Of a stretch of DNA of 64,000 bases, positions 1-64,000 are shown in pieces. The notes beneath the pieces were generated by a model. That model made no database searches. It had not been told where the DNA came from and worked only from the letters and a program-made list of their open reading frames with translations. The position numbers were made by a program, and so were the translations under genes. How positions within the stretch are numbered: the first letter of the stretch is position 1; each line of letters opens with the position of its first letter. This DNA is from Ectobacillus funiculus (GTDB taxonomy: Bacteria > Bacillota > Bacilli > Bacillales > Bacillaceae_G). The DNA is taken from the NCBI RefSeq assembly GCF_004138295.1, contig NZ_SCFM01000023.1:1-64000 (forward strand), read 5' to 3'.

Positions 1-2
1 GG

Positions 3-845
3 TTACTAAGTCTGCTCCTTGTATGTTATTTTGTCATTATGAGTGGGTTTCATGCCCGTTCATTAGTAGAAGTAACAAGTTCCTATTTGCTGGTGGGCAC
101 TCCATCCTGGGCCATCGTTATGCCATTTATGTGGGTGAGTCTCTATCTAATCATGGGCGGCATAAATTCGCTTGCCCGTCTGTTTGAAATAATCATCCCC
201 ATTACCGCCGGCATTTTTTTGGTTGTTGCTTTTCTGAGCTTCAAAACATTTGAGGTGGATAACCTGCGTCCAGTACTAGGGTTAGGGCTCATACCTGTAC
301 TAAAAGGAATCAAAACAACTGCTCTCTCCTATACAGGTTTTGAAAGCATGTTGATTATAATAGCATTTATGAAACAGCCAAACAAAGCAGTAAAAGCTGT
401 TCTAGTTGGAATTTTTATCCCACTGATCTTTTACTTGATAACGGTCGTGATGGTCATTGGTACGCTATCCGTGGATGGATTAATAACGCTAACATGGCCA
501 ACGCTTGATCTCATACGAAGTTTTGAAATGCCTGGTTTGCTATTTGAGCGGTTTGAATCCTTGTTACTCGCGATATGGATTATGAAAATGTTTACTTGTT
601 TTAGTTTTGGCTACTATGCTGCTTCTTTGGGGCTCGCGCAACTCTTTCAAAAGAACATTTATCCATTTATGTATGGATTACTTCCGATTATCTACATCAT
701 CGCCATGACTCCCAAAAGCATCAATGAAGTATTTAAATTAGGAGACATGATGGGCAATTTTGCGTTGTTTTTATTTGGGTTACAACCATTGCTACTTCTG
801 CTTGTCTTAAGATTGAAAAAGAGGAAGCATGAAGTAAAGTCATAA
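3..845 (+). CDS. GerAB-family spore germination permease (5' end outside window)
   Basis: Carboxy-terminal ~280 residues of an endospore germination permease of the GerAB/GerKB type (APC superfamily), an inner-membrane subunit of a germinant receptor. The frame is open from position 3, upstream of the first ATG at 39, so the gene starts outside the window. About eight hydrophobic helices are visible, and the segment TWPTLDLIRSFEMPG followed by FERFESLLLAIW is characteristic of the family. Full-length members have about 365 residues. The gene ends at a hairpin terminator and no gerC follows, so it is either the last gene of its operon or an orphan B subunit. The family is clear; the germinant cannot be inferred. 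Confidence 0.9.
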   Translation, partial: LLSLLLVCYFVIMSGFHARSLVEVTSSYLLVGTPSWAIVMPFMWVSLYLIMGGINSLARLFEIIIPITAGIFLVVAFLSFKTFEVDNLRPVLGLGLIPVLKGIKTTALSYTGFESMLIIIAFMKQPNKAVKAVLVGIFIPLIFYLITVVMVIGTLSVDGLITLTWPTLDLIRSFEMPGLLFERFESLLLAIWIMKMFTCFSFGYYAASLGLAQLFQKNIYPFMYGLLPIIYIIAMTPKSINEVFKLGDMMGNFALFLFGLQPLLLLLVLRLKKRKHEVKS

Positions 846-967
846 CACTGTACGGTTTCTTTTGGTTTCACTGTTGGTTCCTCTTACTGAGTGTTGGAGC
901 AACAACGAAATTGAAAAGGCTTTATAGATTTCTAAATACATCGATTTCCGCTTTCGAATCTTATGTT

Positions 968-995
968 AACCGGCCTAGCCATGGGCTGGTTTTTT
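968..995 (+). terminator. Rho-independent terminator after the germination permease
   Basis: An eight-pair stem (AACCGGCC / GGCTGGTT) with a short loop is followed by a run of six T. It lies 120 bp after the permease stop codon. Confidence 0.7.
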
Positions 996-1305
996 ACTCG
1001 TAAATAGAAGCATTTTTTACATGAAAAAGCCGACTCACGTTTTTATTTTCATGAATTGGCTAGTGAATCTTACTATAAGAAGAAGTCATTATGATTTACT
1101 CCTTGTTTTTGACGACTTAAGCTAAGCAACGTGTTTACAACTAAGTCTGGGACTTTCTGTATGTTTCCATTAATTTTACATATTATTCCGTTTATGAAGC
1201 AACTAAATTTAAAGGTTTTTTCATTTAGCCTGAGAAAAGATCACCTTATCCGTTAGATGACCCTCTACATGTATCACATGAGTTAATTTTTAACATTTTA
1301 GGTAT

Positions 1306-1319
1306 TGCAAACGCTTTCC
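1306..1319 (+). promoter_or_regulatory. cre-like catabolite site 1
   Basis: TGCAAACGCTTTCC matches the CcpA operator consensus TGNAANCGNWNNCW except at the last base. An identical 14-mer lies at 1352-1365. Both lie upstream of the alpha-amylase gene. Confidence 0.65.
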
Positions 1320-1351
1320 ATTCGTGTTATATTTCCATTGTCAGCAAATTG

Positions 1352-1365
1352 TGCAAACGCTTTCC
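1352..1365 (+). promoter_or_regulatory. cre-like catabolite site 2
   Basis: Exact second copy of the 14-mer found at 1306-1319, 46 bp downstream. It is followed closely by a ribosome-site-like GTGAGGTG and an 11-codon reading frame at 1381. The pair suggests dual CcpA control of a promoter that originally fed the start codon at 1381. Confidence 0.65.
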
Positions 1366-1380
1366 TAAAGTGAGGTGATA

Positions 1381-1416
1381 ATGATCATGAGAGAGACTTT
1401 CTTGCACTCAGGATAA
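1381..1416 (+). pseudogene. 11-codon reading frame with good ribosome site, cut by a dispersed repeat
   Basis: GTGAGGTGATA precedes ATG ATC ATG AGA and the frame stops at 1414-1416, exactly where the inverted copy of the dispersed element (1415-1536) begins. It could be the 5' stub of a gene truncated when the element arrived, or a short leader peptide. The peptide MIMRETFLHSG was not recognised. Confidence 0.3.
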
Positions 1417-1536
1417 AGAAAACTCGCTGATTGGTAAGCCGTTAGGCGAAGGCAGAAGCGTAGTTGTCCTTACACTTTATTCCTAAAGTTTTCGGCTAGG
1501 TTGAATGGGAAATTTCACAGTCTTAAAGTGTAAAAA
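1415..1536 (-). repeat. Dispersed hairpin-terminator element, copy 1 (inverted)
   Basis: Reverse-oriented copy of the family described at 49194-49467: AAAGAAAACTCGC at its left, GAAGGCAGAAGCGTAGTTG in the middle, and AAAGTGTAAAAA at its right end. It is the only copy outside 38.8-56.1 kb and the only one on the minus strand. It lies in the leader between the cre sites and the alpha-amylase start. Confidence 0.8.
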
Positions 1537-1635
1537 ACATGTATGTCAGTAGTTTATTTTGTGAATATAAAGGACTTTTCATGATTATCAGGCTTTTTAC
1601 GTTTTGCTAACAGTTCGAGAATCTTTAAAAATTTA

Positions 1636-1649
1636 TGCAAACGGTTGCT
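1636..1649 (+). promoter_or_regulatory. cre-like catabolite site 3
   Basis: TGCAAACGGTTGCT fits the CcpA operator consensus at every defined position. It lies 23 bp before the amylase start codon, a position suited to blocking elongation or initiation. Confidence 0.55.
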
Positions 1650-1672
1650 CATATTTCAAGGGGGATGGAAGT

Positions 1673-3244
1673 ATGAAAGGGAAAAAATGGACTACTTTGG
1701 CACTATCTTTACCGCTAGTTCTTAGCTTATCAACAGGTACCTATGCAGAAACGTTACATAGCGATAAGGGACAAACAACAAAAACGGGAAATAAAAATGG
1801 TGTTTTCTATGAACTATATGTAAATTCGTTTTATGATACGAATGGTGATGGCCATGGTGATTTAAAAGGCGTCACAAAGAAACTTGACTACTTAAATGAC
1901 GGAAATCCAGCAACGGAGAATGACCTCCAAGTGAATGGGATCTGGATGATGCCCATTAACCCCTCACCTAGTTATCACAAATATGATGTAACAGACTACT
2001 ATAATGTTGATCCTCAGTATGGAAGCTTGCAAGATTTTCGTAAGCTAACGGCAGAAGCACATAAACGCAATGTGAAGGTAATAATGGATCTCGTCATCAA
2101 TCATACAAGCAATGAACATCCATGGTTTGTTGATGCGTTAAAAAATAAAAATAGCAAATACCATGATTATTATATTTGGGCCGATAAAAATACAGATTTA
2201 AACGAAAAAGGCCCATGGGGTCAACAGGTATGGCACAAAGCATCCAACGGAGAGTATTTCTACGCAACATTTTGGGAAGGTATGCCGGATTTAAACTATG
2301 ATAACCCTAAAGTACAAGAAGAAATGATTAACGTCGGGAAGTTTTGGCTTGAGCAAGGAGCTGATGGTTTTCGTCTAGATGCGGCCATGCATATCTTCAA
2401 AGGCCAAACCCCTGAGGGAGCAAAGAAAAATATTGAATGGTGGAATGAATTCCGCGACGCGATGAGAGAAACGAATCCAAATACATATCTAGTTGGTGAA
2501 GTATGGGATAAGCCAGAAGTAGTCGCTCCATATTATCAATCGTTAGATTCTACATTTAACTTCGACTTAGCTGAGAAAATTGTTAATTCTGTTAAAAGTG
2601 GCACTGATCAAGGGGTGGCCACAGCAGCTGTTGCCACGGATGCAATGTTTAAATCATACAACCCAAATAAAATTGATGGGATATTCTTAACAAATCATGA
2701 TCAAAATCGGGTGATGAGTGAATTAAGTGGAGATGTAAATAAAGCGAAGTCGGCAGCTTCCATCCTGCTAACTCTCCCTGGTAATCCATTTATTTACTAT
2801 GGCGAAGAACTTGGTATGACAGGCCAAAAGCCAGATGAACTAATTCGTGAGCCGTTCCGCTGGTATGAAGGAAACGGAATAGGCCAAACAAGCTGGGAAA
2901 CACCGGTTTACAACGCAGGCCATAATGGAATATCAGTAGAGGCAGAAAACAAGCAAAAAGACTCACTATTAAATCATTATCGGGAAATGATTCGTGTTCG
3001 CCAGCAGCATGAAGAACTTGTCAAAGGAGATTTACAGTCGCTGCAAGTGGACAATCCACAAGTCATTGCCTATAGCCGTACGTATAAACAAAACTCTATC
3101 CAAGTGTATCACAATATTTCAAATCAGCCAGTTACATTGAAGGTTTCAAATAAAGGAAAATTGATTTTCTCTAGTGAAAAGGGGGCGAAGAAAGAGCAAG
3201 AAACATTAGTAATCCCTGCAAATACAACAGTGTTAATAAAATAA
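1673..3244 (+). CDS. Secreted alpha-amylase, GH13 family
   Basis: Extracellular alpha-glucan hydrolase. The start at 1673 is chosen because AAGGGGGATGGAAGT precedes it and the protein then begins with a signal peptide (MKGKKW, hydrophobic core, TYAET cleavage region). The four GH13 regions are present: DLVINH (residues 139-144), GFRLDA with nucleophile Asp236, GEVW with acid/base Glu276, and NHD with Asp343. Length 523 residues. A calcium-site-like DTNGDGHGD follows the first strand, and a short beta domain ends the protein. Three cre-like sites upstream suggest carbon catabolite repression. An inverted copy of the dispersed repeat lies in the leader. Exact substrate (starch, maltodextrin, pullulan) cannot be set from sequence. 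Confidence 0.92.
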
Positions 3245-3272
3245 AGGCGTACAATACAATGGAAATAGCAGC

Positions 3273-3301
3273 AATCCCTCTACTATCTCAGTAGAGGGAT
3301 T
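3273..3301 (+). terminator. Hairpin after alpha-amylase
   Basis: Perfect 11-bp stem AATCCCTCTAC / GTAGAGGGATT 28 bp after the stop codon. The T run is weak, so termination efficiency is uncertain. Confidence 0.6.
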
Positions 3302-3322
3302 ACACGTTGTTGAAAAAAGAAG

Positions 3323-3369
3323 TAGTCCATAAAAAAATCTCGAGGTTTTCCGAGATTTTTTATGGACTA
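3323..3369. repeat. Long inverted repeat, probable IS1182 end or bidirectional terminator
   Basis: Arms TAGTCCATAAAAAAATCTCG and CGAGATTTTTTATGGACTA pair over about 19 bp with one bulge and are followed by T-rich sequence. It lies 15 bp beyond the stop codon of the transposase remnant on the minus strand, so it may be the right end of that IS as well as a terminator. Confidence 0.55.
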
Positions 3370-3383
3370 TCTTTTTTCTTTTT

Positions 3384-3735
3384 TTAGTAACTTAAATCTA
3401 TGCCAGATTCGCGCAGCAAACGCAATTTGGTCCGTTTTTTCAAGTTTTGTAATATAGCGGTCATCAAAACTTGGATTGTAACTTTCTGAACTCCACGGTA
3501 GCGTGCGAAGCGAAACCTGTGAAGTTCTTTGCTTTCTGCAAAACTTCTTTCAACAGTAGAAGGTCGAACAGAACGCAGAACTTTCCCCCGTGGGGAAAGA
3601 CGCTGAGAATGCAGACGATCATATACATTTTGATGCACGGAAATACGAAGGACTCGATCCCTTTTCCTAGCATAAGGGCAGCCTTCGCAGCTTCCCTTTG
3701 GGGGACGGTACTCGTGATACCCTTGTCGTGTGGAA
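3384..3735 (-). pseudogene. IS1182-family transposase, C-terminal remnant
   Basis: The minus strand encodes GYHEYR, CEGCPYA, a segment ending LSPRGKVL, then TVERSFAESKELHRFRFARY and VQKVTIQVLMTAILQNLKK. This is the C-terminal half of IS1182-group DDE transposases, including the last catalytic glutamate region. The N-terminal two thirds are missing. At about 3735 the homology stops and an IS110 fragment on the other strand begins, so two unrelated elements have been joined by a deletion or nested insertion. Confidence 0.8.
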
Positions 3736-4134
3736 TTCGGAGCTATTGGTGACGTTGAGCGATTTAGTACATACAAAGAGTATCTCGGTGTTTCGGCTGG
3801 AAATAAACAATCAGGGACATCCGTAAAGGGCACGAGAATGACCTTTAGCGGTGTTCGAGATGCACGTCGTGTTCTCCATCAAATGGCAATGATAATCATT
3901 GCGGTGAATTCACACCCATCCGTATTTAGCTCCTATTATCATCGTCTAGTAGAACATAATATGAATGGGAAAACAGCAATCGGACATATGTGCGGCAAGA
4001 TTGCCAAAATCCTTTATATGATACTTAAAACAGGACAAAAATATGACCCTATAAAATACGCACAAGCAACAGGTATTCCTTGGTTATCTTATCCCATTAT
4101 GTCCTCTGAAAAGTCAAAATATTGTTATCTTTAA
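3733..4134 (+). pseudogene. IS110-family transposase, C-terminal remnant
   Basis: The fragment begins at EFGAIGDVERF and carries the Transposase_20 signature region QSGTSVKGTRM, then RDARRVLHQMA and a C-terminal KTGQKYDP segment typical of IS110 transposases. The N-terminal DEDD catalytic domain is absent, so it cannot be active. No start codon with a ribosome site belongs to it. It abuts the IS1182 remnant head on. Confidence 0.8.
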
Positions 4135-4160
4135 TCAAAATAGTGTGTTGTTCCTTGAAT

Positions 4161-4174
4161 GGAAAACGATTACA
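4161..4174 (+). promoter_or_regulatory. cre/LacI-type operator candidate upstream of lacZ
   Basis: GGAAAACGATTACA differs from the cre consensus only at the first base. It is followed at once by an inverted repeat (TTACAA ... TTGTAA). It lies about 240 bp before the beta-galactosidase start in an otherwise gene-free stretch (4135-4415). Confidence 0.4.
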
Positions 4175-4415
4175 ATTTTTTGTAATTGGATTCTCCCCAA
4201 ATTATTCCCTAAGGTAATAGTTATTTATTATCCTGTTATTTTTCCGAATGTATCATTTATCTCAAGAAGTTTAAAAATAGAATGATATAACATTTCATGT
4301 TGGATTTGATGAGATTCATTTCATGAAATAGGTTTACCTATGGGCTATCGTTTCTTGCAGGATATAAGCATTAGCATATAATTTAGAAATTTTATAGAAA
4401 GGAAGTATAACAAAG

Positions 4416-7400
4416 ATGACAATCATCCCTACCATAAATTGGCTTACTGATTTAAATGTGTTTGCAGTGAATCGCCTTCCTGCTCACTCAGACCATTTGT
4501 ATTACGAGACGATGGAGGAAGCAAGAAGTGCTGGTCCAATGGCCATGCGTTATGAATTGAATGGAAATTGGAAATTCAACTATTCTATAAATCCAGACAA
4601 TCGTCCGAAGCAATTTTACGAGCCGGATTTCAATTGCTCAAGCTGGGGAGATATTTCGGTGCCTGGGCACATTCAGCTCCAGGGCTATGGGAAGATGCAA
4701 TATGTGAATACGATGTATCCGTGGGATGGACATAATGATATCCGTCCACCGGAGATTCCGATGGATCACAACCCTGTAGGAAGCTATGTGAAGTTGTTTC
4801 ATGTGCCGGAAAATATGATAAACAAGCCAGTGTATATTTCCTTCCAAGGAGTTGAATCGGCTTTTTACCTGTGGTTAAATGGAGAATTTGTCGGATATAG
4901 TGAAGATTCCTTCACTCCAGCAGAATTTGAGCTTACCCCATTTTTAATAGAGGGAGAGAATAAGCTGGCAGTGGAAGTATACCAGAGGAGTACGGGCAGT
5001 TGGCTTGAGGATCAGGATTTCTGGCGCTTTTCAGGTATCTTTCGAGATGTATACCTCTATACAGTGCCAGAAATTCACGTCTCCGATGTGCATGTAAACG
5101 TTGAATTGGACTCCACCTATGTGACAGGTCAGCTTCAATTAAAGATGGAGCTTTTGCCAAGTGGCTCTGCTTCTTCCAAAATAGTAGCTGAGCTATATGA
5201 TAACAAAGACAGCTTGGTGAAAACAAAAAGTGGTGAGTTCGTTGATGAGAAAGGGATTCTTTCCATGACAGTGGACAAACCAGTTCTATGGAGTGCAGAA
5301 CATCCTTATTTATATAAACTTTATATTAAGGTTTATAGTAATTCAGGTAATCTAGTAGAAGTTATCCCGCAGAATGTTGGCTTTAGAAGGTTTGAACTTG
5401 TGGATAAAATCATGCGCCTCAATGGGGAACGCATTGTGTTTAAGGGTGTGAACCGCCATGAATTCAATTGCCGAAGAGGCCGTGCGATTACTAAGGAAGA
5501 CATGGTATGGGATATTCAAACGCTGAAACGTAATAATATCAATGCTGTACGTACGTCTCATTATCCAAACCAGAGCTATTGGTATGAGTTATGTGACGAA
5601 TATGGCATTTACGTGATTGATGAAATGAACCTAGAAACGCATGGATCGTGGCAAAAGATGGGCGTTGTAGAGCCGTCTTGGAACATCCCAGGAAATAAAC
5701 CGGAGTGGCAGAATATTGTTATGGATCGGGCAATCTCGATGTTTGAACGGGACAAGAACCACCCTTCCATCTTAATTTGGTCATGTGGGAATGAATCTTA
5801 CGGAGGAGAGGTCCTTCTGAACGTTTCCCGATATTTCAAGGCAGTTGATCCAAGTCGTCTTGTTCATTACGAGGGTGTATTCCATGCACGCGATTATAAC
5901 GATACGAGCGATATGGAAAGCCGCATGTATGCAAAGCCAGCGGACATTGAGAAGTATTTAACAGAAAATCCAGAGAAGCCTTATATTAGCTGCGAGTATA
6001 TGCATGCGATGGGAAATTCGCTTGGAGGTATGTACAAATATACAGATTTAGAGCGAAAGTATCCGATGTACCAAGGCAGCTTTATCTGGGATTATATTGA
6101 TCAAGCCGTTATCAAAAAGGATCGTTACGGAAAAGAATTCTTAGCTTATGGCGGCGATTTTGACGACCGACCTACAGATTACGGCTTCTGCACGAATGGA
6201 ATCGTGTATGCGAACCGAGAGCTTTCACCAAAGATGCAGGAAGTAAAATATTTGTATCAAGACTTCAAGTTAGTGCCTGATCAAACTGGTGTAACCGTCT
6301 TGAATGAAAGCCTCTTTTCTAATACAGCTGATTATCATTTGGAATATATCCTTTTCCTTGAGGGCCAGGAATTATATCGAAACAAGCTGAATCTGGCTGT
6401 GGCACCTCAGAGCGAGGGCCGAGCCGAATTTACGTGGCCGGTCGATATCATGAGCAAATCCGGGGAGTATTGCATTCATACTTCGTTGAATCTGAAGGAA
6501 AATACACTCTGGGCAGATGCGGGGCATGAGATTGCGTTTGGACAGTTTGTGTTTCAGGCGGGGCAGAACAATCTGTATCCTGTAAAAGGAGACTTACGAG
6601 TTGTACATGGTGATGTGAATATTGGGATTCATGGTCGGGATTTCACGGTTATGTTCTCGAAGCAAGTAGGAAGTTTGATTTCATTAAATTATGCTGGTAG
6701 GGAAATGATAGCAACTCCTCCTGCACCGTTATTCTGGAGAGCCACTACTGATAATGATAGAGGCTATTCACAAGGTTTCCATTCAGGACTCTGGTACGCG
6801 GCCAGCTTGTCGCGTAAGTGTGTTGCGATTGGTGTGGAGGAAAAGACAGATGCTGTTAGTGTCGCCTTTACTTACAAGTTACCACTCAATAATGAGCTTG
6901 AGGTAAAGGTTGGTTACACGGTATATCCGGATGGCAGCGTGTGTGTCAAGTCGGTATATCATGGTGCAGACAATATTCCGCCGATGCCAATCTTTGCGGT
7001 AGCCTTCAAGATTCCAGCCGATTATGATCAACTCGAATGGTATGCAATGGGTCCAGAAGAAAATTATTCGGATCGTGTGATGGGAGCAAGGCTCGGGATA
7101 TTTAAAAACACTGTGTCCGACAATGTGTCTGGCTATGTCATGCCGCAAGAATCCGGGAACCGTACGGGAGTGCGCCGAGTAAGTGTGACGAACCATGAAG
7201 GGCAGGGAATCAGAGTTTCCTCTGTAACCGATCCACTTGAGTGTACGATTTCGCCTTATACAGCATTTGAGCTTGAGCATGCCCAGCATCATTATGAACT
7301 GCCAAATGTCCACTATACGGTTGTGACAGTAGCCGGCAGGCAGATGGGCGTCGGTGGAGATGATAGCTGGGGGGCGCCGGTACATGACGAACACCTCATC

Positions 7401-7448
7401 CAAGCTGCTGAAGACATGGCATTCGAATTTATGATTCAAAGGGTCTAA
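4416..7448 (+). CDS. lacZ: Beta-galactosidase, GH2 LacZ type
   Basis: Cytoplasmic large beta-galactosidase (1010 residues, normal for LacZ). Domain order is sugar-binding jelly roll, immunoglobulin-like domain, TIM barrel, second Ig-like domain, and the Bgal_small_N C-terminal domain. The acid/base is Glu460 in WSCGNESYGG and the nucleophile Glu527 in SCEYMHAMGNS. GVNRHEF and RTSHYP of the GH2 barrel are also present. There is no signal peptide. The start has GAAAGGAAG ten bases upstream. No lactose permease is adjacent, so the source of substrate may be the secreted GH59-like enzyme and the sugar importer further downstream; this is inference. Transcribed alone, with a cre-like site upstream. 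Confidence 0.95.
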   Translation: MTIIPTINWLTDLNVFAVNRLPAHSDHLYYETMEEARSAGPMAMRYELNGNWKFNYSINPDNRPKQFYEPDFNCSSWGDISVPGHIQLQGYGKMQYVNTMYPWDGHNDIRPPEIPMDHNPVGSYVKLFHVPENMINKPVYISFQGVESAFYLWLNGEFVGYSEDSFTPAEFELTPFLIEGENKLAVEVYQRSTGSWLEDQDFWRFSGIFRDVYLYTVPEIHVSDVHVNVELDSTYVTGQLQLKMELLPSGSASSKIVAELYDNKDSLVKTKSGEFVDEKGILSMTVDKPVLWSAEHPYLYKLYIKVYSNSGNLVEVIPQNVGFRRFELVDKIMRLNGERIVFKGVNRHEFNCRRGRAITKEDMVWDIQTLKRNNINAVRTSHYPNQSYWYELCDEYGIYVIDEMNLETHGSWQKMGVVEPSWNIPGNKPEWQNIVMDRAISMFERDKNHPSILIWSCGNESYGGEVLLNVSRYFKAVDPSRLVHYEGVFHARDYNDTSDMESRMYAKPADIEKYLTENPEKPYISCEYMHAMGNSLGGMYKYTDLERKYPMYQGSFIWDYIDQAVIKKDRYGKEFLAYGGDFDDRPTDYGFCTNGIVYANRELSPKMQEVKYLYQDFKLVPDQTGVTVLNESLFSNTADYHLEYILFLEGQELYRNKLNLAVAPQSEGRAEFTWPVDIMSKSGEYCIHTSLNLKENTLWADAGHEIAFGQFVFQAGQNNLYPVKGDLRVVHGDVNIGIHGRDFTVMFSKQVGSLISLNYAGREMIATPPAPLFWRATTDNDRGYSQGFHSGLWYAASLSRKCVAIGVEEKTDAVSVAFTYKLPLNNELEVKVGYTVYPDGSVCVKSVYHGADNIPPMPIFAVAFKIPADYDQLEWYAMGPEENYSDRVMGARLGIFKNTVSDNVSGYVMPQESGNRTGVRRVSVTNHEGQGIRVSSVTDPLECTISPYTAFELEHAQHHYELPNVHYTVVTVAGRQMGVGGDDSWGAPVHDEHLIQAAEDMAFEFMIQRV

Positions 7449-8161
7449 TGATGATATGGAAACCCTTGTAAAATAATTTTTACTAGTGGGGAGTCTGGAA
7501 CATACAGGCTCTTCGCTAGTTTAGAATAATCATAATAGTTATTTATAAGGATACACAGTAAAAAAGGCTTTGTTAAAGACTTTAGTAGAAAATAAAAGGC
7601 TGTGCTGATTTTATGTAAATATGGTAATTTTTTTACATTCATAACATTTGCTAATTGGCAGAGGAAGAAAATAGGTTCGATGATGTCTGGATGCGAAATT
7701 CTAACGTATCGAATGTTTCAGCAAATAAAGAAACTATCATATTGCTTTAGGTAGCTGAGCAAGTATATGTTAAAGCATTTATTTTTCAAATAATGAGGGG
7801 TAAAGGGGCTGCTAGGGTAGCTCCTTTTCTTCTTTAACGAGGGAAAGCTAGTTGGCGAAGGAATATTTGGGTATCTATAGAAAAGGTAAAATTTTTTCAT
7901 AAAAAGTCCTAAAATGTAGCTATTGAAAACGCCTTATTAAAATTATGATAAGAATAACATAAAAAAGACTTGTAGAGTAAAGCTTTTAATTTTTCCATGA
8001 GTTAGGAAGGATAGGCATGGAGCTGAAAAGAATGCTAGATTGGTTGAATCTGCAATAAAACTTAATGAGGTATATGAAATGCTTTAATTGCCTGTTTATT
8101 TTTTTTCTTTTTATACAATTATTAAGATGTTCATATCGAAAAGATAGGAAAGAGGTAGAAC
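7449..8161. other. Gene-free, AT-rich stretch between lacZ and heparinase-like gene
   Basis: No reading frame here has both a ribosome site and recognisable protein content. A weak hairpin (AAAGGGGCTG ... AGCTCCTTTT, about 7802-7828) could terminate lacZ transcription. I see no promoter that I would defend. Confidence 0.5.
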
Positions 8162-9973
8162 ATGACTAGTTTTAAAAAAATTCTTGAAGCAATTAGTGAT
8201 GAAAGAAAAGATAAGAAAACTCTATTCGGTGACTTAGAATGGCGGATAGAATCCCTAGGAGTATTGGGAGAGCAAATCATTGAGGAAGCAAAAAAGGCTC
8301 AAGTAACGTCCCTTCCATCTATTAGCTTTGACGGATATCGAAATTATGTCGAGCAAGGCGATCGAAAAACATTTGAAAATCAGTACTTTGAACGGAGGAG
8401 AAGGTTATGTGCATTAGCTCTCCAAGTTTTTCTCGATGATACTCAAGATGTTTCGTACATGGAAAACGAACTTTGGCAGGTTTGTAATGAATTCACTTGG
8501 GCTTTGCCTGCACATATTCCAACAGCCGATTGTATATTTTCCAATGAACGAAATGCCCCTTGGGAAACTGTAGATTTATTTGCAGCAGAAACAGCACATA
8601 TGTTAGCAGAAATTTATGTTCTAATAGGGGAACGCTTACACCCGTTGGTCGGTCAGCGAATAGAAGTGGAAATCCACCGGAGGGTTCTGCAGCCTTTATT
8701 TTACAATCCTGTACCATTTAAATGGGAATCTGCTGCACACAATTGGAGTGCAGTTTGTGCCGGAGCAATCGGGATGACTGTATTATTAATGGTCGAAGAT
8801 AAAAACAAAGTCGCGGGTATGCTTGCTCGATTATTGGGTGCCTTGGAATCCTTTATGGAAGGATTTTCAGAAGATGGAGGGTGTGCTGAAGGGGTTGGAT
8901 ATTGGGGATATGGATTTGGTTATTATATCTATTTTGCCGATATGCTATATCACTATACAGAAGGAAAATTGGATTTATTGTCAGCAGCAAGGGTAAAAGA
9001 GATTGCCTGCTTTCCCTATCGCACGCAGCTTTCCCGAAATCATTTTGTTAGTTATTCAGATGGACAAGCTGCTCAAACACTACCAACAGGATTATTAAGT
9101 CGTCTTCGTAATATGTTAGGGGTTGAAGTTCCTAGTACAGGGGAGATTACAGGATATCATTTCGATCATTGTTATCGCTGGGCGCATATATTTAGGAATG
9201 TGATATGGACAGAGGATGACGGATTGAATAAGGAACAAGAAGACACACAGGAACATTTTTATTTGCCTAACACAGGCTGGGTGATTCATCGTGAACAAAG
9301 GGGAATGGATCAATTTGCTTTTTCAATAAAGGGAGGACATAATAATGAGCCTCATAATCACAATGATTTAGGGAATTTTATTTTGCATGTAAATGGGGAA
9401 GATATCTTAGTAGATCTTGGAGCTGGATTATATACAAAAGATTATTTTGGAGAAAAGCGTTATGAAATATTGAATAACCGCTCTAAAGGACACTCTGTAC
9501 CAGTGATTGGAGGACAAGAGCAACGGTCAGGAGCTCAATATGAGTGTAAGATTCTTTCTCAGTCTATAAATGAAAATGAAATTTCGTATACCTTAGATGT
9601 CACAAGAGCATACGGATTAGCAAATTTAAAACAATTTTATAGAAGCTTTACCTGGAAGACAGAAGAGAGTAAGTGTGTATTACATATGCATGATTATTTT
9701 AGGTATGTCGATAGACCAGAAGCAGTTCAAGAAGCTTTTATTAGTTATCTCAAACCAGAGATAACAGATCATTATATTGTTTGGAAAAGTCAACATGCAG
9801 AAGTAAAGCTGCAGTGGAATAAAGAGTGTTTTACACCTTCTTTGGAAGTCCATGAAATACTAGATCATTACGAACAGAAACAAACGGTGTATCGCCTTGT
9901 CTTACAATCGGAAGTAGTTAATAAAGAAATTGAAGGCAGCTTTTCTTTCTATTGTTTTCCTGCAAATAGATAA
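8162..9973 (+). CDS. Heparinase II/III-like polysaccharide lyase family protein
   Basis: 603-residue protein with an N-terminal alpha/alpha toroid-like half and a C-terminal heparinase II/III domain. The diagnostic stretch is GHNNEPHNHND (residues 392-402) followed by LGNFILHVNGEDILVDLGAG. The histidines and the following tyrosine (YTKDYF) are of the kind used by this lyase superfamily. No signal peptide is evident, so it probably acts inside the cell on imported uronate-containing oligosaccharides, as inferred for many Bacillales paralogues. Substrate unknown. AGGAAAGAGG precedes the start. It stands alone between lacZ and a Spo0E-like gene. Confidence 0.82.
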   Translation: MTSFKKILEAISDERKDKKTLFGDLEWRIESLGVLGEQIIEEAKKAQVTSLPSISFDGYRNYVEQGDRKTFENQYFERRRRLCALALQVFLDDTQDVSYMENELWQVCNEFTWALPAHIPTADCIFSNERNAPWETVDLFAAETAHMLAEIYVLIGERLHPLVGQRIEVEIHRRVLQPLFYNPVPFKWESAAHNWSAVCAGAIGMTVLLMVEDKNKVAGMLARLLGALESFMEGFSEDGGCAEGVGYWGYGFGYYIYFADMLYHYTEGKLDLLSAARVKEIACFPYRTQLSRNHFVSYSDGQAAQTLPTGLLSRLRNMLGVEVPSTGEITGYHFDHCYRWAHIFRNVIWTEDDGLNKEQEDTQEHFYLPNTGWVIHREQRGMDQFAFSIKGGHNNEPHNHNDLGNFILHVNGEDILVDLGAGLYTKDYFGEKRYEILNNRSKGHSVPVIGGQEQRSGAQYECKILSQSINENEISYTLDVTRAYGLANLKQFYRSFTWKTEESKCVLHMHDYFRYVDRPEAVQEAFISYLKPEITDHYIVWKSQHAEVKLQWNKECFTPSLEVHEILDHYEQKQTVYRLVLQSEVVNKEIEGSFSFYCFPANR

Positions 9974-10077
9974 GAATTAAATAGATTTTTGACCAAAATG
10001 AGAGAATGTCTGAGTCGAACTAGTATGAAGTGTATGAATCAATAAAAATTAAAAAGGAGAGAAGGGAAGGATGAGTA

Positions 10078-10284
10078 ATGATTTTGAGGAATGCATTAGA
10101 GCTAAGTAAAGGGATAGAGAATGATCGCTTGGACATGTATGAATTGGCAAAAAATAAAGGTTTTTCCAACCCGGAGGTACTCAATATGAGTCAGCAATTA
10201 GATAAGAAAATTACGCTGCTACAAGAGATGATGCTTGCAATTTGCTCTAAAAATACAAAAATGTCTCATTATCAAGTCCATTAG
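10078..10284 (+). CDS. Spo0E-like aspartyl-phosphate phosphatase
   Basis: 68-residue helical-hairpin protein with the family signature SQQLDKKI at residues 38-45. Spo0E-type phosphatases remove phosphate from Spo0A~P and so delay sporulation. GGGAAGG lies seven bases before the ATG at 10078. A second ATG seven bases upstream opens a 12-codon frame in another phase and is disregarded. Which response regulator it targets cannot be told from sequence; most paralogues act on Spo0A. Confidence 0.85.
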   Translation: MILRNALELSKGIENDRLDMYELAKNKGFSNPEVLNMSQQLDKKITLLQEMMLAICSKNTKMSHYQVH

Positions 10285-10428
10285 CAACCTTACATAGATT
10301 TTCGGGACGGACGTAAGAGTGAAAGAGCAGCAAGTTGTTTAATAAAAATAAACAGGAAATGCTTGCAATTCACTCTAAAACTAATAAATAAGTAAAGAGA
10401 CATTATATTGAATAGAATGTATTATATA

Positions 10429-10478
10429 AAAAACACCTTCTCAACTCGCAATGAAGCGACTCAGATGAAGGTGTTTTT
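10429..10478. terminator. Bidirectional terminator between Spo0E-like gene and AraC gene
   Basis: AAAACACCTTC and GAAGGTGTTTTT form an 11-bp stem with A and T tracts on both sides, so it can serve both convergent genes. Confidence 0.75.
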
Positions 10479-10527
10479 CATTCGTAAGTACCTAATAGAG
10501 GAATAGATGGCAGTGATGAGGAGTACA

Positions 10528-11415
10528 TCAATCGTTCTTCACGGGGATTTTTCCTACATATTGTTTTCGAAATTGATTGGGTGTTAACTTTTCTAGTTTT
10601 TTAAAGATTCTACTGAAATATGCGGATTGTGCAAACCCGCTGCTTTCTGAAATTCTATCAATACTCCAATCTGTTGAAATAAGTAAAATCTTTGCTTGAT
10701 CAATGCGAATTTTATTTAAATATTCTATCGGTGTACAGCCAAAGGCCTGGATCATGCATCTTGCAATATGATTAGGATGGAAGCTTAGAGCATAACCAAG
10801 TTCCTCGTAGGTTACTTTTTTTGCATAGTTTTTCCTTAAGTAAATGGCTGCTTTTTCTGCTACTGCGAATACAGGAAGAGATGTGGCCAGATGCATATGA
10901 TTTGAAAGTTCTTGGAGTAATTGTTGAAAGAGCATTTGCCGCTGCCATTCCCCAGAGTGGATGGAATCGTTTTCTGATGAATTAATTTTTGAGCATAGGA
11001 GTTCAACAGTCTCAGGATTTGATAATTTACAATACTTAGGCAGCGTTATCCCAAACGGGCTCTCAGATAAAAAGTTTTCACTGTCCACAGCTGCTTTGTC
11101 CTCGTAATAACAAGGTTTAGAGACGGCAAGATCCTGCCATCCTTTCACGGCAATGAAATGGAGCCAAAAAAAATCGGTTACCTCATCACAAGGTGAAGTG
11201 GAGTAATGGTGTCGATCAGGGTAGAGGATGAGCGCACATCCCTCACTAACGTTAAAGTTATGACTGTCTTCGCCCATGAATAATCGTCCTTTTGTTACAA
11301 CTAATAAATCAAAAACACCAATTTTGTTCCGGTTTGTGTGTGATTGACCGATATTAAACGTATTTTTACCAGCTGCAAGAAGCGTCGGTAAAGGCGGAGC
11401 AAACAATTGTAACAT
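10528..11415 (-). CDS. AraC-family regulator with cupin sensor domain (paralogue 1)
   Basis: 295 residues: an N-terminal AraC-binding cupin (FDLLVVTKGRLFMGE, ALILYPDRHHY) and a C-terminal double helix-turn-helix with the AraC signature (GFAQSAYFSRIFKK, TPNQFRKQY). It is transcribed divergently from a heterodimeric ABC exporter with 151 bp to that gene's GTG start and is probably its regulator. The regulator at 15334-16203 is a clear paralogue: both start with an APPLP motif and share FDLLVVT. The ligand is unknown; such regulators often respond to sugars or antibiotics. Confidence 0.88.
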   Translation of the reverse strand: MLQLFAPPLPTLLAAGKNTFNIGQSHTNRNKIGVFDLLVVTKGRLFMGEDSHNFNVSEGCALILYPDRHHYSTSPCDEVTDFFWLHFIAVKGWQDLAVSKPCYYEDKAAVDSENFLSESPFGITLPKYCKLSNPETVELLCSKINSSENDSIHSGEWQRQMLFQQLLQELSNHMHLATSLPVFAVAEKAAIYLRKNYAKKVTYEELGYALSFHPNHIARCMIQAFGCTPIEYLNKIRIDQAKILLISTDWSIDRISESSGFAQSAYFSRIFKKLEKLTPNQFRKQYVGKIPVKND

Positions 11416-11566
11416 TTTATTTCTCCTCTAATGTTAGGATTGTGCAATTTTTTGTTAGGATTTTACATTTTATTCCTTGATTATAACACTATAATAGGTT
11501 CATAAATGTTTTTATTTTAGTGTATCTATGTTTAATAATCAAAGGCGGGGGAGGGGAAGTGAGATC

Positions 11567-13336
11567 GTGAAAAGTATACGTTGGGTGTGGGGGTATATTC
11601 GGAACTTTCGCATTAGATTATTCAGCGGACTTTTTCTGGCATTAGCTGTTTCCATGCTAAATATGCTGAATCCATATTTGGCAGGAACAATTGTTGATAA
11701 GGTTATTTATGGCCATCAGAATAGTTTGTTATGGCCCTTTTTGGGGACGATGATAGGAATAACCGTTATCAAGACAGTCATTCGATATAATTATCAATTA
11801 ATGTTCGAGCGGGTTTCCCAAAGTGTCATATTCACGATAAGAGAACGGTTGTACGATCGTCTGCAGCAATTAGATTTTAGTTTTTTCGATCGGACCAAAA
11901 CTGGAGATATCATGGCGCGAATGACCGGTGATTTGGAGACTGTAAGACATTTTACCGCATGGACAATTTATATGATCTTCGAAAATCTAACCATTTTAGT
12001 ATTCGCCATTGGGTTTATGTTCTATATCAATCCGCTGTTAGCGATGGCAATGCTCGCGGTGACACCAATTATTGGTTTCTTTGCCACCCGTTTGTCCTTT
12101 ACTGTCAGACCTACTTTTTCTGAGATCAGAGGACAGTTTGCAAGGGTAAATTCAGTGGTGCAGGAAAACATTAGCGGAAATCGTGTCGTGAAGGCCTTCG
12201 CAAAGGAAGATTATGAGATTGAGAAGTTTTCAGTGGAAAATGAGGCCTTTAAGGAAAAAAATCTCGTCTCCGCAAGGATTTGGGAAAAGTATTTGCCTAT
12301 TCTCGATTCATTGGCAGGAGTGCTAACTGTTGTAATGCTCTTAGTTGGAGGAATGATGGTCATTAATGATTCTCTTACTTTGGGGGAGTTAGTAACATTT
12401 AATTCTTTGATTTGGGCGTTAAATAATCCGATGCGGATGGCCGGCTGGTTAATAAATGATGTTCAAAGGTTTATCGCTTCAGCTGAAAAAGTAGAAGATC
12501 TGTTAAATAAAAAACCTGAAATTACTAATGAGGCAAAAAGATTCAAGATCAAACACCTTAAGGGGATAGTAGATTTCAATAATGTATCTTTTAGTTATGG
12601 AGACGAACCGGTTTTAAAAGACGTCAGCTTTAAAGTGATGCCGGGTCAAACAGTGGGGATCATTGGACCAACGGGTGCCGGAAAATCAACATTAGTCAAT
12701 CTGCTAAGCAGATTTTATGATGTGACGAGCGGGGACGTAAGGGTAGATGGGCTGAGTGTAAAGGAATGGGATTTAGCTAAATTGAGGGGTAGTATGGCAA
12801 CGGTAATGCAGGATATATTTCTTTTTTCGGATACAATTGAAGGCAATATTGCGTACGGTGACCCGGATGCCTCATTCGAAAAAGTCCAATCTGCTGCCAA
12901 AATGGCAGAGGCCCATGATTTTATTTTAAAGCTGCCGAATGGTTACGATACTATTATTGGGGAACGAGGGGTAGGTCTATCAGGAGGTCAGAGACAAAGG
13001 ATTGCCTTAGCACGAGCCATTTTAAAAAATCCATCCATTTTAATTCTGGATGATACCACTTCAGCTGTAGATATGGAAACAGAGCTCCGGATTCAACAAA
13101 CATTACAGTCTATTCTTATGGAGAAAACCTGTTTTATTATTGCCCATCGGATTTCTTCTGTAAGAGAAGCAGATTTAATTCTGGTCATGGACAATGGTAC
13201 GATCATTGAAAGAGGGAAGCATAAAGAGCTTTTGGCTAAAAAAGGGTATTACTATAGAGTGTTTAGCAACCAAAATGGGAATTTTGATCATCAATATAAT
13301 GGTGAGGATGTGAAATATCTCAATGGCGCGAAATAA
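11567..13336 (+). CDS. ABC exporter half-transporter, degenerate-site subunit (YfiB/BmrC type)
   Basis: Membrane-spanning exporter with six N-terminal helices and a nucleotide-binding domain. The GTG at 11567 is preferred over the in-frame ATG at 11528 because only the GTG has a ribosome site (GGGAGGGGAAGTGA). Walker A is GPTGAGKST (367-375), the signature is LSGGQRQR, and the H-loop is IIAHRISS. The residue after Walker B is Asp496 (LILDDTTS) rather than the catalytic Glu, which marks the non-catalytic half of heterodimeric exporters. The next gene overlaps by 14 bp and encodes the partner. Likely role: export of a drug or peptide, controlled by the divergent AraC regulator. Confidence 0.9.
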   Translation: MKSIRWVWGYIRNFRIRLFSGLFLALAVSMLNMLNPYLAGTIVDKVIYGHQNSLLWPFLGTMIGITVIKTVIRYNYQLMFERVSQSVIFTIRERLYDRLQQLDFSFFDRTKTGDIMARMTGDLETVRHFTAWTIYMIFENLTILVFAIGFMFYINPLLAMAMLAVTPIIGFFATRLSFTVRPTFSEIRGQFARVNSVVQENISGNRVVKAFAKEDYEIEKFSVENEAFKEKNLVSARIWEKYLPILDSLAGVLTVVMLLVGGMMVINDSLTLGELVTFNSLIWALNNPMRMAGWLINDVQRFIASAEKVEDLLNKKPEITNEAKRFKIKHLKGIVDFNNVSFSYGDEPVLKDVSFKVMPGQTVGIIGPTGAGKSTLVNLLSRFYDVTSGDVRVDGLSVKEWDLAKLRGSMATVMQDIFLFSDTIEGNIAYGDPDASFEKVQSAAKMAEAHDFILKLPNGYDTIIGERGVGLSGGQRQRIALARAILKNPSILILDDTTSAVDMETELRIQQTLQSILMEKTCFIIAHRISSVREADLILVMDNGTIIERGKHKELLAKKGYYYRVFSNQNGNFDHQYNGEDVKYLNGAK

Positions 13337-15104
13337 ATTTGATGTCGATGAAGAGTTGGAATCACCATTTAGTTTTATTCATTTAAAACGAATGTTTGCT
13401 TATTTGAAACCGTACAGAAAAAAGATATTTGTAACCGTTTCACTCATGCTGATCGCCAGCGGTGCAAATTTAATTGGACCATATTTGATTAAAAAAGCCA
13501 TTGACGAAAGTATTCCGAAGAAGGATGTTGCCGGTTTGTTAGCTCTTGCAGGCATTTACTTAATCGCCCTCATTATGACTGGGATTTGCATGAAATATAG
13601 AATTAGAATGATGTCTCAAATTGGGCATAGTGTTGTTCTCCATATTAGAAAAGACTTGTTTACCCATTTGCAAAAGCTATCATTCTCATTTTATGACAGC
13701 AGGCCGCACGGGAAGATTTTAGTAAGGGTAGTAAACTATGTAAACTCCTTAAGTGATTTATTATCAAATGGTTTAATTAATTTGATTACCGATCTATTTA
13801 GCCTTTTCGTCATTATAGGGTTTATGTTGGCGCTTGATGTAAAGTTAACGCTTATGGCAATGCTTGGGCTTCCCATCCTTGCCGGCGTCATCCTGCTGAT
13901 AAAAAATGCCCAACGGAAGGCATGGCAATTGTTAAGTAACAAGCAATCGAATATGAATGCTTATATTCATGAAAGCATCAATGGAATCAAAGTAACGCAA
14001 GCCTTTACAAGGGAAGCAGAAAATAAACGGATATTTAATGAGGTATCTGAAAGTTATCGAAGCTCATGGATGAGGGCAGTACGAATTCAATTTCTGCTTT
14101 GGCCTTCAATTGAAAATATTTCTATTATTACCACCTCTTTCATTTATGTTGTCGGTATATCCCTGATTGGCAATGGAGTAACAGTGGGGGCATTGGTTGC
14201 TTTTGTTGGCTATATTGGAATGTTTTGGGCACCAATCGCTAATATTGGGAATTTCTACAATGCGATCATTAATGCGACGGCCTACTTGGAGAGAATATTC
14301 GAAATGATCGATGAACAACCGACAGTAAAAGATCGTCCAAATGCTATGGAGCTTCCTCCTATCAAAGGAAAAGTTGAATTTAAAGATGTTATGTTTGGAT
14401 ATGAAGATAGTGAAAGAATCCTTGAATCCATTAATTTCTGTGCGAATCCTGGTGAAACCATTGCTCTTGTTGGTGCAACCGGATCGGGTAAGACTACGAT
14501 CATCAGTTTGATTAGCCGTTTTTATGAAGTAAGCAGCGGACGAATTGAAATCGATGGTGTCGATATTAACACAGTCACCATCCCATCCTTACGAAAACAA
14601 ATGGGTGTCATGCTTCAGGATCCGTTTATTTTTTCTGGTACGATTATGGATAATATTCGTTATGGACGGCTGGATGCTACGGATGAAGAAGTGATTGCAG
14701 CAGCCAAAGCGGTTCAGGCTCATCAGTTTATTATGGGGCTGTCAGATGGGTATCAAACGGAGGTTAACGAAAGAGGCACAAGGCTTTCGACTGGACAAAG
14801 GCAATTAATCTCTTTTGCCCGTGCGCTTTTAGCAGATCCAAAAATATTAATCTTGGATGAGGCTACATCATCGATTGATACGGAAACAGAGCTGGCCTTG
14901 CAAAAGGGACTTGAAACGTTGCTGGCTGATAGAACCTCCTTTATTATTGCCCATCGTCTTTCCACCATTCAAAATGCGACTCGTATTCTCGTAATCGATA
15001 AAGGAAGAATTATAGAGGAAGGATCCCATAGCGAATTAATGAGTCGAGAGAGTTACTATTGGAAACTGCATCATTCACAACATCAATCCCTGGAAGTGGG
15101 ATAA
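13323..15104 (+). CDS. ABC exporter half-transporter, catalytic partner (YfiC/BmrD type)
   Basis: 593 residues, six-helix membrane domain plus nucleotide-binding domain. Walker A is GATGSGKTT and Walker B is followed by a true Glu (LILDEATSS), but the signature motif is altered to LSTGQRQ. A canonical Walker B Glu here and a canonical signature in the first subunit together make one good and one degenerate ATP site, the pattern known from BmrCD-like heterodimers. It overlaps the upstream subunit by 14 bp, indicating translational coupling, and ends at a strong terminator. Confidence 0.9.
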   Translation: MARNKFDVDEELESPFSFIHLKRMFAYLKPYRKKIFVTVSLMLIASGANLIGPYLIKKAIDESIPKKDVAGLLALAGIYLIALIMTGICMKYRIRMMSQIGHSVVLHIRKDLFTHLQKLSFSFYDSRPHGKILVRVVNYVNSLSDLLSNGLINLITDLFSLFVIIGFMLALDVKLTLMAMLGLPILAGVILLIKNAQRKAWQLLSNKQSNMNAYIHESINGIKVTQAFTREAENKRIFNEVSESYRSSWMRAVRIQFLLWPSIENISIITTSFIYVVGISLIGNGVTVGALVAFVGYIGMFWAPIANIGNFYNAIINATAYLERIFEMIDEQPTVKDRPNAMELPPIKGKVEFKDVMFGYEDSERILESINFCANPGETIALVGATGSGKTTIISLISRFYEVSSGRIEIDGVDINTVTIPSLRKQMGVMLQDPFIFSGTIMDNIRYGRLDATDEEVIAAAKAVQAHQFIMGLSDGYQTEVNERGTRLSTGQRQLISFARALLADPKILILDEATSSIDTETELALQKGLETLLADRTSFIIAHRLSTIQNATRILVIDKGRIIEEGSHSELMSRESYYWKLHHSQHQSLEVG

Positions 15105-15164
15105 AAACGGTCATTTCCACGCTATGGGAGCGTTAGATTCTGTGATTTGATACTAACAATGTAT

Positions 15165-15199
15165 AACCAAGCCTCTGAATAATGAAGAGGCTTGGTTTT
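15165..15199 (+). terminator. Terminator after the ABC exporter operon
   Basis: AACCAAGCCTCT / AAGAGGCTTGGTT stem of 12 bp with a T run. Confidence 0.85.
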
Positions 15200-15333
15200 C
15201 TTAGGGATATTACATCGTTTATGGGCTTCAATGGGCTTTCATCATTTCTACAAGGTTATCCAGTACCGATTTTATCGACTACAATTTTTCCTCTTCCATT
15301 TCCCCGCGAAAAACTACTGAAAGACTCTATACC

Positions 15334-16203
15334 CTAGTAATTCGAAAAGCGATTTCGATAAGTCCGTGGCGAAAGGCCTTCGTATTTAGCGAAGCTGTAA
15401 CTGAAATAAGAGGGTTGATGAAATCCTACTTCTTCAGCGATGCGGGCGACTGGCAGATCCGTTCGCAAGAGGAGCAGCTTGGCTTGCTCTAATCGATACC
15501 TTATAAGATATTCGATAGGGGAGCAGCTGAATTGCTTTTGCATGCAGCGTGCTATGTAAACCGGGTGGAAGTTTAAAACCTCTCCAAGTTTTTCAGCTGT
15601 AATGTCCTCCTTGTAATGCTTGCGCAGATAAGAAGCAGCCTGATCGGCAACTTGTTCCCCGGGCGTCACCGTGTTCAGGTCAAGAGAGGCATTCAGTAGC
15701 TCAAGGATTTGCTGAAAGATTAATTGTCGCTTCCAACGTGCCCAATTGTTATGTGATTGCTGCTCCAAATCATTTAATTGCTGTACTTTCTCATAAACCG
15801 TTGTAGGCTGTAATAACCGGACAAATTGCGGGATATTCATAGAAAAGCTTTGAACCGTAAAAGCATCAAATCCCATTGGTTCCGTTTGTGGTACTATAGG
15901 GTAATTTTCCGTATCTCTCCAGTTCCCTGCTGTATTGAAATGAATCCAAAAATATCCCGTTTTCTCACGGCAGCCCTTCGTCGGATAATGGTGCTGATCA
16001 GGTCGTAAAATGAGCGCATGTCCGGCGGATACCTCATAATGTCGATCTTCTTCTCCGATATAAAGAGTGCCATGGGTAACGACCAGTAAATCGAACAACC
16101 CAAGGTCCCTGCGATTGAAGTGTTTTTGATTAGGCTGGAACACCCCAAAACCGCTAGCGATATAGTGCGGCAAGGGTGGAGCGATAAACTGAAGTATAGA
16201 CAT
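15334..16203 (-). CDS. AraC-family regulator with cupin sensor domain (paralogue 2)
   Basis: 289 residues with the same layout as the regulator at 10528-11415: APPLPHYIASG, FDLLVVTHG and ALILRPDQHHYP in the cupin half, then a double helix-turn-helix (VARIAEEVGFHQPSYFSYSF, LSPRTYRNRF). It is divergent from the MATE transporter at 16359 with a 155-bp shared promoter region and is probably its regulator. Ligand unknown. Confidence 0.88.
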   Translation of the reverse strand: MSILQFIAPPLPHYIASGFGVFQPNQKHFNRRDLGLFDLLVVTHGTLYIGEEDRHYEVSAGHALILRPDQHHYPTKGCREKTGYFWIHFNTAGNWRDTENYPIVPQTEPMGFDAFTVQSFSMNIPQFVRLLQPTTVYEKVQQLNDLEQQSHNNWARWKRQLIFQQILELLNASLDLNTVTPGEQVADQAASYLRKHYKEDITAEKLGEVLNFHPVYIARCMQKQFSCSPIEYLIRYRLEQAKLLLLRTDLPVARIAEEVGFHQPSYFSYSFAKYEGLSPRTYRNRFSNY

Positions 16204-16358
16204 GTCCCCATACCTCCAATCTCGTCAGGTTTGAAAAGTGAAAGTTTTGGTTTAAAAACTGCCACATCACCTAGAGTATAACTTTTATAATGTGAAATGA
16301 CTAGGTCGTTGGGAAAAAGACAGATTTTCATATCAACGAGGGAGTAGGAGGGGGTTAG

Positions 16359-17726
16359 ATGATACGTAAAGAAAAAAATATGTCGCTTTGGATGCTTGCG
16401 TGGCCTATTTTTCTTGAGATGCTTTTGCAGTTTTTGCTGGGAGCTACAGATACCTTGATGGTCAGTCATGTATCTGATGATGCTGTTGCAGTGATTGGAA
16501 TTTCTACGCAGTTGTTTAATGCGGTAAATATTCTGTTTGCGGCAGTGGCCAGCGGTGCCGGGATACTTGTGGCCCAGAAGCTTGGGGCGAAGAAGGAGGA
16601 GGAAGCCCGTACCGTTAGTATGATGGGCTTAAAGATCTGTATTGGGATCGGAGCAGCTCTTAGTGTTCTCCTTGCTTTCGGAGCGGAGCCTATCGCCAAT
16701 CTGCTGCAGCTTTCTGAGAATCTACAGCCTCTTGGGAAAACGTATATTTCCATTGTTGGCGGAGGCATGGTGTTTATGGCAGCCATGGTTGTACTTAGTA
16801 CAGTGATCCGCAATACTGGAGATACACGCAGTCCTATGTATGCTGCCATTGGAATCAATGTTATTCATGTTCTCATGAACTATGCTTTCATTCACGGTGC
16901 TGTAGGATTTCCAGCATGGGGTCTGACAGGCGTAGCTTTATCTACAACCATTAGCCGCATAATAGGTACCATCATTCTGGTTGTTATCTTTAGGAAATCC
17001 TTCCAGAAGCGTTTTAGCTGGACTGATATACGGATATTTGATCGACCGTTGTTTCGAGAAACTATGAAATTGAGTTGGCCGCTAGGGGTGGGAATGTCAT
17101 CTTGGTGTTTTACTCAGTTAGTGATCTTTACTTTTATTGCCATTCTTGGCTCCAAGGAGTTAACTGCAAGAACTTATATGAACACATTAGAGTCATTTTG
17201 CTTCTTAGTTGGCTTCTCTATTGCTATGGCAGGGCAAATTCGCATCGCCCATCTCCATGGTTCCGGTCAAGACCAAGTGGCTTACTGGAGTGCCTATCGG
17301 GTGATGTGGATCGGGCTTTCCTTAGTCTTGGTCAATACGCTCCTACTGTATGGGTTTGGAAATAAGGCCCTTAAATTATTTACGTCTGACTCGGAGATTG
17401 TATCTCTCGGCGTTTCGCTGCTAGCTGTTAATCTGCTGCTGCAGCCGGCCAAAATGCTCAATATGGCTTTAGGCAATGCTTTAAACGCTGTAGGCGAAAC
17501 CCGCTTTAACATGATAGTTGGATTAGTTTCCATGTGGGTGATTGCCGTAGGTTTATCTTACTGCCTAGGAATTTGGATGAGTTGGGGCTTGTATGGTATC
17601 TATGCAGCAATGATTTTAGATGAATTACTGCGAGGGGTGTTAGTTCTATTCCGTTGGAGAGCCAAAAAGTTTATAGTGAAGTCTGATGCTAAGGAGGAAC
17701 TGAAAAACGCAACGATGGTTTTTTAG
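16359..17726 (+). CDS. MATE-family multidrug efflux transporter
   Basis: 455-residue, 12-helix membrane protein of the MatE fold. The N-terminal half contains GATDTLMVSHVSDDAVAVIG and the repeat-related C-terminal half MWVIAVGLSYCLGIW. These proteins expel cationic drugs using a sodium or proton gradient. The ATG at 16359 has GTAGGAGGGGG just upstream. The divergent AraC gene suggests induction by a small ligand. It is followed by a strong terminator at 17801. Confidence 0.9.
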   Translation: MIRKEKNMSLWMLAWPIFLEMLLQFLLGATDTLMVSHVSDDAVAVIGISTQLFNAVNILFAAVASGAGILVAQKLGAKKEEEARTVSMMGLKICIGIGAALSVLLAFGAEPIANLLQLSENLQPLGKTYISIVGGGMVFMAAMVVLSTVIRNTGDTRSPMYAAIGINVIHVLMNYAFIHGAVGFPAWGLTGVALSTTISRIIGTIILVVIFRKSFQKRFSWTDIRIFDRPLFRETMKLSWPLGVGMSSWCFTQLVIFTFIAILGSKELTARTYMNTLESFCFLVGFSIAMAGQIRIAHLHGSGQDQVAYWSAYRVMWIGLSLVLVNTLLLYGFGNKALKLFTSDSEIVSLGVSLLAVNLLLQPAKMLNMALGNALNAVGETRFNMIVGLVSMWVIAVGLSYCLGIWMSWGLYGIYAAMILDELLRGVLVLFRWRAKKFIVKSDAKEELKNATMVF

Positions 17727-17800
17727 AATGCTTATTACCTGCTATACTATAATAATTTTTATAGATTGCTTGCATTTTTAGCTATAGTTTTTAAGAAATA

Positions 17801-17839
17801 TACACCCCAATTAACGAAGGTTGATTGGGGTGTATTGTT
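17801..17839 (+). terminator. Terminator after the MATE gene
   Basis: ACACCCCAATTAA and TTGATTGGGGTGT form a stem of ten or more pairs, then TTGTTTTT. Confidence 0.8.
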
Positions 17840-18056
17840 TTTCTATGACCATAACATAAAAAGCTAGGTAGAAATACTCTATAACAAAGCAATTTTCTCA
17901 TTCCCTGGTTTCTTCGTAGTTTTGTAACAGGTTGTGGGCAGCAGAAATAAGCCCCTTCTTATTATAAGTTCATGTTATTAACAGCCTAAAGATGTAAAAA
18001 AAACATTAAATGAAGTCGATATAATGGCATAAAAAACGAAAGAGAATATGACATAA

Positions 18057-18070
18057 TGAAAGCGCTAACA
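18057..18070 (+). promoter_or_regulatory. cre site upstream of the GH59-like gene
   Basis: TGAAAGCGCTAACA is a full match to the CcpA operator consensus. It lies in the 750-bp gene-free stretch 17727-18478, 409 bp before the GH59-like start, so the promoter probably lies well upstream and the leader is long. Confidence 0.65.
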
Positions 18071-18478
18071 CTATTTCTCTAAAAAATCAGGTAGTACATA
18101 GGGAAAACCTTTAAGAAAAGCATTGTTTTATTAGGGAATGAAAAAGGGTTAGAACTGATGAGGGACGTCCCCACTCAGCTAACATACACACCTTTTAAAA
18201 TATATAGGGAGGGATTTATGAAAAATGTAATACCTTTACAAACTTACCTTATTCCATCTCCTTAGAACAACATCAGAAAAGTAAATACAAAGCCCCAAAA
18301 TCACGACAGGGCCCAATTAATTGTAATGAGTCTTTTATTGGTATTCATGTATTTGATGAGTAAGAGGGAAAATCTAGTTTTCTTAAAAAGAAATAAACTA
18401 ATAGACTAGAATCGCTGTAATCGAAACGACTTATTTCGTTTTATATATTGAGCGAGGGGGAAAGGATAGGTTATAAAA

Positions 18479-21400
18479 ATGGTAAGTAAAAGAAAAAAGT
18501 TTAAAAAGAGTATCGGATATTTATGTGTTGCTTCCACGCTATTTGGGTCAGTTTTTGTTATGGGACCAAATGAAGCTAAAGCTGAAGTTACCACAAAAAC
18601 AATTACAATTGATGGCAACAATGTAGATAAATATAACCGATTTAAAGGCTTTGGAACGGTAACAGGTAATAATACATCACGTTTGTTGTTAGATTACAAG
18701 GAAGAAAATCCGAAAAAGTATTGGGAAATTATGAATAAGCTGTTTAATAAAGAAACAGGGGCTGGACTCACGCACGTTAAAGTAGAGTTGGGCGCTGATG
18801 TGAATTCATCCTCTGGAACTGAACCCGCAACAATGCGTTATGCAGATGAACCAGCAAATGTGCTTAGAGGAGCAGGGTTCCAATTTGCCGCTGATGCCAA
18901 ATCTATCAACCCAGATATCACGGTCGAAATTTTGCGTTGGGGTGAACCGCGTTTTTCATGGAGTGGTGCTGCAAGTAATCAATACGAGAATCGATATCAA
19001 TGGTATAAACAGACAATCGATGCAGTTTATAAGGAGTATGGCTTTAAACTAGATTATGTTGGGATTTCTCAAAATGAAAGAGCACAAAATAATGGTAAAA
19101 ATGAACTTGAATGGCTAAAATACTTTACTTCAAAAATCAAAACAGAGCCAAACTATGATGCAGACTACAAACATATTAAACTTGTTGCTGCAGATGGTTA
19201 TCGTGATACAGCAACAATTAGTAAAACACTACTTCAAAATCCAGATTTGATTGATGAAATTGACGTGATCAGTTCCCATTATGGTCTGACTGGTTCGAAT
19301 GAACTCACTCAGTTGCAAAATAAATTGATTGCTGAAGGCAAACAGCCAAAAGAAGTTTGGATATCTGAAGGAATTGCTCCAATGATAAATGCCCGTTACC
19401 GTGAAAATATGGAGCCAAATTATAATGGGCTTGGAGGAAAAGCAGGGATTGTCGATGTAACCTCGCGTATTATATCAGCATATTCATGGACAGGAGCAGG
19501 CAGCAATCCGCTTCATGCAGTTTCATTTGATTTTCAACCTTCAGTTGCAGCCTTTTATGAAGGTTCTGCCTATAATCCGAAGCATCTCATTAGTGCGTAT
19601 GATCCATGGTCTGGCTTTTATGAAGCAGATGGTGGGTTACAAGGAGTTCGTCATGTTATGAACTTTGTCGGATATGATGATCACACCACACCCGAAAATG
19701 AGCGCTGGATATATGTTAAGGATGCAACATTTAGTGATGGAGCTTTCTTCGATGGTGGTGTAGACGTCGATACGAGTACTCATAATTATATGACATTAAA
19801 GGCTCCAGAAACGGATGACTATACAACGGTCTTTGCAAATAATACAAAGGAGACGCGTAAATATCAAATTCATACTAAAAATCTAAATGGAAAAGAGAAT
19901 GCACCAGTCTATGTTTGGGAAACACGCGGGGCGGATGCAGGACAAGATTATGATGCGAATTGGTTTAAAAATGTCAGCAAAATCACACCAAAAGACGGTG
20001 TATATGAAGTTGAAGTGAAGCCTTACTCAATTGTGACTATATCAACATTAGATAAAAAATCTGAAATTAAAGACTTTGAATATCAATCACAACCAGTTGA
20101 TGTATCCCAAGACAAAATACTGCCACTACCATATACGGATGACTTTGAATACAAGAAATATCCTGTCGATGAAAAAGGTAGAGATTATGTGGATCGTCGC
20201 GGAGGCACACCACGCTATACTACTGACCAGACTGCTGCTTTTGAAGTTGTGAAAAAAGCAACTAAACCGCTATCTAGTGAAAGTGCAGCACGTACTGATC
20301 TAGAAATTCCGAATGCAAAGGCTCATGGAAATATGCTGCAGCAGAAAATCACTCATGACATAATTGGAGCAGATTGGGCGGTTTGGGGCGGAACAGATGG
20401 ATCAGCATCTAACAGTAACCCAACCACCACTCTCGGTGATCATCGTTGGGTGAATTATAAAGTTTCGTATGACTTTTTGTTAGATACGCATACACCTGAA
20501 GTAGCAGGAAGAAGTAATTATGCCTTAATTGGGGTGCGACAAGTGAAAGCGGGTGGATCAGATTCCCCTGCACCATATAATGCACGTGTATATTCAGATG
20601 GAAGATACGAAATTCTTAAGCTTGGGAAAGTTGTAAACAGTGGAACGATTGAAGGCTTCAATAACAAGGTTTGGCATAATTTAGCGTTTGAAGCGAAAGA
20701 AAATGTATTTACACTTTATTTGGATGGAAAAGAAATCGCTGCTTATACTGACGTTGATTCAACTGTAATGGCTGGAAGAGTTACGCTAGGGTCCGGTTAT
20801 TATGAAACTCTTATTGATAATTTACGTGTAGATCCAATTAAAGGATACACCTATGAATCAGATAAATATGACAGTGCACAAGGTAAGAAGTATGAGACAG
20901 AAGCAGCAGCTTTGAACAATACCGACAAATGGAATCCAATCGGATATGTTGGGAAATGGGACTATACACAAGCAGGATATGCGCACTTTAACCGTACGCA
21001 AATGACTGTAAAAACAGATGTTCCGGTTTGGAACGGAGTAGCTGTAGGATTTGGGGACTCAACAAAGGTACAAGGGACTTTGAACAAAGTATTCTATTCC
21101 GGAAGCTGGTCATCAAACAGTGCAAATGCCTGGGGATCGAATGGGGCTTCCTTTGAAATGAAATTTAAGGGAACTGATATCAGATTATTTGGTATAACGA
21201 ATCCGTCAAATGGAACTGCGGATGTGTATTTAGATGGAAAATTAGTCGGTGAAGCGAATTATCTGAATAACAGTGAAATTCATCAGATGGTCTGGTCTGC
21301 AGAGGATCTTGAAGATCAAGAGCATACACTTAAAGTAGTAGCCAAAGACAAACCGATTAGCTTCACCAAGGCAGAAATAGAAACGACTGACCCTGTGTTA

Positions 21401-22276
21401 GCAGCCAAAAGCTTAGGACCTAGTAACATTGTTAAAATATCAGATGAATCTCAAATAGGGAATGAAGAAAATACAGTTTATGCATTTAGAAAGACTACCG
21501 CTTGGGGCTCAAATACGACGAATGCATGGGCGAATTTTAATGATGATCCATACATTTTAATTAACTTCACAGGTTCAGGTATTGACTATCTGGCTGGGAC
21601 TGGAGAAAAATCGTTATATAATTTCGAACTTGATGGTGTGGATATGGGCAACTTTGGCGTAGATCCTGTTACTGGCGTGAGATATTCTGTAAGAGGCCTG
21701 GAAGAAAAGCCGCACACGTTGAAAGTTTCACTGAAGGATAATGAAAGAAAAGATACCTATATGGATTACCGTGGGATCAATATCTACAGTACACCTAAAG
21801 CAGATAGTACTAATAGTATGATCTTCAATTTTGACGGATCAGGTTTCAATTTATTTGGAGCGACTTCGGATGCATTAATTGATGTGTATATCGATGATCA
21901 ATTAATTGATGAAAATTTTAGAATTTATGCTAAAGGGGACAGACAAACATCTTATAACGTTCGGGGACTCAAAAATACCAAACATACTGCTAAGGTTGTT
22001 GTGAAAGGCGGTACTTTTGTTTTGGATGGTATCGATGTAATTACAGGTACAAATGAGGTTGAAGTAAATAAAGAAAAGCTGCAGCAATTGTATGATGCAA
22101 ATCAAGGAAGAGAACAAAAAAACTACACCAAGGAAAGTTGGAACGTCTTTCATTCAGCACTACAAACAGCAAAAACAGTATTACAAAATCCACAAGTTAC
22201 ACTAGAGAAAGTGGCTGCTGCAAAAACATCCTTACAAGCAGCAGTAGAAAGATTAATTGAAAAAACAAGCGAGTAG
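18479..22276 (+). CDS. Secreted GH59-like galactosidase (galactocerebrosidase family), multidomain
   Basis: 1265 residues with signal peptide (KRKKFKK, hydrophobic core, EAKAEV). The catalytic part resembles GH59: FKGFGTVTGNNTSRLLLDY, a segment reading VKVELGADVNSSSGTEPA, the acid/base Glu200 in GISQNERAQN, and nucleophile Glu297 in VWISEG. After the barrel come a beta-sandwich and lectin-like (concanavalin-type) region around 590-800, two related carbohydrate-binding-like modules with WGSN and FELDG/VYLDG patterns (about 870-1180), and a C-terminal FIVAR helical domain. No LPXTG anchor. It would release galactose from glycans or glycolipids outside the cell. The cre site upstream and the sensor/importer genes downstream fit a sugar-scavenging unit. 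Substrate is uncertain. Confidence 0.82.
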   Translation: MVSKRKKFKKSIGYLCVASTLFGSVFVMGPNEAKAEVTTKTITIDGNNVDKYNRFKGFGTVTGNNTSRLLLDYKEENPKKYWEIMNKLFNKETGAGLTHVKVELGADVNSSSGTEPATMRYADEPANVLRGAGFQFAADAKSINPDITVEILRWGEPRFSWSGAASNQYENRYQWYKQTIDAVYKEYGFKLDYVGISQNERAQNNGKNELEWLKYFTSKIKTEPNYDADYKHIKLVAADGYRDTATISKTLLQNPDLIDEIDVISSHYGLTGSNELTQLQNKLIAEGKQPKEVWISEGIAPMINARYRENMEPNYNGLGGKAGIVDVTSRIISAYSWTGAGSNPLHAVSFDFQPSVAAFYEGSAYNPKHLISAYDPWSGFYEADGGLQGVRHVMNFVGYDDHTTPENERWIYVKDATFSDGAFFDGGVDVDTSTHNYMTLKAPETDDYTTVFANNTKETRKYQIHTKNLNGKENAPVYVWETRGADAGQDYDANWFKNVSKITPKDGVYEVEVKPYSIVTISTLDKKSEIKDFEYQSQPVDVSQDKILPLPYTDDFEYKKYPVDEKGRDYVDRRGGTPRYTTDQTAAFEVVKKATKPLSSESAARTDLEIPNAKAHGNMLQQKITHDIIGADWAVWGGTDGSASNSNPTTTLGDHRWVNYKVSYDFLLDTHTPEVAGRSNYALIGVRQVKAGGSDSPAPYNARVYSDGRYEILKLGKVVNSGTIEGFNNKVWHNLAFEAKENVFTLYLDGKEIAAYTDVDSTVMAGRVTLGSGYYETLIDNLRVDPIKGYTYESDKYDSAQGKKYETEAAALNNTDKWNPIGYVGKWDYTQAGYAHFNRTQMTVKTDVPVWNGVAVGFGDSTKVQGTLNKVFYSGSWSSNSANAWGSNGASFEMKFKGTDIRLFGITNPSNGTADVYLDGKLVGEANYLNNSEIHQMVWSAEDLEDQEHTLKVVAKDKPISFTKAEIETTDPVLAAKSLGPSNIVKISDESQIGNEENTVYAFRKTTAWGSNTTNAWANFNDDPYILINFTGSGIDYLAGTGEKSLYNFELDGVDMGNFGVDPVTGVRYSVRGLEEKPHTLKVSLKDNERKDTYMDYRGINIYSTPKADSTNSMIFNFDGSGFNLFGATSDALIDVYIDDQLIDENFRIYAKGDRQTSYNVRGLKNTKHTAKVVVKGGTFVLDGIDVITGTNEVEVNKEKLQQLYDANQGREQKNYTKESWNVFHSALQTAKTVLQNPQVTLEKVAAAKTSLQAAVERLIEKTSE

Positions 22277-22374
22277 TATTAACTACATCTTGTAACTCGT
22301 CTTAACCCTAAATCATTTATACTCTGTATCTTAACAACTAAAATATTGCTAAGGCGCTGGTTTGTCAATTATTG

Positions 22375-22421
22375 AACCTGGGACATAAGTAGGAGGAAAA
22401 ACATGCTTATCCCAGGTTTTT
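22375..22421 (+). terminator. Terminator after the GH59-like gene
   Basis: AACCTGGGACATAAG pairs with CTTATCCCAGGTT and is followed by five T. Confidence 0.75.
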
Positions 22422-22425
22422 GCTG

Positions 22426-22665
22426 TTTTCTGATTTTTTTGATTACAACATTTTATACGTACAAGTTCTTATATTCGTAGGATAGTCCTTGAAGGAACAG
22501 TTAATTCAGAGGAATTAATACGCATGAGTCAAGGGGAATATCTTGATCGACAGGATTTTTGAAAGGGTATTCAATGTCGAGGAAATGTTCTAAGCAGGTT
22601 CTTTGTTAATGTAAAATAAAACGAAGCGGATCGGTAAAATAGGTTGCTATTAGAGAAGAATGTTA
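22426..22665. repeat. 240-bp direct repeat, copy A
   Basis: Begins TTTTCTGATTTTTTTGATTA and contains CCTTGAAGGAACAGTTAATTC, ending GCTATTAGAGAAGAATGTTA when read in short pieces. A second copy without visible indels lies 363 bp downstream. It encodes no convincing protein, so it looks like a duplicated promoter/leader segment. Confidence 0.85.
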
Positions 22666-22788
22666 TGGAAAAGGGAAAGTAGCATTAAGCTTATAAATCA
22701 AAAAGCGATAAACCAGAAGTCACTTGATTAGGTTAAAAGTGTTCATTTGGGGAAGAGAATAAACTAGTAAAATGGGGAAGTTGTTTCT

Positions 22789-23028
22789 TTTTCTGATTTT
22801 TTTGATTATAATATTTTGTACGTACAAGTTTTTATAGACGTAGGATAATCCTTGAAGGAACAGTTAATTCAGAGAAATTAATACGTATTAATCAAGGGGA
22901 ATGTCTTGATTGACAGGATTTTTGAAAGGGTATTGAATGTTGACGAAATGTTCTAAGCAGGTTCTTAGTTAATGTAAATCAAACGAAGTGAATCGGTAAA
23001 ATAGGTTGCTATTAGAAACGAATATTAG
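22789..23028. repeat. 240-bp direct repeat, copy B, in front of the sugar-sensor operon
   Basis: Aligns to 22426-22665 end to end with scattered substitutions (roughly 85-90 percent identical by eye). It ends 31 bp before the GTG of the sugar-binding sensor gene, so it holds the proximal promoter region of that operon. Confidence 0.85.
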
Positions 23029-23059
23029 TAGATGAATTTTTTGAAAGGGGTTTCGTTTA

Positions 23060-24073
23060 GTGAAAAAGCTATTATTCATCTATGTTTTTTTGTTTGCTGG
23101 CTTTCTTACTTATTTATATAACTATCATTTAAAAGAATTTGCTTCTAGTTCCTCCAATCAGCCTCAGGATGACTTTCGGGGTAAGGTTAGCGAAAAATAT
23201 GTCATGGTTACATTCCTAGCAGGGATTGATTATTGGAAAACTGCTCTGAAGGGCTTTGAAGATGCGGCTCGTGTGTTGAATGTTTCGGTGGAGTATCGCG
23301 GGGCCACGCAGTACGATGTGCATGAGCAAATTGCAGTATTAGAACAAATCATTGCAAAGAAACCCGCAGGAATTGCTATATCAGCCATTAATCCCACTGT
23401 GTTAACAGCTACAATTAACAAAGCGATAGATGCAGGAATTCCTGTCGTATTATTTGATTCGGATGCTTCTTCCAGTAACGTGCATACGTTTTTAGGCACA
23501 AACAATTATAATGCTGGAGTAACCGCGGCTCGTAAAATGGGGGAATTGTTAAATGGTAGAGGAAAAGTATCTGTTGTGACATTATTGAATCAATTAAACC
23601 ATCAGGAAAGAACGAAAGGATTTCTAGAGACAATTTATAAAGAATATCCACAAATAGAAGTAGTTGCCGTAAAGGATGGGCGGGGAGACCAGCTTGTTTC
23701 AAAACAAGTCGCAGAGGAAGTCATAAAGCAATACCCAGACCTGGCAGGAATTTTTACTACTGAGGCTAATGGCGGGGTTGGGGTTGGAGAGGCTGTGCAA
23801 TCTGTAAAATCTGATAAACAGGTGAAGATTATTAGCTTCGATACGGACAAGAATACTCTTGATATGGTACAGAACGGGACAATATCTGCGACGTTGGCTC
23901 AAGGTACCTGGAAGATGGGATACTGGTCCCTACAGTTTTTATTTCAGCTTAATCATAATCTTGCTTCACCGCAACAGGAGAGCGTTTCAGACGCACTGGC
24001 ATTGCCAGTCTATGTCGATACTGGAATTTCTATAGTTACGAAAGAGAATGTAGAAGATTATTATGCTAAGTGA
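23060..24073 (+). CDS. Membrane-anchored sugar-binding protein of a three-component sensor (XylFII-like)
   Basis: 337 residues: one N-terminal membrane helix (LLFIYVFLFAGFLTYLY) without a lipoprotein cysteine, then a Peripla_BP_4 sugar-binding fold (FLGTNNYNAGVTAARKMGEL, SFDTDKNTLDMV). GTG start with GAAAGGGG eight bases upstream. The uncleaved anchor and its place directly before a LytS/YesM kinase and YesN regulator match the XylFII-LytS-YesN arrangement of clostridia, where the binding protein presents sugar to the kinase rather than to a transporter. The ligand is probably a pentose or related monosaccharide, by analogy only. Confidence 0.85.
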   Translation: MKKLLFIYVFLFAGFLTYLYNYHLKEFASSSSNQPQDDFRGKVSEKYVMVTFLAGIDYWKTALKGFEDAARVLNVSVEYRGATQYDVHEQIAVLEQIIAKKPAGIAISAINPTVLTATINKAIDAGIPVVLFDSDASSSNVHTFLGTNNYNAGVTAARKMGELLNGRGKVSVVTLLNQLNHQERTKGFLETIYKEYPQIEVVAVKDGRGDQLVSKQVAEEVIKQYPDLAGIFTTEANGGVGVGEAVQSVKSDKQVKIISFDTDKNTLDMVQNGTISATLAQGTWKMGYWSLQFLFQLNHNLASPQQESVSDALALPVYVDTGISIVTKENVEDYYAK

Positions 24074-24099
24074 GGCATCGAGAAAACGAGGGATAATAG

Positions 24100-25899
24100 T
24101 TGAAAAGAATAAAGTCATTTAAAATGAATAATCTCCCTATAAGATATAAGCTTATTAGTCTATTGTTAGTTATCAGTATTCTCCCGTCCATGGGACTGGG
24201 ATTTCTAACTGGATGGACGGTAGAGCGCATTATTGAGAGGCAAGTAACGCAAAATACTTTTCAATTAATTGGTCAAGTGAATAAAACCTTGGAGTTTTAC
24301 GCCAGCAATATGCAAAATATTAGTTATTTAATTTCATTCAATCCAGAAATAAAGCGCTTTCTAGAAGAGAATGACGAGAGGCAAGGACCGGAAATAAATA
24401 ATAAGTATAGTACACTGCAATTTTTACAGGGGTTTACAACCTTATATCCAGAGATAGCAGGTATTCTCGTAGTTAATAAAAATGGCGCCTATATTAGTAA
24501 TGAAATGTATGCTCGCTCTTCGAAAAGTCTTACGGAAGAATCATGGTATCAAGAGGCGATAAGAAATGCCGGAATTTCTAAATTCATAGGGCATCCGGTT
24601 AATAGAAATGTAACCAGCCATGCTAACTATAAGGATAACGAGGTGGTATCAGTTGTACGGGCTATTTTGGATCCTGACACGCAGCAAGTGCAGGGCGTCG
24701 TACTAATTGACTTAAAGCTTAGAGTAATCGCAGAAGCGACAAAGGACGCTCGCTTAGGAAAATCAGGTTATTTGACGGTAATTGACGAAAATGGAAAAAA
24801 CATCTATTCTCCAACACAACCCTTTATTGACAAAATTCCTATTCAGTGGCTAAGAGAGGCTGCATCCGGAACATTTTCGAAAGAGGTAAATGGGAACGAG
24901 CTGCAATTTATTTATCAGAATTCATCTTTTACTAACTGGACGACAGTCGGAGTGTTTTCCTCGGACGAATCAGCGTTAGAAGTAAAAGAAGTTCATTTCT
25001 ATGTCATTAGTTTTGTTTTCTTCGTTTGTTTGTTTGGAATTGGTGCGTCATATTATTTATCGTATTCCATGGCAAGGCCGATCGGTCAGTTGATGTCATT
25101 TATGCAGACAGCAGAAGCAGGTAATTTAATGATTCGATATGAAGGGGATCGTCAGGATGAAATTGGGCTGTTGGGCCGCAGCTTTAACAACATGCTAACC
25201 CAAATCAACAAGCTGATTGTACTAACGGAACTGCAAGAGCGTCAAAAGCGGGAAGCGGAGCTGCGCAGTCTGCAGGCCCACATTAAGCCACATTTTCTTT
25301 ACAATACACTAGATACGATTAATTGGATGGCACGTAAAAAAGGAGCAGAGGATATTGCTGAAGTGGTGGAATCGCTATCCAGGTTATTTCGCATCGGACT
25401 AAGCAAAGGTAACGATATCATTCCTTTTATGGAGGAAATAGAGCACATCTGCAGTTATTTAAAAATTCAAAAAGCTCGATACAAAGATAAATTGAATTAT
25501 ACCTTAGCTATTGCTCCAGATATTCAAGATATATTTGTTTTAAAGCTCGTATTACAACCGATTGTAGAAAATGCTATTTATCACGGAATTAAAGAGCGAA
25601 GGGGTCCTGGTCACATTCTTATAGAAGCTAAGGAGGATAATGAACAACTAATGATTCGTGTTACTGATGACGGATCCGGGATGCCGAACGAAATTTTATA
25701 TGCTCTTCGAAAACGATTAGCGACTGCTCTTAATATGGATGAGGAGAATCGGGAGATTAAAAATTTAGGATACGGGATGATGAATGTTCAAGCTAGAATT
25801 AAGCTGACGTTTGGTGATGCCTATGGTTTATCCATTGACAGTGAAAAAGGGGAAGGGACAACAGTTACAGCAATTCTTCCGATTATTAGAGAGAAGTGA
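24100..25899 (+). CDS. YesM/LytS-type sensor histidine kinase
   Basis: 599 residues. Membrane helix at about 15-38, an extracellular Cache-like sensor domain to about 300, a second helix (about 303-327), HAMP linker, then a His_kinase domain with phospho-accepting His398 in KPHFLYNTLD and an HATPase domain (VENAIYHGI, DDGSGMP, GYGMMNVQARI). The start is taken as TTG at 24100 with GAGGG upstream; an ATG eight codons later is also possible. It lies 26 bp after the binding protein gene and 32 bp before its response regulator, so the three are co-transcribed. Confidence 0.9.
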   Translation: MKRIKSFKMNNLPIRYKLISLLLVISILPSMGLGFLTGWTVERIIERQVTQNTFQLIGQVNKTLEFYASNMQNISYLISFNPEIKRFLEENDERQGPEINNKYSTLQFLQGFTTLYPEIAGILVVNKNGAYISNEMYARSSKSLTEESWYQEAIRNAGISKFIGHPVNRNVTSHANYKDNEVVSVVRAILDPDTQQVQGVVLIDLKLRVIAEATKDARLGKSGYLTVIDENGKNIYSPTQPFIDKIPIQWLREAASGTFSKEVNGNELQFIYQNSSFTNWTTVGVFSSDESALEVKEVHFYVISFVFFVCLFGIGASYYLSYSMARPIGQLMSFMQTAEAGNLMIRYEGDRQDEIGLLGRSFNNMLTQINKLIVLTELQERQKREAELRSLQAHIKPHFLYNTLDTINWMARKKGAEDIAEVVESLSRLFRIGLSKGNDIIPFMEEIEHICSYLKIQKARYKDKLNYTLAIAPDIQDIFVLKLVLQPIVENAIYHGIKERRGPGHILIEAKEDNEQLMIRVTDDGSGMPNEILYALRKRLATALNMDEENREIKNLGYGMMNVQARIKLTFGDAYGLSIDSEKGEGTTVTAILPIIREK

Positions 25900-25931
25900 G
25901 GATCGAGGGAACGGAAAAGGAGTGAAGATTC

Positions 25932-27209
25932 TTGCAGAAAACCTGGAAAGTGTTAATTGCAGATGATGAGCCGATTATTCGAGAGGGGATTCGTGAAGCA
26001 ATAAACTGGGAAGCACTTCAAATGGAAGTGGTAGCAGAGGCTGAAGATGGAGAGGAAGCGTTAGAGCTTGTATTAGAGCATTCTGTTGATATTCTTCTTG
26101 CCGATTTAAATATGCCCATTATGAATGGCATCACTTTAATTAAGAATCTCCGAGAAAAGCGTCCGCAATGTAAGATTGTCATTATTACAGGACATGATGA
26201 ATTTACGTATGCACAAGAAGCAGTACGCTTACATGTTACTGATTATATTCTTAAGCCGGCAAATCCTGAACAATTAAAGAATCTGCTGGAGAACATACGC
26301 AAAGAATTAGAAGCTACAGCACAGCAGGATGATTATTTAAAAATGGCAGAAACACAAATTACAAAAAATTTTCCGTTGCTGCAAGAGCGCTTTTGTTTGG
26401 AATGGATTGAAGGACATATGAAAGAGGCAGAAATATTGGAGCAACTTCGGTTTTTACAGCTGCCTGCAGAATGTCCGCAGCAATTCGGTATCATTCACTG
26501 TCCCGAATTTTATACCACTACACCACTAGTGAAAGAAAATGATAGAAAAATGCTGTTATTTTCTATTGAAAATATTGTTTCGGAATTGCTTCAGCCCTTT
26601 CAGAAAGTCCTATTTTGCGATCATTCTGGACTCATTATCGTATGTGTTTGGGCACATGTGCCTACAGATACTCTGTTTGAAATTGAAAAAGCAGTTAAGG
26701 AATATTTGCGAGTTACAGTGAATCTGTACTTTGAACCGATTCAGGACGGATTGACAGCAATTACAGAACTTTATCAACGTTGCAAAGGGTTGGTTGATAA
26801 GGAGTCACGTATTTCTCCAATGGTTCGTCGTGCGAAAAAGTTTATTCATGACCATTTTTCCGATCCTGATCTTACATTGGAATTGTTAGCACAGTCTCTG
26901 CAGGCATCTCCTGTTTATTTGAGCAGGACGATTAAGCAAGAATTGGGGAGGTCGTTTGTGGGATTGGTTACCGAGCTGCGAATGAAAAAGGCAATTCAGC
27001 TGTTGAATGATACTGATCTATCGATTCTTGAAATTGCTGAACGGGTGGGCTATGATACACAGCATTACTTCAGTACAGCCTTCAAAAAAGTCATGGGAGT
27101 ATCACCTAATCAGTATCGAAAAGGCTCAGGCTTTTTATATGACGAACCGATTAGAAAAGAACTTACGGTAACTATTGATAAGAAAATCGCACACAATATC
27201 GAGGGGTAA
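25932..27209 (+). CDS. YesN-type response regulator with AraC DNA-binding domain
   Basis: 425 residues: receiver domain (ADDEPIIREGI, phospho-acceptor Asp58 in LLADLNMP, Lys in YILKPANP), a linker of about 180 residues, and a C-terminal AraC-type double helix-turn-helix (AERVGYDTQHYFSTAFKK, SPNQYRKGS). Start is TTG with AAAGGAG upstream. Expected to activate the sugar importer genes that follow after the terminator at 27291 and perhaps its own operon. Confidence 0.9.
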   Translation: MQKTWKVLIADDEPIIREGIREAINWEALQMEVVAEAEDGEEALELVLEHSVDILLADLNMPIMNGITLIKNLREKRPQCKIVIITGHDEFTYAQEAVRLHVTDYILKPANPEQLKNLLENIRKELEATAQQDDYLKMAETQITKNFPLLQERFCLEWIEGHMKEAEILEQLRFLQLPAECPQQFGIIHCPEFYTTTPLVKENDRKMLLFSIENIVSELLQPFQKVLFCDHSGLIIVCVWAHVPTDTLFEIEKAVKEYLRVTVNLYFEPIQDGLTAITELYQRCKGLVDKESRISPMVRRAKKFIHDHFSDPDLTLELLAQSLQASPVYLSRTIKQELGRSFVGLVTELRMKKAIQLLNDTDLSILEIAERVGYDTQHYFSTAFKKVMGVSPNQYRKGSGFLYDEPIRKELTVTIDKKIAHNIEG

Positions 27210-27290
27210 ATGGTTGGATGAAAGATACATGTTGTGAATATAGATTCGTGGATGGATGAAACAGTACCCATAATTTAGACGATGATTAGA

Positions 27291-27326
27291 AGACGGACCG
27301 AATCGGAAATTCGGTCTGTTTTTTAT
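27291..27326 (+). terminator. Terminator after the three-component sensor operon
   Basis: AGACGGACCGAAT / ATTCGGTCTGT stem with a TGGA-type tetraloop region and a six-T run. It separates the sensor operon from the importer operon, which must have its own promoter. Confidence 0.85.
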
Positions 27327-27417
27327 TTTAAGCCTTGTCATGGCCTACCCTAACTTACCAGCTAACGCTGCTTGAAGAAGGGGAGAGGGCTGGGAAGGAT
27401 TCGTTAAGCTTTATTTT

Positions 27418-27431
27418 TGAAAGCGTTTTAA
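27418..27431 (+). promoter_or_regulatory. cre-like site before the sugar importer
   Basis: TGAAAGCGTTTTAA matches the CcpA consensus except at the penultimate C. It lies 130 bp before the importer's first start codon. Confidence 0.5.
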
Positions 27432-27561
27432 TTTAAGTTAAATTTTTATAAAAAGAGTTATTTTATTAAAAAGACCAAAAAATGACGGGATGGTATATTC
27501 AAGTTACATCAGGGAAGCTACTTCCGATGGGCAAATGATAGAGATAAAGGGGGATAAACAG

Positions 27562-28641
27562 ATGAGGAAGTTGTTGTCAGTATTGCTGTTAGCAGTCATA
27601 GTATTTTCATTGGCAGCATGCGGAGGAAGTAAAGGAACCAGTGGAGGAGATAGTGGTTTTGTAGGGATTTCAATGCCCACAAAATCATCAGAGCGATGGG
27701 TAAATGATGGAGAAAACATGGTAAAGGAATTTAAAGCATTGGGATACAAAACAGACTTGCAGTATGCAGAGGATGTAGTAGAGAACCAAGTATCCCAAAT
27801 CGAAAATATGATTACCAAGGGTGTAAGCGTTTTAGTTGTTGCTCCAATTGATGGTGAAGCATTAACAGATGTTTTAGAAAAAGCAAACAAACAGGATATT
27901 CAAGTAATTGCTTATGATCGTTTGATCAAAAATAGTAAGTATGTTAGCTACTATGCAACATTTGATAACTTTAAAGTAGGAGTTCTGGAAGGTTCATATA
28001 TTGAGAAGAAATTAGGCTTAAAAGACGGAAAAGGCCCATTTAATATCGAGTTATTTGCAGGATCACCTGATGACAATAATGCTTACTTCTTCTTTGATGG
28101 GGCAATGTCAGTATTAAAGCCGTATATTGAATCTGGAAAATTGGTCGTAAAGAGTGGTCAAACTAAATTTGAGCAAGGCGCAACATTACGCTGGGACGGT
28201 GCAGTTGCACAGGCGAGAATGGACAATTTATTAAGTGCCCACTATACAACTGAAAAAATAGATGCTGTGTTGTCTCCTTATGACGGTATTAGTATCGGTA
28301 TTATTTCCTCTCTAAAGGGTGTTGGATACGGAAAAGCGGATAAGCCAATGCCTGTAATCACTGGTCAAGATGCTGAGCTGGCTTCCGTGAAATCTATTAT
28401 AGCTGGTGAACAAACACAAACGGTATTTAAGGATACAAGAGAACTGGCTAAGAAAGCGGTTGCGATGGTAGATGCAATATTAAAAGGAAAAGAAGCAGAG
28501 GTAAACGACACAAAAACATATGACAATGGCAAAAAGGTAGTGCCTGCTTATCTGCTAGAACCAGTGTCTGTTGATGCTGCAAACTATAAATCTGTATTAG
28601 TAGACAGTGGCTACTACACAGAAAAAGAGCTCGGAAAATAA
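27562..28641 (+). CDS. Monosaccharide-binding lipoprotein (ChvE/XylF type)
   Basis: 359 residues. The ATG at 27562 is chosen because AAAGGGGG precedes it and the protein then opens with a lipoprotein signal ([15 protein letters not shown]; Cys lipid anchor). The mature part is a type I periplasmic-binding fold closest in pattern to ChvE and xylose-binding Xyl[16 protein letters not shown], an AYDRLI segment, and an [12 protein letters not shown] segment. It delivers sugar to the ATPase and permease encoded next. ChvE-type systems take up xylose, arabinose, galactose and glucose; the true range here is unknown. Confidence 0.9.
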
Positions 28642-28659
28642 AGCGTAAATCGTCTGGAA

Positions 28660-28705
28660 TGAAATGATTTAGTAGCTATCGGGTGATGGTCGCTAAATCA
28701 TTTCA
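28660..28705 (+). terminator. Intercistronic hairpin between binding protein and ATPase genes
   Basis: TGAAATGATTTAG / CTAAATCATTTCA, a 13-bp stem. Such stems commonly protect the upstream binding-protein message and reduce read-through to the ATPase; that role is inferred. Confidence 0.6.
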
Positions 28706-28731
28706 TCAAATTTTGAGGGTGTGGTGATAAG

Positions 28732-30267
28732 ATGTCAGGAATTATATTAGAAATGCGGAATATCACGAAGGAGTTTCCAGGAGTTAAAGCACTTCAAAAT
28801 GTAAACCTAAAGGTAAAAGAAGGTGAAATTCACGCATTATGCGGTGAAAATGGTGCAGGGAAATCCACTTTAATGAAGGTGCTAAGTGGTGTATATCCCC
28901 ATGGAAGCTATACAGGCGATATCTTCTTTCAAGGCAATGTCTGCAAATTTAAAGATATTAAGCAAAGTGAAGAATTAGGGATTGTGATTATTCACCAAGA
29001 ATTAGCATTGATCCCTTATTTATCAATAGCTGAGAATATTTTTTTAGGGAATGAACAAGCAAAGAACGGCGTTATTAATTGGAATGAAACAACAGTACAG
29101 ACACGTGAATTGCTGCAAAAGGTAGGACTAGATGAAGCGCCCAACATGTTAATTACGAATATTGGTGTTGGGAAGCAGCAATTGGTGGAAATTGCGAAGG
29201 CGTTATCGAAAGAAGTGAAGCTGTTAATTTTAGATGAACCGACTGCTGCCCTAAATGAAGATGATAGTGAAAATCTATTAAATTTATTATTAGAATTTAA
29301 AAAGCAAGGGATGTCAGCTATTATTATTTCTCATAAGTTAAATGAAATATCAAAGGTTGCGGATTCTATTACAATTTTGCGTGATGGGCAAACGATTGAA
29401 ACTTTGGATATGAAAAGAGATAACATTACAGAGGATCGAATCATAAAGGGCATGGTAGGAAGAGATTTAACGAACCGTTATCCGAAGCGGGAACCGAAAA
29501 TTGGAGAGCCGATATTTGAGGTTAAAAATTGGAATGTACATCATCCTTTGCATACGGATCAAAAAGTGCTTGATAATATAAACTTTCATATCCGCAAGGG
29601 TGAGATTGTAGGAATTGCCGGTTTAATGGGGGCAGGACGAACAGAACTCGCAATGAGCATCTTCGGTAAAACATACGGCAAGAAAATAAGCGGGCAAATA
29701 TTTAAAAACGGTAAAGAAGTACATTTGGACGATGTGAATAAGGCGATCAAGCAAGGTATAGCTTACGTTACAGAAGACAGAAAAGGCAATGGTCTCATTT
29801 TAATGGATGATATTAAGAAGAATATATCATTAGCAAGCTTAGATAAGATAGTAAATAAATTTATCCTAAATGAAAATCAAGAAGTTATGGAAGCTGAGCG
29901 CTTCCGGGAGAAAATGAAAATAAAAACACCAAGTATTTATCAAAAAACAGGAAATTTAAGCGGTGGGAATCAACAGAAGGTTGTATTAAGCAAGTGGATT
30001 TTCTCCGAACCGGATATTTTGATTTTGGATGAGCCGACCCGCGGTATCGATGTAGGTGCAAAATATGAAATATACACCATCATTAATCAATTAGCAATGG
30101 AAGGAAAAGGAGTTTTAGTCATTTCCTCTGAGCTCCCTGAAATTCTAGGAATATGTGATCGAATTTATGTTATGAGTGAGGGACGAATCACCGGTGAGGT
30201 GAATGGTGAGGAAGCGACTCAGGAACGTATTATGAAGTATATGACAAAGAGCAAGATTAGGGGGTAG
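28732..30267 (+). CDS. Sugar ABC importer double-ATPase subunit (GguA/XylG/MglA type)
   Basis: 511 residues with two ATP-binding cassettes in tandem. The first has Walker [10 protein letters not shown] and Walker [13 protein letters not shown]; the second has the altered Walker [10 protein letters not shown], signature LSGGNQQKV and Walker [13 protein letters not shown], the normal asymmetry of this CUT2 family. GAGGGTGTGG lies before the start. It couples ATP hydrolysis to sugar uptake with the downstream permease. Confidence 0.93.
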
Positions 30268-30274
30268 GACACAT

Positions 30275-31498
30275 ATGCAAACATTCATTGAAAAGGTATT
30301 TAAGAATAACACGGGTACGGGTGGGGGAACAAATACAAAACCGTTAACCAAAATGCTTGCGAACAACATGAGACAGTATAGTATGATTATGTCACTTGTT
30401 TTTATTATGTTTCTCTTCCAAATTTTAACCGACGGGATTTTATTAAGACCACTAAACATTACGAATTTAATCTTGCAAAATAGTTATATTTTAGTATTGG
30501 CTATTGGAATGGTACTCGTGATTATTACGGGTCATATCGATTTATCAGTCGGTTCAATCGCTGCATTTGTAGGAGCCATCTCTGCTATTTTAATGGTCGA
30601 CCACCAAGTTTCTCCGGTTCTGGCTATCATTATTTCGTTGCTAGTAGGTGCTCTCATCGGAGCATGGCAAGGATTTTGGGTAGCTTATGTCAAAATTCCA
30701 TCCTTTATCGTAACACTTGCTGGGATGCTTTTATTTCGAGGATTAACAATGATTGTTCTCGAGGGAAAGTCGATTGCTCCATTTCCGGAGTCATTTCAAA
30801 AAATAAGCTCCGGTTTTATTCCTGATTTGTTCGGTGGAGGTACAATTCATGTATTTACGCTTGTCTTAGGTGTTATATTATCTGTAATTCTAGTACTCAA
30901 TGAAATAAAGAGCAGACGAACACAAAGAAAGTACAATTTTGCTGTGCAGCCAACAGGATTATTTGCACTTAAACTTGTTGCCATTGTCGCTATTATAAAT
31001 GTGTTTGCGTACGTTCTTGCTACGTACGAAGGGATTCCAAATATCTTAATAATCCTAGCTGTGTTAATTGTAGCATATCGATTTGTCACGAATAAAACAA
31101 AGGCAGGCCGTCATGTGTATGCGATTGGCGGAAATGAAAAAGCAGCACAATTATCAGGGGTCAAAACAAAGCGTGTCACATTCTGGGTATTTGTAAATAT
31201 GGGAGTGCTAGCTGCCCTGTCTGGACTTATCTTTGCAGCCCGTTTAAACGCTGCAACACCGAAAGCTGGAAACTTATTTGAGTTAGATGCTATTGCTGCT
31301 TGCTTCATTGGCGGAGCATCGGCTTATGGAGGAATTGGTACAGTTGCAGGCGCTATTATTGGCGGACTAGTAATGGGGATTATGAATAATGGTATGTCAT
31401 TGCTTGGCTTAGGAATTGACTGGCAGCAAGGAATCAAGGGCTTAGTCCTATTGGCAGCGGTTGCGTTTGATATTTATAATAAAAACAAAGCTTCTTAG
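30275..31498 (+). CDS. Sugar ABC importer permease (GguB/XylH type)
   Basis: 407 residues with about ten membrane helices of the BPD_transp_2 (CUT2) family: DLSVGSIAAFVGAI, KIPSFIVTLAGML, and near the end ACFIGGASAYGGIGTVAGAI. The long form with an inserted segment around 170-230 is typical of GguB/XylH rather than RbsC. It starts seven bases after the ATPase stop codon and is preceded by TTAGGGGG. Last gene of the importer operon. Confidence 0.92.
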   Translation: MQTFIEKVFKNNTGTGGGTNTKPLTKMLANNMRQYSMIMSLVFIMFLFQILTDGILLRPLNITNLILQNSYILVLAIGMVLVIITGHIDLSVGSIAAFVGAISAILMVDHQVSPVLAIIISLLVGALIGAWQGFWVAYVKIPSFIVTLAGMLLFRGLTMIVLEGKSIAPFPESFQKISSGFIPDLFGGGTIHVFTLVLGVILSVILVLNEIKSRRTQRKYNFAVQPTGLFALKLVAIVAIINVFAYVLATYEGIPNILIILAVLIVAYRFVTNKTKAGRHVYAIGGNEKAAQLSGVKTKRVTFWVFVNMGVLAALSGLIFAARLNAATPKAGNLFELDAIAACFIGGASAYGGIGTVAGAIIGGLVMGIMNNGMSLLGLGIDWQQGIKGLVLLAAVAFDIYNKNKAS

Positions 31499-31499
31499 G

Positions 31500-31637
31500 T
31501 ACTGGTGCAAAGATTGCATTTATTGGAAACTTTCTAGTTGTAGAGTTAGTGGAGCATTTCAGTAGACGAAAGCTAGCTAACATAGGAAAGGGAAGCTATT
31601 AAAAAGATCATAGAAGCTGCACCGAATACTCAAAATT
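31500..31637 (+). pseudogene. Decayed reading frame after the permease
   Basis: Two protein-like stretches in different frames follow the permease: TGAKIAFIGNFLVVELVEHF and, after an apparent frameshift near 31590, REAIKKIIEAAPNTQN with a stop at about 31637. They read like the joined N- and C-terminal scraps of one deleted gene. Not recognised. Confidence 0.3.
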
Positions 31638-31644
31638 GACTGAA

Positions 31645-31679
31645 GGGTCCTGCAAAAATAGCAGGACCCTTATTTTTTT
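31645..31679 (+). terminator. Terminator after the sugar importer operon
   Basis: Perfect nine-pair stem GGGTCCTGC / GCAGGACCC followed by an uninterrupted T run. Confidence 0.9.
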
Positions 31680-31730
31680 AAAAGGTGTTCCAAACGGATT
31701 GTTACCATCGGGATGGTGATGTATTACACG

Positions 31731-31940
31731 TTAAGGACGTCCAATCCATTCAGAATATAAGCCACTCCCATTGCAGTTAGAGCATTCATAGGGAGAGATA
31801 TAAACATCGTTGAATGCAGGAGCAACGGAAATCATCCCTTTCCCTCTGCAATCAGGACATTTGCCTAGTGATTGCATTTCAGACTTATGTTTTTCATATC
31901 TTTGGACCTGCCAGTTATAGAATACGCTAAAGAATCCCAT
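31731..31940 (-). CDS. Small DnaJ-like zinc-ribbon protein
   Basis: 69 residues with two CxxCxGxG-type knuckles, CPDCRGKG and CSNCNGSG, which resemble half of the DnaJ cysteine-rich zinc domain. GAGGTGAG precedes the ATG. Similar short proteins are widespread and uncharacterised in Bacillales; some database entries mislabel them as methionine aminopeptidase. Function unknown. Confidence 0.75.
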   Translation of the reverse strand: MGFFSVFYNWQVQRYEKHKSEMQSLGKCPDCRGKGMISVAPAFNDVYISPYECSNCNGSGLYSEWIGRP

Positions 31941-32054
31941 TTACTCACCTCGAATCATTTTTGTTAGTTTATGGAGAAATGTAGTGTTTTAGTCAGTTTT
32001 AGATTGACAGAAATAGTTTAGCGGGGCATAAAAACAGTTTAATTAAAATGAATC

Positions 32055-32094
32055 AAATCTACTCGTTTCTAACTTTTCTTTGAGTAGATTTTTT
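32055..32094 (+). terminator. Hairpin upstream of the tnpB element
   Basis: AAATCTACTC / GAGTAGATTT stem with a long loop and a T run. Confidence 0.5.
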
Positions 32095-32134
32095 ATTGTT
32101 GAAATTTTGGTAAAAATACAATAAAATGGAATTA

Positions 32135-32148
32135 AGAACACGTGTTCT
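32135..32148. promoter_or_regulatory. Perfect 14-bp palindrome, LexA-box-like, upstream of tnpB
   Basis: AGAACACGTGTTCT is self-complementary and fits the Bacillus LexA core GAAC-N4-GTTC. It lies 21 bp before the tnpB ATG. It may instead be part of the left end of the insertion sequence. Confidence 0.4.
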
Positions 32149-32169
32149 AAATCGAAAGGAGGTGAAACT

Positions 32170-33591
32170 ATGAGTCTAACGTATAATAAAAAAGTCCCTG
32201 TATGTTTTACAAGAGAAGAAGAATATATGTTGGATGGGCAAAGTAAAATATGTAACTGGCTTTACAATCAGTTATTGACTGCTTGTCAGAAAGATTAGAA
32301 GGAAAATAATAATGAGTTGAAATTATTAGAAGGTCGAAATCTGCGCAATTATGGTGTTTCATTAAAGGGGAAACATCTTTTTTTAAACACTGTATTTTCA
32401 TCTGTTTTAAAAGACCCTGCGGAACGACTTTTAAAAGCATTTACATCATTTTTTAAAGGAAATACAGGTTATCCTCATTTTAGAAGCTGGAAGAAAAAGT
32501 GGTATAGTTTAATCTATGACGAGCCTAATAAGGGATGGGAACTTCAGCGTGATGGTACGAAACTTTCCATTTCGTTAGGAGACATACCTGGATTACCAAA
32601 AGAAAAAAGGAAAAGGAATCCTTCTATTATTGGTACATTAGGCGAAACGGTTGTTTTAAAAGAAGGCGAAGTGTTTAAAACACTTCGGATTTGTAAGCAA
32701 CAAGGAAATAAGTTTTACGCTATTTTTACAGTGGAACGTTGTTCTCAAGAAGAATTGGCATGTAAAGGGGTGATGTCTGCCTATCGAAAAGAATGTAATC
32801 TAGCGAAAAAAGAAAAAAGAAAGAAATCTGAAAAACCCAAGTTGGAAGAAAAACAAATGGAGATTCCAAAAGATATTTCTTGGATTGCTTTGGACCCCAA
32901 CCATAAGAATTTCTTTGTAGGAGTTGATCATGAAGGGAACTCTATTGAATTTACAAAGTTGCAAATGATAAAGTATTGGGATACAACCATTGATAAGTTA
33001 AAATCTCTTCGTGATGTTTGCGAAAAAAATTATAAAAAAAGAAAAACAAAGCATGGAAGTTCTTATACTGTACATAGCACTAGGTGGAATCGAGTAAACA
33101 AAGCATTAAACATTGCGTATCATAAACGTCGAGAACAAATAAAGACGGCATTGTATTCCATTGCACATGAATTATATCGAAGATATGACCTTGTTATCAT
33201 TGGTGACTACACTCCCACGAATGGAACAACTCGTTTTGACAACATGAAACGAAGTATGTTGAACCAAGAAAAAATAGGTGAGTTCCGAAAAATCTTGGAA
33301 TGGGTAGCTGCTAAATTACAAAAACACTATATCATGGTCAACGAACGAAACACTACGAAAGAGTGCTGTATTTGTGGTCATATGAAGAAAAAAGACCCCG
33401 GTGTCAGAAACTTTACATGTGAAAAGTGTGAAACAATATTAAACAGGGATACGAATTCAGCTGTAAATATCGGAAAAAAGGCTGGTTATTTCCTTGATAT
33501 CAACGCATACAAACATAAACTCAATCATTTTTCTTTTACGAGTTACGCTGTATTTGGAAGAAAAATTTCTTGGATGTCAAATCACTTATAA
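32170..33591 (+). pseudogene. tnpB: TnpB (IS200/IS605 OrfB) nuclease gene with in-frame amber codon
   Basis: RNA-guided nuclease of the TnpB family. AAAGGAGGTG precedes ATG 32170; the frame meets TAG at 32296 (codon 43) and continues in the same phase to 33591, so a single nonsense change interrupts a 473-codon gene. A TTG at 32317 could restart translation but would lose the first 49 residues. RuvC-I Asp is in the IALDPNHKN segment (codon 32893), the last Asp in LNRDTNSAVNI (33448), and the zinc finger is CCICG/CEKC. The usual RuvC-II ED is replaced by GD (IIGDYTP, 33202), while a Glu 47 residues on (VNERNTTKECC, 33343) occupies the position used by Fanzor-like proteins. No tnpA is adjacent. 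Confidence 0.85.
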
Positions 33592-33815
33592 TTGCCTCGC
33601 TTAGGCTAGTTAGGAGCATCAAAGATGCGTTTAGACTAACTATACTGATTCTGGAACAAGCGTCCCCATTTGGGCGTATGAAAAGGCTCATTTGTCTTTT
33701 ACACAGACTGCCACCAAAACCACGCACTGCTTCAGGTTTTGAGTGGGGAGAAAGAAAATGCTACGGTGCGATAAACCTATTCAATTTTGCGGAATTAAGT
33801 AGGTTTGAGTAGAAT
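33592..33815 (+). ncRNA. Probable omega-RNA / right-end region of the tnpB element
   Basis: TnpB elements make a guide RNA from the 3' end of the gene and the right end. This non-coding stretch has compact stems: TAGTTAG ... CTAACTA enclosing GCATC-AAA-GATGC (about 33607-33640), and GCGTCC-CCATTT-GGGCG (about 33659-33676). A 9-bp GGAATTAAG occurs near both flanks (32129 and 33792). RNA boundaries are inferred, not seen. Confidence 0.45.
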
Positions 33816-33850
33816 TTCTAGAGCGGTTATTATTTTAGGAATAGCTATTC

Positions 33851-33934
33851 TCATAAAAAATGTATAGAAGGAACAACTAAGGCTGTATTAGGTGATAATA
33901 GCGATGCAGCTAAGCTGTTTGGTGATAAATACTA
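33851..33934 (+). pseudogene. C-terminal scrap of an unknown gene
   Basis: One frame reads KKCIEGTTKAVLGDNSDAAK and ends LFGDKY with a stop at 33932-33934. It has no start or ribosome site and is probably the 3' remnant of a gene lost when the tnpB element or a deletion arrived. Not recognised. Confidence 0.3.
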
Positions 33935-34004
33935 AGGAAATTTTTTCTTTTTTTAAGTATAATCAAGATTCAGAGAATGATTAAAGACGGAGAGTGTCAT
34001 AGAC

Positions 34005-34928
34005 ATGAAAGTATTAACTGTTGAAAATTTAGTTCGAAAGTTTGCATTGAAAGTATTAGCCGGGGAAAATCGACTACAACAAACGATTACACAACCACAG
34101 TCTCATCGTCCGGGTTTGGAATTCGTTGGTCATTTTGATTTTTTTCCAACTGAACGTGTTCAAATACTTGGAAGAAAGGAAATTACGTATTTGCATAAGT
34201 TAAGCAGAGAGGAGCGTCAGTTGCGAATAGGTAATATTGTCAAATACCACCCACCTTGCTTTATCGTTACCGCTGGGCAAGAAGGGCTAACGTATTTGAC
34301 TCAGTATTGTATAGAAGAGGGAATTCCGTTGTTATGTACAAATGAACCGCAAACGACTTCTGAATTTATTACGAGACTTGATGCTTATATGATAAAAACG
34401 CTAGCTCCAGAAATCGCAATCCACGGAGTTTGTGTCAATGTGTATGGAATCGGCATTTTACTTCGAGGAAAATCAGGTGCTGGCAAAAGCGAAACGGCAC
34501 ACACATTGATTGGTAGAGGTCATAGGCTAGTGGCTGATGATCTTGTCGTGTTGAAAAAGCTCAGTCCACGAACGATTCTCGGTACTCATGATGGGAAAAC
34601 GAAGGAGTTTCTTGCCCTGCGCAGTGTCGGGCTGTTGAATGTGGTCCGCTTATATGGAAGAAAAGCGTTTCAGGATGAAACGAGGATCGCGCTCGATATT
34701 GAATTAACAAAATGGGAGAAAAATTCCCTGAATAATGAATTGGAGCAGGAACCTACATTTACAGAGTATATGGGCGTTCAAATTCCCCATATTGAGATTC
34801 AGCTCCAACCTGGTCGTGATGTGGCAGGGTTAATTGAAGCTGCGGCAAATAACTGGCTGCTGAAGCAGCAAGGATACAGTGCTGCAGAAGAGTTCATGAG
34901 GCGGCTGGAATCTGATTCTAACTGGTAG
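34005..34928 (+). CDS. HPr kinase/phosphorylase paralogue
   Basis: 307 residues, full HprK length, with N-terminal domain and C-terminal P-loop GKSGAGKS (residues 155-162) followed by ETAHTLIGRGHRLVADDLV, as in HprK/P. HprK phosphorylates HPr at Ser46 to activate CcpA-type catabolite control. The second family signature, normally close to EIRGLGIINV, reads ALRSVGLLNVVRLYG here, so the phosphorylase-related segment has diverged. It stands alone, without lgt or other usual hprK neighbours, and is probably an accessory copy. Whether it acts on HPr, Crh or another protein is open. Confidence 0.85.
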   Translation: MKVLTVENLVRKFALKVLAGENRLQQTITQPQSHRPGLEFVGHFDFFPTERVQILGRKEITYLHKLSREERQLRIGNIVKYHPPCFIVTAGQEGLTYLTQYCIEEGIPLLCTNEPQTTSEFITRLDAYMIKTLAPEIAIHGVCVNVYGIGILLRGKSGAGKSETAHTLIGRGHRLVADDLVVLKKLSPRTILGTHDGKTKEFLALRSVGLLNVVRLYGRKAFQDETRIALDIELTKWEKNSLNNELEQEPTFTEYMGVQIPHIEIQLQPGRDVAGLIEAAANNWLLKQQGYSAAEEFMRRLESDSNW

Positions 34929-34941
34929 GATCCAGTGCATG

Positions 34942-35001
34942 ATCCCTTCTATGTAGACAGTATGAAAAAACATACCGTCTACATGGAAGGGATTTGTTTT
35001 C
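34942..35001. terminator. Strong terminator after the HprK paralogue
   Basis: A stem of more than 20 pairs (ATCCCTTCTATGTAGAC ... GTCTACATGGAAGGGAT) with a six-A loop, lying between convergent genes. Confidence 0.9.
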
Positions 35002-35039
35002 TCTTAAAAAAACAGAAATTTATAACCTATTAGGTAAAT

Positions 35040-35882
35040 TTACATTTGAAGTTGTTTTAACTCGTAAAATTTCCCTTTTTTAGTCATTAATTCATCATAC
35101 GTACCGAACTCTACACAATGCCCATTTTCGATGACAGCGATTTTGTCAGCATTACGGATCGTTGAAAGACGGTGCGCCACAATAAAAGTAGTCCGGCCTT
35201 GACATAAAATGTCTAAAGCTTCCTGGATTTTTCTCTCAGAATGACTGTCTAATGCAGAAGTGGCTTCATCTAAAATAATCACCTTTGGGTTCCGTATCAA
35301 TGCTCTTGCGATGGATATCCTTTGTCGCTGACCACCGGAAAGTTTATCCCCGTGTTCCCCAATTTTCGTGTCCAAGCCATCAGGGAGTTTCTTAATGACA
35401 TCCCATAAATTTGCGGCTATTAAAACTCTTTTTAGTTCTTCTTCTGTAACAGAGGGCATGCCATAGGTAATATTCTGACGAATGGTTCCAGAAAATAGAA
35501 TCGTTGTCTGGGGAACCACTGCTAAGTGATTTCGAAAAGACCTTAAATCAATCGAGGTCATATCGTTTCCATCTAAAAGAATGTTTCCTTCAGTAGGTTG
35601 AATAAATCCAATGAGTAAATTTAGTATTGTTGACTTACCTGAACCGGATTCCCCGACAAAAGCAACAGTTTCTCCTTGTCTAACCTCTAAGTTTAAATTA
35701 TGGAGGATATTTTGATTGGTATGTGGATAGCGGTAACTGATGTGTTGTAAAGAAAAATTCCCATATACTTGATTAAGCTTTGGCTTGTTTTCGTGAGTTT
35801 CTACCTCTCCAGCAGTTAAAATCTCGCCAATGGAGTTTACAGATTCCAGTCCTTTAGCAATCGTAGGAATCAATGTTATCAT
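35040..35882 (-). pseudogene. ABC exporter ATP-binding domain, 5' truncated
   Basis: 280 residues holding a complete nucleotide-binding domain (Walker [10 protein letters not shown], signature [10 protein letters not shown], Walker B VIILDEATSALD, H-loop IVAHRLST) of an MsbA/LmrA-type exporter, but only the last stretch of the membrane domain (ITLIPTIAKGLESVNSIGEI). The six helices expected upstream are missing; at about 35885-35905 the sequence changes to an IS200 transposase remnant on the other strand. The transporter gene was cut by IS insertion and deletion and is very likely dead. Confidence 0.85.
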
Positions 35883-35899
35883 ATTAGAAACTGAATTTA

Positions 35900-36250
35900 C
35901 TACTGTAGTAAATCACGCACATTTGAAATATAGATACGGGAACCGAAAATTTTGGTGTACTGGATATTATGTAGATACAGTAGGAAGAAATAAAAAGGTG
36001 ATAGAGGAATACATACGACATCAAATACAAGATGATATAGTGGCAGAACAACTCAGTTTTATGGAATACATTGATCCATTCACTGGTGAGGAGGTAAGGA
36101 GAAATCAACGAAAGAAATAATGGAGGCCTTTAGGTCTGGCCAGTAAAAGTAGTACAATTAGCGAACCATTCAGTGCCCCTTTAGGGGTTGGTCAGTAACA
36201 AAGGCTTTCAGCCGTAGAGCAAACCACCCGTTCTCACGGGTGGTTTTGAC
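35900..36250 (+). mobile_element. IS200/IS605-group remnant with intact right end
   Basis: Contains the TnpA remnant, the GGCCTTTAGGTCTGGCC motif region and, at 36222-36245, the right-end hairpin AACCACCC-GTTCTCAC-GGGTGGTT followed by TTGACTTGT. The left end is missing. Confidence 0.75.
35905..36120 (+). pseudogene. IS200-type TnpA transposase, C-terminal remnant
   Basis: Encodes HLKYRYGNRKFWCTGYYVDT, then GRNKKVIEEYIRHQIQDD and YIDPFTGEE, the C-terminal half of the Y1 (HuH) transposase TnpA including the tyrosine-helix region (GRNKK). The HuH metal-binding half is absent. The fused upstream codons come from the reverse strand of the ABC exporter gene. Confidence 0.85.
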
Positions 36251-36251
36251 T

Positions 36252-36337
36252 TGTATGCATATTAGAACATAAGTTGACCAGAACGGCTATTTTAGCCTTT
36301 TGTTACAACTTTGTTGATAGCCAACTCATTTTTATTA
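36252..36337. repeat. About 85-bp direct repeat flanking the GFPGMG gene, copy A
   Basis: Contains CATAAGTTGACCAGAACGGC, TATTTTAGCC and GATAGCCAACTCATTTTTA. A diverged copy in the same orientation lies at 36943-37033. Each copy starts just after a hairpin plus T-rich run. Confidence 0.75.
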
Positions 36338-36402
36338 AGAAAGTTTAGAGAAATTATACGTATTATTATCTGTATATCGATATAAAGTATTACAAATGAA
36401 AG

Positions 36403-36783
36403 TTATATCATACCTGGTATGCCCATGCCAGGGAAACCACCCATACCCATGCCAGGGAAACCACCCATACCCATGCTAGGGAAACCGCCCATACCCATGC
36501 CAGGGAAACCGCCCATACCCATGCCAGGGAAACCGCCCATACCCATGCCAGGGAAACCACCCATGCCCATGCCAGGGAAACCACCCATGCCCATGCCAGG
36601 GAAACCGCCCATACCCATGCCAGGGAAACCGCCCATGCCCATGCCAGGGAAACCGCCCATGCCCATGCCAGGGAAACCGCCCATGCCCATGCCAGGGAAG
36701 CCGCCCATGCCCATGCCAGGGAAGCCGCCCATGCCCATGCCCATGCCAGGGAAGCCAATAATACGTTTAGAATTTAATGCCAT
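36403..36783 (-). CDS. Tandem-repeat GFPGMGMG protein, possible spore-surface protein
   Basis: 126 residues: a nine-residue head (MALNSKRII), then 14 units built on GFPGMGMG (one reads GFPSMGMG, the first is two residues longer), ending GIPGMI. AGTAGGTG lies five bases before the ATG, which supports this frame over the two other open frames across the repeat. The protein is almost only Gly, Met, Phe and Pro. Such glycine/methionine-rich low-complexity proteins are found among spore coat, exosporium and crystal-associated proteins of Bacillales; assignment here is inference. The 24-bp DNA unit is prone to copy-number change. Confidence 0.65.
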   Translation of the reverse strand: MALNSKRIIGFPGMGMGMGGFPGMGMGGFPGMGMGGFPGMGMGGFPGMGMGGFPGMGMGGFPGMGMGGFPGMGMGGFPGMGMGGFPGMGMGGFPGMGMGGFPSMGMGGFPGMGMGGFPGMGIPGMI

Positions 36784-36912
36784 GTTTTCACCTACTCTTT
36801 ATAAATCTTTCATAGTACTTTACATAATATGCTTAAAGAAAATAAAGGAGCTTATCTTCCTTTAAAATTAGGTAGACTAACTACCAATAATATGCGATTA
36901 TGTAACCTACTA

Positions 36913-36942
36913 AAGATATGGCCTATTGAGCCATCTTTTTTG
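36913..36942 (+). terminator. Hairpin terminator upstream of copy B of the 85-bp repeat
   Basis: AAGATATGGC / GCCATCTTTTTT stem and T run. Confidence 0.6.
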
Positions 36943-37033
36943 TCGTATGCACATTAAGGAGCATAAGTTGACCAAAACGGCTATTTTATGATTTTTGTTG
37001 TAACTTTGCTGATAACCAACTCATTTTTACTAA
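36943..37033. repeat. About 85-bp direct repeat flanking the GFPGMG gene, copy B
   Basis: Contains CATAAGTTGACCAAAACGGC and GATAACCAACTCATTTTTA; matches copy A at 36252-36337 with scattered differences. Confidence 0.75.
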
Positions 37034-37133
37034 TATTTATGATTTTATTCATTGCAAAAGCATATCAATAATACGATCAAACATTAATTAATTCGGATGC
37101 ATCAAAGAATTACTGAATGGATGAAAAATACAT

Positions 37134-37235
37134 ATCACGATTTCTATAGGAGTGGCAACATATCCTGATAGTACAGATGATGCAACAGAATTATTGTGTA
37201 AAGCTGACGATTCATTATATAAAGATAAAAATTAA
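37134..37235 (+). pseudogene. GGDEF (diguanylate cyclase) domain C-terminal remnant
   Basis: The frame reads ITISIGVATYPDSTDDATEL then LCKADDSLYKDKN and stops. This is the last strand and helix of a GGDEF domain. The GGDEF motif itself and the rest of the gene are absent, and an in-frame stop lies just upstream. Confidence 0.75.
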
Positions 37236-37365
37236 GGAAGAAATCAAGTAGTATCTAACTGAATTAAATCGAAAAAAGTTGTTTGGAAATATTTGAGTTA
37301 TTAATATTTTCTTAATATTATTTTATAGTAATAAAAAAATAAATAGAAGGAAAGGGGATAATGAA

Positions 37366-37641
37366 ATGAATATTGAGCAATTTAAGGATAGTGCTGAAAT
37401 GTTAAAAGTAGTTGCCCATCCTGTAAGACTTGCACTTGTAAAGTCCATGATCAAAAAAGGTCCGTTAAATGTAACTTCTCTTTATGAAGAATTTGGAATG
37501 CCACAAAGTACAATTAGCCAGCATTTATCGAAATTGAAGGCTGTTAATGTTGTATCAGGAACACGCAAAGGCTTGGAGATTTACTATGAGGTAAAAGACA
37601 AGCGAGTAGAAATCATCCTTGATGCGATAGTCAGTGCTTAA
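37366..37641 (+). CDS. ArsR-family winged-helix repressor
   Basis: 91 residues with the ArsR fold: LKVVAHPVRLALVKSM, then the recognition helix MPQSTISQHLSKLKA and wing VSGTRKGLEIYYEV. There are no cysteine pairs of the ArsR/SmtB metal sites, so it probably does not sense metal by the classical thiol sites. Preceded by GGAAAGGGG. It is monocistronic up to the terminator at 37668 and its target is unknown. Confidence 0.9.
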   Translation: MNIEQFKDSAEMLKVVAHPVRLALVKSMIKKGPLNVTSLYEEFGMPQSTISQHLSKLKAVNVVSGTRKGLEIYYEVKDKRVEIILDAIVSA

Positions 37642-37667
37642 GTACTATTTTCAAATAAATTATTCGA

Positions 37668-37697
37668 AAGCGGATCGCTACGGCGGTTCGCTTTTTA
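37668..37697 (+). terminator. Terminator after the ArsR gene
   Basis: AGCGGATCGC / GCGGTTCGCT stem with a five-T run. Confidence 0.8.
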
Positions 37698-37734
37698 TTC
37701 TGCAAAGCATTTAGCAGAAGGAGAGGATTTTGTT

Positions 37735-37854
37735 ATGCTTTATATGGTATGCGATACTAATAATGGCCAGTGGTTAGTAGATAATGCGATATTTGTAGAT
37801 GACATAGATTCAAAAGATAATGAGAGCAGACTGTTCAAAACCGGCAAGGCCTGA
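37735..37854 (+). CDS. Small acidic protein, 39 residues, unknown
   Basis: ATG preceded at good spacing by AAGGAGAGG. The peptide begins MLYMVCDTNNGQWLVDN, is rich in Asp (FVDDIDSKDNES) and ends FKTGKA. Its last six codons lie inside the 5' arm of the terminator at 37837-37872. The strong ribosome site supports translation; no family recognised. Confidence 0.45.
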   Translation: MLYMVCDTNNGQWLVDNAIFVDDIDSKDNESRLFKTGKA

Positions 37855-37872
37855 ATAGGCTTGCCGGTTTTT
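37837..37872 (+). terminator. Terminator overlapping the end of the 39-residue gene
   Basis: AAAACCGGCAAG / CTTGCCGGTTTTT, a 12-bp stem with T run; it also works in reverse for the gene at 37971. Confidence 0.85.
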
Positions 37873-37970
37873 GTCTACAATCCATGACTGGTATTGTAGA
37901 ATGTTCATTTTTTGTCTTCATACTGGATAGGATTAGGAATCCATCCATTTTCGTACAATTCTGTATGCGT

Positions 37971-38372
37971 TTACATTGACTCCATTTCCTTGCCAAGCCG
38001 TTTGATCTCTTCCTCATTCTGAGCCATTGAACCATTATGGTCCGTTTGGTTCAAGCTATGGCTCTCTTTTTCCTCCATTGGACTTTTCAAATAATCAGCA
38101 ATTTCATATAGCTTACTTGCCGTGGCTTCCCTAATGGATTGTGGAATCCTTTCTTCTCCAAGCAAGGATGGTTTTCCAAGTTTGGCCTGATTCGGCTCCT
38201 GTGGGTATTGATCAACAGGAATCTCTAACCAATAAATGGATTCAGTGGAACAATCCCGTAATTTCACTCTATACTTTATCGATTGATTCCAGCCAATCTT
38301 CGTAAATCCTTGACTTGTCAAAATTGAGTGTATCCTAGCAAATGGTCTCTTTTCAAAAACGGGAGCTTTCAT
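37971..38372 (-). CDS. Hypothetical protein, weakly YugN-like
   Basis: 133 residues from the ATG at 38372, chosen because AAGGAG lies nine bases upstream; the ATG at 38381 touches the ribosome site. The region FARIHSILTSQGFTKIGWNQ through LEIPVDQYPQ and QAKLGKPSLLGEERIP resembles the YugN-like fold by pattern (an SxL ... GF ... L.IP ... LG.P.LG series). The C-terminus is charged and rich in Glu and Gln. Function unknown. Confidence 0.6.
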   Translation of the reverse strand: MKAPVFEKRPFARIHSILTSQGFTKIGWNQSIKYRVKLRDCSTESIYWLEIPVDQYPQEPNQAKLGKPSLLGEERIPQSIREATASKLYEIADYLKSPMEEKESHSLNQTDHNGSMAQNEEEIKRLGKEMESM

Positions 38373-38381
38373 TTTTTTCAT

Positions 38382-38812
38382 CTCCTTAAATCGTTTTTAA
38401 TCGAAGGTCTGTTTACTTATTCTGATATACTCTGGAAATTAGAAAATGAATCATACATAATCGCAAAGCTCATAGGCATTATTATTTTATGTTTCTACTA
38501 AATTATTTTTGCATCAGATTTAGTGATGGCGTAATAAGTATCTGTGCTTTTGGGCAGCTTGTCCTAATTTTGCTATTAAGTTTTCTCATAGGATTAACAC
38601 GCTCCTTCTCTTTTTTGGATAAGGGGGTGTTGCTGAGTTATAGAATAACAAAGAAAAAGTGTAATATAAGGAATGTTATGGAAATGAGATGATTATGTAA
38701 CCAATTTTTCTATAAGGGACTATTTATTTTACGTAGGTAACATAGAAGTGAAAATAGTAATAGTGCTATTAAGTGTGACTTTGAAATAGAGTCACTAGAT
38801 CCAGGGTTTTAC
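38382..38812. other. Gene-free stretch
   Basis: A 67-codon open frame (38489-38692) lacks a ribosome site and has an unlikely composition. No other feature seen before the repeat at 38813. Confidence 0.45.
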
Positions 38813-38871
38813 TTTTTACACTGTAAGAAGGTATAAATTTCTAGCTGGAAGCCAATTCGACGAGTTTTCTT
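38813..38871 (+). repeat. Dispersed hairpin-terminator element, copy 2 (internally deleted)
   Basis: TTTTTACACTGTAAGAAGG through GGAAGCCAATTCGACG joins directly to AGTTTTCTT. The centre is missing, apparently by recombination between CGACG and CGGCG. Confidence 0.75.
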
Positions 38872-38948
38872 AAAATATTACTTGAATTTTAGATAAATAG
38901 ATGATATCGTTAATAGCAACAAATAGTTAAAAAATAAATAGCGATAAA

Positions 38949-39114
38949 CTTCTTATCCAGAGTGGTAGAGGGACAGGCCCTATGAAACCCGGCAACCATC
39001 AAGTTAAAATATTACTTGAACGGTGCTAATTCCTGCAAAGGTTTAACCTTTGAAAGATGAGAGGAATGTATGTAATCATACTAACCTCTCTTTAGATTAA
39101 AGAGAGGTTTTTTA
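38949..39114 (+). promoter_or_regulatory. SAM-I riboswitch (S-box) with terminator
   Basis: The aptamer (38949-39064) has the conserved cores CTTATCCAGAG, GGTAGAGGGACAGGCCC, TATGAAACCCGGCAACC, GGTGCTAATTCCTGC and AAAGATGAGAGG; P1 pairs CTTCTTATC with GATGAGAGG. A terminator (AACCTCTCTTT / AAAGAGAGGTT plus six T, 39083-39114) follows, and its CCTCTC arm can pair with the 3' strand of P1 as antiterminator. It should shut off the downstream gene when S-adenosylmethionine is plentiful. Confidence 0.95.
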
Positions 39115-39154
39115 ATGGAGAAAGAAGGCTTATCGCTCAAAGGAGCGAAACAAA

Positions 39155-39532
39155 ATGGAGAGAGCAGTATTTGGTGCAAGTGAATTTTTTAGTCAACAAG
39201 CTTTTATTACAAGTTTTCGTGGTATTGAATATATTCAAACAGGACATCTAAAAGGGAAAAATGTAGACATAGTAGAAATATGGTTTAATCCTTGGAAAGT
39301 ATCTTATAATGAATTACTAGAATTGTTTTTTGATTTGCATAACCCGACATCCAGAGGAGATAAGCAAATTAAAAATCAATCACTTATTTTCTTTTCTGAT
39401 ATTCAGCAATTAACAGTAGCTAAACAAAAGAAAAATGAGTTAAAACACCTATTTAAAGATGAAGTTATTACAGAAATTACCCCGGTATGGGAATATACAA
39501 ATAGCCTAGAAGAGATAAAGTTAATATCTTAA
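39155..39532 (+). CDS. MsrA-like protein lacking the catalytic cysteine, under S-box control
   Basis: 125 residues that follow the MsrA fold: RAVFGASEFFSQQAF aligns with the GAGCFWGVEEFF region, then TGHLKG, EIWFNPWKVSYNELLELFF, LHNPTSRGDKQ, and ITEITPVWEY. In MsrA the first motif carries the catalytic Cys of GCFW; here it reads GASEFF, so methionine sulfoxide reduction by the normal chemistry is not possible. No other cysteine is present in the protein. AAAGGAG precedes the ATG. The S-box shows it belongs to the sulfur/methionine regulon. A binding, chaperone or regulatory role is conceivable; function unknown. Confidence 0.75.
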   Translation: MERAVFGASEFFSQQAFITSFRGIEYIQTGHLKGKNVDIVEIWFNPWKVSYNELLELFFDLHNPTSRGDKQIKNQSLIFFSDIQQLTVAKQKKNELKHLFKDEVITEITPVWEYTNSLEEIKLIS

Positions 39533-39655
39533 TAAAACTTTACAGTAGCACTACAATGTGTCATGAGTACATTTTTTCTTCAACAACCTGGTGCTTTCCT
39601 TTAGCAGGGGAAGCACCGCATTTATGTTTTAGGCATATACAAGATTCACTCTATC

Positions 39656-39734
39656 TTGCACTGTAGGAAATTTTAGGAATACGGTGTAAGTGCAACTATG
39701 CCTCTACCTTCGCCAATCGGCGAGTTTTCTTTAA
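39656..39734 (+). repeat. Dispersed hairpin-terminator element, copy 3 (short form)
   Basis: TGCACTGTAGGAAATTTTAG continues into the shared right half (GTGTAAGTGCAACTATGCCTC, CGCCAATCGGCGAGTTTTC) but lacks the loop of the first hairpin. It ends 35 bp beyond the GNAT stop codon. Confidence 0.8.
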
Positions 39735-39769
39735 AAATGCACCTCAAAACAGAAGCATTTAGGGATACC

Positions 39770-40228
39770 CTAAGGTAAAACATTCATTAACATCGCGGTT
39801 TCATCACAAGAATGCAGTTTAGGGCAGGTTATGCAATCTTTCCACATTTTTTGAGGTAATTCATTTTTATCCACCTGATTAAACCCTAATTTTGAAAAAA
39901 ATTCAATTTGATACGTTAAGGAAATTAGCTTAGTAATTTCCAAGTTTCCTGTTTCTTTAATGATTTGCTTTACCAGTGCTTTTCCGATCCCTTTTCCGAC
40001 ATAAGCAGGGTTGACAGCTAATGATCTTACCTCTGCTAAATTCCGGTCAAGGATTGTCAAGCTGGAAATCCCAACCACTTCGTTATTTAAAACAGCCACA
40101 ACGAAACTTTGCAGATCTTCATAGATGGAGGCATAAGTTCTCGCTAAAAGTTTTCCTTCTTTGGCATACTCTGATATTAATTTATAGATACTTTCTGTAT
40201 CGCTCATAACTGCTTTTCGAATTAGCAT
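39770..40228 (-). CDS. GNAT N-acetyltransferase, N-acetylglutamate-synthase-like
   Basis: 152 residues of the GNAT fold with acetyl-CoA loop NPAYVGKGIGKALV. Segments EVRSLAVNPAYVGKGIG, LTYQIEFFSKLGF and LPQKMWKDCITCPKLHSCDE match the short ArgA-like acetyltransferases found in many Firmicutes, whose C-terminus carries the conserved Cys pairs. Likely substrate is an amino acid such as glutamate, by family only. GGGGGA lies before the ATG. No arginine genes adjoin. Confidence 0.85.
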   Translation of the reverse strand: MLIRKAVMSDTESIYKLISEYAKEGKLLARTYASIYEDLQSFVVAVLNNEVVGISSLTILDRNLAEVRSLAVNPAYVGKGIGKALVKQIIKETGNLEITKLISLTYQIEFFSKLGFNQVDKNELPQKMWKDCITCPKLHSCDETAMLMNVLP

Positions 40229-40475
40229 AGGAAATCCCCCTGAAGTGTTATTAATATATTACTTGTTATGTTAAATTAAAACTATATAACTTTAGTTAAT
40301 CTGTAATAAATATACATCATGAAGAATTATTATACAATCCTTATAATCCATGATTTTTCTTTTTTAGATCATTTTTTCTTCTGAAAGGGAAGGGGACAAA
40401 TTTGCTCGATTGAGGTCTAATTTCTTTGGCTAAAGTTAACAAAGATATTTAACTAAGCTAACGAATAAAGGGTAA

Positions 40476-40499
40476 AAAGAGCGGGTGTTCCCGCTCTTT
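40476..40499. terminator. Hairpin terminator just before repeat copy 4
   Basis: AAAGAGCGGG / CCCGCTCTTT, a perfect ten-pair stem that works on either strand. Confidence 0.7.
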
Positions 40500-40502
40500 A
40501 TT

Positions 40503-40632
40503 CCACTGCAAGAAAGTATAAATTTCCAGCTAGAAGCAAATTCGACGTAGTCGGAAATTTTAGGAATACAGTATAAGTGCAACTACGCCTCTGTCTTCGC
40601 CTAACGGCTCGCCACTCGGCGAGTTTTCTTTA
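40503..40632 (+). repeat. Dispersed hairpin-terminator element, copy 4
   Basis: CACTGCAAGAAAGTATAAAT ... GAAATTTTAGGAATACAGTA ... tail CTCGCCACTCGGCGAGTTTTC. Its right end overlaps the stop codon of the 55-residue gene on the minus strand. Confidence 0.85.
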
Positions 40633-40797
40633 ATTTTCTTTGGAATCTTCTTGGTAATGCTCATTTAAGTATGGGTTTTCTGTCGTAGCAAAATTAACAG
40701 ACTGGAGGCTGACTTCGGGGTCCATTCCGTAATGTCCTTTCAGCTCGTTTTTTGCTAGCTCACCACTTCTGAATTGCGGTTCTTTTTTTTCCTTCAT
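40630..40797 (-). CDS. Small conserved-looking protein, 55 residues
   Basis: ATG preceded by AAAAGGGGTG. The product is hydrophilic, starting MKEKKEPQFRSGELAKNELK and containing GHYGMDPEVS and a C-terminal NPYLNEHYQEDSKEN. Repeated charged and aromatic residues without membrane segments recall short Bacillales proteins of unknown role. The stop codon TAA is formed by the last bases of repeat copy 4. Confidence 0.6.
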   Translation of the reverse strand: MKEKKEPQFRSGELAKNELKGHYGMDPEVSLQSVNFATTENPYLNEHYQEDSKEN

Positions 40798-41154
40798 AAT
40801 GCACCCCTTTTCTTTCTCTTATTTTTCTATATTTAAGAAGGAATTATGCGAAAGAGGAAGTTGAATACAATTCATTATTTCGCTCGATTATAAAACCAAT
40901 CTAAAAATTCATTTGTATATACAACATAGAGAATGCACGATGCTCTTTAGGGAATTGTTTTCTAGATGAAATCTAAGAGTAGTACATACTATCTTTTTTA
41001 TGTATACTGCATAAGAAGTCTGATCATCCAAAATATGCAAAGTGAGGAACAAGCTTAAAGTATAGATCTATGTTTATTTTGGTTATAACGTTAGTGGCCC
41101 CAAAATTGTGGATCTCATTGTGATGTATGCAGGAAATAGGAAAGGAGTGAAGGT

Positions 41155-41391
41155 ATGAAACAAAAGTTTATCGAATCCTGTTTATATAATCTAGAAGGAG
41201 AAAGAACAAAGAAGAAACAAACTATTAGCGGATTTATTGTGCTTGCTTTAAGTATCAGTGCTTTTTTATTCTCCTCCTCACCAGCTAATATTAGAGTACC
41301 TGTTGTACTGATTATGTTATACGGTTCCTCCATATTGATAAAAACGATGATAGTAAATCGATATAAAAGGTTATTGGAAAAAGAAGAGTAG
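41155..41391 (+). CDS. Small membrane protein with two helices
   Basis: 78 residues. Two hydrophobic helices (GFIVLALSISAFLF and VPVVLIMLYGSSILIKTMIV) lie between charged ends (TKKKQ; NRYKRLLEKEE). GAAAGGAG is well placed before the ATG, and a terminator follows seven bases after the stop. Not recognised as a named family. It sits just upstream of the replication origin, so a plasmid-borne role is possible but unsupported. Confidence 0.6.
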   Translation: MKQKFIESCLYNLEGERTKKKQTISGFIVLALSISAFLFSSSPANIRVPVVLIMLYGSSILIKTMIVNRYKRLLEKEE

Positions 41392-41397
41392 TACATA

Positions 41398-41437
41398 GAG
41401 CCCTATTAATTCTGTAAGAGGAGTTAATGGGGCTTTT
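41398..41437 (+). terminator. Terminator after the small membrane protein gene
   Basis: AGAGCCCTATTAA / TTAATGGGGCT stem followed by six T. Confidence 0.75.
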
Positions 41438-41563
41438 TTGTGTATCATTTCCACCTTTTATGTTTAACTGTTTTCTTCTTTATTTTTGTTTTAATTGTTT
41501 TCACTTGTTTTTTTGTTTTCGGTTGCCAAGTGTTCAATACTGGCAAGGCTTTTTCGCACATTC

Positions 41564-41923
41564 TATAACAAAAATGGTGTGAAGGATAACAAAATTGGTG
41601 TCAGCTATAACAAAGTTGGTGCTTTCTCTAACAGACTTGGTTCGGCGTCTATAACAAGAATGGTTTAAACTGTAACATTTTTGATGTATCTATAACATAA
41701 CTGGTGTATGTATAACAAAAATGGTGAAGGTCTAACAAAAATGGTGCAAAAGCCTCCAGTTTTCAGTTAAGTATAACAAAAATGGTTTGAATTCTAACAA
41801 AAATGGTGCTGATGGGGGAGGTGCTACTGCGAATTATAACATTTTTGGTTTGACCTCTATCGCTATCCCATTTTTCCTTCTTTTTCCGTCCTCGTTTCGT
41901 ATGTATCTATAACAAAAATGGTG
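41564..41923 (+). repeat. Replication iterons, 13 copies of TATAACAAAAATGGTG
   Basis: Units start at about 41564, 41585, 41606, 41627, 41650, 41671, 41691, 41711, 41731, 41772, 41793, 41835 and 41908, mostly 20-23 bp apart (two helical turns). Outer TAAC and TGGT parts are conserved. In the copies at 41671 and 41835 the centre is CATTTTTG, the exact inverse of CAAAAATG. An AT-rich segment lies upstream (41440-41520). With the Rep_3 initiator directly downstream this is an iteron-type origin. Confidence 0.92.
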
Positions 41924-41965
41924 CATTGCATTTCTAGTCTTAATTCTGGTTATTTTTGGATGTGT

Positions 41966-41997
41966 AAGTATAACATGTCTTTGAAGTAGTTATACTT
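41966..41997. promoter_or_regulatory. Inverted half-iterons, probable Rep autoregulation operator
   Basis: AAGTATAAC and GTTATACTT are perfect inverted arms 14 bp apart, built from the TATAAC half of the iteron, 40 bp before the initiator start. In Rep_3 plasmids such inverted half-iterons bind Rep dimers that repress rep transcription. Confidence 0.65.
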
Positions 41998-42035
41998 GTG
42001 GTAGTATCACAGCGGGGTAAGAAAGGATGGTGCCC

Positions 42036-43241
42036 ATGGATGCTGCAACAATCTCTACTGTTATGGACGTGAAGAATCTTGTAACGAAATCCAATTTATT
42101 AATTGAGGCGAATTATCGACTCGGACTAGTTGAACAAAAGATCATTCTTTGTGTGGCGAGTAACATTCAACCCAATGATTCGGACTTTAAGACCTATACG
42201 TTTCCCGTTAAAGAATTCCATAAACTGATTGGATTAAAAGGATCACCCAAATACACAGAATTACGGAAAATTACTAAAGAATTAATGCGTAAGGTTTTTG
42301 AAGTACGTGTCAATAACAAGGTTGTGCAGGTAGCCTGGCTTTCATATGTCAGTTATAACGAACAAGAAGGGACGATAGACGTTCGGTTTGACCCATTTCT
42401 TCGACCATTTTTGTTAGAATTAAAAAAGAACTTCACAAGTTACCGGCTCGAAAATGTCGTGAAATTAAAAAGCTCCTATGCGATTCGTTTATATGAGCTG
42501 CTCAAGCAATATGAGAAAATTCGGGAGCGGATGTTTACACTGGATGATTTGCGGAACATATTGGGGGCGGATGATATCTATCCGGCCTATGGAAATTTCA
42601 AGCAACGCATTTTAGTACCGGCACAAAATGAATTGAAGGATAAAACAGATATTCAGTTTGATATTGCAGAATACAAAACAGGAAGAAAGGTAGATCGAGT
42701 TAAGTTTATTATTCGTGGTCGTACATCTGGAGAGAAACCTACTCGTATATTTGAGGAACGTTTATCTGAATTTCAAGCGGCAAACACATTCTCTGAACGG
42801 GCAAAACGTGTGGCGATGCAGCAAGGGTTTATTCTGCAGGATCAGACTTTGAGACAGTGGAGCAAGTATGGGGAAGATACTGTTTTGCAGGTATTAGAGG
42901 AGTTCCGTTTTCAAACAGGAATTGAAAATCCAATAGGTTATATTACGCGTATTCTGCAAAATAAAGTAGCTGAGGATGTCTCTCAGCAGAGTCCGCCCAA
43001 TCCTTCTCCTCAAAACCTAGAAGTGTATCAGGCTTTAAAACATATACAGGCAGAATATGCCCGCAGTAGTGAGTTGCTCCCAGATTGGTTTATCAGGGAT
43101 GCAGTAGTTAGAAAACTTATGCAGCACCTATCAGAAGAGGAAGCAATTACGATTTGGGAACAAGAACAGGAACACTTTATGCAGGAATTACACGTTCAGA
43201 TTCAACATAATAAGAGTAAACACTCTCGGAGAAAATGGTGA
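42036..43241 (+). CDS. rep: Rep_3-family plasmid replication initiator
   Basis: 401 residues from the ATG at 42036, chosen because AAAGGA lies eight bases upstream; the ATG at 42027 touches that ribosome site. The N-terminal 230 residues carry two winged-helix domains of the RepB/RepE (Rep_3) superfamily: KSNLLIEANYRLGLVEQKI, FPVKEFHKLIGL, SYAIRLYELLKQYE and RILVPAQNELKDKTDIQFD. The longer C-terminal part has a WSKYGEDTVLQVLEEF ... IENPIGYITRIL segment like that of other Firmicute initiators. It would bind the adjacent iterons to start replication. The gene is intact. Confidence 0.93.
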   Translation: MDAATISTVMDVKNLVTKSNLLIEANYRLGLVEQKIILCVASNIQPNDSDFKTYTFPVKEFHKLIGLKGSPKYTELRKITKELMRKVFEVRVNNKVVQVAWLSYVSYNEQEGTIDVRFDPFLRPFLLELKKNFTSYRLENVVKLKSSYAIRLYELLKQYEKIRERMFTLDDLRNILGADDIYPAYGNFKQRILVPAQNELKDKTDIQFDIAEYKTGRKVDRVKFIIRGRTSGEKPTRIFEERLSEFQAANTFSERAKRVAMQQGFILQDQTLRQWSKYGEDTVLQVLEEFRFQTGIENPIGYITRILQNKVAEDVSQQSPPNPSPQNLEVYQALKHIQAEYARSSELLPDWFIRDAVVRKLMQHLSEEEAITIWEQEQEHFMQELHVQIQHNKSKHSRRKW

Positions 43242-43458
43242 AACTGTCATAAAGCAAAGAGAGTTATAAATACGTCAAACAGAATGCAAAAATACTGGCT
43301 TTCTAGAGGGGAGGGCCAGTATTTATTTTTGTAATTTCATTTGCTGTGTTATTTCCAGTTTGAAAAATATATAAGTTATAAAACAAATTTTATTTTAAAT
43401 AATACATAAATATTGAAATGTTTGTGAATGCTACAATTACAAATGGAGGTGATATATT

Positions 43459-43668
43459 ATGGCACGCAGAAGCAATAACAATGAAGTACTAGTAGCAAAT
43501 GCAGAAGCAGCTCTTGACCAAATGAAATACGAAATTGCACAGGAATTTGGTATCACACTCGGTGCTGAGACAACTTCACGTGCGAACGGGTCTGTGGGTG
43601 GAGAAATTACAAAGCGTTTGGTAGCATTGGCTGAGCAACAGCTCGGTGGAGTAAACAGATATTCCTAA
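43459..43668 (+). CDS. Alpha/beta-type small acid-soluble spore protein (SASP)
   Basis: 69 residues with both SASP signatures: the GPR-cleavage region KYEIAQEFG (with EIAQ at the cut site) and the DNA-binding helix [15 protein letters not shown]. It coats spore DNA and is degraded on germination. AATGGAGGTGAT precedes the ATG. Expected to be expressed in the forespore under sigma-G; I could not assign the promoter with confidence. Confidence 0.96.
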
Positions 43669-43683
43669 GATTATTCTTCAATC

Positions 43684-43742
43684 CTACTAGCCCCTGCTGT
43701 GACTATTTGACTTTCGGTCTACAACGAGTAGGGGCTATAATC
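43684..43742 (+). terminator. Terminator-like hairpin after the SASP gene
   Basis: TAGCCCCT / AGGGGCTA arms with a long loop; the T run is imperfect. Confidence 0.5.
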
Positions 43743-44101
43743 TTTCCCTCTAGTAAGTGAATCAACTCTTATTCTCATCTATTTTATGATAGTATGTCAA
43801 CGGGTTAAGTACTAAGATAAAAAGCTCTTGGTGAAGTATGCATGAGTATATTCGCGTATTTGGTTTGGCAAAACGGAGAGTGCCCCGCTCTATACGAGTT
43901 TGGTCTATATTCATGCCATCAAGTATGATGCAAAAAGGACAAACTCTCCAAGGGAGAAGTCTGTCCGAAATCAAATGAACCTTATTCAGCAACTATTTGG
44001 TCTTCCGACATCAAATAGATTCCAATAGGGAATGTTTTACCTCTTTAATCTCTCTTCTGAAGTGTTTGCACCAGAACTACTGCCGATAGCCGGACCGATC
44101 C
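43743..44101. other. Gene-free stretch
   Basis: Short open frames on both strands lack ribosome sites. I see no recognisable feature. Confidence 0.4.
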
Positions 44102-45253
44102 TTAGTATTCATTGAAATACTCTTGAATTTTATTTGGATCTTTAGTTTGAGTGAGTGCTAACATCAACAAGATACGAGCTTTTTGAGGATTAATGTTGTT
44201 AGAATTGACGAACTCATTATCTGTGTCTATTTGTTCATGAGTAACCATACCCTCCGGCACACGAGTGTCACGAACAACAACAACATCCTTCTTCACAGCA
44301 TCTTGTAGACCCGGAAGTGTTTTTTCGTGGACGGAACCATTACCCGTACCAGCGTGAATAATTCCCTTTGCCCCTGCTGCAACCACAGCATCAACCAGGA
44401 CTCGATCATCATTGGCATGTGAATAAACAATATCAACACGCGGCAGACTATCTTCAGTAATATTGCGAATGTCAAAATCGGATTCTGCGGTATGCTTTTT
44501 AATCGGCAGGTTGTAGAAGTATGGTTTACCATCTTGCATATACCCTAGGATACCGAGTTCTGGATTATTAAAAGCATCAACGTCGGTTGTACTCGTTTTA
44601 AAGATGTCGCGAGCATTTCCAATTTTGCCATTCATAGAGATCAAGACACCCTTGTCATGAGCTTCTTTAGAACCAGCAAGTGCTACAGCGTTATACAGGT
44701 TTAACGGACCGTCAGCAGAGAGTGCTGTAGAAGGACGCATTGAACCGACCATGACAATTGGTTTGTCAGAATGAACAGTAAGGTTGAGGAAGTAAGCAGT
44801 CTCCTCCATGGTGTCCGTACCGTGAGTAATGACAACACCGTCACATTTTGGATCATCCAATGTTTTTTGGACCTCCTTTGCCAGTTTGACCATCACAGCG
44901 TTGGTATTAGCTGTACCAGAATCGATGCTTGCTATCTGCTCAGTGGAGATGTTAGCAATATCCTTTAGTGACGGAACCGCTTCCAACAGTTGATCTGGAG
45001 TTAAGACCCCAGCTCGATAGCCGGTGGTTTGAGTCGAAGTAGAGCCAGTTCCGGCGATGGTGCCACCTGTTGCTAAAATTTTAATTTCAGGGGTCTCTTT
45101 CTTACTAGAATCTTTTGCATTAGATGTTGTAGCCGACTTAGCTTCAACAGGATTTGATGCATAGGTACTATTTGCTGAGATAGCTATAATTCCAGAAGAC
45201 ATTAATGCTAGTGTGGTAAGGGCAACTTTTTTCTTTGTTGTTAGTTTTTTCAT
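44102..45253 (-). CDS. ansB: Secreted type II L-asparaginase
   Basis: 383 residues. Signal peptide (MKKLTTKKK, then LALMSSGIIAISANSTYA) and a Ser/Thr/Lys-rich linker lead to the asparaginase fold. The catalytic ATGGTIAG (nucleophile Thr65) and THGTDTMEETAYFL loops are both present, with the C-terminal dimer domain intact. It converts asparagine to aspartate and ammonia outside the membrane. AGGAGG is visible before the ATG on the minus strand. A cre-like site lies 38 bp upstream of the start codon. Monocistronic. Confidence 0.94.
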   Translation of the reverse strand: MKKLTTKKKVALTTLALMSSGIIAISANSTYASNPVEAKSATTSNAKDSSKKETPEIKILATGGTIAGTGSTSTQTTGYRAGVLTPDQLLEAVPSLKDIANISTEQIASIDSGTANTNAVMVKLAKEVQKTLDDPKCDGVVITHGTDTMEETAYFLNLTVHSDKPIVMVGSMRPSTALSADGPLNLYNAVALAGSKEAHDKGVLISMNGKIGNARDIFKTSTTDVDAFNNPELGILGYMQDGKPYFYNLPIKKHTAESDFDIRNITEDSLPRVDIVYSHANDDRVLVDAVVAAGAKGIIHAGTGNGSVHEKTLPGLQDAVKKDVVVVRDTRVPEGMVTHEQIDTDNEFVNSNNINPQKARILLMLALTQTKDPNKIQEYFNEY

Positions 45254-45290
45254 TAAAATTCCTCCTATTCATTGACAACCCATTTGTTCA

Positions 45291-45304
45291 ATTAAGCGCT
45301 TTCA
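45291..45304 (-). promoter_or_regulatory. cre-like site upstream of asparaginase
   Basis: On the minus strand TGAAAGCGCTTAAT matches the cre consensus except near its end. Confidence 0.4.
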
Positions 45305-45535
45305 TCTTTTAATAAAAATCGTATCCTTAATTTATAATAGAAACTACATAAAAAAACAAAAATCTACAAAAACTTAAAAATTAAAATTTTCGAAAATAAT
45401 GCTCTGATTCAAATTCTATGGATAGACGATCTGTCGGTTCGGCTTGTATAGGTACCAATACTTATCTTGATAATAATGTTGTTTAAATTTGGGAAAAGTA
45501 ATACTATTCAATTGAAGTGGGTGGAGGTATTCAGG

Positions 45536-46126
45536 ATGAATGAGTTAGGGAAGAAAATTGATAAGATATCCAATCAGCTGACCGATCTAAGGTGGGAAAT
45601 ATGGACAAAGCATTCTTTGTTTACATGGCAATGGTGGATGCTCCTTGGGCTGTGCATCGTAGCATCGATCCTATTTATTATATTAATCAAGAAAGAAAAG
45701 CTCGTGCAAACCATCGCTTACTTTGGAATCATATTCATACTAAATAAGTACATTGATGAAATTGCAACTGCTCTGGATTGGTATGATTACAGAATTCAAG
45801 TTCAACCTGGTATAATTCCTTCAATGCTAGTAGCTAATCTTTTCATTATTCCAATGGCATTAAGTATCATTTATCAGCGATATTCAAAATGGAAACCTTT
45901 TCTGATAGCATTAGGACTTTTTTCGGTTTTTACATCCTATGTTGCATTATTTTTTCTCAAAATAGTGGGCATTTATTTAGAAAAATCTTGGAATGCACAT
46001 TGGTCATGTATCAGTTTGGTTGTAATGGCTGTAATCGCTAAAATAGTCATAGACCGAGTAGTGCTAATACAAGCTCATACTAATGGAGATCAATCGAATA
46101 GTGACCCATCTTCGCCGATAACTTAA
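45536..46126 (+). CDS. CBO0543-family membrane protein
   Basis: 196 residues from the ATG at 45536, which has GGTGGAGGT upstream. An N-terminal amphipathic segment (ELGKKIDKISNQLTDLR) is followed by about five membrane helices. The patterns YFGIIFILNKYIDE and NLFIIPMALSIIYQRYSKW are typical of the CBO0543 family, common in spore-formers and of unknown function. Followed by a terminator. Confidence 0.75.
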   Translation: MNELGKKIDKISNQLTDLRWEIWTKHSLFTWQWWMLLGLCIVASILFIILIKKEKLVQTIAYFGIIFILNKYIDEIATALDWYDYRIQVQPGIIPSMLVANLFIIPMALSIIYQRYSKWKPFLIALGLFSVFTSYVALFFLKIVGIYLEKSWNAHWSCISLVVMAVIAKIVIDRVVLIQAHTNGDQSNSDPSSPIT

Positions 46127-46138
46127 CGTATATCGACC

Positions 46139-46165
46139 AAAAGTCCCAAATCGGGGCTTTTTTCG
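46139..46165 (+). terminator. Terminator after the CBO0543-family gene
   Basis: AAGTCCC / GGGGCTT stem with six T. Confidence 0.7.
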
Positions 46166-46337
46166 TTTCCTAGTTTTGCCGCCAGAACCCATGTCCACCA
46201 ATTTAAGAAGTAAAGGATACCCAAGAACAAAAAAAAGAATAATTTGTATAATACTTATTCAGCTAAAGCGGCTGTTTGGTTAAAGAAGGACTTGCAAAAT
46301 GATTCGAAGAAACAATGTATTATAAAAGAGCAAGCTT

Positions 46338-47129
46338 ATGAAAGTGGTGAAATGGATGAAAGAAGTTCCGCACGACTTAGCAGAATTGATAGATGGTTAT
46401 TCTTGGGAGAGAATTACAATTGGTCGATCAGACGCTATGACATTTTTGTTAAAGGGACCTATTTGCAATCAGTACCTTAAAATACAACCCAATCATTTTA
46501 TTGAAAACTTATATGAGGAAAAAGAACGATTAGAGTGGTTACAAGGAAGATTGTCTGTGCCAAAGGTTCTATATTACAACAAAGATGAAGCAAACGAATA
46601 CTTATTAACAACAGAAATAACAGGGATTAACGCTTCCGATAAAGCATATGAAACAAATTTACCTCTTTTAATAGAGCAATTGGCAACAGGTCTTAAAAAA
46701 ATACATAGTTTGAGCATTGAAAGTTGCCCTTTTATTGAAAATTTGGATGTTAAAATTGAAGAAGCAAGAAAAAGGGTCGAAAATGGGCTTGTTGATGAAG
46801 GCGATTTTGATAGCGTGAGAATAGGCATAAAAGCAAAGGCTCTCTTTGATGAACTCATTTCAAAGAGACCTACAAATGAAGATTTGGTCTTTACTCATGG
46901 TGACTATTGCTTACCAAATATTATTATTAAAGAAGGTAAGGTGAGTGGTTTTATAGATTGGGGGAGAGCAGGAATTTCTGATAGGTATCAAGATTTGGCA
47001 TTAGTAATTCGAAGTATTGCATATAATTTTGGTGAGAATCAGATTCCCCTTTTTCTTAAGACATACGGTGTTACGGAGCTAGACGAATTAAAAATCTTTT
47101 ATTATCAACTCATGGATGAGTTTTTTTAA
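46338..47129 (+). CDS. APH(3')-like aminoglycoside phosphotransferase
   Basis: 263 residues of the APH/choline-kinase fold. The catalytic loop HGDYCLPNI and metal loop GFIDWGRAGISDRYQDLALVIRSI are close to Bacillus circulans-type APH(3'), which phosphorylates the 3'-OH of kanamycin and neomycin. The C-terminus ends YYQLMDEFF, as in that family. The usual IDLGR/IDCGR is IDWGR here. The start could also be the ATG six codons later (46356). An intrinsic chromosomal gene or acquired resistance cannot be told apart from sequence alone; no IS flanks it directly, but a dispersed repeat lies 140 bp downstream. Confidence 0.85.
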   Translation: MKVVKWMKEVPHDLAELIDGYSWERITIGRSDAMTFLLKGPICNQYLKIQPNHFIENLYEEKERLEWLQGRLSVPKVLYYNKDEANEYLLTTEITGINASDKAYETNLPLLIEQLATGLKKIHSLSIESCPFIENLDVKIEEARKRVENGLVDEGDFDSVRIGIKAKALFDELISKRPTNEDLVFTHGDYCLPNIIIKEGKVSGFIDWGRAGISDRYQDLALVIRSIAYNFGENQIPLFLKTYGVTELDELKIFYYQLMDEFF

Positions 47130-47243
47130 CAGATTTTCTGAAAAGAAGTCTCCTGTCTCAAGGAATGAGATAGGCACAGCCCAATGAATAGGTGGAGCTG
47201 AATGTTCGTAAAACCTGTTAAATACCTTTAATTCTTTAAAGCA

Positions 47244-47272
47244 AGAGGGGAATGTCCCCTCTGTAATTTTTT
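47244..47272 (+). terminator. Terminator between APH gene and repeat copy 5
   Basis: AGAGGGG-AATGTC-CCCTCT stem followed by AATTTTTT. Confidence 0.7.
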
Positions 47273-47393
47273 ATAATGTAAGAAAGTAGAAATCTTCAGC
47301 TAGAAGCGAATCCGACGTAGCTGGAAAGTAAGTGCAACTACGCCTCTGTCTTCGCACAAGAGCAGAGCTCGCCAATCGGCGAGTTTTCTTTAA
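47268..47393 (+). repeat. Dispersed hairpin-terminator element, copy 5
   Basis: AATGTAAGAAAGTAGAAATC to CGCCAATCGGCGAGTTTTC, lacking about 15 bp of the second arm of the first hairpin. It ends 10 bp from the stop codon of the P19-like gene. Confidence 0.85.
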
Positions 47394-47403
47394 AACTTTT
47401 TGT

Positions 47404-47940
47404 TTATTTTTTAGCTCCATCATACTTAAATTTCCATTTTAACGTCATGGGTTCATAGAATTCCTTCACATCTTCAGCGTGACGAGCTAAATCAGGTTGA
47501 CTGATTTGGAACGTTAATTCATAATTTCCCGCTTCAGGTAATAACACATTAGAAGCATAATGCGGGTCACCTGCTACCATTTGATACAATTGTCCTTCTG
47601 CTACATCTTCATGTGTATCAAGATTGCGAATCTTATAATTAATTGTTAGATACGGAATCCAAGCACCTTCAGGAAATCCAAAGGAATTGTCCTTTGTTGC
47701 ATGAATGTCAGCTTCTAAATGAATATTTCCTTCTTTTCCTCCACGTTCAACAGGTGCTACTTTAACTGCATGAGGCAGGTAAACGGCATGAATTTCCATC
47801 CCATTTTTAACTACCTGACCAATCATTACATCTTCTCCGGCCTCTGCATGGTGTCCAGAAACCTGTTCCTTCTGATTGGTGCAAGCAGCCGCTAGTACTA
47901 GAATCAATAATGATGTCAAAAATAAGAAGAGCTTTTTCAC
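47404..47940 (-). CDS. P19/Tp34-type iron-transport lipoprotein
   Basis: 178 residues. Lipoprotein signal LLILVLAAACTN, then the P19 fold (PF10634) with GMEIHAVYLPHAVKVAP, HLEADIHATKDNSFGFPEGAW and MVAGDPHYASNVLLPEAG. The conserved Glu, Met and His ligands for copper and iron are visible. P19-type proteins assist ferrous or ferric iron uptake. It follows the DoxX-like gene on the same strand by 145 bp, and a Fur box lies upstream of that gene, so the pair is probably an iron-starvation operon. Confidence 0.85.
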   Translation of the reverse strand: MKKLFLFLTSLLILVLAAACTNQKEQVSGHHAEAGEDVMIGQVVKNGMEIHAVYLPHAVKVAPVERGGKEGNIHLEADIHATKDNSFGFPEGAWIPYLTINYKIRNLDTHEDVAEGQLYQMVAGDPHYASNVLLPEAGNYELTFQISQPDLARHAEDVKEFYEPMTLKWKFKYDGAKK

Positions 47941-48085
47941 AAGGTATACCTCCAGATAGTAATTATTACGAATTAGTAGTGGGTTAATTTTCGCATTGAA
48001 TATTACTGTGTTTTATTCACATAGCCCTATAAAAAATAGTCTAAGGGGTTGTAACAGTAATCTTATTCTTAATGCATTCATAACC

Positions 48086-48826
48086 TTATATGATTTTTTT
48101 GTCAGAACGACTATTTTCACCATAGTGAGTTTCTTGAATATAAGTGATAAATTGTTCAATTCGCTCATTTTGAGATATATGAGCCCTTTCAACGGAATTG
48201 GAAATTTCGTTAATGCTGTCCTGTAGAAGTCTCTTAAGATCATTTTGAGAAAAATTTTCTTTTAATGTATTACTAGTGGGATCTTTAGTTTTATTAATAT
48301 GCCAGTTAAATAGATGATCTAATTTAAAATATTGATCTAAGCTTAACATATAGGTTTGTTTTCCACTTAGTAATAAGCCAAATGCGCTTGTATAAAGAAC
48401 GATACTTAGTAAATTTATATTACCTGAGAAAAGAAAGTTAATATGCATAAAGAGACAAGTCAGAATAGATGGAAGTGTCATAAACCCTAGGATAAGAAAC
48501 AAACCAATCAACACCTGAGTGATGGGAATCGCATAATTTAGAACCCAAACTTGCTTAATGGCAACCTCTTCAATAAAAAGTTTATAAAAATCTGGTACAT
48601 TGGGTTTATCTAATGCTTTTATTAGATAATCATGAAGAAATACTCCTGGTTGAGCAAACCATGAATGTCCAGCGGAACCTCCTTTACCTAACATTTTCGT
48701 TACTCCCGCTAACAGCCAACCTATCCCAAATAGAATACGCATTAAAACAACTAAATACTGAAATACATGTTTTTCGCGTGTATTTCTGTCTGCAGCATGT
48801 ACTGCTGCTTTAACAACTTTTTGCAT
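48086..48826 (-). CDS. DoxX/DoxD-like membrane protein
   Basis: 246 residues: DoxX-type helices (RILFGIGWLLAGVTKMLGKG, FLILGFMTLPSILTCLFM) followed by a hydrophilic C-terminal tail of about 65 residues not usual in DoxX. MRxxxGxxWLxxGxxK is the typical family opening. DoxX proteins are linked to thiol/redox and quinone chemistry. Fur box at 48869-48886 just upstream. Partner of the P19-like gene downstream. Confidence 0.78.
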   Translation of the reverse strand: MQKVVKAAVHAADRNTREKHVFQYLVVLMRILFGIGWLLAGVTKMLGKGGSAGHSWFAQPGVFLHDYLIKALDKPNVPDFYKLFIEEVAIKQVWVLNYAIPITQVLIGLFLILGFMTLPSILTCLFMHINFLFSGNINLLSIVLYTSAFGLLLSGKQTYMLSLDQYFKLDHLFNWHINKTKDPTSNTLKENFSQNDLKRLLQDSINEISNSVERAHISQNERIEQFITYIQETHYGENSRSDKKII

Positions 48827-48868
48827 GATAAATCCCTCCTAAATAGTATAGAATGACGTGAATCTAGT

Positions 48869-48886
48869 AATGATAATCATTATCGA
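48869..48886. promoter_or_regulatory. Fur box upstream of the DoxX/P19 pair
   Basis: AATGATAATCATTATCGA matches the classical TGATAAT-N-ATTATCA Fur operator with one mismatch, 43 bp before the DoxX-like start codon. Confidence 0.85.
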
Positions 48887-49014
48887 TTATTAGGACAATG
48901 CCGTTATATTACAAAAAAAAAATTAAAAAATATTTAAGAAAAAATTAAAAAGTATTAATTTTTTACTGTGATGTTCATGGAGCGTCTTCCTTATGATGAT
49001 TAGGATTTTTGGAT

Positions 49015-49200
49015 CTAGCTTTTAAATGTTCTTGCTAAAACTAAAAAAAAGAGAAAAATAAGTATTGTTAATTCAGTTTCTAGAAGCAAAATAGGATGAG
49101 ATGAACTATTAAGTTGGGTATTACTAGTATCGGTAATAGATTTCAATGAGGGAATAATAATATTGCCTGAAGAAGAGGGGTTTCTTGTATTTTTCCACAC
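49015..49200 (-). pseudogene. Possible C-terminal remnant of a membrane-anchored protein
   Basis: A 61-codon frame ends in a single hydrophobic helix (LTILIFLFFLVLA) plus RTFKS, like the C-terminal anchor of a surface protein. Its first codons come from the left end of repeat copy 6, so any upstream part has been replaced by the repeat. Not recognised; could be chance. Confidence 0.25.
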
Positions 49201-49331
49201 TGTAAGGAAGTATAAATTTCTTCTGGCTAGGATTCAATTTGACGTAGTCGTAAATTCTAGGAATATAGTGTAAGTGCAACTATGCCTCTGTCTTCGCCCA
49301 AGAGCAGGGCTCGCCAATCGGCGAGTTTTTT
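49194..49331 (+). repeat. Dispersed hairpin-terminator element, copy 6 (full length)
   Basis: CACACTGTAAGGAAGTATAA pairs with the downstream TTCTAGGAATATAGTGTAAG arm; the tail GCAACTATGCCTCTGTCTTC, CCCAAGAGCAGGG and CTCGCCAATCGGCGAGTTTT completes the element. It runs straight into copy 7, sharing T-rich bases. Confidence 0.92.
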
Positions 49332-49467
49332 TACACTGTAGGGAAGTATAAATTTTCAGCGAGAAGTGAATTCGATGTAGTCGTAAATTCTAGAAATACA
49401 GTGTAAGTGCAACTATGCCTCTGTCTTCACCTAAGAGCAAGGCTCGCCAATCGGCGAGTTTTCTTTA
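49328..49467 (+). repeat. Dispersed hairpin-terminator element, copy 7 (full length, tandem)
   Basis: TTTACACTGTAGGGAAGTAT ... CTAGAAATACAGTGTAAGTG ... CTCGCCAATCGGCGAGTTTTC. Together with copy 6 it shows that elements can be arrayed head to tail with a period of about 135 bp. Confidence 0.92.
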
Positions 49468-49533
49468 TGGAAACTATTACCCGATTGACCAGAATAAGAG
49501 GGTTAATCTAAGATATGATTATATATTTTAGGA

Positions 49534-49551
49534 GAATGATAATCATTTTCA
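49534..49551. promoter_or_regulatory. Fur-like box upstream of the two-component system
   Basis: GAATGATAATCATTTTCA, a palindromic match to the Fur operator, 32 bp before the response-regulator start. Confidence 0.75.
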
Positions 49552-49582
49552 CCTTGTTAAATAATTTGATGGAGGAAATGGA

Positions 49583-50257
49583 ATGCGCTTGTTATTGGTT
49601 GAAGATGAGATAAGAGTGGCTCGTTTTATATCGCAAGGGTTAAGAGAGCACCATTATGTTGTAGATGTAGCGAACGATGGTGAAGAGGCTTCTGAGCTCG
49701 CTTATGCGGAAGAGTATGATCTTATCATTGTTGACCTTATGATTCCGAAGAAAAACGGGCTTCGATTGATTAAGGAATTAAGGTTGAATGGAGAAAATGT
49801 TCCTATCCTTATCCTCAGTGCCAAAGATTCCGTGGTAGATAAGGTAGGGGGACTTGATTTAGGAGCAGATGATTATATGACAAAGCCTTTTGCTTTTACG
49901 GAGCTATTAGCACGTATACGGAGTCTGTTAAGACGAAATCAAGGCATGGCATCACCTCTTTTGCAAGTAGCGGATCTGACGTTGAATCCTGCTACGAGAG
50001 AGGTGACCCGAGGAGGAATCCATATATTTCTTTCCAATAAGGAATATGCAATTTTGGAATTTATGATGAGAAATGCCGGTAAGGTTTTGTCTCGAACTTT
50101 AATTCTAGAACGTGTGTGGATGGATGCTTATAACGTAGGAACGAATGTGGTAGATGTTTATATTAATCATTTACGAAACAAAATTGATAGAAACTTTGAT
50201 GTAAAACTCATACAAACGGTTTACAGTGTTGGTTATATCATCAAAGGAGAAGAATAA
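49583..50257 (+). CDS. OmpR-family response regulator
   Basis: 224 residues. Receiver domain (LLLVEDEIRVARFI; phospho-acceptor Asp51 in IIVDLMIPKKNG; Lys in YMTKPFAF) and winged-helix DNA-binding domain (LSNKEYAILEFMMRNAGKVLSR, VDVYINHLRNKID). Closest in style to CusR/CopR. GGAGG precedes the ATG. Six bases separate it from the kinase gene. The Fur-like box suggests iron-dependent expression, which is unusual for CusR-like systems. Confidence 0.92.
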   Translation: MRLLLVEDEIRVARFISQGLREHHYVVDVANDGEEASELAYAEEYDLIIVDLMIPKKNGLRLIKELRLNGENVPILILSAKDSVVDKVGGLDLGADDYMTKPFAFTELLARIRSLLRRNQGMASPLLQVADLTLNPATREVTRGGIHIFLSNKEYAILEFMMRNAGKVLSRTLILERVWMDAYNVGTNVVDVYINHLRNKIDRNFDVKLIQTVYSVGYIIKGEE

Positions 50258-50263
50258 ACGATC

Positions 50264-51664
50264 ATGAAATTTTTACAAAGCATCGGATGGAGAATTACAA
50301 TTTGGCATACCATTATGTCTATAATCATCTTATTCTTATTTAGCGGATTCTTATATATTACATTTTCTGATATGTTAACCAGAAAGGTTGATTCGGTACT
50401 AACTCGAGAGCTTGGTTTGATTGCCTATTCTTTGGAGGAAGGAGATTCGTATTCTAAGATTGAACATCGCATCAACTTATTGCCAAGTTTTAAAAGGGTA
50501 AACCAAGATGAAATCTATTGGCAAGTTGAAAATGAACGAGGGCAAATCATTGCAGGATCTCATAATTTGTACGGTCAACACATCAAGGATTCCAAAACAA
50601 CTTTAAAGAGGATGGACGAGAATACCTTCAGCTGGGATCCTGTGCTAAATGGAGTACCGCTTCGTGCGATGTCCATGCAGCTGAAATCACAAAATAAATT
50701 CACTTACAAAATTACAGTTGCTACAAATGACAGGATACGGCATTTCGCCATTGATCAGCTGCGGAACATTATTATCATCTGCAATTTTGGATTCCTAGGA
50801 ATATCAATCATGATGGGGTGGTTGATTTCGAAAAAAACACTGCAGCCGATTCATCGAATCATTAATACAACAAATACTATTACGGCAACCAGTTTACATG
50901 AACGGCTTCCAATTGAGGGTCCAGAAGATGAATTGCAGAACTTATCTAAAACGCTTAATGGCATGATTGACAGACTAGAAGACTCTTTTACTCAAATCCA
51001 GCAGTTTACTTCCGATGTGTCTCATGAACTTCGTACTTCCTTAACGATTATGCGAGGAGAATTGGAAGTTGGTTTAAATCGAAACAGGTCAGCAGCGGAA
51101 TATAAACGTGTTCTACATACCGTTTTGGAAGAGGTCATCTATTTATCTGATATGGTAGAAAAATTCTTATATGTATCGAGAAATACCTCCACCTCAAATC
51201 AGATAGATCGAAAAACTGTAGACGGAATGTTATTATTCCAATATGTAAGGAATCATGTATTATCATTAGTCATGAACAAACAGATTGAATTGCATATCCA
51301 AATACCTGATCCATTCCTTTTATACGGGGATGAAGACCTCCTGCGAAGATTATTTATTAACTTACTGGAAAATGCAATTAAGTACACCCCAGAGGGTGGA
51401 ACAGTAGGAATTAAAGCGTGGGGTAAAGAGGGGTTTACTTATATTGAAGTAATTGATCACGGAATTGGCATTCCAGAGGAACACCTGCCGTTTATTTTTC
51501 AGCGTTTTTATCGCGTAGACGATTCTCGATCACGAAGTCAGGGAGGAACTGGATTGGGATTGTCTTTATGTAAATGGATTGTAGAGGTTCACAACGGAAC
51601 GATTGAGGTTTGTAGCAAGCCTGATAAGGGAACAAGAATGATTGTAAAGTTACTTGCTAGTTAA
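50264..51664 (+). CDS. CusS-like sensor histidine kinase
   Basis: 466 residues: membrane helix about 11-34, an extracellular sensor of about 140 residues, second helix about 171-190, HAMP domain, dimerisation domain with phospho-accepting His254 in DVSHELRTSL, and an ATPase domain with ENAIKYTPEGG, DHGIGIPEEHLPFIFQRFYR and a GTGLGLSLCKWIVE segment. Co-transcribed with the regulator upstream. The stimulus is unknown; a metal or envelope signal is likely from family membership. Confidence 0.92.
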   Translation: MKFLQSIGWRITIWHTIMSIIILFLFSGFLYITFSDMLTRKVDSVLTRELGLIAYSLEEGDSYSKIEHRINLLPSFKRVNQDEIYWQVENERGQIIAGSHNLYGQHIKDSKTTLKRMDENTFSWDPVLNGVPLRAMSMQLKSQNKFTYKITVATNDRIRHFAIDQLRNIIIICNFGFLGISIMMGWLISKKTLQPIHRIINTTNTITATSLHERLPIEGPEDELQNLSKTLNGMIDRLEDSFTQIQQFTSDVSHELRTSLTIMRGELEVGLNRNRSAAEYKRVLHTVLEEVIYLSDMVEKFLYVSRNTSTSNQIDRKTVDGMLLFQYVRNHVLSLVMNKQIELHIQIPDPFLLYGDEDLLRRLFINLLENAIKYTPEGGTVGIKAWGKEGFTYIEVIDHGIGIPEEHLPFIFQRFYRVDDSRSRSQGGTGLGLSLCKWIVEVHNGTIEVCSKPDKGTRMIVKLLAS

Positions 51665-51729
51665 TGGTTCAACAAACAGTAAGAGAATTTAGTCGAATCG
51701 ATGTGTTAATTAACAACGCTGCAATTTAA
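51664..51729 (+). pseudogene. Short-chain dehydrogenase remnant
   Basis: The 21-residue frame reads MVQQTVREFSRIDVLINNAA plus Ile and stops. It matches the VEQTVREFGRIDVLVNNAG segment of SDR enzymes, with neither the nucleotide-binding start nor the catalytic YxxxK part. It overlaps the kinase stop codon by one base. Confidence 0.65.
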
Positions 51730-51734
51730 ATACT

Positions 51735-51767
51735 GTTAGAAAGGGGGACTTTCTCCTCCTTTCTAAC
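51735..51767 (+). terminator. Terminator after the two-component system
   Basis: GTTAGAAAGGGGG / CCTCCTTTCTAAC stem; the T run is weak. Confidence 0.65.
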
Positions 51768-51973
51768 ATAGAGAGAAAGTATCAACTATACCAAAACTGT
51801 TCCTGATAACAGTGAGGAAGATGGGATATGATGGCTAGAGACGTTCTTTGTGAAATAAATAACTGTAGGATAATTTACACCTTAATATGTTGAAAGATAC
51901 GCAAGACAAACTTCTATTTAATTATAATACTCACTAAGATATAAAGATAATGAGCTGATACATGTATTGACTC

Positions 51974-52420
51974 TTAAGGTTCTAGAACTGTAATGAGTAC
52001 GTCTTGTGTGGCTGCTAAATCGTGTCTAGCTAAAGAAAGGGGATGGAGAATATCACTTTCTCTAACACGAAGTAGCAATAGGGCTACTTCAAGGTATTTG
52101 ATGGCATCGTTTGTTTTTTCCATGGCCAGTACGATTTGGCTTTCTGATAATTTAATAATCAGTTGGTTCTCTTCAAGAGGGGGAAAGACAGCATTAGGGG
52201 GAATGGTAGGATCGTTAGGAAGAGTAGGATCAGTCGGGAAGGTTTGAAGGGTAATAAAAGCAGTTGTGAGGCTATCAACAGCCGCTTCATATAGTGCTAT
52301 TTTAACTGGATTAGATGGGTCAAGTTGTTGAAAGATATTTAAGGCACTCTTGGCAAAGCGAATGGCCTGCCTTGTATTTATCAAGGCTAAATGTACATTT
52401 GCAGCTACTTTAGGTAGCAT
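51974..52420 (-). CDS. Hypothetical helical protein with two related halves
   Basis: 148 residues from the ATG at 52420 (AAAAAGGAGTG six bases upstream). Two helical halves, ANVHLALINTRQAIRFAKSA and QIVLAMEKTNDAIKYLEVAL, each followed by a second long helix, are joined by a Pro-rich linker (TDPTLPNDPTIPPNAVFPP). No signal peptide or cysteines. Not recognised; the ferritin-like or four-helix arrangement is only a guess. Confidence 0.6.
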   Translation of the reverse strand: MLPKVAANVHLALINTRQAIRFAKSALNIFQQLDPSNPVKIALYEAAVDSLTTAFITLQTFPTDPTLPNDPTIPPNAVFPPLEENQLIIKLSESQIVLAMEKTNDAIKYLEVALLLLRVRESDILHPLSLARHDLAATQDVLITVLEP

Positions 52421-52673
52421 TATTTTCACTCCTTTTTAATGAATTCATTATAGTATATGGTATATAAGCAATCCTGCCATAGATAGTCGTGTAAATCTAT
52501 TGAATAGGCTCTTACCTTTAATAACACTCAATTAGATTTTGGTACAAAAAATCTCTTAAACTTGGACAAACCCATATTACTACTCTAATCAAAGTAACAG
52601 CTCAATAGATGTAGCTGTATTGTGCAGTGGATTCTGAAGGGAATACCACATTGATTTTTATCTAAACAAAACA

Positions 52674-52731
52674 AGAGACAAAAAGACTGCAAAGCCTTCT
52701 TGAAGAATCGCTTTGCAGTCTTTTTGTCTCT
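52674..52731. terminator. Strong bidirectional terminator
   Basis: AGAGACAAAAAGACTGCAAAG / CTTTGCAGTCTTTTTGTCTCT, a perfect 21-pair stem. Confidence 0.85.
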
Positions 52732-52766
52732 AAAACTCGGATTGTTATAGTCGTATAGTTGTAATT

Positions 52767-52940
52767 TTAGGAGGAAGGATGCTTTATCTTAATTTTTAAA
52801 AGCCTATATTCCTTTTCAAGATCACTTAATGTCCACTCAAAAAGATATTGGCTATCTTTTTGATAAAAACCTAGTGAGATCAACTGATCAATTAAGTATT
52901 GTTTTTTCTTCTCAACAGCATGTCGAAGTAAATTTCCCAT
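52767..52940 (-). CDS. FbpA-like Fur-regulated basic protein
   Basis: 57 residues, begins MGNLLRHAVEKKKQYLIDQL and continues ISLGFYQKDSQYLFEW, then ends in a lysine-rich tail. This matches the FbpA family of small basic proteins that, with the sRNA FsrA, carry out the iron-sparing response in Bacillus. GGAGGTG precedes the ATG. A clear Fur box was not seen upstream; the nearest candidate (about 53085-53100) is weak. Its place near two Fur-box promoters supports an iron-related role. Confidence 0.8.
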   Translation of the reverse strand: MGNLLRHAVEKKKQYLIDQLISLGFYQKDSQYLFEWTLSDLEKEYRLLKIKIKHPSS

Positions 52941-53262
52941 TCTATAGCACCTCCAATCTCCGTATTCATTTTTGGGAGTTACCTAGAAACAGCAAACGGC
53001 TCCTATCAAATTGGGCATATTGAGATACAAAGTAATATTGGATAGATTGTAAATGATTAACCGCAATAACTAATTAACTATCATAATGCAAATTATTCAT
53101 ATGGATTAACTGTGAATTAGAGGTACAAGGTTTTATTATCTTATTGATTTTACGCTACTTATTTTTAAGCACATTCATAACTTCATTTGATGTATGAGTG
53201 GTGTTTATCTAAACGTTAATAATGTCAGTGTTGTTCAAACAAACTCATATAAAAGGGAGTAA

Positions 53263-53401
53263 TTTTTACACTGTAAGAACGTATAAATTTCCAGCTAGAA
53301 GTAGATTCGACGTAGTCGGAAATTTTAGGAATACAGTATAAGTAGGGCTACGTCTCTGTCTTCGCCCAAGTGCAGGGCTCGCTAGTCGGCGAGTTTTCCT
53401 T
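53263..53401 (+). repeat. Dispersed hairpin-terminator element, copy 8 (full length)
   Basis: TTTTTACACTGTAAGAACGT ... GAAATTTTAGGAATACAGTA ... CTCGCTAGTCGGCGAGTTTTC. Its right end is 15 bp from the stop codon of the esterase on the minus strand. Confidence 0.9.
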
Positions 53402-53416
53402 ATGAACGAGTCAAGA

Positions 53417-54190
53417 TTAGGATATTTCCGCTCTTCTTTGCTTTCTAGCATATTTTTCAATAAATAAGCAGCATTGTTCGGCAATGAATTTCTTTTCATA
53501 ATCCATCGAAGCAACATGATAGGAATTATATAGTGTAATGGTTTCTTTAATGCCAGAGTGAATATGAGCTAGTATATAATCCGTGTTTTCAGGGGGAACC
53601 ACATGGTCATCCTCTGATCGAAACGCCAGTGTCGGGCATGTAACGCTTGTAAGCTTTCTGCGTGTATCATCCATTAAAGCTAATAATTGCTGAATAGATC
53701 GGATGGGTGCTTTTGTATATGTGATTTCAAATACATCATCTGCTTTAATATCTGGCGCCCCTTCATCGATAAACCGGGGTTCTTGTTTATGTTTAAATTC
53801 TTCCATTACAGGAATTGTTGTCATTGCTGCATTGATTAGCATAACGCCTTTGAGCTTAGGGTATTTACTAGCAAGCTGCATAGTTAATGTGCCACCCATA
53901 GATTGACCGAGGATGAAGATGTCTTGGCAATGCTGTTGTAAAAAACGATATCCTTCTTCTAGACTTTGAATCCAATCATGGTAGGTGCATCTTTCCATAT
54001 CTTCATAATGCGTGCCATGCCCCTTTAATCTTACTGCATATACGGTGTAACCTTGAGATGCAATATACTCTCCTAAAAACTGGACACTTTGGGGGGTTCC
54101 AATAAATCCGTGAGAAATCAAGATACCAATATGATTGCCTTTAAAGAAAAAAGATTCTGCCCCTGATAATATAGGATATCTTTCTAACAT
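53417..54190 (-). CDS. Alpha/beta-hydrolase carboxylesterase (Est30/monoglyceride-lipase type)
   Basis: 257 residues from the ATG at 54190, which has AAAGGAG seven bases upstream. Fold markers: oxyanion loop SHGFIGTPQS, nucleophile Ser97 in LGQSMGG, Asp in SEDDHVVPP and His in NSYHVASMD. The family hydrolyses short- to medium-chain esters or monoglycerides in the cytoplasm. Monocistronic; a hairpin at 54241-54273 lies upstream. Confidence 0.88.
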   Translation of the reverse strand: MLERYPILSGAESFFFKGNHIGILISHGFIGTPQSVQFLGEYIASQGYTVYAVRLKGHGTHYEDMERCTYHDWIQSLEEGYRFLQQHCQDIFILGQSMGGTLTMQLASKYPKLKGVMLINAAMTTIPVMEEFKHKQEPRFIDEGAPDIKADDVFEITYTKAPIRSIQQLLALMDDTRRKLTSVTCPTLAFRSEDDHVVPPENTDYILAHIHSGIKETITLYNSYHVASMDYEKKFIAEQCCLFIEKYARKQRRAEIS

Positions 54191-54240
54191 ATAAAATCTC
54201 CTTTCAGTTCTTTTCATTCCCTACTTTTTAGTAAATAAAT

Positions 54241-54273
54241 AAGGCACCTATTCTCAAAAGAGTTAGGCGCCTT
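54241..54273. terminator. Hairpin in the intergenic region
   Basis: AAGGCACCTA / TAGGCGCCTT arms with a 13-base loop; may terminate transcription from either side. Confidence 0.45.
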
Positions 54274-54581
54274 TGGTAGACCAATCAGCTATAAAGTAAC
54301 ATAATAATATACTAACTATTCCGATGAGTCAAGTATGTTTTAATGGATGAATTTAACAAAATATTTCCAAAAGATCATTGACAACTGTTTTATTAAGATA
54401 TATATTGTTAATCAATAGCTTTAATGTATAGTAAACAAGTAGGTAAAGTAAGAAAATATAACCTAGTTTATTTGGATAGGGTCTCAAAGCAATTTGATGT
54501 AGTAAAATCTTTTTTAAAATTTAAAACCAAGTATTCGAGTAGAATTTAACTTCTTGGGTACTGAGGAGGGGGAATTTATAA

Positions 54582-54764
54582 ATGGCGACTATAGACCAAG
54601 AAAAGATTGATTATATTGTAGGGATGTTACAGGATATTAAATATGGTTCGTTGGTCATAACTATCCATGAAGGCCAGGTTATACAAGTTGATAGTACAGA
54701 AAAGAAACGCTTTGCTCCTAAAAGTAAACCAACAAGTACAAGGGTCGTACAAGCTTCAAGATGA
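54582..54764 (+). CDS. YezD-family (DUF2292) small protein
   Basis: 60 residues. The core YGSLVITIHEGQVIQVDSTE followed by KKRF is the DUF2292 signature. Members often sit next to sulfate or cysteine assimilation genes in Bacillales. GGAGGGGG precedes the ATG. Here it precedes a LysR regulator and flavin monooxygenases, in keeping with a sulfur theme. Biochemical role unknown. Confidence 0.85.
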   Translation: MATIDQEKIDYIVGMLQDIKYGSLVITIHEGQVIQVDSTEKKRFAPKSKPTSTRVVQASR

Positions 54765-54822
54765 ATGCTTCATCGAGGGTTACTGACATTTTTCGTTATA
54801 TACTAAAGGGGGATTGTAGTAT

Positions 54823-54891
54823 ATGCGAGATACATGTTTTAGAAAAAAATATGCCAACTGGATCACTAGAGGCTCTCAATTTTCAAGGTGA
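54823..54891 (+). CDS. Candidate leader peptide overlapping a terminator
   Basis: 22 codons (MRDTCFRKKYANW, ending ITRGSQFSR) preceded by AAAGGGGG. The last seven codons form the 5' arm of the terminator at 54870-54918, an arrangement seen in translation-coupled attenuators. Could be chance. Confidence 0.3.
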   Translation: MRDTCFRKKYANWITRGSQFSR

Positions 54892-54918
54892 ATTTCATCT
54901 GAAACTGAGGGCCTTTTT
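54870..54918 (+). terminator. Terminator or attenuator upstream of the LysR gene
   Basis: AGGCTCTCAATTTTCA pairs with TGAAACTGAGGGCCT, then TTTTT. Confidence 0.7.
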
Positions 54919-55060
54919 GTTTGTAAAGAACTGAAAAGGAAAGATGGAGAGTCCGGTGTGAAAGATTGATTTAAACTTGCAAAAAGAAATTGAAGGATAT
55001 CCTTTCGATTTTTAAATGGATAACAGAATCTTATATGTACATCAAGGAGGGGTTGGGAAA

Positions 55061-55963
55061 ATGAATATTGATCATCTTGAGGCTTTCATGTATGTGGTTC
55101 ATTTGGAAAGTATCCATAAAGCAGCTGAAGCTTTATATTTATCTCAGCCAACCGTTACAGCGAGAATTAAAACGTTAGAACGTGATCTTGGCATCGAATT
55201 ATTTTTGCGAAAGGCGAGAAGTGTGACGTTAACCGAGGAAGGGAAAGCTTTTATCCCTTACGCAGAGCAAATTATACGGACATATCAGCAGGGAAAAAAA
55301 CTATTGAAAAAAGGGGATAATCCGGAGGAAATTGTCATTGGGGCTAATACTATTACATCACAATATTATATTCCATTTGCCCTTCCTTTTTGGAAGCAAG
55401 CAAACCCTCAACTGCGATTTAAATTTATTTCAGCGCCAAACGATGTATTGATTGATAAACTTCTTCAGAAGAAAGTGGATATTGCCTTTATGAAAGATGT
55501 TTCTCATCCTGAAGTTCAACAGCATGAGCTTCTAGACAATTCTGTCCGATTGGTTGTTTATCCTGGACATCCATTTCAATTTCAAGAGAATTTATCTGTT
55601 CAGCAATTAGCCAGTGAACCCATGGTGTTTTTTGAATGCGGCGCTTTTACCTGGAATCGGGTCCATAAATTATTTGAAGTGGCAAATGTTGATCCACGGA
55701 TAGAATTTTTAGTTGACCATCTTGAAGTAGCGAAATCTATTATTCTTAGCAAACAGGGCATAGGGTTTTTACCATACCTATGCATTAAGGAGGAGCTTGA
55801 CCGAGGAGATCTGATTGAAATAGATGTTTCCCATATTATTAAAATAGACCAGCATATTTTTGCGACACACTTAAATAATGGTTTTGTACATCCCTTGCTA
55901 TGGAATGATATTCTTTTATCGGTTAAAGAGTTTGAGAAGCAAAGTTTTATGTCCACACTTTAA
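55061..55963 (+). CDS. LysR-family transcriptional regulator (CysL/YtlI-like)
   Basis: 300 residues from the ATG at 55061 (AAGGAGGGG upstream). N-terminal winged helix (LEAFMYVVHLESIHKAAEAL, LSQPTVTARIKTLERDLG) and a C-terminal effector-binding domain of two lobes. Its place before monooxygenase and importer genes suggests that it controls them, like YtlI or CysL in Bacillus sulfur regulons; that is inference. The last residues (MSTL) and stop codon are encoded by the left end of repeat copy 9, so the natural C-terminus may have been altered. Confidence 0.88.
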   Translation: MNIDHLEAFMYVVHLESIHKAAEALYLSQPTVTARIKTLERDLGIELFLRKARSVTLTEEGKAFIPYAEQIIRTYQQGKKLLKKGDNPEEIVIGANTITSQYYIPFALPFWKQANPQLRFKFISAPNDVLIDKLLQKKVDIAFMKDVSHPEVQQHELLDNSVRLVVYPGHPFQFQENLSVQQLASEPMVFFECGAFTWNRVHKLFEVANVDPRIEFLVDHLEVAKSIILSKQGIGFLPYLCIKEELDRGDLIEIDVSHIIKIDQHIFATHLNNGFVHPLLWNDILLSVKEFEKQSFMSTL

Positions 55964-56089
55964 GAGGGTATAAATTTCGGGCTGGGAGATCATTCGACGT
56001 AGGAAGAAATTTTAGGAATAAAGTATAAGTGCAACTATGCCTCTGTCTTCGCTCAAAGGCAGGGCTCGTCAATCGGCGAATTTTCTTTA
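55953..56089 (+). repeat. Dispersed hairpin-terminator element, copy 9
   Basis: CCACACTTTAAGAGGGTATA ... GAAATTTTAGGAATAAAGTA ... CTCGTCAATCGGCGAATTTTC. It begins inside the LysR reading frame. Confidence 0.88.
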
Positions 56090-56297
56090 TTGATCCAATT
56101 TACAATGAAAATATGAACAATAGTTAATTTGGTTTAGAAAGCCTTTCTTATTGATAGGCTTTTTTAATCAATATTATATATTTTCCTATCAGTGAAAGTA
56201 TTGCTAGTTCAATATTTACAGTGATAGGATAAAAATCAACAAATAAAACATACTTTTATTATATGTTAAGTAGGAATAAGAGTGGAGGAGAAAATCA

Positions 56298-57323
56298 ATG
56301 AGTTATAAGCTAAGTATTTTAGATCAGAGCCCCATTTTCCCTGAAAGCACTGCTTCTCAGGCGTTACAAAGCACCGTCCTGCTGGCTCAAAAAGCAGAAG
56401 AATGGGGCTATTCACGTTTTTGGGTATCTGAGCATCATCATACAGATCAATTGGCAGGATCTTCGCCTGAGGTATTAATTTCATATTTACTGGCACGAAC
56501 TAACACAATTCAAGTAGGCTCGGGCGGTGTGATGCTTCAGCATTACAGTCCTTATAAGGTAGCTGAAAACTTTCATGTTTTATCAGCTCTCGCTCCTGGG
56601 AGAGTTGATCTTGGGATTGGGAAAGCCCCAGGCGGTCTGCCGTTATCAACAAGGGCACTACAGTATGGTACCGTCAATAATGGAAAAGATTTTTCAGAAC
56701 GGTTATCTTTTTTGTTGGAATTAATCAGAAATTCTGTTGATAATAGTCACCCTCTGGCAGGTATCCAAGCAACGCCGATTCCTCAAGAAAAACCTGAAGT
56801 TTTTTTACTTGGTGCAAGCGCAAAAAGCGCTCAGCTTGCTGCCAATCTAGGAATATCATTTGTGTTTGCTAAATTCATTAACAGCGATGATAGGGTGCTA
56901 GAAGAAGCGGCACATGTGTATCGGACCAATTTTCCTAGTGGACGCTTTATCCTCTCATTGGCCGTTATTGCGGCTCCTACTCAGGCAGAAGCAGAGCAGC
57001 TTGTAGGAGATAGAAAAATAATAAAAGTACACCTCCAAAGCGGGCGATCCGTGACTTTACCATCACTTGAGAAAGCAGAGGAGTTTGGAAAGCAAGCAGG
57101 TGAACCATATGAAGTCTCAGAACAGGAAGCAGATATTATTTCAGGAACCCCGATGTATGTAAAAGAAGTTTTAGAGCAACTTCAAAAAACTTATCAAGTG
57201 GATGAATTTATTTTACATACACCGATTGAAACAGAAGCAGAGAGATTTCAGTCATTTAAGCTATTAAGCCCACTTTATTCTAATCGGGATACGAGAAATA
57301 AGATGAATTACGAGGCAATCTAG
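56298..57323 (+). CDS. Luciferase-like flavin-dependent monooxygenase (MsnO8/YtmO group)
   Basis: 341 residues of the LLM TIM barrel. SILDQSPIFP at the start, RFWVSEHHHTDQLAGSSPEV and DLGIGKAPGG are typical of the MsnO8 subgroup, related to B. subtilis YtmO. These enzymes use FMNH2 from a partner reductase, often to open carbon-sulfur or carbon-nitrogen bonds. GGAGGAG precedes the ATG. First structural gene of the putative uptake/oxidation cluster. Confidence 0.88.
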   Translation: MSYKLSILDQSPIFPESTASQALQSTVLLAQKAEEWGYSRFWVSEHHHTDQLAGSSPEVLISYLLARTNTIQVGSGGVMLQHYSPYKVAENFHVLSALAPGRVDLGIGKAPGGLPLSTRALQYGTVNNGKDFSERLSFLLELIRNSVDNSHPLAGIQATPIPQEKPEVFLLGASAKSAQLAANLGISFVFAKFINSDDRVLEEAAHVYRTNFPSGRFILSLAVIAAPTQAEAEQLVGDRKIIKVHLQSGRSVTLPSLEKAEEFGKQAGEPYEVSEQEADIISGTPMYVKEVLEQLQKTYQVDEFILHTPIETEAERFQSFKLLSPLYSNRDTRNKMNYEAI

Positions 57324-57392
57324 GACTTTCGTTTCCAAAAAATCGTTATATGAAGAGAATAGTGAAAAACGGATAAGGGGGTACTTGGTGTG

Positions 57393-59027
57393 ATGTTCGT
57401 AAATTGGAAAAAGTTATTAGCCATTTCCATAGCATTTTTGCTGCTGTTATCAGGTTGCGCAAATAGTACGAGTACAAAAAATAGTTCAGAAGAAACAAAC
57501 GGAAAGGCTGCAAAGCAGGGGGGAGAATTAACCTATGCGCTCGCCACATCTCCTGATTCGCTTGATCCGCATCGAAGCGGTTTAGCAGTAGCGGTCCGTG
57601 CGTTCAGAACGATTTTTGACAGCTTAGTAGTTCAAGCGCCGGATAACTCAATAAAGCCGTGGCTCGCTACAGAATGGACAATATCGGATGACGGAAAAAG
57701 TTATACATTTAAGTTGCGCAAGGATGTCAAATTTCACGATGGAACCCCATTTAATGCGGAAGCTGTGAAATATAGTTTTGATCGGATTATTGATCCAAAA
57801 ACAAAAGCGAAAAATGCAGTAGCCCTTCTTAAGCCCTATGAATCATCAGAAGTAATTGATGATTACACAATTAAAATTAATCTCGCGACACCTTCTACTG
57901 CCTTTTTAAGCAACTTAAGCCAGGCAATGCTTGGGATTGTCTCACCAACAGCGGCAGAGAAATATGGTGATCAGTTTGTAAAACATCCTGTAGGGACTGG
58001 ACCATATAAATTTGTCAGTTGGACAGAAAATGCAGATATTGTTGTGGAAAAAAATAAAGATTATCATTGGGGACCTTCTATTGTAGAAAACAAAGAAGCA
58101 CCATACCTTGATAAAATCACATTTAAAATCATTCCAGAGGAAGCAACGCGCATTGGTAGTGTCCAAAGCGGACAGGTGCTTGCCGCTGAGACTGTACCAC
58201 CGCAAAATATTGTTTCTTTAAAAAATGATCCAAAAATCCAATTGCTTCAAGTAAACACACTCGGATTGCCGTATACACTCTTTTTCAATCAAAGAAAAGC
58301 ACCTTGGAATGATGTAAGAGCCCGTAAAGCTGTACAGCTTGCTGTTGATGTTGATGCGATTGTAAAAACACTTTACTTAAACACATATTCAAGGGCATGG
58401 TCTCCTCTTACACCAGGTATTTTAGGTTATGACGAATCGCTTGAAAAGCGTAACACTCTAGACGTAGAGAAGGCGAATAAACTTCTTGATGAGCTCGGCT
58501 ATATAAAAGGTGCGGATGGGATTCGTGTAAAGGATGGAAAGCAACTGACATTGAACTATGTGGATGGAACTCCTAACCGTGAGAAGAGAAATGATATTGC
58601 TGTTATCATTCAGCAACAATTAAAAAAGATTGGAATTAAAGTGGAAATCAATATTACAAAGGATATCGCTTCAGTCGTTCAACAGAATGCTGATTACGAT
58701 TTATATGGAAACAGCCAGGTAAATTCCGATCCAAATGCATTACGAGCTTTTTATCATTCAACCACTCCAGAGGAAGAGGCAACGGTTAAAAGGCTAGGAG
58801 GCGGTTCTGATCCAGAATTAGATCAATTGCTGGAAGCAGGTACAGTAGAATTGGATCAGGAAAAACGTATAGCGATTTACAAAAAAGTACAGCAAAAAAT
58901 CATTGAAGAAGCCTGGATCATTCCAATTTATGTATTTCCCTATACGGTGGCAGCGTCTAAAAGCGTAAACGGGATTACCTTTGATTCATTAGGATATCCA
59001 TTGTTCAATGATGTAAATATTAAATAA
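57393..59027 (+). CDS. Peptide/nickel-type ABC importer binding lipoprotein (SBP_bac_5)
   Basis: 544 residues from the ATG at 57393 (AAGGGGG upstream; a GTG one codon earlier is also possible). Lipoprotein signal with Cys in LLLLSGCANS. SBP family 5 features: LTYALATSPDSLDPHRSG, WTISDDGKSYTFKLRKDVKF, GTGPYKFVSW, and C-terminal VFPYTVAASKSV. It captures the ligand for the Dpp-type permease encoded next. The ligand is uncertain: peptides, glutathione-like or other organosulfur compounds are plausible. Confidence 0.9.
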   Translation: MFVNWKKLLAISIAFLLLLSGCANSTSTKNSSEETNGKAAKQGGELTYALATSPDSLDPHRSGLAVAVRAFRTIFDSLVVQAPDNSIKPWLATEWTISDDGKSYTFKLRKDVKFHDGTPFNAEAVKYSFDRIIDPKTKAKNAVALLKPYESSEVIDDYTIKINLATPSTAFLSNLSQAMLGIVSPTAAEKYGDQFVKHPVGTGPYKFVSWTENADIVVEKNKDYHWGPSIVENKEAPYLDKITFKIIPEEATRIGSVQSGQVLAAETVPPQNIVSLKNDPKIQLLQVNTLGLPYTLFFNQRKAPWNDVRARKAVQLAVDVDAIVKTLYLNTYSRAWSPLTPGILGYDESLEKRNTLDVEKANKLLDELGYIKGADGIRVKDGKQLTLNYVDGTPNREKRNDIAVIIQQQLKKIGIKVEINITKDIASVVQQNADYDLYGNSQVNSDPNALRAFYHSTTPEEEATVKRLGGGSDPELDQLLEAGTVELDQEKRIAIYKKVQQKIIEEAWIIPIYVFPYTVAASKSVNGITFDSLGYPLFNDVNIK

Positions 59028-59051
59028 TCTGGAGAAATGGAGCTGATACAT

Positions 59052-59984
59052 GTGGCGCTTATCAACAAGACTCTTTTAAAAATCTCGACCGCATTAGTAT
59101 CTATTTTAGGCTCCCTCATCCTTGTTTTTTTCATCATTTATTTGCTTCCAGGGGATCCAGTGCTTTCTATGCTGGATCCCTCTGCTGCCACGCCTGAAAT
59201 GGTAGCAAATTTACGCAAGGAATTGGGGCTCAACCAACCGCTTTATGTTCAATTCAAAGAATATTTTATGAATATTCTTCATGGTGATTTTGGTCAATCC
59301 TTAGTCAATAGTGAGCCAGTCCTGCCAAAGATTTTAGAGCATTTTCCGGCGACACTCATTTTAACATTCACAAGTTCAATAGTATCTGTGGTAATAGGGG
59401 TTACACTTGGAGTGTTATCGGCGATTTACAGGAATAAATGGATTGATTTTATTGCTAGATTCATTGGGCTATTTGGAATTTCAATGCCAACATTTTGGTC
59501 AGGTATATTACTTATTCTTATTTTTTCCGTCTATTTAAACTGGCTGCCTGCTATGGGATCAGATGGTTTGCAAACGCTTGTGCTGCCATCAATTTCTCTT
59601 GGTTTTGTAGGTGCTGGATTAATTATCCGTATGGTGCGAACGAGCATGCTCGAAGTGATTCAGGAGCCATTTATTGTTACTCTTCGTGCAAAAGGACTTT
59701 CAGAAAGGGTTGTCATGTATCGTCATGCCCTTCGTAACGCACTGATTCCTGCGATTACGATTATCGGTCTGAATATTGGTGAGCTTATGGCTGGTACTGT
59801 TGTAATTGAAACCGTATTTTCAAGACAGGGAATTGGCCGGATTGTTGCTGATGCCATCATGGCTAAAGACTTACCTGTTATCCAAGGCGTTGTCTTTTTC
59901 AGTGCCATTGTTTATGTAATTGTCAATCTTTTAGTTGACCTATCCTATTCAATGATTGATCCACGGGTACGCAGATCTCGTTAG
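59052..59984 (+). CDS. Dpp/Gsi-type ABC permease, first subunit
   Basis: 310 residues from the GTG at 59052 (GGAG nine bases upstream); the ATG at 59037 in the same frame overlaps that site. Six helices of the BPD_transp_1 fold, with the N-terminal LPGDPVLSMLDPSAATPE typical of DppB and the EAA loop RAKGLSERVVMYRHALRNAL. Forms a heterodimer with the next gene product. Confidence 0.9.
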   Translation: MALINKTLLKISTALVSILGSLILVFFIIYLLPGDPVLSMLDPSAATPEMVANLRKELGLNQPLYVQFKEYFMNILHGDFGQSLVNSEPVLPKILEHFPATLILTFTSSIVSVVIGVTLGVLSAIYRNKWIDFIARFIGLFGISMPTFWSGILLILIFSVYLNWLPAMGSDGLQTLVLPSISLGFVGAGLIIRMVRTSMLEVIQEPFIVTLRAKGLSERVVMYRHALRNALIPAITIIGLNIGELMAGTVVIETVFSRQGIGRIVADAIMAKDLPVIQGVVFFSAIVYVIVNLLVDLSYSMIDPRVRRSR

Positions 59985-60012
59985 TTATTAAGCAAGAAGG
60001 GGGAGAAATGGA

Positions 60013-60903
60013 ATGAAAGAAATGGTTAATACTGAGCCAGTGCTGCGGGCCCCGAAATGGACTTTGACAAAATGGAAAACCAACCTTTCTGTATCAAGAT
60101 TATTTTTATATATTGCCGTAGTAATTGTACTATTTATCATCATATGTGCCGTATTTCCAAAGTGGATAGCGCCCTATTCTCCTACCTATATGAATACGGA
60201 GCTTACTTTAAGTGCACCAAGTGCTGCACATTGGTTTGGAACAGATTACTTTGGGAGAGATGTATTTAGTCTAGTCGTTTATGGAAGTCGGGATTCTCTC
60301 ATTATTGGTGTGGCGTCTGTTCTCATTGGTGGACTGCTTGGCGGAATGGTAGGTGCATTGGCCGGTTATATTGGAGGCATTGTTGACGTTGTCTTGATGA
60401 GGATTATTGAAATTTTGCTGACGATCCCCGGCATTCTCCTGGCGTTAGCTATTGCCGCTGCCCTTGGGCCAAGTTTATTTAATATTGTATTAGCTGTTGC
60501 AGCGTCAGCTATACCAGGGTATGCACGTGTAATGAGAGGGCAAATGATGAGTATTAAGAAACGACAGTATGTGGATGCTTCTCGCTCTATTGGCACATCG
60601 AGTTGGAAGATTTTTATTTGGCATATACTGCCGAATTCTTGGTCTCCGCTCTTAGTAATGGGGACGATCGGCCTTGGAACATCCATTTTAATTGGTTCAG
60701 GGTTAAGCTTCTTAGGACTTGGAATTATCAAGGAAATTCCTGATTGGGGAGCACTGCTCTCACAGGGACGGGGATATTTAACTGTAGGCTGGTGGATTTC
60801 GGCATTTCCAGGTTTCGCTATTACTTTTTTTGTTCTTTCAATCAATATTATTGGCGATACGCTTCGTGATTCCTTTGACCCTAAAACAAGCAGCACAAGA
60901 TAA
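60013..60903 (+). CDS. Dpp/Gsi-type ABC permease, second subunit
   Basis: 296 residues of the DppC type: a cytosolic N-terminus, APYSPTYMNTELTLSAPSAA and HWFGTDYFGRDVFS near the first periplasmic loop, EAA loop ARSIGTSSWKIFIWHILPNS-like (with ASRSIGTSS), and C-terminal GDTLRDSFDPK. AAGGGGGAG precedes the start. 28 bp after the first permease gene. Confidence 0.92.
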   Translation: MKEMVNTEPVLRAPKWTLTKWKTNLSVSRLFLYIAVVIVLFIIICAVFPKWIAPYSPTYMNTELTLSAPSAAHWFGTDYFGRDVFSLVVYGSRDSLIIGVASVLIGGLLGGMVGALAGYIGGIVDVVLMRIIEILLTIPGILLALAIAAALGPSLFNIVLAVAASAIPGYARVMRGQMMSIKKRQYVDASRSIGTSSWKIFIWHILPNSWSPLLVMGTIGLGTSILIGSGLSFLGLGIIKEIPDWGALLSQGRGYLTVGWWISAFPGFAITFFVLSINIIGDTLRDSFDPKTSSTR

Positions 60904-60917
60904 AGGGGGGACAAAAA

Positions 60918-62945
60918 ATGGAGAAATTCCTTGATGTGCAGCAATTAAAAGTTGATTTTACCACGAAAGATGGCGCCTTAACAGCGATCAAAGATGTTAC
61001 GATGCATATTCGGGCTGGTGAGACGGTCTGTATTGTTGGAGAATCCGGAAGCGGAAAAACTGTTACATCAAAAACAATTATGAGGCTGATCGATTATGAA
61101 AATGGAAAAATATCAGACGGAAGTATTGTAGTAGATGGTATTGATGTAACACAACTTCCTCAAAAAAAGCTCCGTTCCATTCGAGGGAAAAAAGTAGCGA
61201 TGATTTTTCAAGAACCAATGGCAGCTTTTGATCCTGTTTTTACGATTGGCAGCCAAATTATTGAAACGATTCTTGAACATAAGCAATCTAGTAAATCAGA
61301 AGCGAAGAAGCGGGCTCTTTATTTATTAAAACGAGTGGGCATATCTGATGCTGAATTACGTTTGAACCAATATCCTAATGAATTGTCCGGAGGGATGTTA
61401 CAGCGAGCGATGATTGCCATGGCGCTTGCCTGTGATCCAGACTTACTCATTGCAGATGAGCCGACTACAGCCCTTGATGTTACCATTCAAGCGCAAATAT
61501 TACAATTGCTTCAGGAATTGAAAGAAGAATTGGGGATGTCGATTCTCTTAATTACTCATGATATGGGTGTTGCTGCAGAAATGGCAGACCGAATCATTGT
61601 AATGTATGCAGGTAGAATTGTTGAGCATGCAACAGCATCGCAATTGTTTGCATTGCCACATCATCCATACACATACGGGTTATTGCAATCGATAACGACA
61701 TTGGATAGTGATAGGAGTAAAAAACTCTATTCGATAAAAGGATCCATTCCAGCGTTAGCTGAATTACCTTCTGGATGTGAGTTTCACCCGCGTTGCCCGT
61801 ATGCATCAGAGCGCTGCTTTATCGAATCACCTCCATTATTAGAGATAAATAATCGCCAGACCGCTTGTTGGCATGCTGAGGAAATAGTAAAAAAACACGG
61901 TGGAGAACAAAGCGTGCTAGAGGCAAAAATTAAAGTGCCCTCTCAAAAAGAAACTGTTCAAACGAGTGCAGCGCATGCCCGTGAAACATTGTTTGCGGTC
62001 CAAGAATTAAGCAAATATTATCCGATCAGCAAGAATGTATTTTCTCGTAATCAATCATATATAAGAGCAGTGGATAATGTGTCTTTTACGATTGCCAAAG
62101 GTGAAACATTTGGTCTAGTTGGAGAATCAGGTAGTGGAAAATCAACATTGGGCCGCGTTCTTTTACAGTTAGAAAAACTAACTAGTGGAAAGGTATTTTT
62201 TCAGGGGCAAGATCTGTCAAAACTGGCTGCAAAAGAATTACGCAAGAAGCGGAAAGATATGCAAGTGATTTATCAGGACCCCTATGGTTCTGTGAATCCA
62301 CGTTGGAAGATTGGCGATATTATCGGAGAACCTCTCCAAGTGCATGAATCCCTAGGTATGAAAGAAAAAAAGGATAGAGTTCAAGAGTTATTAGAGGTGG
62401 TTGGTTTAAATAAGAGTGGATATGATCGTTATCCGCATGAATTTTCAGGAGGACAGCGTCAGCGTATTGCGATTGCTAGAGCTATTGCACTAAATCCCCA
62501 GTTTGTTTTAGCGGATGAAGCTGTTTCTGCGTTAGATGTATCAGTTCAGGCACAAATAGTTAATTTACTGCAGGATTTACAGAGAGAACGGAGCCTAACC
62601 TATTTATTTATTGCTCACGGCTTAAATATTGTTCGGCACATATCGGATCGTATTGGTGTGATGTACTTAGGTCAATTGGTGGAAATGGCAGTGAGTGAAG
62701 AATTGTTCTTGCATCCTGCTCATCATTATACAAAAGGATTAATTAACTCGATTCCAAGTATCGATCCAAATCGCTCAAGAGAACGGATTTCCATTCAAGG
62801 GGAAATTCCTTCCCCAGCTAATCCGCCGGCTGGATGCAGATTTCATACCCGCTGCCCAGCAGCGACAGCACGTTGTCGGGAGGAGCAACCTATATTTAGG
62901 GAAATTCAGAAAGGTCACTGGGTTGCTTGCCATGATCCTGTTTAG
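60918..62945 (+). CDS. Fused double ATPase of the Dpp/Gsi-type importer
   Basis: 675 residues joining DppD-like and DppF-like ATPases in one chain, as in GsiA. Cassette 1 has Walker A GESGSGKT, signature [12 protein letters not shown] and Walker [13 protein letters not shown]; cassette 2 has [21 protein letters not shown] and [12 protein letters not shown], with Ala-Val in place of the usual Pro-Thr. Each ends with the oligopeptide-transporter C-terminal Cys motif ([28 protein letters not shown]). A linker of about 60 residues joins them. Fourth gene of the transport operon. Confidence 0.92.
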
Positions 62946-62999
62946 GATGAATGAAGAGTATTGCATTGAAAGTGAGATGTTATTGGAGGTGCTTTAAAG

Positions 63000-64000
63000 A
63001 TGAAATTTGTTCTGTTTGATTTAATAGCAAATCATCCAAATGGTGTTACAGGAGAGGTGTTAACTGCGCAGCAAAGAATTCAACAAGTAATAGAACAGGC
63101 GGTTTTTGCTGAATCGCTTGGTTTTGATGGCTATGGAGTAGGGGAGCGGCATGGTGCACCGTTTTTATCTTCTTCACCGGCAGTCATGCTAACGGCTGTT
63201 GCTGCCAAAACCTCAAAAATCCGCTTGCTGCCAACGGTATCGGTTTTAAGTGTACTCGATCCAGTACGTGTAGCTGAGGATTATGCTACACTTGATCATC
63301 TTTCAGAAGGAAGATTAGAGATGATGATTGGTAAAGGAAATGACCCGCGTCATTACCCATTATTTGGGATAAGTGAGGAGGAGCAGTGGGAGTCTTTAGC
63401 TGAGCGATATGGGCTTCTAAAACGATTATGGAATGAAGAAAACATCACATGGGAGGGGACATATCGTCCACGATTAAATAACGTGACGACCGAACCAAGA
63501 CCATTTCAAAGCCAGATTCCTATTTGGCATGGCAGTGCATCAAGCCCGCTATCCACTGAGCTTGCTGCGAAGAATAATGAACCGATATTCTCGTCTAATA
63601 CTTTTCATCCAATGGCTAAGTACAAAGCATTAATTGACCATTACCGTGAAAGATTGGAATATTACGGATATGATCCTAGTAAAGCTGTTGTCGGTGCGGG
63701 CGCTAGGGGCTTATATTTGGCCGATACAACGGAAGAAGCTATCAAACGTTATCGTCCATATTATGATATGTATATGAGCACAGATGCATCGAAGTTCAAT
63801 CAATCTCCATTTACGGATCTTGAAGATCATATTCAAAATGGTTCAGCTTTAGTAGGAAGTGCTGATCAAGTGATAGAGAAAATATTAGAATATCATCAAG
63901 CATTCGGACACCAAGTACAAAGTATAAGTGTGGAGGGGCTAAGCAAAGCAGAACAACATGAGCAGCTTGAGAGATTTGCTACTGACGTTATGCCAGTGCT
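63000..64000 (+). CDS. Luciferase-like flavin-dependent monooxygenase (3' end outside window)
   Basis: 333 codons are visible with no stop, starting at ATG 63000 after TTGGAGGTG. LLM fold: FVLFDLIANHPNGVTGE, ESLGFDGYGVGERHGAP, RVAEDYATLDHLSEGRLE and MIGKGNDPRHYPLFG. Distinct from the MsnO8-type enzyme at 56298. Together with that enzyme and the importer it suggests uptake followed by oxidation of a single compound class. Typical length is 340-370 residues, so only the end is missing. Confidence 0.88.
   Translation, partial: MKFVLFDLIANHPNGVTGEVLTAQQRIQQVIEQAVFAESLGFDGYGVGERHGAPFLSSSPAVMLTAVAAKTSKIRLLPTVSVLSVLDPVRVAEDYATLDHLSEGRLEMMIGKGNDPRHYPLFGISEEEQWESLAERYGLLKRLWNEENITWEGTYRPRLNNVTTEPRPFQSQIPIWHGSASSPLSTELAAKNNEPIFSSNTFHPMAKYKALIDHYRERLEYYGYDPSKAVVGAGARGLYLADTTEEAIKRYRPYYDMYMSTDASKFNQSPFTDLEDHIQNGSALVGSADQVIEKILEYHQAFGHQVQSISVEGLSKAEQHEQLERFATDVMPV

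What the first reader, a model, noticed from the sequence alone, without database searches (positions are those of the whole stretch)
32170..33591. Fanzor-like rearranged RuvC active site in a bacterial TnpB, broken by one amber codon
The canonical RuvC-II glutamate (ED) is replaced by GD at 33202-33207 (IIGDYTP), while a glutamate lies 47 residues on, just before the zinc finger (VNERNTTKECC, 33343). Fanzor nucleases and a subset of TnpBs are reported to use such an alternative glutamate about 45 residues away. The gene is otherwise full length but has TAG at codon 43 in the same frame.
Basis: partly seen in the sequence, partly recalled or inferred. Interest (0 to 1): 0.66.

Follow-up and report, generated by a model that had tools for sequence, protein, structure and literature searches.

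The report
Fanzor-style TnpB gene with amber stop
A transposon gene for an RNA-guided DNA-cutting enzyme in this bacterium belongs to a rare family whose cutting site is laid out as in Fanzor, the eukaryotic version of the enzyme, but this copy is interrupted by a single stop codon.

Summary
Window 32170-33591 is a full-length TnpB frame with one TAG at codon 43. The canonical RuvC-II glutamate is Gly345 (GDYTP); Glu392 lies 47 residues on, seven before the first zinc-finger cysteine. This marks a clade, not a lesion: 14 of 14 clade rows have GD plus that Glu, while 16 of 16 canonical rows have the usual Glu and 0 of 16 the alternative one (rows without a readable zinc finger were dropped). 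The clade gets 100/99 support with the two glutamate columns masked. RuvC-I reads D[PQ]N, not the DPG of Fanzors and pro-Fanzors.

The window copy lacks tnpA; the searches found only fragments of the family elsewhere in the genome.

Best reading: a recently broken, tnpA-less IS607-type element whose ancestor made an RNA-guided nuclease with a D-E(alt)-D site. Alternative-glutamate TnpBs are published; the D[PQ]N clade looks like an undescribed variant that published motif searches mostly miss. Kinship to Fanzors is unresolved and activity is untested.

The parts
32023..32024 (.). GG at the left end (presumed IS607 crossover dinucleotide)
   Evidence: LE alignment: GG in 9 of 9 copies; IS607 inserts at GG with GG at its ends (PMC6188088, passages)
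32025..32095 (+). left end (LE) with inverted repeat AATCTACTC...GAGTAGATT
   Evidence: 94% identical copy at C78, weaker copies at C60, C63, C114 of the same genome, and in Niallia/Oceanobacillus elements
32170..33591 (+). tnpB reading frame (473 codons plus stop), interrupted
   Evidence: PF07282 61.5 bits (cut-off 26.3), NF040570 guided_TnpB 101.1 bits (cut-off 100), both on the 424-aa part
32296..32298 (+). in-frame TAG, codon 43
   Evidence: five of five close relatives carry a sense codon here
32317..32319 (+). in-frame TTG, possible restart; AAGGA 13 nt upstream
   Evidence: inference only
32893..32895 (+). RuvC-I aspartate D242 (DPNHKN)
33202..33207 (+). GD at the canonical RuvC-II glutamate place (G345, D346)
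33343..33345 (+). alternative glutamate E392
   Evidence: aligned with the Glu of mimivirus L79 (PDB 9b0l)
33364..33429 (+). zinc finger C399, C402, C417, C420
33448..33450 (+). RuvC-III aspartate D427
33590..33826 (+). predicted guide-RNA scaffold (omega/reRNA-like), ending at the right end
   Evidence: z-score -2.47, 1 of 200 shuffles as stable; 15 pairs changed on both sides against 4-8 with slid partners; no Rfam family
33804..33826 (+). right end (RE) ...GAGTAGAATTTCTAGAGCGG with GG at 33825-33826
   Evidence: GCGG end in window and L011-L014, C78, L015, L016, L018, L019, L043

Best explanation
The window holds a non-autonomous (tnpA-less) IS607-type element of about 1.8 kb (32025-33826) carrying tnpB and a downstream guide-RNA scaffold. 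Its TnpB belongs to a clade in which the RuvC catalytic triad is D242-E392-D427: the second acid has moved from the strand at residue 345 to the loop between the last RuvC strand and the zinc finger, as in Fanzors. Working copies are expected to bind the RNA transcribed through the right end, take flanking DNA as guide, and cut the empty donor site left when TnpA excises the element, so that repair restores it (established for TnpB systems; inferred here). This copy was recently interrupted by the amber codon; with no tnpA of its own and only fragments of the family found elsewhere in the genome, the system is most likely decaying. Shown: frame, motif conservation, clade, element ends, RNA covariation, tnpA linkage in relatives. 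Inferred: catalysis by E392, guide use, homing, loss of function.
For: Motifs 14 of 14 in the clade against 0 of 16 canonical rows; D242, G345, E392 and D427 invariant; clade 100/99 with or without the glutamate columns. In the AlphaFold2 model of the Niallia relative, E392 directly follows strand 386-391 and D427 starts helix 426-437, the places given for Fanzor (PMC11423790, passages); best structural matches are TnpBs, with the mimivirus Fanzor2 9b0l also high. IS607 TnpA by NF033518 upstream in L018 and L019, and a TnpA match in 8 of 19 loci scanned, including fragments. GG at 9 of 9 left ends and GCGG at the right ends read. RNA covariation. dN/dS of the window gene to four relatives 0.08-0.14, as among the others 0.06-0.17, so the lesion looks recent. 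TAG ends 10 of 35 long frames in the window, so it is not reassigned.
Against: No activity data. dS is saturated for most pairs, so dN/dS is rough. No empty site was found, so the exact GG crossover is not proven. Four of the five AlphaFold2 models had mean pLDDT of only 59-64 (best 76.0, pTM 0.51) and structural rmsd to PDB chains is about 9-10 A. RNA covariation rests on 5 sequences, two of them close. The split between alternative and canonical Glu rows is only 81/94, and in the masked tree L79 leaves the alternative group. L017, a clade relative, has lost the site.
Confidence: 0.8

Rival explanations
1. The clade is nuclease-dead: the E-to-G change at 345 abolished cutting and the protein works as an RNA-guided DNA binder, like TldR or Cas12m.
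For: The canonical glutamate is absent in 14 of 14 clade rows. Nuclease-dead TnpB relatives and Cas12m with a non-canonical triad that binds without cutting are known (PMC13418256 and PMC10442227, search listing with abstracts).
Against: D242, E392 and D427 are all invariant and E392 sits at the published Ealt place, E six residues before CxxC (PMC10711439); a dead clade need not keep all three acids. The Cas12m chains aligned lack a glutamate there. The genes are tied to transposon ends and TnpA.
Confidence: 0.1
2. The TAG is a sequencing or assembly error and the gene is intact.
For: It is the only lesion in 473 codons, no frameshift; the assembly has 146 contigs; dN/dS looks constrained.
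Against: Single in-frame TAGs also occur in another TnpB of this genome (L007) and in a Niallia clade copy (L012, codon 241), so such decay is ordinary; the genome carries several fragments of the family.
Confidence: 0.2
3. The product is still made, by amber read-through or by restart at TTG 32317.
For: In-frame TTG with AAGGA 13 nt upstream; the frame stays open for 424 codons.
Against: TAG is an ordinary stop here (10 of 35 long frames). A restart would drop 49 residues, covering strand 3-13 and helix 15-45 of the relative's model. The spacing is long for a ribosome-binding site (general knowledge).
Confidence: 0.08
4. An ordinary canonical TnpB in which D346 of GD takes the place of the missing glutamate.
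For: D346 is invariant.
Against: Canonical rows often have the same D after their E (ED) and still keep the E; the clade groups apart from the canonical rows and has gained an invariant E at -7.
Confidence: 0.04

Closest known systems
Ealt TnpBs and cyanobacterial pro-Fanzors (Yoon et al. 2023, PMC10711439; passages and section 23 read)
   Same: Glutamate moved to six residues before CxxC; IS607 context; same overall domain order.
   Different: RuvC-I is DPN (13 of 14) or DQN (1 of 14), not DPG or D-hydrophobic-G; hosts found are Bacillota, Chloroflexota, a Cupriavidus plasmid and a viral contig; the published DPG expression matches 0 of 14 and the D{P}G one 2 of 14.
Fanzor2 of mimivirus (L79, PDB 9b0l)
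   Same: Aligned alternative glutamate (VNEYLTTKTC), zinc finger, fold (Z 15.5).
   Different: Viral and longer (520 aa); its fragment did not group firmly with the clade. Its RuvC-I was not seen here.
Canonical IS607 TnpB such as ISFba1 (PDB 8iaz, PMC11061315; passages read)
   Same: IS607 TnpB with downstream reRNA and RuvC nuclease; strong fold match (Z 16.4).
   Different: ISFba1 is reported with the active site D194, E290, D371; no Rfam match to the clade RNA was found.
ISDra2 TnpB (PDB 8h1j, 8exa)
   Same: Best fold match (8h1j, Z 19.3); RuvC plus zinc finger.
   Different: IS200/IS605 element (recalled); in the alignments it has no Glu at the alternative place.

Membership tests
TnpB (RNA-guided endonuclease family) | Profile match above curated cut-off | tested here: met
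   NF040570 101.1 bits against 100; PF07282 61.5 against 26.3. PF01385 did not reach its cut-off (12.5 against 30.5).
TnpB (RNA-guided endonuclease family) | Zinc finger and three RuvC acids | tested here: met
   D242, E392 (alternative place), D427 and four cysteines
TnpB (RNA-guided endonuclease family) | RNA-guided DNA cleavage | not testable with these tools
   Needs a bench assay
Canonical (Ecan) TnpB | Glutamate about 50 residues before the zinc finger | tested here: not met
   G345 in its place, 14 of 14 clade rows
Ealt TnpB | Glutamate six residues before CxxC | tested here: met
   E392; 14 of 14 clade rows
Fanzor / pro-Fanzor | DPG at RuvC-I together with Ealt | tested here: not met
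   DPN or DQN in 14 of 14 rows; DPG expression 0 of 14
Fanzor / pro-Fanzor | Phylogenetic grouping with Fanzors | tested here: inconclusive
   Only a 159-aa Fanzor2 fragment was available; no cyanobacterial pro-Fanzor was retrieved
IS607 family | Serine-recombinase TnpA (NF033518) in the element | tested here: not met
   None in the window element; present upstream of tnpB in relatives L018 and L019 and matched in 8 of 19 loci scanned. The window element is thus a tnpA-less derivative.
IS607 family | GG at both termini, insertion at GG without duplication | tested here: inconclusive
   GG at the ends of all copies read, but no empty site found
RAGATH-18 reRNA | Rfam covariance model match | tested here: inconclusive
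   No match at gathering threshold in 10 loci and only weak chance-like hits in the window; that Rfam 15 holds this family is recalled
TldR (nuclease-dead TnpB) | Loss of RuvC acids | tested here: not met
   All three acids invariant in the 9-row alignment if E392 is counted

The most novel reading that the evidence does not exclude
A third lineage of alternative-glutamate TnpBs, marked by D[PQ]N[HQ]KN at RuvC-I, lives in IS607 elements of Bacillota, Chloroflexota, Betaproteobacteria and viruses. It would mean that the Fanzor-type active site combined with an IS607 transposon is not a cyanobacterial speciality, and it may be a bacterial sister or parallel of the line that led to Fanzors.
Probability: 0.35. 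Interest if true: 0.6.

Novelty: new variant of a known kind. Interest (0 to 1): 0.42.

Why it matters
TnpB is the ancestor of Cas12, and the moved glutamate is one of the two published fingerprints of Fanzors; it has been proposed to reduce collateral ssDNA cutting (PMC10711439). A bacterial clade that has the moved glutamate and the IS607 context but a different RuvC-I motif would let one separate which change came first, and offers compact intact enzymes for test. The window copy itself is only a relic.

Tried and rejected
Empty site: G001-G003 of the same genus were searched with the window locus and two relic loci; alignments stop before the element, so no joined site could be read. Genus searches around the Niallia copies were not possible. 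Mimivirus L79 fragment against IMG/VR: no relative. L79 fragment against plasmids: 1964 records, 40 listed, four fetched, no Ealt row among these four (L044, L045 and L047; L046 read by eye). Rfam: nothing useful. Code reassignment: rejected. Paper searches 'TnpB' with 'DPN motif' gave 0 papers; a search for the 2023 TnpB/Cas12 classification paper (recalled, PNAS) did not list it among 15 of 84, so it may describe this clade. The pdb_via list does not rank Fanzors above TnpBs; the fold does not decide kinship.

Rows dropped: one search kept frames over 230 aa with a matching zinc finger, so L006, L007, L008, L017, L039, L046, L060, L067, L073 and L074 gave no row (L041 repeats L019). L039 was put back for the tree, but not. 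Of the nine other TnpB matches in the genome, six are canonical, L007 is canonical by eye, and two fragments (L006, L008) were not classified.

Full report
Observation. The frame 32170-33591 encodes a full-length TnpB with one TAG at codon 43. Its open part (424 aa from TTG 32317) matches guided_TnpB NF040570 at 101.1 bits (cut-off 100) and the Cas12f1-like TNB domain PF07282. RuvC-I is DPNHKN (D242), the canonical RuvC-II glutamate is G345 in GDYTP, E392 precedes the zinc finger, and RuvC-III is D427.

Is the motif meaningful? A pattern-based scan of 84,980 species genomes gave nine relatives: three in Niallia endozanthoxylica (66-68%), one in Oceanobacillus (63%), three at 44-46% in Paucisalibacillus, Bacillus and Anaerobacillus, one in Epulopiscium and one in an Anaerolineaceae MAG. 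Further members came from a Cupriavidus plasmid, one IMG/VR contig and unnamed Bacillota genomes. The family is rare: 3 of 397 genomes of the order at E <= 1e-40 and 4 of 398 of the phylum at E <= 1e-25, the window genome counted in both, and 1 of 100 nearest relatives, the window genome itself. Among the 32 rows, 14 of 14 clade rows have GD plus the alternative Glu; 16 of 16 canonical rows have the canonical Glu and none the alternative one; the two archaeal rows of L037 have GK plus the alternative Glu. The Epulopiscium copy L017 is degenerate and has lost the site; it was not counted.

Phylogeny. With all columns the clade gets 100/99 and the alternative-versus-canonical split 81/94 (34 rows). 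With both glutamate columns masked the clade stays at 100/99 and joins the archaeal alternative-Glu TnpBs at 90/96 (33 rows). The mimivirus L79 fragment, the only Fanzor sequence at hand, then falls with two canonical rows (86/88) on a long branch; holding all 17 alternative-Glu rows together is not rejected (AU p 0.219). So the window protein is no ordinary TnpB, but Fanzor kinship is open.

Structure. AlphaFold2 on L011 with nine aligned sequences reached mean pLDDT 76.0 and pTM 0.51; the other four models had 59-64. E392 directly follows strand 386-391, in the loop before the zinc finger, and D427 starts a helix; the Fanzor structure paper puts the catalytic Glu in the loop between the fifth strand and the TNB domain and the second Asp on the helix (PMC11423790, passages). 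Best matches are ISDra2 TnpB (8h1j, Z 19.3), ISFba1 TnpB (8iaz, 16.4) and mimivirus Fanzor2 (9b0l, 15.5), all at rmsd of about 9-10 A over the whole chain.

The element. Aligned ends show GG at 9 of 9 left ends and GCGG at the right ends of the window, L011-L014, the C78 relic and L015, L016, L018, L019 and L043. IS607 elements carry GG at their ends and insert at GG (PMC6188088, passages). TnpA of the IS607 family (NF033518) lies upstream of tnpB in L018 and, in pieces, in L019; tblastn with the L018 TnpA matches 8 of 19 loci (L016, L018, L019, L036, L060, L071, L072, L073), some only as fragments, and not the window, L011-L015, L017, L040 or L043. The window element is therefore a tnpA-less derivative. 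No empty site was found.

The RNA. The 237 nt from the stop codon to the right end fold at -68.4 kcal/mol (z -2.47; 1 of 200 shuffles as stable). In five sequences the consensus structure has 15 pairs changed on both sides, against a shuffled mean of 6.9 (0 of 500 as high) and 4-8 with slid partners. No Rfam family matches.

State in this genome. The window copy is the only long member found. Relics are an element of about 80 bp at C78 in which LE runs straight into RE, a join that lies in the repeat TTTGAGTAGA shared by both ends; LE pieces at C60 (with the first codons of tnpB), C63 and C114; and at C1 a TnpA fragment followed by remnants of a tnpB of the L015/L019 type. A scan for IS607 TnpA gave four matches, only the C1 fragment above cut-off. 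Five of five close relatives have a sense codon at the TAG position; one of them, Niallia copy L012, has its own single TAG at codon 241, and L007, a canonical TnpB of this genome, also has one. dN/dS to four relatives is 0.08-0.14, undefined for L043, with dS saturated in most pairs. TAG is a normal stop: it ends 10 of 35 long frames in the window.

Literature. Yoon et al. (PMC10711439; passages, section 23) describe Ealt TnpBs, split them into D-hydrophobic-G and DPG groups, and confine pro-Fanzors to cyanobacteria. Their two expressions match 0 of 14 (DPG) and 2 of 14 (D{P}G, through a chance DDxG downstream) of our rows, while 14 of 14 fit the same expression with D[PQ]N. A search for 'DPN motif' with TnpB found no paper in the held library. 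The 2023 classification of TnpB and Cas12 (recalled) was not available.

Verdict. The setting is an IS607-type element in decay. The interest lies in the clade, not in this copy.

Noticed in passing
L031 (G000:C78) about 3319-3397, minus strand: An element of about 80 bp consisting of LE joined directly to RE; both ends share TTTGAGTAGA, so it looks like an internal deletion between short direct repeats.
   Followed up: partly
L012, tnpB codon 241: A Niallia copy of the same clade carries its own single in-frame TAG, directly before the RuvC-I aspartate.
   Followed up: partly
L007 (G000:C56): A canonical TnpB in the same genome also carries one internal TAG; its close paralogue L010 is open there.
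   Followed up: no
L060 (G000:C1:19755 and downstream): IS607 TnpA fragment followed by remnants of an L015/L019-type tnpB: a second subtype of the family has also decayed in this genome.
   Followed up: partly
window 31742-31973: A small cysteine-rich frame on the minus strand (DnaJ central domain, below cut-off) with a 75% DNA match elsewhere in the genome (C82) and a 69% match in G003.
   Followed up: no
L015, L016, L018, L019 downstream of tnpB: In these relatives the right end follows the stop codon by only about 25-65 nt, so any guide RNA would have to overlap the coding sequence, unlike the long 3' RNA of the window type.
   Followed up: no
window 36403-36783, minus strand: Highly repetitive GFPGMGMG reading frame, possibly a spore-coat-like protein.
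   Followed up: no
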